Position numbers and translations under genes: made by a program
Assembly (NCBI GenBank): GCA_013334335.1
Contig: JAAXXR010000016.1
Location: forward strand, 1 to 33,283
Direction of reading: 5' to 3'
DNA: 33,283 bases
Source: Chlorobiaceae bacterium
GTDB lineage: Bacteria; Bacteroidota; Chlorobiia; Chlorobiales; Chlorobiaceae
Notes under the pieces: model-generated
Databases searched by the model: none
The model's input: only the letters and a program-made list of their open reading frames with translations
What the model was told of the DNA's origin: nothing
Shown: piece after piece, positions 1 to 33,283 of the stretch
How the letters are laid out: each line of letters starts with the position of its first letter
How positions within the stretch are numbered: the first letter of the stretch is position 1

Positions 1-111
1 GGTGTTGCCCAGGCTTTGAATGACGGTTTCATGAATATCGCTTTGAAAGGTTGTAGAGCTGTCTGCTAACTCCTTTGACGATATCCTGCGGTAATTCCGG
101 CGGAAGGACAA
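1..111 (-). CDS. Possible 5' end of a PLP-dependent cysteine synthase-like gene, running off the left edge
   Basis: Read leftwards, the frame ending at base 1 is open for 37 codons and ends in IHETVIQSLGNT. This resembles the N-terminal xxETIGNTPLV signature of the cysteine synthase / cystathionine beta-synthase family, and the next residues (PL) would lie outside the window. A Shine-Dalgarno-like AAAGGAG (minus strand, 70-76) is present, but no ATG, GTG or TTG follows it at a normal distance. The only in-frame start codon seen is a TTG at 109-111 inside the acs terminator T-run. An ATG at 30-32 is in another frame. The match rests on about 12 residues, so it is a suggestion only. Confidence 0.3.
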   Translation of the reverse strand, partial: MSFRRNYRRISSKELADSSTTFQSDIHETVIQSLGNT

Positions 112-138
112 AAAAAAGGAGCGGCTTGCGGCCGCTCC
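110..138 (-). terminator. Rho-independent terminator of acs
   Basis: A perfect 8-bp stem (118-125 with 131-138, loop of 5) is followed on the minus strand by eight T residues (110-117). It sits 34 bases downstream of the acs stop codon, the textbook geometry for an intrinsic terminator. Confidence 0.9.
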
Positions 139-171
139 CTTGTTTCGCTTTTCAGCGGTGGAGAACCATGC

Positions 172-2151
<1,980 letters not shown>

Positions 2152-2182
2152 TGATAAAACGGTTTTGATTTTTTTGGAAAAA

Positions 2183-2211
2183 AGAATAACCACCCGAAGA
2201 CAGGAGGTCAA
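2183..2211 (-). promoter_or_regulatory. Sigma70-type promoter of acs
   Basis: On the minus strand TTGACC (2206-2211) and TATTCT (2183-2188) are separated by exactly 17 bases. The predicted start point is near 2176, leaving a leader of about 25 bases before the acs ATG. Its position inside the open upstream extension of the acs frame is the main argument for the shorter protein. Confidence 0.6.
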
Positions 2212-2296
2212 TACACTCAGTCGGTTGTTTCAGCCGGTGGAATGGTCAGGGCCCGGCTGGTGGCCCTGTTTAAAATCGTTAACATACAATTTACAC

Positions 2297-2330
2297 AAAA
2301 AAAAGTGATGTTACCAACTGGAGGGCCACT
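2297..2330 (-). terminator. Weak terminator-like sequence after leuS
   Basis: An eight-T run on the minus strand (2297-2304) follows a weak outer AGTG/CACT pairing (2304-2307 with 2327-2330) and a nearby GGAG/CTCC hairpin. The stems are short, so this is only a candidate end for the leuS transcript before the acs promoter region. Confidence 0.3.
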
Positions 2331-2357
2331 CCCTTTACAAATCCTGCAAGACCTTTT

Positions 2358-4778
2358 TCAGAAAGGCTTTACGGCGAAGTTGACCAGCTTGTCCGGTACC
2401 ACGATTTCCTTGACGATCATTTGCCCTTCCAGGAATTTCATGACGCTCTCCACATTTTTCGCTTCCAGGAGCAGTTGCTCCTTCGAGCTCCCTGTGGCGG
2501 CCTCGAAGGTTCCCCTGAGCTTGCCGTTGATCTGCACGGCGATGGTCAGTACGTCGTCCCTGGCGAGCTCCGGATCGAAGACAGGCCAAGTTGCGCCGCT
2601 GATCGATGTTTCATGCCCGAGGTTCTGCCAAAGCTCTTCGGTGATGTGGGGCGCAAACGGCGAGAGCATGAGCAGCAGGGATTCGACCGCTTCACGGCTG
2701 GAGCAGCCGGCCTTTTGCAGCTCGTTGACCAGCACCATCATCTCCGAAATGGCGGTGTTGAACTTCAGCAGTTCGACATCTTCGGTAACCTTGCGGATTG
2801 ACTTGTGCATCCGTTTCAGGATGGCCTCCGCCGGCCGGTCTTCAGTGATTTTCGGCGAGGTGCCGAATTCCTCCCAGACCAGTCGCCATACCTTGCCAAG
2901 AAAGCGGCTGATGCCCTCGATCCCGTTGGTGTTCCATGGCTTGACCTGCTCGAGCGGTCCGAGGAACATCTCGTAGAGCCTGACGGCGTCTGCGCCATAA
3001 GCGTTCAGGACATGGTCGGCAGGGATGACGTTGCCGCGCGACTTGGACATCTTCTCGTTGTCCTCGCCGAGAATCATTCCCTGGTTGAACAGGCGCTGGA
3101 ACGGCTCTTTGGTGCTGACGACACCGAGATCGTAGAGCACCTTGTGCCAGAAGCGTGAATAGAGCAGATGCAGCACCGCGTGCTCCGCGCCGCCGATGTA
3201 CAGGTCGACGTTCATCCAGTAGCGCTCCTTGGCGGAATCGACGAGCTGCTCTCCGTTCGAGGGGTCGATGAAGCGCAGGTAGTACCAGCAGCTTCCTGCC
3301 CACTGCGGCATGGTGTTGGTCTCGCGACGGAAGTGGCCATGTTCGTCGCTCCCGAACAGCCACTCGTCGATGTTTGCCAGCGGGGACTCTCCGGTCGAGG
3401 TCGGCTGGTAGGCCTCAACCTCCGGCAGGGTCAGTGGCAGCGAGGTTTCGGTCCTCATCGATCCGTCGTCGTAATGCTTGATCGGAATCGGTTCGCCCCA
3501 GTAGCGCTGGCGGCTGAACACCCAGTCCCGGAGCCGGTAATTGACTTTCCGTTTGCCCTTGCCCTTCGACTCCAGCCAGGTCGCCATGCGGTCGAAAGCG
3601 GTCGGGAACGCAAGCCCGTCGATGCTGACCTCGTCGTTCGAAGAGTTGATGCCGACACTCTCCTTGCCTTCGAACACCTCATCCTGGACATCGTGCGGAC
3701 TTTTGACGACCTCGCGGATCGGCAGGCTGAATTTCTTGGCGAACTCCCAGTCCCGGCTGTCGTGTGCTGGGACGGACATGATGGCCCCGGTACCGTAGCT
3801 GGTCAGGACGAAATCGGAGATCCAGACCGGCAGGGCTTCGCCGTTTGCCGGATTGATGGCGTAGGAGCCGGTGAATACGCCGCTCTTCTCCTTCTGCAGC
3901 CCGGTGCGCTCCAGTTCGGTTTTCAGTCGTGCCTGCTCGATATAGCTCCTGACGGCCGTCAACTGCTGGGCGACGGCCAGCTTTTCAGCCATGGGATGCT
4001 CGGGGGAGATGACCAGGTAGGTCGCGCCGAACAGGGTGTCGGGCCTGGTGGTATAGACCTTCAGGTTCGTCCGGTGGCACCGGAGTTCGAAGTCGATCTC
4101 GACCCCTTCGGAGCGGCCGATCCAGTTGCGCTGCATCTGCTTGACGTTTTCCGGCCAGTCGAGCCCGTCGAGGTCCTCGATCAGCCGCTCGGCATAGGCG
4201 GTGATCTTCAGCACCCACTGCCGGAGCGGCTTGCGGACGACCGTGTAGCCTTCGGCCAGCTTTTCGTCGACCTCTTCGTTGGCCAGCACCACCCGGAGCT
4301 CTTCGCACCAGTTGACATCGATCTCCGACATGTAGGCCAACCCCATCTCGTAGAGCTTCAGGAAGATCCACTGTGTCCATCTGAAGTAACCCGGGTTGGT
4401 CGTGTTGATCTCCCGGTTCCAGTCGTAGGAGAAGCCCATGCTTTTCAGGGTCTCGCGGAAACTCGCCACGTTGGCTTCCGTGGTCAGCCTTGGATGGGTT
4501 CCGGTCTTGATGGCGAACTGCTCGGCCGGCAGCCCGAAGGCGTCCCAGCCCATGGGGTGCAAGACGTTGAAGCCGCGGCTTCGGCGGTAACGTGCGATGA
4601 TGTCGGTGGCCGTGTAGCCTTCGAGATGGCCGACATGCAGTCCCGATCCGCTTGGGTAGGGGAACATGTCGAGCACATAGTATTTCGGTTTGTCCGGGTC
4701 GGTGCCGGTGGCGAAGGTGTTGCGCTCAGCCCAGTTCGCCTGCCATTTTTTTTCGATGGCCGAAAAGTCGTACCTCAT
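2358..4778 (-). CDS. leuS: Leucyl-tRNA synthetase
   Basis: Charges tRNA-Leu with leucine in the cytoplasm. The 806-residue product is the usual bacterial class I length. The HIGH-type motif is HVGH (48-51) just after DMFPYPSGSG, and the KMSKS loop is exact at 576-580 followed by RGN. The CP1 editing domain is present, with the threonine-rich TTRPDTLFGATY segment and the PAHDSRDWEFA segment that carries the editing aspartate. The C-terminus has the anticodon-binding helices (FAPHITEELW) and ends in VVPDKLVNFAVK. The start MRYDFSAIEKKWQ matches the family start. It lies just downstream of the pnp terminator, so it needs its own promoter, which I could not assign firmly. Confidence 0.98.
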   Translation of the reverse strand: MRYDFSAIEKKWQANWAERNTFATGTDPDKPKYYVLDMFPYPSGSGLHVGHLEGYTATDIIARYRRSRGFNVLHPMGWDAFGLPAEQFAIKTGTHPRLTTEANVASFRETLKSMGFSYDWNREINTTNPGYFRWTQWIFLKLYEMGLAYMSEIDVNWCEELRVVLANEEVDEKLAEGYTVVRKPLRQWVLKITAYAERLIEDLDGLDWPENVKQMQRNWIGRSEGVEIDFELRCHRTNLKVYTTRPDTLFGATYLVISPEHPMAEKLAVAQQLTAVRSYIEQARLKTELERTGLQKEKSGVFTGSYAINPANGEALPVWISDFVLTSYGTGAIMSVPAHDSRDWEFAKKFSLPIREVVKSPHDVQDEVFEGKESVGINSSNDEVSIDGLAFPTAFDRMATWLESKGKGKRKVNYRLRDWVFSRQRYWGEPIPIKHYDDGSMRTETSLPLTLPEVEAYQPTSTGESPLANIDEWLFGSDEHGHFRRETNTMPQWAGSCWYYLRFIDPSNGEQLVDSAKERYWMNVDLYIGGAEHAVLHLLYSRFWHKVLYDLGVVSTKEPFQRLFNQGMILGEDNEKMSKSRGNVIPADHVLNAYGADAVRLYEMFLGPLEQVKPWNTNGIEGISRFLGKVWRLVWEEFGTSPKITEDRPAEAILKRMHKSIRKVTEDVELLKFNTAISEMMVLVNELQKAGCSSREAVESLLLMLSPFAPHITEELWQNLGHETSISGATWPVFDPELARDDVLTIAVQINGKLRGTFEAATGSSKEQLLLEAKNVESVMKFLEGQMIVKEIVVPDKLVNFAVKPF

Positions 4779-4837
4779 GATGCTGTTGTCGATTTGTTGA
4801 ATGCGCCACGCAAGATAAACAGGCGCCGCGAACGAAC

Positions 4838-4878
4838 AAAAAAGGCAGTGCAGGTGAACTCATTCCCTGCACTGCCTT
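4838..4878 (-). terminator. Strong Rho-independent terminator of pnp
   Basis: A perfect 11-bp stem GGCAGTGCAGG/CCTGCACTGCC (4844-4854 with 4866-4876, loop of 11) can be extended by two A-T pairs. On the minus strand it is followed by six T residues (4838-4843). It begins about 20 bases after the pnp stop codon and separates pnp from leuS. Confidence 0.92.
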
Positions 4879-4897
4879 GGAGATTGGTCTGCTGCCG

Positions 4898-7093
4898 TCA
4901 GCCCTGTGGGGCAGGTGCGGCGCCGTTCGGGTTGCCACCTTCCGTTTCAAGCAATGCCCTCATCGAAAGGGCGAACTTGGTCTTGCCGGTGCGCGGGTCC
5001 TTGCGAACATCGATCAGCTTGACCTTGACGCGTTCGCCGACCTTCAGCACGTCGCTGACCTTGGCGATGCGCTCGCGGGAGATCTCCGAGATGTGCACCA
5101 GGCCGTCGGTCTTCGGCAGGAACTCGACGAAGGCGCCGAGCTCGTCGCGGATGTCGCGCACCTTGCCCATGTAGACCGTGCCGACCTCGGGCTTGGCGAT
5201 GAGGGTCTTGATGGTCTCTACGGCCGCCTTGGTCCCCTCGGGGCTGTTGCAGGCGATGGTCACCGTGCCGTCGTCCTCGATGTTGATCTCAGCGCCGGTC
5301 TCTTCGGTGATGCTCCGGATCGTCTCTCCACCCTTGCCGATGACCAGGCCGATGGCGTCCACCGGGATCTGGATGCTGGTCAGGCGAGGCGCGTACTTGC
5401 CGATGTCAGCACGGGACTCGGGAATGGCCTCGGTCATGATGTCGAGGATGTGCAGGCGGCCGTGTCTGGCCTGTTCGAGCGCGGTCTCCAGGATGTGGTA
5501 GTCGAGGCCGTCGATCTTGATGTCCATCTGGCATGCCGTGATGCCGTCCCTGGTGCCGGAGACCTTGAAGTCCATGTCACCGAGATGGTCCTCGTTGCCG
5601 AGGATGTCGGAGAGCACGGCGTAGTGGTCGCCCTCCTTGATGAGGCCCATGGCGATGCCGGAGACGGGCTTGCAGAGCGGCACGCCGCCGTCCATTGCCG
5701 CCAGGGTGCCTCCGCAGACCGAAGCCATTGACGACGAGCCGTTCGACTCGAGGATATCGGAGACGATGCGGACGGTGTACGGAAACTCCTGCTCAGGGGG
5801 CATGACCATCCTGATGGAGCGCTCGGCGAGGTTGCCGTGGCCGATCTCGCGACGTCCGGTTCCGCCGAGCCTGCCGGTTTCGCCGACCGAGAATGGCGGG
5901 AAGTTGTAGTGCAGCATGAAGCGCTTGTCGCGATCGTCGGTCAGGGTATCGACCGACTGGGCATCTTTCTTGGTGCCGAGGGTGAGCGTTACCAGAGCCT
6001 GGGTTTCGCCGCGGGTGAAGAGTGCCGAACCGTGTGCCCTCGGAATGAGGCCGAGTTCGATGCTGATCGGCCTGACCTGGTCAAGCGAGCGGCCGTCGAG
6101 ACGCTTCTTGTCGTCGAGGATCATATGGCGCATCATCTTCTTTTCTACCGAATGGATGCAGTCCTCGATCATTCGCTCGTTCAGGCAGAGCGCCTTTGCC
6201 GGTTCCGCTTCGATATCAGCTGGGGTGATGCCGCTGAAGTTCGCGAGGACTTTCTTGACGGTCTCCTTGTAGACCGCTTTGGTCCTGTCGGCCCGCTCCT
6301 CCTTGGCAAGGGCGGTGTACGCCAGCTCTTTCAGCTCGGCTGCGCAGAATCCTTCGACGGCCGAAACGAGTTCGGCAGGGGGAAGGGTCGGGATGAACGC
6401 GCGTTTCGGCTTGGCGACTTCGGCGGCGAGCTCCTTCTGGACGCGGCAGATCTTCTTGATCGCTTCATGGCCGTGCCGGATCGCCTCGAGCATCTCGGCT
6501 TCTGAGATCTCCTTCATCTCGCCCTCAAGCATGCAGATCGTGTCCTCGGTGCCGCCGATGCAGATATCGAGGTCGCTCTGCGATAGCTCGTTGATGTCGG
6601 GGTTGATGAGGTACAGGCCGTTGATGCGACCGACGCGGACTTCCGACATCGGGTTGGCGAACGGGATATCGGAGACCATGATGGCGGCCGAAGCGGCGAC
6701 TCCGCCGAGCACGTCGGCGTCGTTGACCGTGTCGGAGGAGATCACCGAGATGATGACCTGGGTCTCCTGGTAGTAGCCGTCAGGGAAGAGCGGCCGCAGG
6801 GCGCGGTCGATCAGGCGGGCAGAGAGAATCTCCTTTTCGGAGGGACGGCCTTCACGCTTGAAGAAGCCGCCGGGGAACTTGCCGGCAGCCGAGTACTTCT
6901 CACGGTATTCGACCTGCAGCGGAAAGAAGTCCTGGTTCGGTGACGGAGGGGTTTTGCTTGAAACCACCGTGGCGATGACCATGGTGTCTTTCAGGCTGAC
7001 AACGACGGCACCATCGGCCTGCTTGGCCATTTTTCCGGTTTCGATCGTGATGATCTTGCCCTGTCCAAGATCGATTTCTTTTTTGATAAACAT
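4898..7093 (-). CDS. pnp: Polyribonucleotide nucleotidyltransferase (PNPase)
   Basis: Phosphorolytic 3'-to-5' exoribonuclease of RNA turnover. It normally acts as a homotrimer. The 731 residues (E. coli has 711) show two RNase PH-like halves, with [20 protein letters not shown] in the first half and the catalytic-site segment [13 protein letters not shown] in the second. A KH domain ([14 protein letters not shown]) and a C-terminal S1 domain ([16 protein letters not shown] ... LVHISEIS) follow. The start [13 protein letters not shown] is typical. In many bacteria pnp follows rpsO. Here panC lies upstream with a 290-base gap, so pnp probably has its own leader, which contains a perfect 16-bp palindrome. 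Confidence 0.98.
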
Positions 7094-7383
7094 GGAAATC
7101 TGTTGTGGTTAGTGATGTTAACCCTGTCCGGTGGATCTTTCGAGCTGCTGCAGGACGACTGCAGTCGTCAAGAGGAAAATTCCGGTCGTGGTCGTGACGA
7201 TTCGATTTTTACAAGTCCATTAATATAATACAAATTTTCGTGACGCGTAATACGTGACTCGTGACGGGAAAAGAGCGCAGAAAAATGGACAACACGGTGG
7301 TGACGGACACGGCAGGAGAGATCCTGTTTTTCCTGGATTCTCCCCCCGTCGCATCTTCCGCATGTGGCGGAGCTCGTCACCGG
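7094..7383. other. panC-pnp intergenic region rich in inverted repeats
   Basis: This 290-base gap has no convincing gene. The short minus-strand reading frame at 7168-7380 has repeat-derived composition and no family match I recognise. It holds a 16-bp palindrome near pnp, an AT-rich patch (about 7218-7237) that could carry the pnp promoter, a cluster of CGTGAC motifs, and two hairpins: GGAGAGATCC/GGATTCTCC with one bulge at 7315-7343 and CCGC/GCGG near 7359-7371. No T-run follows either hairpin, so an intrinsic terminator for panC is not clear. Confidence 0.6.
7154..7169. promoter_or_regulatory. Perfect 16-bp palindrome in the pnp leader
   Basis: GACGACTGCAGTCGTC reads the same on both strands and lies 61-76 bases upstream of the pnp start. 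As DNA it could bind a dimeric regulator. As RNA it could form a short hairpin or kissing contact in the pnp 5' leader. In E. coli the pnp leader is a target of autoregulation, but that involves an RNase III-processed stem, and similarity of mechanism is not shown here. Confidence 0.45.
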
Positions 7384-7395
7384 TCACGCGTCACG
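7239..7395. repeat. Inverted CGTGACGCGT repeats bounding 157 bp
   Basis: CGTGACGCGT at 7239-7248 and its complement ACGCGTCACG at 7386-7395 face each other. Extra CGTGAC copies sit at 7193, 7253 and 7260, and GTCAC copies at 7376, 7383 and 7390 on the other side. The right arm includes the panC stop codon. The arrangement looks like a small intergenic repeat element, but no target-site duplication is visible and no other copy occurs in the window. Confidence 0.4.
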
Positions 7396-8253
7396 ATGCT
7401 CCCCACACACGAACCTCCAGTTGTCGATCAGCCGGGTCGAACCTATCCGGACGGCCATGACGAGGCGGTAGGCCTTTCCCGGCACGGCCTCGACGGCCGG
7501 TACGAAGGTCTCGTCGTCGACAAAACAGAGGTAGTCGGGGGTTGACCCGATGACCGAGTGGACGAGTGACGCCGCTTCATGGGCGATCGCCTTCAGGTCG
7601 TGCCTGCCCCGGTCGGTCTCCTGCCCGGCGTACTGGATCGCCCGGTAGAGCACGGTGGCGCGCTGCCGGTCATCCGAGGAGAGGTAGATGTTGCGCGAGC
7701 TGGTCGCCAGGCCGTCAGCTTCGCGTGCGATCGGGGCCCCTTCGATCATCGTACCGATGTTCAGGTCGCCGGTTACCCTGCGGATGACGGCCAGCTGCTG
7801 GGCGTCCTTCTCGCCGAACACGGCGAGGTGCGCCCTGGTGATATTGAGCAGCTTGACCACGACGGTGGCCACCCCCATGAAATGGCCTGGCCGGGAGGCT
7901 CCTTCGAAGCTTCCTGCCATCGGGCCCGGATCGATCGACGTGTGGTAGCCTTCAGGGTACATGCGTTCCGGAGGGGGCGCGAAGAGGTAGTCGACTCCTG
8001 CTGCCCGGGCCAGCGCCGCGTCCTGCTCGAACGGCCTCGGGTAACGTTCGAAATCCTCCGCGGGACCGAACTGCGTCGGGTTGACGAAGATGGTCATGAT
8101 GACGATACCCGCTTTTTTCTGCGCATGCCGCACCAGGCTGAGATGGCCTTCGTGCAGGGCCCCCATGGTCATGACCACTCCGATGAGCTGGTGCTGGAGC
8201 CTGAGGTTTTCGGAGATCGCCTGCATCTCGGCGGGATCAGTGATGATCTGCAT
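7384..8253 (-). CDS. panC: Pantothenate synthetase (pantoate-beta-alanine ligase)
   Basis: Joins pantoate and beta-alanine using ATP to make pantothenate, the precursor of coenzyme A. The 289 residues show the class I nucleotidyltransferase MxxGxxHxGH signature as [13 protein letters not shown], the [19 protein letters not shown] segment, FGEKDAQQL and SSRNIYLS in the usual order. The open frame begins 20 codons earlier, but the ATG at 8251-8253 ([10 protein letters not shown]) fits the family start and has a purine-rich AGAAAGAAG just upstream. It overlaps the 3' end of rsmI by 17 bases, so the two genes are probably translationally coupled. A CoA-precursor gene lying near acs may be chance. 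Confidence 0.95.
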
Positions 8254-8974
8254 CTTCTTTCTGCTGTTTGGAGCGTTTACTGCCTCCCGGATGAACCACG
8301 ACGACAAATTCACCGCGGATCTGGCCGGAAGAGAAATGGGCCGACAGGGAGTCCGGGGTTCCGCTCACGTACTCCTCGTGCATCTTGCTGATCTCGCGCG
8401 CCACGAAAAGCTCCGCATCGGGGAAGTTGTTTTTCACCTCTTCGAAGAGCTTCAGGATCCTGTGGGGCGATTCGTAGAGCACGATCGTCGTTGCGAGCGA
8501 GGCCAGGTACTCCATGCGGCTTTTCCGTCCTTTCTTGTGCGGAAGGAATCCGGCGAAGAAGAAGCTGCTTACCGGCAGCGGACAGACCGAGAGTGCGGCG
8601 GTCAGGGCGCTTGGGCCGGGTATCGGGATGACGTCGAACCCCTGCGAATGCAGCGCGTTGGCCATGCTGTAGCCGGGGTCGCTGATGCCCGGCGTGCCTG
8701 CGTCGGTGACCAGGGCGACGTCGATGCCCTCTTCGAGCAGCGCCGTGACCTGCTGGACCGCGCGCTCCTCGTTGAAGGAGTGGTAGGTGACCAGTTTTTT
8801 TCCCTGGATGCCGAAATGCCTGAGCAGGATGGTGGTTCGCCGGGTGTCTTCGCAGGCGATGGCCCCTGCGTCGCGGAGCGTGCTGACCGCCCTGAAGGTC
8901 ATGTCATCGAGATTGCCGAGCGGGGTGGCCACGACGTGCAGTGTGCCTTGCTGATGTTGCTCGCGTGTGCTCAA
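8237..8974 (-). CDS. rsmI: 16S rRNA (cytidine1402-2'-O)-methyltransferase
   Basis: Methylates the ribose of C1402 at the ribosomal decoding centre using SAM. The 245 residues belong to the tetrapyrrole-methylase fold family: [15 protein letters not shown] at the N-terminus, CEDTRRT, then [13 protein letters not shown] and [17 protein letters not shown], all hallmarks of RsmI. The start is a TTG at 8972-8974. No ATG lies in frame nearby, and GGAG stands 14 bases upstream, which is rather far. The C-terminus is short and charged, ending [10 protein letters not shown], and overlaps panC. Confidence 0.94.
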
Positions 8975-9028
8975 TAGCGTGTGCTCTTCTCCTGGCGGCG
9001 TGGGTTGGATCGAACAAATCTGTAGAAT

Positions 9029-9034
9029 AGTATA
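9029..9034 (-). promoter_or_regulatory. Candidate -10 element for rsmI-panC
   Basis: TATACT on the minus strand lies about 55 bases upstream of the rsmI start in an AT-rich patch. No good -35 hexamer stands 16-18 bases away, so this is weak. The rest of the 273-base gap between rsmI and the small gene at 9248 holds nothing else I can name. Confidence 0.25.
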
Positions 9035-9247
9035 ACAAATTCAGACGATGTTTTTCCACAGTTTTCTGACCGGCAGCAATCGGGGACTCAATGGCGGAAA
9101 AGCATATGATACGGTGATTTACTAGTATCTCCCGGACCTCACGGGCCCCGTCTGGTGACCCGCTACCCCCTTCATATACCGGTCGGGTGGACGTCCGGCG
9201 GCTTCGGCCAGGGAGCATCAAGAGGGCGCCCATGCCGAATAGTCGAC

Positions 9248-9475
9248 TTAAAACCGCAGCATGATCTCGGCGTCGGGAAATGCCTCCTTCAGGTTCTGGA
9301 TCAAGGTGTCCTCTTCGAACGGCCCAAAATCCTCGACCCTGACCGGGAACTCCTCGCTTCTGCTGTCAAGGATGAACTCGTAGTGGCCGTTGTGCTCTTT
9401 TTGCCGTACATCGACTTCCCACTTTTCCGGCTCAGATCCGGAATCCCACCAGACAATCACCTGTTGATGTGACAT
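9248..9475 (-). CDS. Small acidic protein of unknown function
   Basis: A 75-residue acidic soluble protein (MSHQQVIVWWDSG ... AEIMLRF) with no signal peptide, membrane segment or cysteines. I do not recognise a family. It starts at an ATG 60 bases after the stop codon of the kdpD-like gene and on the same strand, so it may be the last gene of the kdp transcript. A TTTAC-GTT-GTAAA inverted repeat (9481-9493) just upstream of the start could instead mark a separate control point. Its codon use and regular alternation of hydrophobic and charged residues look like a real gene. Confidence 0.7.
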   Translation of the reverse strand: MSHQQVIVWWDSGSEPEKWEVDVRQKEHNGHYEFILDSRSEEFPVRVEDFGPFEEDTLIQNLKEAFPDAEIMLRF

Positions 9476-9535
9476 CTTGCTTTACGTTGTAAACGGTTGA
9501 AAAACCCTGTTTGGCGCAACTTGGCGATGGTCCCC

Positions 9536-11218
9536 TCAAGGGCGCTTGTTGAGCTTTGAGATCCAGTGCCGGAGAATCTGCATGACTTCAATTTCCGTTT
9601 CTGCCTGCCGAATGGCAGCTCGCCACTGGCTGTCTCCTGCCATTTTGCAGATTGTCCCGAGCAGCTTGACGTGGCTGTCCGGCCGGCTTACAGGAGAGAG
9701 CATCACAAACATGATCGTGGCGGTATTGCTGGAGGCCGGATCGTAAATCCCAAGTTTGTTGACGCCGATGGCAAGCACGGCCGTTTCAATGCCTTCGATC
9801 CGGGCATGGGGCAAGGAGATCTCTTCACCGATAAAGGTCGCCCCCTGTTTTTCCCGTTCAAGAATTGCTCTCCAGGCATAATCGAACGGGATGGCGGCAT
9901 GAGTCTGGCAGATCGTCTCGAGCAGTTGGCCAATAGCAGCCTCCTTTTCGAGCACTTCGTGCCAAAGCCGGACATTGGCATGGAAGATCGGCGCCTCAGG
10001 CGCCTCGTGCTCCTGTTTCCGACCGGTCAGGTTTGCACGAATGCCCGACAGATACTCCGCGGCGCGAAGCTGGTTTTGTCGTACAAATGGCCGGCGGATA
10101 TCGGGTACGACGATCGTAATGCCTTGACTTTCCTGCATCAGCCGCTCGACCATCGTGCGTTTCCCGAGCAGTCGGTGCCACCAGGAGAGCCGTTCCCCCG
10201 AATTGCCTGTGACGAGGTGGCCAACCCGGTACTCCCTGGCGAATTGAAGGACAGTGGAGACGATGTCGTTTCCCTTGTAGATAAAAACGGTGGCCCCAAG
10301 CTCCTGGGCCAGAGCGAGCGTATTGGACAGCTTTCTCTGAATGCCTGCATCGATCATTTCAGGTCTTTCAGAAAGGCTCTGGACATAGACGGCGTACCAG
10401 TTGCGATTCAGGCGTCCTGCGATCCGGGAAGCATATCGCAACAGCGCCGCGCTGTTTTCCGATCTCGAACTCAGGCAGACCATAACCTGATCAGGGCTGG
10501 AGGCCGCCTCCTCCTGAAGGGGACTCCTGCGGTTCGTGTCGATCTGTGCGGCCACCTCGCGAAGGGTCAGTTCCCTGAGCTGTTCAAGGTGCTCCGGCCT
10601 GAAAAAGTTGGAGAGTGCCGATTCCACTTTGCCGGCCAGATAGACTTTACCCTCTTTGAGACGGTGCAGGAGGTCGTCCGTGGCGATATCGACATTGACG
10701 ACCTGATCGGCCTGAAGGGCGATCCGGTCGGGAATGCGCTCCCTGACCTTGACGCCAGTCACCATTTCGACGGTTTCATACAGGCTTTCAAGATGCTGGA
10801 TGTTGAGCGTCGAAACGACGTGGATCCCGCTGTCGAGGATCTCTTCGACATCCTGATACCGTTTCGAATTCCGCGAACCCGGCACGTTGGTATGGGCGAG
10901 CTCATCGACCAGGACCACGGCTGGACGTCGCTGCAGGAGCATGTCGATATCCATTTCGGTGATTTCGATGCCCCGGTATGCCAGGGTTTTCCTTGGTATG
11001 ATTTCAAGGTTTTCAAGCAGTGCTTCCGTCTCTTTCCTGCCGTGCGTTTCGACAATACCTGCAACGACATCGATTCCCTGCTCCCTGAGCCGTTGGGCTT
11101 CGAGTAGCATCTGGTAGGTTTTCCCCACGCCCGCGCAGTAGCCCAGGTAAATCTTGAGGCGTCCGCGCTGTGCATGTTGTATCAGGCGGAGAAATGTGTC
11201 TGCCCGGCTCTCTTCCAT
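9536..11218 (-). CDS. kdpD: Kinase-less KdpD (KdpD-N and USP domains) fused to a PTS EIIA domain
   Basis: The 560 residues open with the KdpD N-terminal ATP-binding domain (about 15-225), with Walker A GYCAGVGKT (26-34) and Walker B VVLVDELAHTN (101-111). A universal-stress-protein domain (about 245-372) follows. The four membrane helices and the histidine kinase of full KdpD are absent. In their place, about residues 425-555 form a fructose/nitrogen-type EIIA domain with the active-site pattern ISLPHAR, where His471 is the expected phosphorylation site. The USP domain has SRS (251-253), then 20 residues, then WYAVY (274-278), matching the c-di-AMP-binding pattern described for Firmicute KdpD. 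GGAGG lies 8 bases before the ATG, and the gene starts 19 bases after kdpC, so it is in the operon. It cannot phosphorylate a response regulator itself. A sensory or adaptor role towards the nearby kinase or the pump is inference. Confidence 0.9.
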   Translation of the reverse strand: MEESRADTFLRLIQHAQRGRLKIYLGYCAGVGKTYQMLLEAQRLREQGIDVVAGIVETHGRKETEALLENLEIIPRKTLAYRGIEITEMDIDMLLQRRPAVVLVDELAHTNVPGSRNSKRYQDVEEILDSGIHVVSTLNIQHLESLYETVEMVTGVKVRERIPDRIALQADQVVNVDIATDDLLHRLKEGKVYLAGKVESALSNFFRPEHLEQLRELTLREVAAQIDTNRRSPLQEEAASSPDQVMVCLSSRSENSAALLRYASRIAGRLNRNWYAVYVQSLSERPEMIDAGIQRKLSNTLALAQELGATVFIYKGNDIVSTVLQFAREYRVGHLVTGNSGERLSWWHRLLGKRTMVERLMQESQGITIVVPDIRRPFVRQNQLRAAEYLSGIRANLTGRKQEHEAPEAPIFHANVRLWHEVLEKEAAIGQLLETICQTHAAIPFDYAWRAILEREKQGATFIGEEISLPHARIEGIETAVLAIGVNKLGIYDPASSNTATIMFVMLSPVSRPDSHVKLLGTICKMAGDSQWRAAIRQAETEIEVMQILRHWISKLNKRP

Positions 11219-11237
11219 CAGGTGTTCCTCCGGAGTT

Positions 11238-11843
11238 TCAGTGTCGGGGTTCGGTCATGCGCTGCTGCCCTGCGTCGAGTTTCAAGTTCAATGAAAGAAC
11301 ATTCACCAACCCTTCGCCAGTCGGCAGGAGTGCCTGTCCATCAGCCTCGAGTTGTATCGCAGCCTCGATAACGGAGAGCGGTACCCCCCTTGCGCGGGCA
11401 ACCCGCGAAGCCTGATACCTTGCGGCCTGACGTGTAATGTACGGGTCGAGGCCGCTGCCAGATGCCGTCGCCAGGTCGGCAGGAAGCGGGCGAAGGTGAT
11501 CTGCGCTGAAATCTGCGACGCTCTGCACGGCGCGTTGCCGAACTTCCGGGCCGGCCGGCGAGAGGTTGCTCCCACCTGCCCCCGCCCCGTTGTACTTGAC
11601 CGCTGAAGGCCTTGGCCAGAAATAGCGGGCCTCGGTGAAACCCTGGGCGATCAGCCGGCTTCCGACGACCTGTCCGGAGGGGTCCCGAAGCAGCGATCCG
11701 GAAGCGCTCTCGGGAGCCGCCAACCGGGCAAAGACGTATAGGGCAAGAGGGTAGATGCCGCCGCACAGCACGATGGTTGCTACGGTGACCCTGATGGATG
11801 TCATGATATTGGCGCTTGTCTGTTCCATAAGTGTGATTTTCAT
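11238..11843 (-). CDS. kdpC: Potassium-transporting ATPase subunit C
   Basis: Small single-helix subunit that stabilises the KdpFABC complex and assists ATP binding by KdpB. The 201 residues have one N-terminal membrane helix (about 17-40) followed by a periplasmic part with the family landmarks GSRLIAQGFTEARYFWPRPS, GSNLSP and SGLDPYITRQAARYQ. The C-terminal region has LGEGLVNV-like PTGEGLVNVLSLNLKL. GGAGG stands 6 bases before the ATG. The gene begins 13 bases after kdpB and ends 19 bases before the kdpD-like gene. Confidence 0.97.
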   Translation of the reverse strand: MKITLMEQTSANIMTSIRVTVATIVLCGGIYPLALYVFARLAAPESASGSLLRDPSGQVVGSRLIAQGFTEARYFWPRPSAVKYNGAGAGGSNLSPAGPEVRQRAVQSVADFSADHLRPLPADLATASGSGLDPYITRQAARYQASRVARARGVPLSVIEAAIQLEADGQALLPTGEGLVNVLSLNLKLDAGQQRMTEPRH

Positions 11844-11856
11844 ATGATGCCTCCGT

Positions 11857-13962
11857 TCAGAATAAGCCGGTGATTGACAGTAGCATGTCGATCAGCTTGA
11901 TGCCGGCGAACGGCACCATGACGCCTCCGACACCATAGACAAGCAGATTTTTCCGCAACAGCACCTCGGCTCCGAGTGGACGGTATCTGACCCCCCGGAG
12001 AGCGATCGGGATGAGTATCGGAATGATGATCGCGTTGAAGATGAGCGCGGCGAGTATAGCGCTGTCCGGGCTTGAGAGCTGCATGATGTTCAGCACGCGA
12101 AGACCAGGTATGGCCAGGAGGAACATGGCCGGAATGATGGCGAAATATTTTGCGATGTCGTTGGCGATTGAAAAGGTGGTCAGCGCGCCTCGGGTCATCA
12201 GGAGCTGCTTGCCGATCTCGATGATTTCGATCAGCTTGGTCGGATCGTTGTCGAGGTCGACCATGTTACCGGCCTCTTTTGCCGCCTGTGTGCCCGAGTT
12301 CATGGCCACGCCGATGTCTGCCTGCGCAAGGGCCGGCGCGTCGTTCGTGCCGTCGCCCATCATGGCGACAAGCCGTCCCGACTGCTGCTCCTTGCGGATA
12401 TACCGGAGCTTGTCTTCTGGCTTCGCTTCGGCGATATAGTCGTCCACGCCCGACTGCCGTGCGATCTCTGCCGCCGTGAGCGGATTGTCGCCAGTCACCA
12501 TCACGACCCGCAGTCCCATGGAGCGGAGCCGCCTGAACCGGTCGGTGATTCCCGGCTTGAGCACATCGGAGAGTTCGACAACCCCCAGCGCACGGTTACC
12601 GTCGGCGACAACAAGTGGCGTCATGCCTTTACGGGCGACCGCATCGATTATTGACTGGAGCTCCCCAGGAATGTCGCCGCCCAGATCCGCAAGCCAAGTG
12701 CGGAGCGCGTCGCTGGAACCCTTGCGCAATTTTTTGCCGCCGGGAAGATCGAGGCCGCTGAGCCTGGTCTGCGCGGAAAAGGGGATGATCGTGGCCCCGG
12801 GCGTCTCCGCAGGGGCCTCAGCGCCAAGGATGCTTCTGCCCAGGGTGACGATGGAGCGACCCTCGTGAGTCTGGTCCCCGAACGAAGACTCCATGGCAAT
12901 TCTGGCAAGGTGCCGTGCATCGGTATCCTGCAGCGGAATGAAGCTGGTCGCCTGGCGGTTGCCCATGGTAATGGTGCCGGTTTTGTCCAGAAGCAGCGTG
13001 TCGATGTCTCCTGCCAGCTCGACGGCCTTGCCGCTTTTGGCAAGCACATTGGCCGAAAGCGCCCGGTCCATGCCTGCAAGTCCTATAGCAGAGAGCAATG
13101 CGCCGATGGTGGTCGGAATGAGGCACACCAGGAGGGCGACGAGGGTAGGCACCGGGATGGTGATGCCGAAATACCTTCCGATCGGCCAGAGTGTCCCTGT
13201 CACCATCAGAAACGCAAGGGTCAACCCTGCAAGCGTCACCGTCAGGGCGAGCTCGTTCGGGGTTTTCTGGCGGACGGCGCCCTCAACCAAGGCGATCATC
13301 CGGTCGAGGAACGAGTTTCCTGCCGAAGCGGTGATCTGGACTACAATACGGTCAGAGATGACCCTGGTGCCACCCACGACTCCCGACCGGTCCCCTCCGC
13401 CCTCTCTCACCACGGGTGCCGACTCTCCAGTGATCGCCGATTCGTCAACCATTGCGACTCCCTCCGCAACCTCGCCGTCACCGGGAATGAGTTCGCCGGC
13501 GCCCACGACAACCAGGTCGCCCTCCTGAAGCTCATCGGAATTGACTTGCGTCACCTTTCCGTCACGGAGCCGGTTGGCCACGGTGTTCTGCCGTGTCTGT
13601 CTGAGGCTGTCCGCCTGAGCTTTGCCTCGAGCCTCGGCAAGCGATTCGGCAAAATTCGAAAACAGGACGGTAAGCCACAGTACCAGCAGTACGGCCAGAT
13701 TGTAGGTGAGCCCCGGTTTTCCGATCGCAGCGTCGTACACCGTGATCGCCGTGGTCAGCAATGCGCCCGTTTCGGTAATGAACATGACGGGATTTGTTGC
13801 CATAACCACCGGGTTGAGCATTCTGAACGAGTGCCCGATCGCGGCACTGACGAGCGAACTATCGAATATCGAAGCGTTTCGCGCGCTTCTCCTTTCTGTT
13901 TTTCCCGGCAGGAGCTCTGCCTGGGGGGGGATAGGTAGACGGTTGTCAGGATTGTTCATCAT
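11857..13962 (-). CDS. kdpB: Potassium-transporting P-type ATPase subunit B
   Basis: Catalytic P-type ATPase subunit that hydrolyses ATP to drive potassium uptake through KdpA. The 701 residues show TGES (178-181), the phosphorylated aspartate in DKTGT (Asp326), MVTGDNPLTA and the hinge GDGTNDAPALAQADIG. Ser181 in TGES matches the serine of E. coli KdpB (Ser162) whose phosphorylation inhibits the pump, so that control is possible here. Membrane helices lie near residues 50-105, 240-300 and in the last 120 residues. Two adjacent ATGs (13960-13962 and 13957-13959) are possible starts, and the first is used here. It begins 15 bases after kdpA. Confidence 0.98.
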   Translation of the reverse strand: MMNNPDNRLPIPPQAELLPGKTERRSARNASIFDSSLVSAAIGHSFRMLNPVVMATNPVMFITETGALLTTAITVYDAAIGKPGLTYNLAVLLVLWLTVLFSNFAESLAEARGKAQADSLRQTRQNTVANRLRDGKVTQVNSDELQEGDLVVVGAGELIPGDGEVAEGVAMVDESAITGESAPVVREGGGDRSGVVGGTRVISDRIVVQITASAGNSFLDRMIALVEGAVRQKTPNELALTVTLAGLTLAFLMVTGTLWPIGRYFGITIPVPTLVALLVCLIPTTIGALLSAIGLAGMDRALSANVLAKSGKAVELAGDIDTLLLDKTGTITMGNRQATSFIPLQDTDARHLARIAMESSFGDQTHEGRSIVTLGRSILGAEAPAETPGATIIPFSAQTRLSGLDLPGGKKLRKGSSDALRTWLADLGGDIPGELQSIIDAVARKGMTPLVVADGNRALGVVELSDVLKPGITDRFRRLRSMGLRVVMVTGDNPLTAAEIARQSGVDDYIAEAKPEDKLRYIRKEQQSGRLVAMMGDGTNDAPALAQADIGVAMNSGTQAAKEAGNMVDLDNDPTKLIEIIEIGKQLLMTRGALTTFSIANDIAKYFAIIPAMFLLAIPGLRVLNIMQLSSPDSAILAALIFNAIIIPILIPIALRGVRYRPLGAEVLLRKNLLVYGVGGVMVPFAGIKLIDMLLSITGLF

Positions 13963-13977
13963 GGTTGGGTGATTCCG

Positions 13978-15648
13978 TTATTGAACTGCTGTGGACAGGT
14001 AGTCTGCCACCGGTCCGAGGACGGCGACCGGCATGAAGAGCAGCGCGCCGATCAAGAGGACGCTGCCGAGAATGACGACAGCGAACAGGGGCGTATCGAT
14101 TCGCAGCGTTCCGATGGTTTCCGGTACCGGTTTCTTGGCTGACATGGAGCCGGCGATCGCGAGCGGCAGAATGATGGGGATGTATCGGCCCAGCAGCATG
14201 ACGATGCCGGTCGCCATGTTCCATGGCACCGTATTGTCGCCAAGACCTTCAAAACCGGAGCCGTTGTTGGCTGCCGCAGAACTGAACTCGTAGAGTATCT
14301 CCGTGAACCCGTGTGCGCCCTTGTTGAGCACGGTGCCGGATCCCCATGAAGTAGAAGCGAATACGGCGGTTCCGGCAAGGATAAGCAGCGGGTGGACAAG
14401 CAGCGCGAGCAACGCGAGTTTCATTTCATGTGTTTCCACCTTTCTGGCACAGTATTCAGGTGTCCTGCCGACCATCATGCCGCAGATGAACACCCCGACG
14501 ATGATGAAGATGAACATGTTGATGAATCCGACACCCACGCCGCCGAAAATCACATTCAGCCACATGCCTGCCAGCGGTACCAGGCCGGTCAGCGGGTTGA
14601 GGCTGTCATGCATGCAGTTGACCGAGCCGTTGCTGGTCGCCGTCGTGACGGCCGCCCATATCGCGGCGGTGCCGGTGCCGAAACGAAGCTCCTTTCCTTC
14701 GAGATTCGATGCCGCTTCGATCGGCAAACCGCTGAGTGCGGAAGCGGGCGCGCCTTCCAGCCAGATCGCGAGACTCGCTTTCAGGATGAGCAGCAGCATC
14801 ATCACGGAAAAGATCACGGCTGCATGGCGCATTCGTCCGGTTATGCGACCAAACATCCACACCGTGGACATGGCGATCAGGGGGATGCTCACACACTCGA
14901 AAAAGTTGGTCAGGAAGGTAGGGTTTTCAAAAGGGTGCGTCGAGTTTGGGCCGAAAAATCCTCCGCCATTTGTGCCGAGCTGTTTGATGGCCACCATGGC
15001 CGCCACCGGTCCCCGGGCGATGGTCTGCGCGACCCCTTCAAGCGTCCTGGCTGTGGCGGCCCCTTCGAACGTCATGGGTACTCCGCCAACAACGAGCAGC
15101 AGGGCCAGCAGAATCGAAAGTGGCATGAGAATGAAAAGCACCGACCGGCAGAGATCGCGGTAGAAGTTGCCGACATGCAGTTCTCCTGCCAGGGCCCTGG
15201 CAAGGGCCGTGAAGCAGGCGATGCCTGTCGCCGCCGAAACAAACTGCAGCCAGGTCAGGACGAAGAGCTGGGAGAAATAGCTCATTGAAACTTCACCGGA
15301 GTAATGTTGCAGGTTGGTGTTGGTCACGAATGAAGCCGCTGTGTTGAAGATCAGGCTGGCTTCAAGGGAGCCTTTTGCATCCGGATTGAGCGGCAGGGAC
15401 TGTTGCAACGCAAGCATGAGGAACGCCGCAAAGAACATCACGGTATTGAACAGGAGCATGGAGCGTACGTATCCCTTCCAATCCTGCTCAACGTCGAGCA
15501 TCCTTCCACCAGTTTTCGCCAGGAGGAGCTGCAGTCGGTCGGTACCGGTTGACGGCGACGGATTCATGACCCTGGCCATGAAGTTGCCAAGAGGCCAGGA
15601 TAGCAGGACTGGCACGGCAATGAACAGCAACAGCAAGAGCATCGGCAT
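13978..15648 (-). CDS. kdpA: Potassium-transporting ATPase subunit A
   Basis: Channel-like subunit that selects and passes potassium, related to the SKT/Trk superfamily. The 556 residues (E. coli 557) contain four pore-loop filter motifs in order: TNTNLQ (109-114), GTNGGG (225-230), TSNGSV (338-343) and NNGSGF (461-466). The E. coli Gly232 site, where a mutation lowers affinity, has its counterpart in the second loop and is glycine here, as expected for a high-affinity pump. AGGAG lies just before the ATG, 11 bases after kdpF. Confidence 0.98.
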   Translation of the reverse strand: MPMLLLLLFIAVPVLLSWPLGNFMARVMNPSPSTGTDRLQLLLAKTGGRMLDVEQDWKGYVRSMLLFNTVMFFAAFLMLALQQSLPLNPDAKGSLEASLIFNTAASFVTNTNLQHYSGEVSMSYFSQLFVLTWLQFVSAATGIACFTALARALAGELHVGNFYRDLCRSVLFILMPLSILLALLLVVGGVPMTFEGAATARTLEGVAQTIARGPVAAMVAIKQLGTNGGGFFGPNSTHPFENPTFLTNFFECVSIPLIAMSTVWMFGRITGRMRHAAVIFSVMMLLLILKASLAIWLEGAPASALSGLPIEAASNLEGKELRFGTGTAAIWAAVTTATSNGSVNCMHDSLNPLTGLVPLAGMWLNVIFGGVGVGFINMFIFIIVGVFICGMMVGRTPEYCARKVETHEMKLALLALLVHPLLILAGTAVFASTSWGSGTVLNKGAHGFTEILYEFSSAAANNGSGFEGLGDNTVPWNMATGIVMLLGRYIPIILPLAIAGSMSAKKPVPETIGTLRIDTPLFAVVILGSVLLIGALLFMPVAVLGPVADYLSTAVQ

Positions 15649-15659
15649 ACTGGACTCCT

Positions 15660-15740
15660 TTAGAATTTTTCAGGTGAAACCACGGCGATCATCAGATACA
15701 CCGCACAGGCTACCAGCACCGGTAATACGAAATATTCCAC
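15660..15740 (-). CDS. kdpF: KdpF, small membrane subunit of the potassium pump
   Basis: A 26-residue single-helix peptide, (V/M)EYFVLPVLVACAVYLMIAV then VSPEKF, in the position and with the typical sequence of KdpF, which packs against KdpA and stabilises the complex. It starts with GTG at 15738-15740 preceded by a perfect AGGAGG five bases away, and ends with TAA 11 bases before kdpA. The terminal P-E-(K/R)-F is a KdpF hallmark. It is short enough to be missed by automated gene finding. Confidence 0.93.
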   Translation of the reverse strand: MEYFVLPVLVACAVYLMIAVVSPEKF

Positions 15741-15806
15741 GTCAGCCTCCTGGTCATTGGTTGATTGATGGCCGCAATGAACGGATGCGGCAGGAAAACA
15801 GTCGGT

Positions 15807-17702
15807 TCAGCACAGGCGCGGGTCAGGGGTGTTGACGCTCATGGCCCGGTCTGATTCGAGTAAAACACCTGATGTTACCCCTTTCTGTGCATGCACAGGC
15901 AACGTGAAGCTGAAGCAGGAACCTTCACCCGGTCTGCTTTTCGAACTGACGCTGCCGCCGTGTGCCTCCACGAGTTCTTTGACGATTGCCAGCCCCAGTC
16001 CAACGCCGGAGCGTACATCCTGTCCGGGAACCCTGAAAAACTGATCGAACAGATGCTCCATATGTTCGGACTGAATGCCTGTTCCGGTATCTTCCACATA
16101 AAACCGGACAATTGCCTCCTCCCGGGTGGCACCAGCTTTCACGACGCCACCGGGCATGGTGAATCGCAGGGCGTTGGACAACAGATTGGCGAATACGTGC
16201 TGAATGGCGGACGGATCGGCCATTACCTCGGGCAATGCGTCGGTATTGACCTCCGAGAGCGTGACTTTCCGGTCTCTCGCTTCACTCAGAAACGGTTCGA
16301 TACCCTCCCTGAGCAGCACGGACGGCGATATCGGCTGTGGCTTGAGTTGTTCCCTGCCCGATGCGATTCGATTCAAGTCAAGCAGATCGTCGAGCATCTC
16401 AACCAATCGCTCACAGTCATCCCGGGCACCCAGGAGCAGCTCGCTCTGCTTCCTGTTCAGCTCTCCTATCTCCTCGTCGAGCATCAGGTGGACCGACATG
16501 CGCAGCGAAGTCAAGGGTGTTTTGAGCTGGTGCGAAACGGTTGATACCAGGCCTCTCTTCAACTCCTGCTGTTCCCTTAGCTGTGTCACATCGCTGATCA
16601 TCAGGATCGTTCCGGTGACATCGTTCGATTCCGATATGATCGGAATGGCGACAGGCTGAAAGAAATATTCCTTGTTGCCGACGAACTGCTGCACAAACGC
16701 CTGTTGTGCGAGTTCTGAGGGTCGCCTGCTGCTTAGAGAGCTTTCGACAAGTTCCGTCATCCAGGAAAAGGGAAGCCCACCGACCGTAACGCCTGGGGTA
16801 AGGCCGAAAAACCGCTTCGCTTTTTCTGTAGCGACCGATACCTGCTTGTCGGGGTCGATCAGCGCGACAGGTAGTGGTAATGCACGGAAGACCTCGTCGG
16901 TCTGTTTTCGGCTTCTGATCAGGTTTGCCAGGTCGCTGTTCCGGTGTTGACGCAGCGCGATCAGCATGTCGTTGAATGATCGCGACAACTGGCCGACTTC
17001 ATCATGAGCGGCCGTCTGGAGGACCACTTCAAGATTTCCCCGACGGATCTCTTCAGTGGTTTCGATCAGGTTTCGCAAGGGATTGAGCACCCAGCGCTGA
17101 ATCTGGTAGGCCAGCGCCAGGGTGAGCAGGATGCTTACCATGGCGATGGAGAGCACCCGGACGCGGGCTGAAACCGAAAGGTTGTGTGAATCGGTTTTCT
17201 CCGATATCATGTTCGCCTGGTTCATCTCGAGAATCTCGCGGTTGACCTGCAGGAGTTCGCTGAACACCGGCAACAGCCTGGTGGTGTAGAGCGTACGCCG
17301 TTGCTCGACTGGCCGCGACCTGTCCATGATGCGGGAAAGCGTTCCGAAATAGTCTGCCGAAAGGCGGCGAAGCCGAACCGCCCGTTCCGCCTCACCCGGC
17401 AAGGTGATGTTGTGGAGCTCACGATCGAGCGCTTTGTTGAACTTCGCCGTGTTCGTTTTCACTTCCCGCACTCCTGCATCGTGGTCGCCGAGCAAAGAGG
17501 TCAACACTGCGCTGTCGATGCCACCCAGGGCATCTTTCATATCCTGACAGGCCACAACGCTCAGGTAGTTCTGTTTGAGTACCACGGCCAGGGATTTGCC
17601 GAGCACATCGATCTGCCTCATGGTCATCAAGCTGATCGACGCCACGATGACCACCATGCCGAAAAGGCCGAGCAACAGTTTCTGTCTGATTCCAAGTTTC
17701 AT
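15807..17702 (-). CDS. Membrane sensor histidine kinase (HAMP-PAS, KinB-like)
   Basis: The 631 residues form a two-helix membrane sensor: TM1 (about 8-28), a periplasmic helical-bundle domain (30-182), TM2 (about 183-203), HAMP (200-252), PAS (268-376), HisKA with the phosphorylatable His391 in VSTVSHQLKTPLTSL, and an HATPase domain with N box FANLLSNALRF, G1 EDTGTGI and G2 GVGLGLAIVKELVEAHGG. The order and style match KinB of Pseudomonas, not KdpD. It stands directly before kdpF (66 bases) and after an NtrC-class regulator gene, so the pair very likely controls kdp, replacing the kinase half missing from KdpD. The signal it senses is not known. A -24/-12-like element lies just before the start. 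Confidence 0.93.
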   Translation of the reverse strand: MKLGIRQKLLLGLFGMVVIVASISLMTMRQIDVLGKSLAVVLKQNYLSVVACQDMKDALGGIDSAVLTSLLGDHDAGVREVKTNTAKFNKALDRELHNITLPGEAERAVRLRRLSADYFGTLSRIMDRSRPVEQRRTLYTTRLLPVFSELLQVNREILEMNQANMISEKTDSHNLSVSARVRVLSIAMVSILLTLALAYQIQRWVLNPLRNLIETTEEIRRGNLEVVLQTAAHDEVGQLSRSFNDMLIALRQHRNSDLANLIRSRKQTDEVFRALPLPVALIDPDKQVSVATEKAKRFFGLTPGVTVGGLPFSWMTELVESSLSSRRPSELAQQAFVQQFVGNKEYFFQPVAIPIISESNDVTGTILMISDVTQLREQQELKRGLVSTVSHQLKTPLTSLRMSVHLMLDEEIGELNRKQSELLLGARDDCERLVEMLDDLLDLNRIASGREQLKPQPISPSVLLREGIEPFLSEARDRKVTLSEVNTDALPEVMADPSAIQHVFANLLSNALRFTMPGGVVKAGATREEAIVRFYVEDTGTGIQSEHMEHLFDQFFRVPGQDVRSGVGLGLAIVKELVEAHGGSVSSKSRPGEGSCFSFTLPVHAQKGVTSGVLLESDRAMSVNTPDPRLC

Positions 17703-17725
17703 GATCCGGTTTTTATTGTCCTTCA

Positions 17726-17741
17726 GACAATTAGCGTGCCA
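17726..17741 (-). promoter_or_regulatory. Candidate sigma54 (-24/-12) promoter before the kinase-kdp genes
   Basis: Read on the minus strand, TGGCACG-N4-TTGTC has a perfect -24 half and a -12 half with T in place of the usual C of TTGC. The predicted start is about 12-15 bases before the kinase ATG, a short leader with little Shine-Dalgarno sequence. The neighbouring response regulator is of the sigma54-activating class, which supports the call. The -12 mismatch keeps confidence moderate. Confidence 0.5.
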
Positions 17742-17803
17742 GACGCAGGATCAGGGGCGAACGGGTGGGTAAGGGAGTAAACGGGGCGGTTTCGGTGTTA
17801 TTC

Positions 17804-17832
17804 TGCACGGTCGAAAAGCACCGGACCGTGCA
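17804..17832. promoter_or_regulatory. Perfect 9-bp inverted repeat, candidate enhancer site for the NtrC-class regulator
   Basis: TGCACGGTC (17804-17812) and GACCGTGCA (17824-17832) are separated by 11 bases. The pair lies 63-91 bases upstream of the -24 element at 17735-17741, the usual distance for an activator of sigma54. On the minus strand no T-run follows the hairpin, so it is not a standard terminator of the regulator gene. A 10-bp palindrome TCAACGTTGA sits close by at 17837-17846. The rest of the 251-base gap (17703-17953) shows no gene. Confidence 0.5.
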
Positions 17833-17953
17833 AAATTCAACGTTGATGGTGTGCCGGGCGAGGGGGATGAGAGGGTCCTTCGGCGAAGGGGGGGCAACGG
17901 CAGGGATGCCCCAGGTCAGTGCCGCAGAGGGTGAAACGGGTCGCGGCCGGGGC

Positions 17954-19321
17954 CTACAACCCGTACTGCTTTCGTTTCCTCCAGAGCGTCGCCTTGTCGA
18001 TTCCCAGCACCTCAGCGGCTTCATGCACTGAACCGACCGACGCAAGAACCCTGCGGATATGCAGCTCTTCGATGTTCCCCAGCGTTATTCTATCTCCAAT
18101 CCTTGGTTGCGGCTGTTGTGCGGAGATCATGGACTCCGGGAGAAGCTCCTGGCCGATTGTCGTAGCCGTACAGAGAATCACGGCCCGTTCAACCACGTTT
18201 CGAAGCTCACGGATGTTGCCCGGCCAGCGGTAATCGTGAAAAATGCCCAGCACCCCGTCAGTGAAGCCCTGAATGGCCTTGTGGTTCTGGGCATTGAAAA
18301 ATGCAAGCAGGTTTCCGGCCAGGGCGTCGATATCACCGGAGCGTTCAGCAAGGGAGGGGAGGGTCACCTGAATCACGTTGAGGCGATAGTAGAGATCTTC
18401 GCGGAAACCGCCGGATGCGATCGCCGATTTCAGGTCGGTATTGGTGGCGGCGATGATCCGCACGTTCGCTTTCCGCGTTCGCTGATCACCGACGCGCTCA
18501 TACTCCCGCTCCTGGATGAAGCGAAGCAGCTTCGACTGGATCGACAGGGGAAGATCACCGATCTCGTCAAGGAACAGGGTCCCGCCCTCACAACTGGCGA
18601 CCCGTCCCGGATTATCCCTGATGGCTCCGGTGAAGGACCCCTTGACGTGACCGAACAGTTCGCTCTCCAGAAGTTCCCGGCTCAGTGACGGGCAGGAGAC
18701 CACGCCGAATGGCTTGGCGCGTCGATGGCTCCAGCGATGGATGAGACGGGCGAGCATGGTTTTGCCCGTGCCGCTCGCCCCCTGGATCATGACCACCGCA
18801 TCGGAAGCCGATACCTGCCGGGCAAGCTCGATCACCCGTTGCATTGGCGGATGACTGGAGTTCAGCAACGCTTCAGGGTCATTTCGGTCCAGATCGTCCT
18901 GCAGGAGATCGATCCGCTGTTCCAGCACCCTGATGGAGGCCAGTCGTTCAAGAAGAAGCTTGAGCTGACCTGGAGAAAAGGGCTTGGGAAGGTAGTCGGT
19001 CGCACCGCGCTTCATCGCCTCCACCGCCGAATCCACCGAAGCGAACGCAGTAATGACGACGATCTTCAGCCAGGGAGAGCTGACAAGGAGGTCGGAGACC
19101 AGGTCAAGTCCGCTCTCCAGGCCTAACCTGAGATCCACGAACGCAAGGTCGAAAATCTGTAAACCCGCCTCGGTCAGCGCGTCCCTGGCGTTCGACACTG
19201 CAGTGACCTTGTGGTGGTACATGTCAAAAAACAGCATCATGGTTTTTCTGATGTTGCTCTCGTCATCCACAACCAGCACATTCATCGTGGGCGAAGGCCC
19301 AGCCTGTTCAAGACGATCCAT
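17954..19321 (-). CDS. NtrC-class sigma54-dependent response regulator (AlgB-like)
   Basis: The 455 residues contain a receiver domain (acidic pair DDE near the N-terminus, phospho-acceptor Asp63 in FVDLRLG, Lys in LPKPF), a sigma54-activating AAA+ domain (Walker A GASGTGKT, Walker B GGTLFLDEIGDL, sigma54-contact loop GSFTGA at 228-233) and a C-terminal FIS-type helix-turn-helix (VHEAAEVLGIDKATLWRKRK). The overall style is that of AlgB, the partner of KinB. The usual contact loop is GAFTGA, and the second residue is Ser here. The ATG at 19319-19321 is chosen. A TTG three codons upstream and an ATG 12 codons downstream (MNVLVVDDE) are alternatives, and none has a clear Shine-Dalgarno. It heads the kinase-kdp cluster in place of the OmpR-class KdpE. 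Confidence 0.93.
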   Translation of the reverse strand: MDRLEQAGPSPTMNVLVVDDESNIRKTMMLFFDMYHHKVTAVSNARDALTEAGLQIFDLAFVDLRLGLESGLDLVSDLLVSSPWLKIVVITAFASVDSAVEAMKRGATDYLPKPFSPGQLKLLLERLASIRVLEQRIDLLQDDLDRNDPEALLNSSHPPMQRVIELARQVSASDAVVMIQGASGTGKTMLARLIHRWSHRRAKPFGVVSCPSLSRELLESELFGHVKGSFTGAIRDNPGRVASCEGGTLFLDEIGDLPLSIQSKLLRFIQEREYERVGDQRTRKANVRIIAATNTDLKSAIASGGFREDLYYRLNVIQVTLPSLAERSGDIDALAGNLLAFFNAQNHKAIQGFTDGVLGIFHDYRWPGNIRELRNVVERAVILCTATTIGQELLPESMISAQQPQPRIGDRITLGNIEELHIRRVLASVGSVHEAAEVLGIDKATLWRKRKQYGL

Positions 19322-19363
19322 GGCAGTCAACCGGTAAGTCTGCGATTATGTTTTCTGCAAGTT

Positions 19364-19486
19364 ATGAAAACCCTTACGATATTGGCAGGCGACCCGCTGA
19401 CAGGCACGAGCGGTGGTAGCAACTTCAACACGAAGGTCGCCTTGGAGATGGCTGAAGAAAGTCTCCTCCTCTTCGTCGAACGATGA
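19364..19486 (+). CDS. Doubtful 40-residue reading frame in the divergent gap
   Basis: An ATG at 19364 opens 40 codons (MKTLTILAGDPLTG ...). After the TGA the same frame stays open from an ATG at 19496 for 43 more codons to 19627, overlapping the start of the ABC ATPase gene. Codon use is not obviously random, but I recognise no family and there is no good ribosome site. It may be a decayed gene, or chance in the 298-base divergent gap (19322-19619), where I could place no firm promoter. Confidence 0.2.
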   Translation: MKTLTILAGDPLTGTSGGSNFNTKVALEMAEESLLLFVER

Positions 19487-19619
19487 GCACTCCACATGGG
19501 GTCGGGTAATCTTGGCTTCTACGATCAGGAGCGTTATCTTCTACCGAAGCCGCGGGAGCAGGCCGTTCCATGTCACCAACAATTTATGACTATGACAGAC
19601 AGCTTGACGGGACGCCAGG

Positions 19620-20600
19620 ATGCGTGAAGAGATTCTTTCAGTCAGGGACCTGCATGTCCATTATCCGGTCCGGAAAGCCGGGCTGTTCGGACGCGGCACG
19701 GTCGCCCGTGCGGTCAACGGCGTCTCCTTCGAGGTCATGAAGGGCGAAACCCTTGGCCTGGTGGGTGAGTCGGGATGTGGCAAAACCACCCTCGGCAGGG
19801 CCATCCTGCGTCTGGTGCCGTCATCGAAAGGGGGAAAGATACTCTTCCGGGGCCGGGATATCACGGATCTCGACAACCGGCGGTTCAGGCCGTTGCGCAA
19901 GGAGATGCAGATGATTTTCCAGGACCCCTTCGGTTCACTCAACCCTCGCCTGACGGTTGGTCAGATGCTTGGAGAGGCGCTCCGGGTGCACGGGATCGTG
20001 CGCGGGGGCGAGGCGACGGAAAAGCGGGTCAGGGATCTGCTCGACACGGTCGGGCTGAACCGTGAGTACGCCAACAGGTATCCCCACGAGTTTTCCGGTG
20101 GCCAGCGACAGCGGGTCGGCATCGCCAGGGCACTGGCCGTCAACCCCGCCTTCATCATCTGCGACGAGCCGGTTTCCGCCCTGGACGTTTCGATCCAGTC
20201 GCAGATCATCAATCTGCTCAAGGACCTGCAGCGTGAGTTCGGGCTCACCTACCTGTTCATCGCGCACGACCTCTCGGTGGTTGAGTACATTTCCGACCGC
20301 GTAGCCGTCATGTACCTCGGCAAGATCGTTGAGATCGCCGATGGAGAGACCCTCTACGCAAACCCGAAACATCCCTATACCCAGGCGCTACTTTCGGCCA
20401 TCCCGCTTCCGGAACTCGGTCGGAAGAAAGAGCGTATCGTGCTCAAGGGTGACCTTCCCGGCCCGCTCTCCATTCCTGAGGGGTGCAGTTTCCATCCCCG
20501 CTGCCCGTTCGCCATGCCGGAGTGTCGCGAGCGCAGTCCGGGGCTCGCCCCGCTGGCGGACGATCCCCGCCATCTGGTGAGTTGCCTCCTGTACCAATGA
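19620..20600 (+). CDS. ABC transporter ATP-binding protein, oligopeptide/dipeptide type (OppF/DppF-like)
   Basis: The 326 residues form a peptide-importer ATPase: Walker [11 protein letters not shown]-loop [13 protein letters not shown], signature [15 protein letters not shown], Walker [12 protein letters not shown] and H-loop IAHDLS. The C-terminal oligopeptide-transporter extension is present, with the cysteine cluster [14 protein letters not shown] and a further Cys near the end (SCLLYQ). In related proteins this set of cysteines can hold an iron-sulfur cluster. The SLNPR segment is typical of OppF/DppF. No permease, binding protein or OppD partner is next to it. Its stop overlaps the next start (ATGA), coupling it to sppA. 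Confidence 0.93.
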
Positions 20601-22417
20601 ACCCTTACCGAACCGTCGAAATGAAGAGCGAGCCGAACCGTAAACGAGGCTGCCTGCGCACCGGATGCCTGACATTGATTTTCGTGCCAGTTGTCCTGGC
20701 GATCGTCGCCTGGGTCATGATCTCATGGGGCCAGCGTCTGCCCGACCGTTTCGTGCTGCGCCTGCCCATCGCTGGCCAGGTTGACGAGCGACCTGCCGAC
20801 CCGGTTTCGTTCCCCTTCCTGGCAGGCCGTCAACCGTTGTCGCTCCAGGAGCTGCTGACCGTGATGGACCGTGCCGGAAAGGATTCGCGGGTTCGCTCCG
20901 TGCTGCTTGAAATCGACGGTCTCTCCGCTCCCCAGGCCAAGATCGAAGAGCTCAGGCACGCTATCGAGAAGCTGCGGGCATCGGGGAAAAAGGTGACCGC
21001 GCTGTTGCGTTCTCCCGAGGACAAGGAGTTCCTGCTCGCCGTCGCCTGCGACTCCGTCGTCGTGCAGAAGGGCTCCTGGCTGCTGCTCGACGGCCTCAAG
21101 GCCGAGATGTTCTTTATTGCCGACCCGCTGAAGAAGCTCGGTATCGGATTCCAGGCATCGCAATGGAAAAAGTACAAGAGTGGCATTGAACCCTTCACCA
21201 GGAGCGCTTCCAGCCCGGAATACCGCGAAGAGGTCGGCCAGCTGCTCGACGAGGCCTGGGAGGATTATCTCGGTTACGTTTCGCAACGGCGGAAAATATC
21301 GCGCGGCGGGTTTGCGGGGATCATCGACTCCCTGGCCGTGCTGACCCCCCGCAAGGCGCAGGAATTGGGACTCGTGGACCGCGTTTCGAGCATCCTGGAG
21401 GTCGAGAAGGCTTATGAACGCCAGTACGGCGTCAAAGCGGCCGACCTGTTCGTCGGCGGCCATGAGTATCTGCAGGCCACCGGATCCATGGGCGTTTCCG
21501 GACGTGGGGAGCGTATCGCCGTGATCAACGTGACGGGGCCGATCGTCAGTTCCGGTGGCATCGAGGGGATGGCTGACGGCGAAGGGATCGACGAGAGGAC
21601 CCTGAAGCAGGCGCTCCAGACGGCACTCGACGACCGGAAGGTCAAGGCGATCGTTCTCAGGATCGACAGCCCCGGCGGTGATGCGCTTGCTTCAGCCGCC
21701 ATGCTCGAGATGCTCGACGAGGCGAGGAAGCAGAAGCCCATCGTGGCTTCGATGTCGGGCGTCGCGGCATCAGGCGGATACATGGTGGCCCTGGGCGCCA
21801 ACCGTATCTATGCCGAACCGCTCACCCTGACGGGGTCGATCGGCGTGTTTGCGCTCAAGCCGGACTTCAGCGGCCTTCTGGCGAAAACGGGACTCAATCG
21901 CGAGACGGTCACCCGCGGTCGATACGCCGATGCCTACACCCCATTCAAGCCCTTCGACGCCGAGGCGTTCCGGAAGTTCGACGAAACCTCGGGTGAGATC
22001 TACCGGGATTTCGTGGACAAGGTGGCCTCACACCGGAAGATGACGCCGGAAGCGGTCGATGCCGTCGCGGGGGGTCGGGTATGGACGGGAAAGCGTGCTG
22101 TGGCGGCTGGTCTCGTTGACCGGACGGGCGGATTTTTCGACGCCGTGAAGGCGGCGCAGCAGCTTGCCCGGATGGACACCTCGAAAACCCCGGAACTGAT
22201 CACGCTTCCTGCCGCACGGAGCTGGTCCGATTATCTGTTCGGCGGAAACTCCTCGCGGCTGTTGCCTGCCCTCTTCTCGCGGCTGGCTGCAGGCTACGGA
22301 CTTGAACTGGCGCCGTTCGGCCGGACCCTGCCCGGTTCCGGGGTCGTGCGCATGCTGCTTCGCGACGACGCTCCGCAGGTGCTGGCGATCGAGCCCGTCG
22401 AGGTGGTGATGAAGTAA
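20597..22417 (+). CDS. sppA: Signal peptide peptidase SppA, 67-kDa (tandem-domain) type
   Basis: Membrane-anchored serine protease that degrades cleaved signal peptides. The 606 residues (E. coli 618) have an N-terminal membrane helix (about 22-43), then two ClpP-like halves. The nucleophile is Ser392 in GVAASGGYM, and the general base is Lys194 in [10 protein letters not shown], contributed by the first half as in the E. coli enzyme. [12 protein letters not shown] is the oxyanion-hole region. The frame is open further upstream inside the ABC ATPase gene, but the ATG at 20597 overlaps that gene's stop as ATGA and gives the expected N-terminus. MKSEP at 20621 is an alternative. A terminator follows at 22446. 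Confidence 0.95.
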
Positions 22418-22445
22418 TGGATCGTGGATAATGGAAAGAGGGGAG

Positions 22446-22490
22446 TGCCGGGTGCTGGATAGGAAATCGGCACCCGGCATTGCTGTTTTT
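22446..22490 (+). terminator. Rho-independent terminator of sppA
   Basis: A perfect 10-bp stem TGCCGGGTGC/GCACCCGGCA (22446-22455 with 22470-22479) is followed, six bases later, by TTTTT (22486-22490). It starts 28 bases after the sppA stop and lies between convergent genes. On the minus strand no T-run follows, so for the porin gene it would work less well. Confidence 0.75.
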
Positions 22491-23833
22491 CAGAAGGAGT
22501 AGGTCAGCGAGGTCTGTGCCCGGACCGCATCACCCTCTTTGGCACTCTTGTAATCGGTTCTCCAGCGGGAGAGCTGCGTGCCGAGGATGAAGTTCGGGGT
22601 GACGCGATGCGTGACCGAGACGAACTGGGTTTCGTTGAGCGTCCGGGAGCCGTTCGACAGATCGTCGTCGTCCGGATCGTCCATACCGGCTCCCAGGCTC
22701 AGGGTCGTCGTGGGGGTTGCGGCAAAACGCAGTGCCGCCCATCCGCCGTGCGAGCGGATTTCGTTGACGCCGTTCCGGCCCTGCCCGATACCGCCGTTGT
22801 AATCATCCAGGTTTTCACCCATGAAATATTCACCCGCGAGCGTCAATCGGTCGCAGAGCGGCATGGTGAGCTCGAGTACGCATGACCACGAATCGAGGGT
22901 TTCGTGCGCGCCGTTCGACGCGGTGTCCCACTCCTCCTGGCCGTAATGGCCTGAAACCGCGACGGTCGCCGGTTTGCCTGATACCAGCAGCGGCGTCGAC
23001 AGGGCGAGGCGACCTTGAACCGTAGGCATGGCGGCGTCCTTGCCCGATTCGGTTCCGCTCAGATTGGTTTCGCCGATCGTCCTGGCCGCGGCCACGGCAA
23101 GTTCAACCCGGCTCTTCTCCCCGGCCTTGAACCCCTTGGTCAGGCGGAGCTGGGGGTGCCTTGTGCCGATGTTTCCAGCGTACCACATGAGGGCCGGATC
23201 GTCCACGAACGGGATGAGGGAGGCGTTCACATCCCAGGTTTGTCCGGCGATGATGCTGAAGTCGCTTGCTGGCCAGTACGCCTTCAGGTAGCCGTGTCGG
23301 AGGCGGGGGCACGCGTTGTTTTCGGCGCCGAGGCCGCTCAGGAAGTCGAACTCGACGTTACCGGTCAGTTTCATCGTTTCGGTGTCCGGTCCCGAAAGGT
23401 TCATGCCGACTCTCGTGGCGCCTGCCGTCAGGTTCCACTCGGCGTCGTTGTTGACCGTCGCTTCCGATGGCGCGTACAGGGCGATGTTGCCCGAGGCAAT
23501 GCGGCCGCTGTCCCATGATGCGTCGAACCTGGCGAAGCCGTAGAACTGCAGCTTCGCACCCGATGCGACCGAAACGGTGAGCGGGCTGGTCGTTTCGGGT
23601 TTCCTTGCCGTTTCCTGCGGGATGGCAGCTTGGGGTGCGGGCGTCGAGGGCGCGGTGGTGGAGGCTGTGGCCGGAGCGGCGGCCTGCTCCCTGACCAGTG
23701 CTTTAAGTTCAGTCAGCTGCTTCTCGAGATTGGCGATTCTTGCTTCCAGCGATTCCGCTGCAGGGGCGGGCGCTGCACTGAGAAGCGAACCGGCAACCAG
23801 CAGGATGAATCCGAATGATCCCAACTTGTTCAT
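22490..23833 (-). CDS. Outer-membrane porin, DcaP-like
   Basis: The 447-residue product opens with a clear signal peptide (MNKLGSFGFILLVAGSLLSAAPAPAAES). A coiled-coil stretch (about 28-52, LEARIANLEKQLTELKALV) and an Ala/Pro/Thr-rich linker follow. From residue 85 on, the protein is alternating beta-strand typical of a beta-barrel and ends in an aromatic strand with terminal Phe (SLTYSF), the signal for outer-membrane assembly. KLQFYGFARFDASWD and GQTWDVNASL are in the style of DcaP-family porins, which also carry an N-terminal coiled coil. The ATG at 23831-23833 gives the signal peptide its normal start, and a GTG 10 codons upstream is unlikely. The substrate is unknown, though small organic acids are typical for the family. 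Confidence 0.85.
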   Translation of the reverse strand: MNKLGSFGFILLVAGSLLSAAPAPAAESLEARIANLEKQLTELKALVREQAAAPATASTTAPSTPAPQAAIPQETARKPETTSPLTVSVASGAKLQFYGFARFDASWDSGRIASGNIALYAPSEATVNNDAEWNLTAGATRVGMNLSGPDTETMKLTGNVEFDFLSGLGAENNACPRLRHGYLKAYWPASDFSIIAGQTWDVNASLIPFVDDPALMWYAGNIGTRHPQLRLTKGFKAGEKSRVELAVAAARTIGETNLSGTESGKDAAMPTVQGRLALSTPLLVSGKPATVAVSGHYGQEEWDTASNGAHETLDSWSCVLELTMPLCDRLTLAGEYFMGENLDDYNGGIGQGRNGVNEIRSHGGWAALRFAATPTTTLSLGAGMDDPDDDDLSNGSRTLNETQFVSVTHRVTPNFILGTQLSRWRTDYKSAKEGDAVRAQTSLTYSF

Positions 23834-23917
23834 GTTGCGGTGATGGATAAACGTTGACAGCACCAGGCCGTGCGACCCCGTGCCGGGTAAGACGATGGAA
23901 AGAACCGGGAAAAAGCA

Positions 23918-23947
23918 AATATAGCGAGAAGACCATGAATTCTCATG
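23918..23947 (-). promoter_or_regulatory. Candidate promoter and small inverted repeat before the porin
   Basis: On the minus strand TATATT (23918-23923) could be a -10 element. A CATGA-ATTC-TCATG inverted repeat (23934-23947) overlaps where the -35 would be. No good -35 hexamer is seen, so an activator-dependent promoter is possible. The call is weak. Confidence 0.25.
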
Positions 23948-24105
23948 AGTGGCAGACGCCTCGCTTCGGGAAACGGATGCTACCTGCGTTCAGGGCAGAC
24001 AGCAAGACCGGAGACCCTTTATTTTGAAACTGGTTTGCTGTCGGGGAAATGGATAAATTGAGCCTGCTTCAGGATGTTTACGACCAATTCGTGAGAGAGT
24101 GCCCT

Positions 24106-25215
24106 ATGAAAAAGCCGGTTCGTTTCAAGTCAAATGCCTTCAGATTCATGGCAGCGGTGCTGGTCATGTCATGTTTCGCCGCTTCCGGTTTGACCGACAA
24201 CGCCCATGCCGACAGCAAGAACGGCAGGTCCACGCGGGCAGACGATGACGATTTCCTGACCATTGTTGCGGTCGGAGACATCATGCTCGGCAGCAATTAT
24301 CCCTCCGACCTTGGGTTGCCTCCGGCAGGGAAATCCCTTCTTCAGCCCGTTTCCGGCCTGTTGGCTGCCGCGGACCTGACGTTCGGAAATCTCGAAGGGC
24401 CGATTCTGAACGATGGCGCGGTCGTGAAAAAATGCGCGGATCCGTCGAAGTGTTTCGCGTTCCGGCAGCCGGAAGATACCGCCGTGCAGCTTCGGGAAGC
24501 CGGATTCGATCTTCTCTCCCTTGCCAACAACCACATGAACGACTTCGGGTTGCCGGGCCGGAAGCGTACCTGCAGGGTGCTCAGTGAAAACGGTATTGCT
24601 TATTCAGGGTTGGATACCTGCCCGACGGCGATCGTCGACAGAAAAGGGATCAGGGTAGGATTCGCCTCGTTCGCCCCGGCCAGCAATTGCCTGAACATCA
24701 ACGACCTTGGGCTGGTCAGGAGGGTGGTGTCGGATCTGAAACGGCGATGCGAGGTGGTGGTCGTCTCCTTCCACGGGGGGGCCGAAGGCGCCGGACATAC
24801 CCATTTGACCAGGCAACCGGAGACTTTTTACGGAGAAGAGCGCGGAAACGTCTACCGCTTTGCCAGGGTCGCGATCGACTCCGGAGCCGACGTCGTGCTC
24901 GGGCACGGACCCCATGTCACCAGGGCCATCGACCTCTACAAGGGGAAGTTCATCGCCTATTCGCTCGGTAATTTCTGCACCTACGGCCAGTTCAACCTGA
25001 AAGGCCCGAATGGCATCGCCCCCGTGCTGAGCATCAGGGTGAACCGGAACGGCGATTTCATCTCCGGCGGGGTTGTCTCCGTCGCCCAGGAAGGAAAGGG
25101 CGGACCGACGATCGATCAGTCGGGCCGGGCATTGCTCGAGATCAAACGTCTGACCTCCGAGGATATTCCCGAAGTCCGTCCCGATTTTGACCGGAACGGT
25201 GGATTCCGTTTCTAA
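24106..25215 (+). CDS. Secreted CapA/PgsA-family protein (metallophosphoesterase fold)
   Basis: The 369 residues start with an N-terminal signal sequence (MKKPVRFKS ... ending near NAHAD). The mature part has the motifs of the poly-gamma-glutamate/capsule synthesis family in order: VAVGDIMLGSN, GNLEGPIL, LANNHMNDFG, VVSFHGGAEG (most relatives have HWG), LGHGPHVTRAIDLYKG and FIAYSLGNF. Members are linked to polyglutamate or capsule export or to peptide-like polymer handling, but no capsule genes are near, so the role here is open. The ATG at 24106 is preferred because it begins the signal peptide and follows a GAGAGAG stretch. The frame is open from 24049. Confidence 0.87.
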   Translation: MKKPVRFKSNAFRFMAAVLVMSCFAASGLTDNAHADSKNGRSTRADDDDFLTIVAVGDIMLGSNYPSDLGLPPAGKSLLQPVSGLLAAADLTFGNLEGPILNDGAVVKKCADPSKCFAFRQPEDTAVQLREAGFDLLSLANNHMNDFGLPGRKRTCRVLSENGIAYSGLDTCPTAIVDRKGIRVGFASFAPASNCLNINDLGLVRRVVSDLKRRCEVVVVSFHGGAEGAGHTHLTRQPETFYGEERGNVYRFARVAIDSGADVVLGHGPHVTRAIDLYKGKFIAYSLGNFCTYGQFNLKGPNGIAPVLSIRVNRNGDFISGGVVSVAQEGKGGPTIDQSGRALLEIKRLTSEDIPEVRPDFDRNGGFRF

Positions 25216-25317
25216 GGGCGTTGCCGTGGTGACACCGTCGCCCGTCAGCACTCTTCACGACTTCCCGCCCGCCACGTCATGACCGGCTGGTGACTCTCAG
25301 CAAGGGCACCCGCCGAT

Positions 25318-25330
25318 CCGGCATTGCCGG
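25318..25330. terminator. Weak hairpin between convergent genes
   Basis: CCGGC-ATT-GCCGG forms a short 5-bp stem between the CapA-family gene and comM, which converge. It is followed on the plus strand by only TTGTTG. The rest of the 133-base gap shows nothing else. Confidence 0.25.
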
Positions 25331-25348
25331 TTGTTGCGGCCATCCGTA

Positions 25349-26905
25349 TCAGAAATTCCAGAACTCGCGGTCGAGGTTCCGGTACTGGATACCCTGGACC
25401 AGATGCTTCATCCCGATCCGTTCAGCCCCGTCAAGGTCGGCGATGGTGCGGCTCACCTTGAGGATGCGGTCGTGCGCCCTGGCCGACAGGTTCAGGCGGT
25501 TCATCGCCTCCATCAACCGGTCGGAGCTCTCCTTGTCGAGCGGGCAGAACTGCCGGATCAGCTTCGAGTTCATCTGGGCGTTGGTGAAGATCCTGGGTGA
25601 GGAGAGCGCGGCGAAGCGCTCCTGCTGCACCTGGCGCGCCGCCATGACCCTTGATCGGATGGCGTTCGAACACTCGGCCGTGGAGGCGGAGAAGAGGTCT
25701 GCGTTGTCGACCTTGGGCACGTCGATATGGATGTCGATGCGGTCGAGCAGGGGACCGGAGATTTTGGAGAGGTAGCGCCTGATCTGGTCCGGCGATGCGG
25801 TCAGCATACCGTCGCGGTCCTTCAGGGCGCCTGCGGGACTGGGGTTCATTGCGGCCACGAGCATGAATCCCGCGGGATACCGGGTGGAGAGGGCCGCCCT
25901 CGATACGGTCACCTCCCGCTCCTCGAGCGGCTGGCGCAGCACCTCGAGGGCGCTGCGGGAGAACTCCGGAAGCTCGTCGAGGAAGAGCACGCCGTTGTGC
26001 GCCAGGCTCACCTCTCCCGGTCGGGCCTGGGCCCCGCCGCCGATGAGCGCGATGTTGCTCGAGGTGTGGTGCGGGTTGCGAAAAGGACGTGTGATCATGA
26101 GCGGGCGGTCCCGTTCGAGCAGGTTGGCCACCGAGTAGATCTTGGTCGTCTCAAGCGACTCCTCGAAGCCGAGCGGCGGCAGGATACCGGGCAGGGCCTT
26201 GGCGAGCAGCGTCTTGCCGCTTCCGGGAGGACCGATCATTAAAATATTGTGTGCTCCTGCTGCGGCGATCTCGAGCGCCTTCTTGGCGGCGTGCTGCCCC
26301 TTGATCTCGGCGAAGTCGACCGGGTACTCCGGCTCGCAGGTGAAGAGCTCCGCGACGTTCACGCTGACCGGCGGCACATCAGTGCTTCCGTTGACGAGGG
26401 CGACGGCTTCGTTGAGCGACTCCACTCCGAACACTTGTGTCCCGGCACCCGTCGCCGATACGGCCACGGCGGCCTCCTGGGCGTTGACCGAGGGGAGGAT
26501 CAGGCGCAGGATGTTCTCCTTCGCCGCCATGATGGCTACCGGCAGGGCTCCGTTGACGCGGCGGAGCTGGCCGTCGAGGGCGAGCTCTCCCATGATGAGG
26601 GTGCCGTCGAGGCTACCGCGGAGCTCGCCCAGGGAGCCGAGCAGGCCGACGGCGATGCCGAGGTCGAAGGCGGTGCCCTCCTTGCGCACGTCCGCCGGGG
26701 CGAGGTTGACGGTGATCTTCTTGGATGGCAGTTCGAATCCCGAATTCCTGATGGCCGTCAGGATGCGTTCGCGGCTCTCCTTGACGGCGTTGTCGGGAAG
26801 ACCGACGACCGTGAATGCGGGCAGGCCTCCGGAGACGTTGGCTTCGATCTCGACCCGGAGGGCGTCGATGCCCACGAGCGAGGCCGCAGTGAGTGTGGTG
26901 AGCAT
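25349..26905 (-). CDS. comM: ComM/YifB-family AAA+ ATPase (Mg-chelatase-like)
   Basis: A hexameric helicase-like ATPase. In naturally competent bacteria ComM drives branch migration during integration of transforming DNA, and homologues are common in non-competent species too. The 518 residues show the N-terminal ChlI-like domain (LPAFTVVGLPDNAVKESRER, then LAPADVRKEG), Walker A GPPGSGKTLLAK, RPFRNPHHTSSNIALIGGG, Walker B GVLFLDELPEF and the C-terminal LSARAHDRILKVSRTIADL helices. The ATG at 26903-26905 is used, and a TTG three codons upstream is the only earlier choice. It follows ppc by 81 bases on the same strand. Confidence 0.95.
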   Translation of the reverse strand: MLTTLTAASLVGIDALRVEIEANVSGGLPAFTVVGLPDNAVKESRERILTAIRNSGFELPSKKITVNLAPADVRKEGTAFDLGIAVGLLGSLGELRGSLDGTLIMGELALDGQLRRVNGALPVAIMAAKENILRLILPSVNAQEAAVAVSATGAGTQVFGVESLNEAVALVNGSTDVPPVSVNVAELFTCEPEYPVDFAEIKGQHAAKKALEIAAAGAHNILMIGPPGSGKTLLAKALPGILPPLGFEESLETTKIYSVANLLERDRPLMITRPFRNPHHTSSNIALIGGGAQARPGEVSLAHNGVLFLDELPEFSRSALEVLRQPLEEREVTVSRAALSTRYPAGFMLVAAMNPSPAGALKDRDGMLTASPDQIRRYLSKISGPLLDRIDIHIDVPKVDNADLFSASTAECSNAIRSRVMAARQVQQERFAALSSPRIFTNAQMNSKLIRQFCPLDKESSDRLMEAMNRLNLSARAHDRILKVSRTIADLDGAERIGMKHLVQGIQYRNLDREFWNF

Positions 26906-26986
26906 GGGGGACAATGATTGGGGGTTATCATTGCAGAACTCGTTTCATTCAGGATACGTAAAATCCCGGTTATTCCCGAGCTTTGC

Positions 26987-29734
26987 TCAGCCGGTCGTGC
27001 GCAGGCCGCTGGCGATGGCGTTGACGGTGAGCAGCAGTTCCGGCAGGAGGGCGTCGGCTTCTGCGCTGTTCTCCTCCTGTTTCAGCTTCCGCCAGCGGTC
27101 GAGTAGGTCGATCTGCAGCCCGTGCAGCATGGCAAGCCCCTCCTGGCGGGCGCTGATGAACTGGTGCACGCTTTCGAGCTTCTCCTCGAGGCGGCCTCCG
27201 AAGATCATTTCGAGAAGGCGGCGGCTTTTCAGGTACTCGGCGGTGATCTGGCTCATCATCGCCTCCCTGACGGTGTCGTCCCTGACGAGCGATGCGTAGC
27301 GTTCCATGATCCAGAGGTCCACTGTCAGGAGGCTGATGGCGACGTTGGTGAAGATGTACTGGAACGGAGGCCAGGAGAAGTCGCTGTCCCGCAGGGTATC
27401 GAAAGCCGGACGGTCCGCGGCGCGGAGCTCCTCGAGCGCGGAACCGGCGCCGTACCAGCCGGAGATGCCGAAGCGGGCCTGGTTCCAGCTGAAGACCCAC
27501 GGAATCGCTCGCAGGTCCGCGAGGCTCGGGTTCCCGGTGCGGCGGGAGGGGCGTGAGCCGATGCGGCTCGTTTCGATGATGTCGATGGGCGTTGCCTCAC
27601 GGAAGAAGCCGAGCATGCCGGGGGTCTCGATGAGGCGGCGGTAGGCTTCGTTGCTCTTCAGGGAGAGGAAGTCCATGACCGGTTCGAGCGGATGCGGGTT
27701 CCGGCCGGTATGGCGGTGGGAGAGCCTCGCCTCGGTGACGCCGGAGAGGAACAGCTCCAGGTTGTATGCTGCGCTGATCCTGTTGGCGTACTTCTGCGCG
27801 ATGGTCTCGCCCTGCTCGGTGACCCTGAGTCCGGCATCGAGCGCTCCGTGCGGCTGGGCCCTGATGAAACGGTGCGTCGGGCCGGCGCCTCGGCTGATGC
27901 TCCCTCCGCGCCCGTGGAAAAAGAGGATGTCGACGCCGTGTTCCCGGCCGGCAGCCATCAGTTGCTCCTCCGAACGGTAGAGGTTCCAGAGGCTCGACAC
28001 GATGCCGCCGTCCTTGTTGCTGTCGCTGTAGCCGACCATGACCTGCTGTACCGGTTTTTTCCGGCCCCGCCGCTCCTGCTGGCAGGCGAGGCTCCTGCGG
28101 GTCACGGGATGGTCGAGGAACTCCCCGAGAATGCGGGGGCTGCGCTGCAGGTCGTCGATCGTCTCGAAGAGCGGCACCACCGGAAGCTGGCAGGCGTCCC
28201 CTCCGCCGAACGGGCTCATCAGCCCGACCTCCCTGGCGAAGAGGTAGACCACGAGCAGGTCCGAGAGGTTCCTGGTCATGCTGACGACGAGGGCGCCGAT
28301 GCCGTCAGGGCCGAACTCCCTGACGTGGTCGAAGAGCACCCGGTAACAGGCGAGCACCGCTTCGGCTTCCGGTCCCGCATGCATGTCGGGATGGGTGAAG
28401 GGGCGCGGCGAAGCCAGCTCGCGGTTCAGGAACTCCAGCCGTTCGGCCTCGCTCCATTCCGGAAACCCGCTGCCGTCCATGCCGGCGGCGGTCATGAGCT
28501 GCGAGAGGGCCAGGTCGTGGAACTGGCTGTTCTGCCGGATGTCAAGCCTGCCGAGGTGGAAGCCGAAGGTCTGGGCGATCCGGTACACTGGCGCCACGTC
28601 GCCGGAGGCGATGTTGCCCGCATCGATCTCGACGAGCGATTCGCTCAGCAGCTCGAGGTCCTCGAGCAACTCGGTGTGGCGAAGGTAATGTCCGGCGGCG
28701 TGCGTCTTGTTCGGATCTGAAGGAAGGGCGGCGAGCATGAGGCTGACGAACTGGCGCCAGGGTTCATGCGGGTTGCGTCCGGCAGCCGTATCACCCCGGC
28801 TGCCGAGCGCCGTGCGCAGCGCCGCCATGCGGGCGGACATCCTCTTGCCCGGAGACTGGAAGCGTTCCGAGAGGCTGAGCTTCGAGGCCAGCCGGTCGAG
28901 GTTGTGGCGGACGATCCTGAGGGCGTGCTGCCGCATCTCGATCAGGGTCTGGCGGGTGGTTTCGGCCGTGACGAGCGGGTGCCCGTCACGGTCGCCGCCA
29001 ACCCAGCTGCCGAAGCTGAGCCGTGGCATGCTGCGGGGGTCTGCCGTCAGCGCAGGGTCGAAGCCCGCGCCAATCCAGGCTTGTGCCAGGCGCTTGTCGA
29101 GCATGGGGAGCACCTCGGGGAATGTCGTGTGCAGGTAGTGCAGCACGTTCCGGCGTTCGGTGCTGACCTCCGGTTTTTCGAACAGGATCTCTCCGGTGCG
29201 CCAGAGCCGTTCGAGGTTGACCTTGATCTCCGTACGGATCGCCTGCTGTTCCGCAGGGGTCCACATCCGGTTTTCGCGCTTGACCAGGAGCAGGTAGAGC
29301 TCACGGTGCTGTTCGAGAACGCTCCTCCGCTTGGCCTCGGTAGGGTGTGCGGTCAGGGCGGGCTCGATCTCGATCTGCGGGAGTTCGGCGGCGACTTCCT
29401 CCTGCGAGACCCCGAGCGCTTTCAGGTGGTGCAACGTCTCCCCCCAGAGCCCCGGCAGCGACTCCACCCCCGCGGTCGACTCCAGGGTCCGCCGGTATTG
29501 CGCGGCGGAGTTCTCTTCGGCCATGTTCAGCAACTGGAATACGATCGACCATGCCTGGACGGCACGCTCGAGCTTGTCGATCCCGGAGAGCGGGAGTTCG
29601 CCGCCATCTTGCAGGTGGCGTGCGAGCTCCTCCTGGCCGAGGTCCCTGAGCATCTCGATGAAGCAGTCGAGCAGGAAGCGGTAGTCGAGTGAAGCTTTGT
29701 CGAAATCGACGACGCTGGTGGTCGAGGTGATCAT
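26987..29734 (-). CDS. ppc: Phosphoenolpyruvate carboxylase
   Basis: Carboxylates PEP with bicarbonate to oxaloacetate, replenishing the reductive TCA cycle. The 915 residues carry the catalytic histidine in LTAHPTEAKRRSV (His130), the second signature VGYSDSNKDGG, the glycine-rich loop GRGGSISRGAG, FGFHLGRLDIRQNS and QGETIAQKYAN. The C-terminus is ...ASGLRTTG where the E. coli enzyme ends ...RNTG, and the segment matching E. coli Lys773 has Thr, so the aspartate/malate inhibition site appears altered. The start MITSTTSVVDFDK has only a weak ribosome site. It diverges from pscC across a 236-base gap. Confidence 0.97.
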   Translation of the reverse strand: MITSTTSVVDFDKASLDYRFLLDCFIEMLRDLGQEELARHLQDGGELPLSGIDKLERAVQAWSIVFQLLNMAEENSAAQYRRTLESTAGVESLPGLWGETLHHLKALGVSQEEVAAELPQIEIEPALTAHPTEAKRRSVLEQHRELYLLLVKRENRMWTPAEQQAIRTEIKVNLERLWRTGEILFEKPEVSTERRNVLHYLHTTFPEVLPMLDKRLAQAWIGAGFDPALTADPRSMPRLSFGSWVGGDRDGHPLVTAETTRQTLIEMRQHALRIVRHNLDRLASKLSLSERFQSPGKRMSARMAALRTALGSRGDTAAGRNPHEPWRQFVSLMLAALPSDPNKTHAAGHYLRHTELLEDLELLSESLVEIDAGNIASGDVAPVYRIAQTFGFHLGRLDIRQNSQFHDLALSQLMTAAGMDGSGFPEWSEAERLEFLNRELASPRPFTHPDMHAGPEAEAVLACYRVLFDHVREFGPDGIGALVVSMTRNLSDLLVVYLFAREVGLMSPFGGGDACQLPVVPLFETIDDLQRSPRILGEFLDHPVTRRSLACQQERRGRKKPVQQVMVGYSDSNKDGGIVSSLWNLYRSEEQLMAAGREHGVDILFFHGRGGSISRGAGPTHRFIRAQPHGALDAGLRVTEQGETIAQKYANRISAAYNLELFLSGVTEARLSHRHTGRNPHPLEPVMDFLSLKSNEAYRRLIETPGMLGFFREATPIDIIETSRIGSRPSRRTGNPSLADLRAIPWVFSWNQARFGISGWYGAGSALEELRAADRPAFDTLRDSDFSWPPFQYIFTNVAISLLTVDLWIMERYASLVRDDTVREAMMSQITAEYLKSRRLLEMIFGGRLEEKLESVHQFISARQEGLAMLHGLQIDLLDRWRKLKQEENSAEADALLPELLLTVNAIASGLRTTG

Positions 29735-29902
29735 GGGGTGGTCCGGATGGATGAGATGGCGAGTTGCTACTGGACAACATAACCATGGCCTGACGAGTTA
29801 CAAAATCCTGCCGCCTCCTGTTTGTAAGGTTTTTCGGTGTTCAGGGGGTGAATCCGACAGGAGGGGTGCAAACAGCTTTTTGAGCTTAATTGTTTGCCGG
29901 CT

Positions 29903-29932
29903 TTGTCAATAATGTTTATCTTCGTGTATAAT
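29903..29932 (+). promoter_or_regulatory. Strong sigma70-type promoter of pscC
   Basis: TTGTCA (29903-29908) and a perfect TATAAT (29927-29932) are separated by 18 bases. The predicted start is near 29939, leaving a leader of about 30 bases before the pscC ATG. This is the best promoter in the window, in keeping with an abundant photosynthetic protein. No clear promoter for the divergent ppc gene is seen in the same gap. Confidence 0.75.
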
Positions 29933-29970
29933 TACTGACAAGCGGCTAACACCAAATTCAATTACCAGTC

Positions 29971-30591
29971 ATGGACAACAAGTCAAATGGTAAGCTTATT
30001 GCTCTGGCAATTGGCGGAGCTGTCCTCATGGGGGCTTTGTTCTTCGGCGTGTCGTTCCTCACCGGATATGTTCCGGCGCCGAATGCCATACCGGCTCTGG
30101 TGCCTCTCAAATCATTCATGGGTTGGTTCCTGCTCATCTTCTGCGCTTCGCTCATCATCATGGGGCTCGGCAAGATGTCTTCCGCCATCAGCAACAAGTG
30201 GTTCCTGAGTTTTCCCCTGAGCATTTTCGTGATCGTCATGGTGATGGTCTTCAGCCTCAGGCTCTACTGGGAGCAGGGCCGTACCACCACGCTCGACGGA
30301 AAGTACATCCGTTCAGTCTCCGAACTCAAGGATTTCCTCAACAAGCCTGCAGCCACCAGCGACGTTCCTGCGGCTCCTGCAGGGTTCGACTTCGCTGCAG
30401 CCAAGACACTTACCGACAACCGGTGCAACAAGTGCCATACCCTTGATTCGGTTCAGGATCTCCTGAGGACCAAGTACAAGAAGACCGGTCAGGTCAACGT
30501 GATCGTCAAGCGCATGCAGGGCTTCCCTGGCGCCGGCATCACCGACGACGAAGTCAAGACCATCGGCATCTGGCTCTACGAGAAGTTCTGA
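29971..30591 (+). CDS. pscC: Reaction-centre cytochrome c-551 (cytochrome cz)
   Basis: Membrane-bound monohaem cytochrome that re-reduces the oxidised P840 special pair of the green sulfur type I reaction centre. The 206 residues have three N-terminal membrane helices (about 8-30, 50-68 and 78-98), a flexible Pro/Ala linker (about 125-138) and a C-terminal soluble haem domain. The haem site is CNKCH (152-156), and Met182 in RMQGFPG is the probable sixth ligand. The whole protein, including the starting MDNKSNGKLIAL, is recognisable as PscC. It is monocistronic, with its own promoter and a following hairpin. It identifies the host as one of the Chlorobiaceae. Confidence 0.96.
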   Translation: MDNKSNGKLIALAIGGAVLMGALFFGVSFLTGYVPAPNAIPALVPLKSFMGWFLLIFCASLIIMGLGKMSSAISNKWFLSFPLSIFVIVMVMVFSLRLYWEQGRTTTLDGKYIRSVSELKDFLNKPAATSDVPAAPAGFDFAAAKTLTDNRCNKCHTLDSVQDLLRTKYKKTGQVNVIVKRMQGFPGAGITDDEVKTIGIWLYEKF

Positions 30592-30621
30592 TTTTCGGCA
30601 GCTGGACACAGAATATCAACA

Positions 30622-30650
30622 AGCGCCCCGGAGTCTCCCTCCGGGGCGCT
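30622..30650. terminator. Strong bidirectional hairpin between pscC and queF
   Basis: A perfect 12-bp stem AGCGCCCCGGAG/CTCCGGGGCGCT (30622-30633 with 30639-30650, loop TCTCC) stands between the convergent pscC and queF. Neither side has a T-run (plus CTGCGTTCC, minus TGTTGATATT), so it may act as a transcript-end stabiliser or a partial terminator for both genes. Confidence 0.65.
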
Positions 30651-30664
30651 CTGCGTTCCGGGGG

Positions 30665-31018
30665 TCAATGCTGCGAGGCCGAATAGGCGACGGTGACCGT
30701 TTCGGTGATGCCGCCCCTGGCGTTCCATTCGGTCCTGACCGTCATGCTTTTCGGCATGCAGACCGAGACCAGGTCGTCGAGGAGCCTGTTGGTGATGTTC
30801 TCGTAGAAGATGCCGGAGTTGCGGAACTCGAGGAAATAGTACTTGAGTGACTTGAGCTCGATGCAGGTTTTGTCCGGCACGTAAGTGATCGTGATGGTGC
30901 CGAAGTCGGGCAGTCCGGTTTTCGGGCAGACGGAGGTGAACTCCGGATTGACGATCTCGATGGTGTAGTCCCGTCCGGGATAGCTGTTGTCGAAGACTTC
31001 GAGGATCTCTTTGTTCAT
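30665..31018 (-). CDS. queF: 7-cyano-7-deazaguanine (preQ0) reductase, QueF
   Basis: NADPH-dependent reduction of the preQ0 nitrile to preQ1 in queuosine biosynthesis. The 117-residue product is the short single-domain T-fold type. The nucleophile is Cys31 in FTSVCPKTGLPDFG, with Asp38 as its partner, and the QueF signature is ELKSLKYYFLEFRN. The frame is open 35 codons upstream, but the ATG at 31016-31018 (MNKEILEVFD) matches the family start. No other queuosine gene is near. Confidence 0.95.
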   Translation of the reverse strand: MNKEILEVFDNSYPGRDYTIEIVNPEFTSVCPKTGLPDFGTITITYVPDKTCIELKSLKYYFLEFRNSGIFYENITNRLLDDLVSVCMPKSMTVRTEWNARGGITETVTVAYSASQH

Positions 31019-31144
31019 GATGGTGATGCGGGTTTGTTGTTGCGGTGAACGGCGCTTTCCAGCCGCAAAATAGAAAACGGACGGGATTTTCATTAAATTC
31101 GTGATGACATTCTCCAGTTCCATGCCCGTCAGTAAACCCTCGTC

Positions 31145-31882
31145 ATGATTACTTCACGATACCATGTTCCGGCACCGACCTGTCCGGACGCTACCGGCGG
31201 AGAAGCCGGGCTGCTTCGCCTGCACGACGAACTTTCGGCCGAATACGACCTGCAGGAACGGGCGTACCGTTTCGGCGAAACCGGTTTCCGCTTCCTCAGC
31301 GTCAGGGACAGCTATGCACTGCTCGACCGGATCTCCCCCGAGGAGTTCCTGAAGGATGAGCAGATGCCCTACTGGGCGGAGATCTGGCCGGCGGCGGTGA
31401 CCCTGTCGCGGGTGATCATGGAGGATCTCGACATTGCGGGAAGATCGCTGATCGAACTGGGGGCGGGCGTCGGAATGGCGAGCGTGGCCGCAGCCATGAA
31501 GGGAGCGAGGGTGCTTGCCACCGACTATTCGACCGAAGCGCTGCGGTTTGTCGTCTACAATACCCTGCTCAACGGCGTTTCTCTCGATACGGGGCGTCTC
31601 GACTGGCGGATGATCCGCATCGATGAGCAGTTCGATGTTGTCGTCGCGGCCGATGTGCTGTATGAGCGGGTCAACCTCCTGCCGATCGTCATGGCCATCG
31701 AGACCCTGCTCAAGGAGGGCGGTGTGGCCTATATCGCCGATCCACGGCGCCGTCTTGCCGAGCAGTTCCTCGAACTGGTCCGGGATAACGGTTTCGCGGT
31801 CACCTCTTCGGAGACGCACGATGCCGAGGGCGACCAGACCGTAGCCGTGACGATCTACAAACTCGAACGAGCACCGCGATGA
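31145..31882 (+). CDS. Class I SAM-dependent methyltransferase (METTL/Methyltransf_16-like)
   Basis: The 245 residues have the SAM-binding motif I LIELGAGVGMASVAAA, an acidic LATDYS at the end of strand 2 and VVVAADVLYE at motif II/III. PYWAEIWPAAVTLS just before motif I is characteristic of the protein-lysine or nicotinamide N-methyltransferase-like group (METTL20/Nnt1 style). The substrate cannot be told from sequence. The ATG is at 31145, 126 bases from the divergent queF start. Its stop overlaps the next gene's start as ATGA. Confidence 0.85.
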   Translation: MITSRYHVPAPTCPDATGGEAGLLRLHDELSAEYDLQERAYRFGETGFRFLSVRDSYALLDRISPEEFLKDEQMPYWAEIWPAAVTLSRVIMEDLDIAGRSLIELGAGVGMASVAAAMKGARVLATDYSTEALRFVVYNTLLNGVSLDTGRLDWRMIRIDEQFDVVVAADVLYERVNLLPIVMAIETLLKEGGVAYIADPRRRLAEQFLELVRDNGFAVTSSETHDAEGDQTVAVTIYKLERAPR

Positions 31883-32718
31883 CCGTTCTCGGCGGTGCCG
31901 GACGGGGACCGGCTGAGGGGCTCGGCGTCTGGAGCTGGCGTGCAGGCCGGGGCTCGGTGATCTGGCAACTCATGTTTCCCGGCGAAGGTCTTGTGGCTGG
32001 CCTCAAACGTTTCCCTGCCGAGCGCTCGGCATCGCTGTTCTGCCTCGATGCCGCAACGGGACGGCAGATCTGCGACGGGTTTGTGCTGAGGGGTGGCGGC
32101 GGATTCGACGCTCCGGTCGGCGACGGCTGGATGATCGGGCTCGAGACGACCTGCCGGGGGCTGCTCTTCTGCCATGCCTTTCAGGAGGGGAGTCCGGAAC
32201 ACCAGGGCATATGGGCGGTCGACCCGATCGCGGGAAGGCTGGTCTGGAACCGGCCGGAGGCGGTGTTCTCCGCCAATCTTGACACTTCATTGCTGGTGTA
32301 TAGGAACCGGATGTTCGCCGGTTTTCCCGAGCGGGAGTACTGGCTCATCGATCCCTTGAGCGGGGAGGTGATCGAGGCCCTCGGCACCGCCCACGAACGA
32401 GCCAACCTCCTCCGGATGTCGGCGCAGAGCGAAGATGAGCTGCAGGGCATCCAGTTGCCTGATTCCTCTCCGACGGAAGAGGGGCCCGGAGAAACAATCC
32501 GGACCGGCCTGTTCACGATCGGGGGTGGGCACCGCCCGACGGGCGCTTCCGGAACCTGGACTTCAACGCTCAGGGTGAACCGGGGTGGGCTGACACTCTA
32601 CGAGGGGGTTATGGCCGCCGCTGCGCCAGCGCCTCTTTTCAACAACTTCCTGGTACGAGGCTCCATGGTATATTACATCAGGGAAAACGAAGAACTTGTC
32701 GGTGTCGCGCTCTCATGA
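31879..32718 (+). CDS. Unknown protein with beta-propeller-like (PQQ-type) repeats
   Basis: A 279-residue soluble protein without a signal peptide. Three segments share the pattern hydrophobic-x-hydrophobic-D-x-x-x-G-x-hydrophobic: LFCLDAATGRQI, IWAVDPIAGRLVW and YWLIDPLSGEVIEAL, each about 70-100 residues apart. This is how PQQ/quinoprotein-type propeller blades look, but the length allows only a partial or small propeller. It may be one of the unnamed Bacteroidota/Chlorobiota families such as DUF4905, which I cannot confirm. It sits between a methyltransferase and a recombinase with ATGA overlaps on both sides, so the three are co-translated. Confidence 0.75.
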   Translation: MTVLGGAGRGPAEGLGVWSWRAGRGSVIWQLMFPGEGLVAGLKRFPAERSASLFCLDAATGRQICDGFVLRGGGGFDAPVGDGWMIGLETTCRGLLFCHAFQEGSPEHQGIWAVDPIAGRLVWNRPEAVFSANLDTSLLVYRNRMFAGFPEREYWLIDPLSGEVIEALGTAHERANLLRMSAQSEDELQGIQLPDSSPTEEGPGETIRTGLFTIGGGHRPTGASGTWTSTLRVNRGGLTLYEGVMAAAAPAPLFNNFLVRGSMVYYIRENEELVGVALS

Positions 32719-33283
32719 AACGATCACCTGACCGTCCGGATGTTGGCGGCGAACGCTTCCCGGAGCCCTGTGTCGCCGCCTTCCTGTCGTTCCTCGAGTC
32801 CGCGCGAAGCCTTTCGCCTCGCACCCTCACCGCATACAGAACCGATCTCATCCAGTTTTTTTCGTTTCTCCGCGGGCTCTGGAATCTCTCCGAAAGCGAA
32901 CCGCTCGATCCGGGACGGACCGAAGTGGCGGATGTCCGTCTCTTCATGGGCCGCTTGCTCGAGCAGGGGATACAGCCCCGCTCGATCGCCAGGAAGCTTG
33001 CCGCACTCAAAAGCTGTTATCGATACCTGCTCGACACGGGAGTGATCGAACGCTCGCCGCTTTCGCTCGTCATGACACCCAGGATAGCCCGGAAAGTGCC
33101 GGAATTCCTGAGCGAGGAGGAGGCTGGGCGTCTGTTCAGGAGTTTTGGGCTTGCCGCCGGATCCGGCGCGGCTGGGTCCGCCGCCCTCAGGTTCGAGGTT
33201 GCCCGCGATCTGGCCGTTCTCGAACTCCTTTACGGGTGTGGCCTTCGGCTTTCGGAAGTGATCGGCCTCCAGGCCGCCGATAT
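32715..33283 (+). CDS. Tyrosine recombinase, XerC/XerD-like (3' truncated by window edge)
   Basis: The visible 189 residues hold the N-terminal core-binding domain (FLSFLESARSLSPRTLTAYR ... LKSCYRYLL, then NP-like SPLSLVMTPR) and the beginning of the catalytic domain, ending in YGCGLRLSEVIGL, where the arginine is the first catalytic residue. The later HxxR and tyrosine lie outside the window. It most resembles the chromosome-dimer recombinases XerC/XerD, though a phage-type integrase cannot be fully excluded. The start ATG overlaps the stop of the propeller-like gene. No att or dif site is visible here. Confidence 0.88.
   Translation, partial: MKRSPDRPDVGGERFPEPCVAAFLSFLESARSLSPRTLTAYRTDLIQFFSFLRGLWNLSESEPLDPGRTEVADVRLFMGRLLEQGIQPRSIARKLAALKSCYRYLLDTGVIERSPLSLVMTPRIARKVPEFLSEEEAGRLFRSFGLAAGSGAAGSAALRFEVARDLAVLELLYGCGLRLSEVIGLQAAD

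What the first reader, a model, noticed from the sequence alone, without database searches (positions are those of the whole stretch)
9536..11218. Natural fusion of a kinase-less KdpD with a PTS EIIA domain
The sequence shows KdpD-N and USP domains joined directly to an EIIA domain with an intact PHAR active-site histidine (His471), while KdpD's membrane and kinase parts are gone. In E. coli the separate EIIA(Ntr) protein binds KdpD and modulates it, so one polypeptide here holds two proteins known to interact. This suggests a dedicated sensor/adaptor linking PTS phosphorylation, nucleotide signals and potassium uptake. Whether it acts on the kinase, the pump or both is inference. Short KdpD proteins exist elsewhere (cyanobacteria), but this fusion is not one I know as described.
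Basis: partly seen in the sequence, partly recalled or inferred. Interest (0 to 1): 0.78.

Follow-up and report, generated by a model that had tools for sequence, protein, structure and literature searches.

The report
PTS-linked short KdpD potassium regulator
A protein that may switch potassium pumps off has been joined, in green sulfur bacteria and about ten other bacterial groups, to a domain that the sugar/energy-sensing phosphotransferase system can phosphorylate, which suggests a direct and so far undescribed link between the cell's energy status and potassium uptake.

Summary
The 560-aa ORF at 9536-11218(-) is KdpD domain + USP + PTS EIIA-2 domain with an intact phospho-acceptor His471. 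It is no assembly join: 84 or more loci in Chlorobiaceae, desulfobacteria, Aminicenantes, Fibrobacteres, Phycisphaerales and other groups carry it, with His471, Walker A and Arg186 invariant. The interpretation changes in three ways. (1) It is probably not kinase-less: the KdpD domain is the atypical serine kinase shown in 2024 to inhibit KdpFABC by phosphorylating KdpB Ser162, and the residues named there are kept. (2) The part of KdpD that free PtsN binds (transmitter/GAF) is missing, so 'two interacting proteins fused' does not simply follow; a separate histidine kinase, an NtrC-type regulator and a sigma-54 promoter complete the operon. (3) It is not tied to KdpABC: in 10 loci the equivalent operon has KimA as its transporter, four of them in near-complete genomes without KdpA. 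The genome has EI, HPr and PtsN, no EIIC, no diadenylate cyclase. Best reading: a PTS-responsive short KdpD that brakes potassium uptake, PTS phosphorylation adding to, or in Chlorobiaceae replacing, the c-di-AMP input of other short KdpDs. New variant of a known kind; function inferred, not shown.

The parts
9536..11218 (-). KdpD-USP-EIIA fusion protein, 560 aa
   Evidence: ORF; Pfam/NCBIfam; relatives
10541..11170 (-). KdpD domain (PF02702, residues 17-226): putative atypical serine kinase
   Evidence: solved relative 2r8r, E=5e-64
11117..11143 (-). Walker A, residues 26-34 GYCAGVGKT (G-X5-GKT form)
   Evidence: G26, G30, G32, K33, T34 are 86/86 in fused proteins
10901..10918 (-). Walker B, residues 101-106 VVLVDE
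   Evidence: D105 86/86, E106 85/86
10100..10489 (-). USP domain, residues 244-373
   Evidence: weak Pfam match; KdpD models to residue 373; structure match 7ji4
9566..9976 (-). PTS EIIA type-2 domain, residues 415-551
   Evidence: 1a6j match; pLDDT about 93
9806..9808 (-). His471 codon, predicted phospho-acceptor
   Evidence: H in 86/86 fused proteins
11238..11843 (-). kdpC
   Evidence: PF02669
11857..13962 (-). kdpB; Ser181 in TGES corresponds to E. coli KdpB Ser162
   Evidence: P-type ATPase domains; motif
13978..15648 (-). kdpA
   Evidence: PF03814, E=1.5e-214
15807..17702 (-). separate membrane histidine kinase (HAMP, PAS, HisKA, HATPase)
   Evidence: present beside kdp and kimA versions
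17726..17741 (-). sigma-54 type -24/-12 element TGGCACGCTAATTGTC upstream of the HK gene
   Evidence: same position in relatives; enrichment upstream of HK
17805..17832 (-). inverted repeat GCACGGT-N13-ACCGTGC, candidate enhancer site for the NtrC-type regulator
   Evidence: similar TTTTGCAC..CGACCGTGCA in L035 and L039
17954..19330 (-). NtrC-type sigma-54-dependent response regulator
   Evidence: PF00072, PF00158, PF02954

Best explanation
The protein is a short-form KdpD: a soluble atypical serine kinase (KdpD domain) plus USP domain, which in other bacteria inhibits an already made KdpFABC pump by phosphorylating a KdpB serine, here extended by a PTS EIIA domain. EI and HPr phosphorylate His471 according to the PEP/pyruvate state of the cell. 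The phosphorylation state of this domain then sets how strongly the protein acts on potassium uptake: most likely by gating the serine-kinase action on KdpB (Ser181 in this pump), and possibly also by touching the operon's own histidine kinase. New pump synthesis is controlled separately by the HK and NtrC-type regulator at a sigma-54 promoter in front of the HK-kdpABC-fusion operon. In genomes with no diadenylate cyclase, such as this one, PTS phosphorylation takes the place of the c-di-AMP input known for other short KdpDs; in most other lineages it is an added input. Shown: domains, residues, operon, promoter match, distribution, PTS proteins in the genome. Inferred: phosphorylation of His471, serine-kinase activity, and the direction of the effect.
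For: Residues required for the serine kinase in E. coli (Walker A, D109, E110, R190; PMC11018627) correspond here to GKT32-34, D105, E106, R186 and are kept in at least 85 of 86 fused proteins; W39 is Tyr35, aromatic in 83 of 86. KdpB has the target TGES motif. His471 86/86. EI present in 35 of 36 fusion-bearing genomes tested; own genome has EI, HPr and PtsN in open frames and no EIIC, so its PTS looks purely regulatory. No DAC in the own genome or in 4 other Chlorobiaceae; DAC absent in 11 of 36 fused against 0 of 14 short (p=0.02). Operon RR-HK-kdpABC-fusion repeated across phyla. In Chlorobiaceae 30 of 30 KdpA-positive genomes carry the fusion against 5 of 36 KdpA-negative ones. Sigma-54 sites upstream of HK: mean best mismatch 3.5 against 6.3 shuffled; RpoN present. 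Fused EIIA domains separate from free PtsN with 98% support.
Against: KimA-locus copies keep Walker and His residues where KdpB is not the operon's pump, so KdpB cannot be the only partner. 25 of 36 fused genomes do have a DAC, so EIIA is not a general replacement for c-di-AMP; the fused/short difference is confounded by phylogeny. Short KdpDs without EIIA sit in the same kind of operon, so EIIA is not essential to the module; on the tree it was apparently lost several times. The KdpD-N part of the structure model is poor (pLDDT 40-80), so inter-domain contacts cannot be read. No biochemical data.
Confidence: 0.5

Rival explanations
1. EIIA works mainly on the neighbouring histidine kinase: the fusion is a soluble adaptor that docks by its EIIA domain on the HK transmitter (as free PtsN does with E. 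coli KdpD and PhoR) and so tunes sigma-54 transcription of the operon; the KdpD/USP part only binds nucleotide and partner.
For: The HK is the constant neighbour while the pump changes between KdpABC and KimA. PtsN of E. coli binds the KdpD transmitter domain (title of reference 59 in PMC13104625) and stimulates KdpD and PhoR (PMC5458449). This HK scores best to WalK/PnpS/PhoR-type kinases.
Against: Serine-kinase residues are kept throughout, which plain docking does not need. Short KdpDs without EIIA have a similar HK neighbour. No interaction data.
Confidence: 0.27
2. The EIIA domain is only a phospho-sink or structural/dimerisation module retained by descent; regulation is by nucleotide binding to KdpD/USP alone.
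For: EIIA is the fastest-evolving part (26-50% identity in far relatives against about 60% for KdpD-N), and it was lost in some lineages that kept the operon.
Against: His471, E456, T461, G490 and P509 are invariant among 52 proteins, which points to a kept active site; EI is present in 35 of 36 genomes.
Confidence: 0.13
3. c-di-AMP or another nucleotide bound at the USP domain is the main signal, as in Deinococcus and Staphylococcus KdpD.
For: S251 and Y278 match the ends of SXS-X20-FTAXY (PMC4686210); many other fusion-bearing genomes encode a DAC; best USP structure match is the c-di-AMP complex 7ji4.
Against: This genome and four other Chlorobiaceae have no DAC; the motif also fits the E. 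coli type RXXXR-X8-WXAVY, which was not the c-di-AMP-binding type; no riboswitch in the region.
Confidence: 0.1

Closest known systems
Short KdpD/USP atypical serine kinase of Deinococcus geothermalis (PMC11018627)
   Same: KdpD domain plus USP, no membrane or histidine-kinase part; Walker motifs kept; linked to kdp genes
   Different: No EIIA domain; stimulated by c-di-AMP, for which this genome has no cyclase; no mention of PTS domains or Chlorobi in that paper's main text
E. coli KdpD with free PtsN (EIIA-Ntr)
   Same: KdpD-N, USP and EIIA of the same families; potassium uptake as output
   Different: Two polypeptides there; PtsN contacts the transmitter domain, absent here; HK domain in the same chain as KdpD-N; KdpE (OmpR type, from general knowledge) instead of an NtrC-type regulator
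Rhizobial ptsN2 encoded in the kdpDE cluster (PMC9239096, PMC13104625)
   Same: A dedicated EIIA beside kdp genes that binds KdpD
   Different: Separate protein, full-length KdpD, contact through the GAF domain
NCBIfam NF038185 KdpD_non_kinase
   Same: Matches residues 6-371
   Different: Scores 354 against a cut-off of 550; the model has no EIIA part
KimA potassium importer (6s3k, Bacillus subtilis)
   Same: The transporter in the alternative operon is a clear relative (E=1.9e-64)
   Different: No KdpD-type partner in the described Bacillus system as far as I know; here it shares an operon with HK, regulator and KdpD-USP-EIIA

Membership tests
Short (ASK) KdpD | KdpD domain with Walker A, Walker B, adenine-site aromatic and Arg | tested here: met
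   PF02702 E=5e-93; GKT32-34, D105, E106, Y35, R186
Short (ASK) KdpD | no TM, GAF or DHp/CA domain in the chain | tested here: met
   only KdpD, Usp and EIIA domains found
Short (ASK) KdpD | phosphorylates the KdpB TGES serine | not testable with these tools
   target serine present (KdpB Ser181); activity not assayed
Short (ASK) KdpD | activated by c-di-AMP | tested here: inconclusive
   no DAC in the genome; USP motif ambiguous; binding not assayed
PTS EIIA type 2 domain | profile match and phospho-acceptor His in PH motif | tested here: met
   70.2 bits against 27; His471 invariant; fold of 1a6j
PTS EIIA type 2 domain | phosphorylated by HPr | not testable with these tools
   EI and HPr genes present
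PtsN equivalog (TIGR01419) | score over the equivalog cut-off | tested here: not met
   45.6 bits against 138.7; fused domains form a branch apart from PtsN
Full-length KdpD sensor kinase (KdpDE) | TM, GAF and histidine-kinase domains | tested here: not met
   absent from the ORF; separate HK gene
USP domain | Pfam gathering score | tested here: not met
   17.8 against 24 bits; fold match 7ji4 TM 0.83 supports the assignment all the same

The most novel reading that the evidence does not exclude
HK + NtrC-type regulator + KdpD-USP-EIIA is a pump-independent potassium control cassette: the transporter can be KdpABC, KimA or both, and PTS phosphorylation is the common input. In the KimA-only Chlorobiaceae clade the KdpD kinase site has been re-tooled (aromatic 35 to Leu, Ala108 to Gln) for a new target such as KimA or the HK, so that a KdpD-type kinase would control a transporter that is not a P-type ATPase.
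Probability: 0.3. Interest if true: 0.8.

Novelty: new variant of a known kind. Interest (0 to 1): 0.6.

Why it matters
How short KdpDs are controlled in bacteria without c-di-AMP is open, and how PtsN affects potassium uptake is disputed even in E. coli. A natural single-chain link of a KdpD serine kinase to an EIIA domain, conserved in many phyla, gives one soluble protein in which both questions can be tested with point mutants. The KimA version asks directly whether KdpD domains have targets other than KdpB.

Tried and rejected
Sequencing or assembly join: rejected, since the fusion recurs at 84 or more loci. Degenerate EIIA: rejected, His471 invariant. 'EIIA replaces c-di-AMP everywhere': rejected, 25 of 36 fusion genomes have a DAC. 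EI as a discriminating trait: uninformative, nearly universal in both groups. c-di-AMP riboswitch or other Rfam element in the region: none. The first sigma-54 scan had an offset error in my script and found nothing; corrected. Whole-protein structure: domain arrangement not trustworthy (pTM 0.34), so no interface is claimed. Literature: eight searches plus one for KimA with KdpD gave no description of this fusion; only open-licence papers are covered and I judged most from title and abstract, so absence is not proof.

Full report
What is there. The ORF at 9536-11218(-) encodes 560 aa: KdpD domain (17-226, E=5e-93), a USP domain (about 244-373; weak in Pfam, but covered by the KdpD models and by structure) and a PTS EIIA type-2 domain (415-551, E=2.4e-19). 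The EIIA part aligns with E. coli EIIA-Ntr 1a6j including the active-site histidine and is modelled with confidence around 93. It ends an operon on the minus strand: NtrC-type regulator (17954-19330), membrane histidine kinase (15807-17702), kdpA, kdpB, kdpC, fusion.

It is conserved, not an accident. A six-frame search of 296 genomes of the phylum and a scan of 84,980 species genomes returned the fusion in Chlorobiaceae and, at 45-58% identity over the full length, in Desulfobacterota and relatives, Riflebacteria, Verrucomicrobia, Hydrogenedentota, Aminicenantes, Acidobacteria, Krumholzibacteria, Phycisphaerales and Fibrobacteres. Many of these are metagenome bins, so single phylum labels may be wrong, but the spread as a whole is not in doubt. 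Gene order RR-HK-kdpA-kdpB-kdpC-fusion recurs in most loci with enough flank. In 84-86 fused proteins Walker A GKT, D105, R186 and His471 are invariant. On a tree of the KdpD+USP part the fused proteins lie inside a larger set of short KdpDs from Planctomycetes and Myxococcota; the tree needs five changes between fused and short, compatible with one gain and a few losses. Fused EIIA domains (with three stand-alone paralogues) and free PtsN fall on two sides of one branch with 98% support.

What the parts are known to do. Silberberg et al. 2024 (PMC11018627) showed that the KdpD N-domain is an atypical serine kinase that inhibits KdpFABC by phosphorylating KdpB Ser162, proposed that short KdpD/USP proteins do only this, and showed that the Deinococcus version is stimulated by c-di-AMP. 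The residues they found essential are present here, as is the target serine (KdpB Ser181, TGES). The main text of that paper does not mention PTS domains. Free PtsN acts on E. coli KdpD through the transmitter domain (title cited in PMC13104625) and on S. fredii KdpD through the GAF domain (PMC9239096); neither domain is in this chain.

The PTS of this genome. EI, HPr and a separate PtsN are present, with HPr (GLHTRPA) and PtsN (LPHAK) histidines visible in the sequence; no EIIC. A PTS without a sugar permease is taken to be a regulatory one. No diadenylate cyclase was found in this 99.6% complete genome or in four other Chlorobiaceae. Over 50 genomes, DAC is missing in 11 of 36 with the fusion and 0 of 14 with a short KdpD (p=0.02 without correction for relatedness). 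So EIIA cannot be a general substitute for c-di-AMP, but may be one in Chlorobiaceae and Fibrobacteres.

Transcription. A sigma-54 type -24/-12 element, TGGCACGCTAATTGTC, lies at 17726-17741, about 24 bases before the HK start codon; relatives have TGGCACG(T/C)TATTTG(C/T) at the same place. Over 53 loci the best match upstream of HK has on average 3.5 mismatches against 6.3 in shuffled sequence, and no such signal appears before kdpA, kdpC or the fusion gene. An inverted repeat at 17805-17832 is a candidate regulator site. RpoN is encoded. The HK-kdpABC-fusion block is therefore probably one sigma-54 operon under its own regulator.

A second context. In Chlorobiaceae all 30 KdpA-positive genomes of the sample carry the fusion; 5 of 36 KdpA-negative genomes have it or a fragment of it. 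Four of these (G161, G048, G173, G094; 98-100% complete) were fetched: each has regulator-kimA-HK-fusion instead of kdp. The fifth, G201, has a kimA operon plus a fusion fragment at a contig end. The transporter is a KimA relative (6s3k, E=1.9e-64). Fibrobacteres show the same pairing, and some loci hold kimA and kdpABC together. In all, KimA without kdpABC was seen beside the fusion at 10 loci (L047, L084, L097, L120, L135-L139, L141); two more copies, on truncated contigs (L121, L140), fall in the same clade by tree. All Chlorobiaceae kimA-locus copies keep Walker A/B, R186 and His471 (L097 of Fibrobacteres has E106D); one clade of six has aromatic 35 to Leu and Ala108 to Gln next to the nucleotide site. 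No short (EIIA-free) KdpD was seen beside KimA. The constant partners are the HK and the regulator; the pump is the variable part. KdpA was used as a proxy for the pump; KdpB was not searched genome-wide.

Mechanism. I commit to a short KdpD serine kinase with a PTS input (confidence 0.5), with docking of EIIA on the partner HK as the main rival (0.27). The KimA loci are the strongest argument that KdpB is not the only target. The direction of the effect cannot be read from sequence: in E. coli and S. fredii unphosphorylated PtsN is the binding form, in P. putida the phosphorylated one.

Novelty. Each domain, and the PtsN-potassium link, is known; the single-chain form, its spread, its sigma-54 operon and the KimA pairing were not found described in the papers that could be searched. 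New variant of a known kind.

Noticed in passing
L120:6052-13308, L135-L139, L141, L047:1-6815, L084, L097: KdpD-USP-EIIA beside a KimA-type potassium importer, HK and NtrC-type regulator, in place of kdpABC; some loci (L040, L042, L044, L086, L098) have both transporters.
   Followed up: yes
L117:3308-3925, L118:3778-4440, L119:3487-4149: Stand-alone 206-221 aa EIIA paralogues, 44-46% identical to the fused EIIA and grouping with it on the tree; in L118 they lie near a PALP-family enzyme and an amino-acid-type periplasmic binding protein, not near kdp.
   Followed up: partly
L107:1558-2076 and L109:1468-1971 (Archangium): Separate EIIA gene about 1.5 kb upstream of kdpA in a locus whose KdpD is the short form without EIIA: a possible unfused version of the same pairing.
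   Followed up: no
L142:13451-18839 (G201): A regulator-kimA-HK operon without a KdpD-type gene next to the HK.
   Followed up: no
L120, L121, L137, L138, L140, L141, fusion protein residues 29, 35, 64, 66, 108, 193, 201, 202, 204: KimA-associated clade with a long branch and changed residues around the nucleotide site, Walker residues kept: possible change of kinase target.
   Followed up: partly
window 17805-17832: Inverted repeat GCACGGT-N13-ACCGTGC about 100 bases upstream of the HK start, partly conserved in L035 and L039; other loci have TTGCA-centred palindromes in the same zone.
   Followed up: partly
L075 and L083 (Desulfobulbaceae): Short KdpD 65-70% identical to the window protein but without EIIA, nested among fused forms: apparent recent loss of the EIIA domain.
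   Followed up: partly
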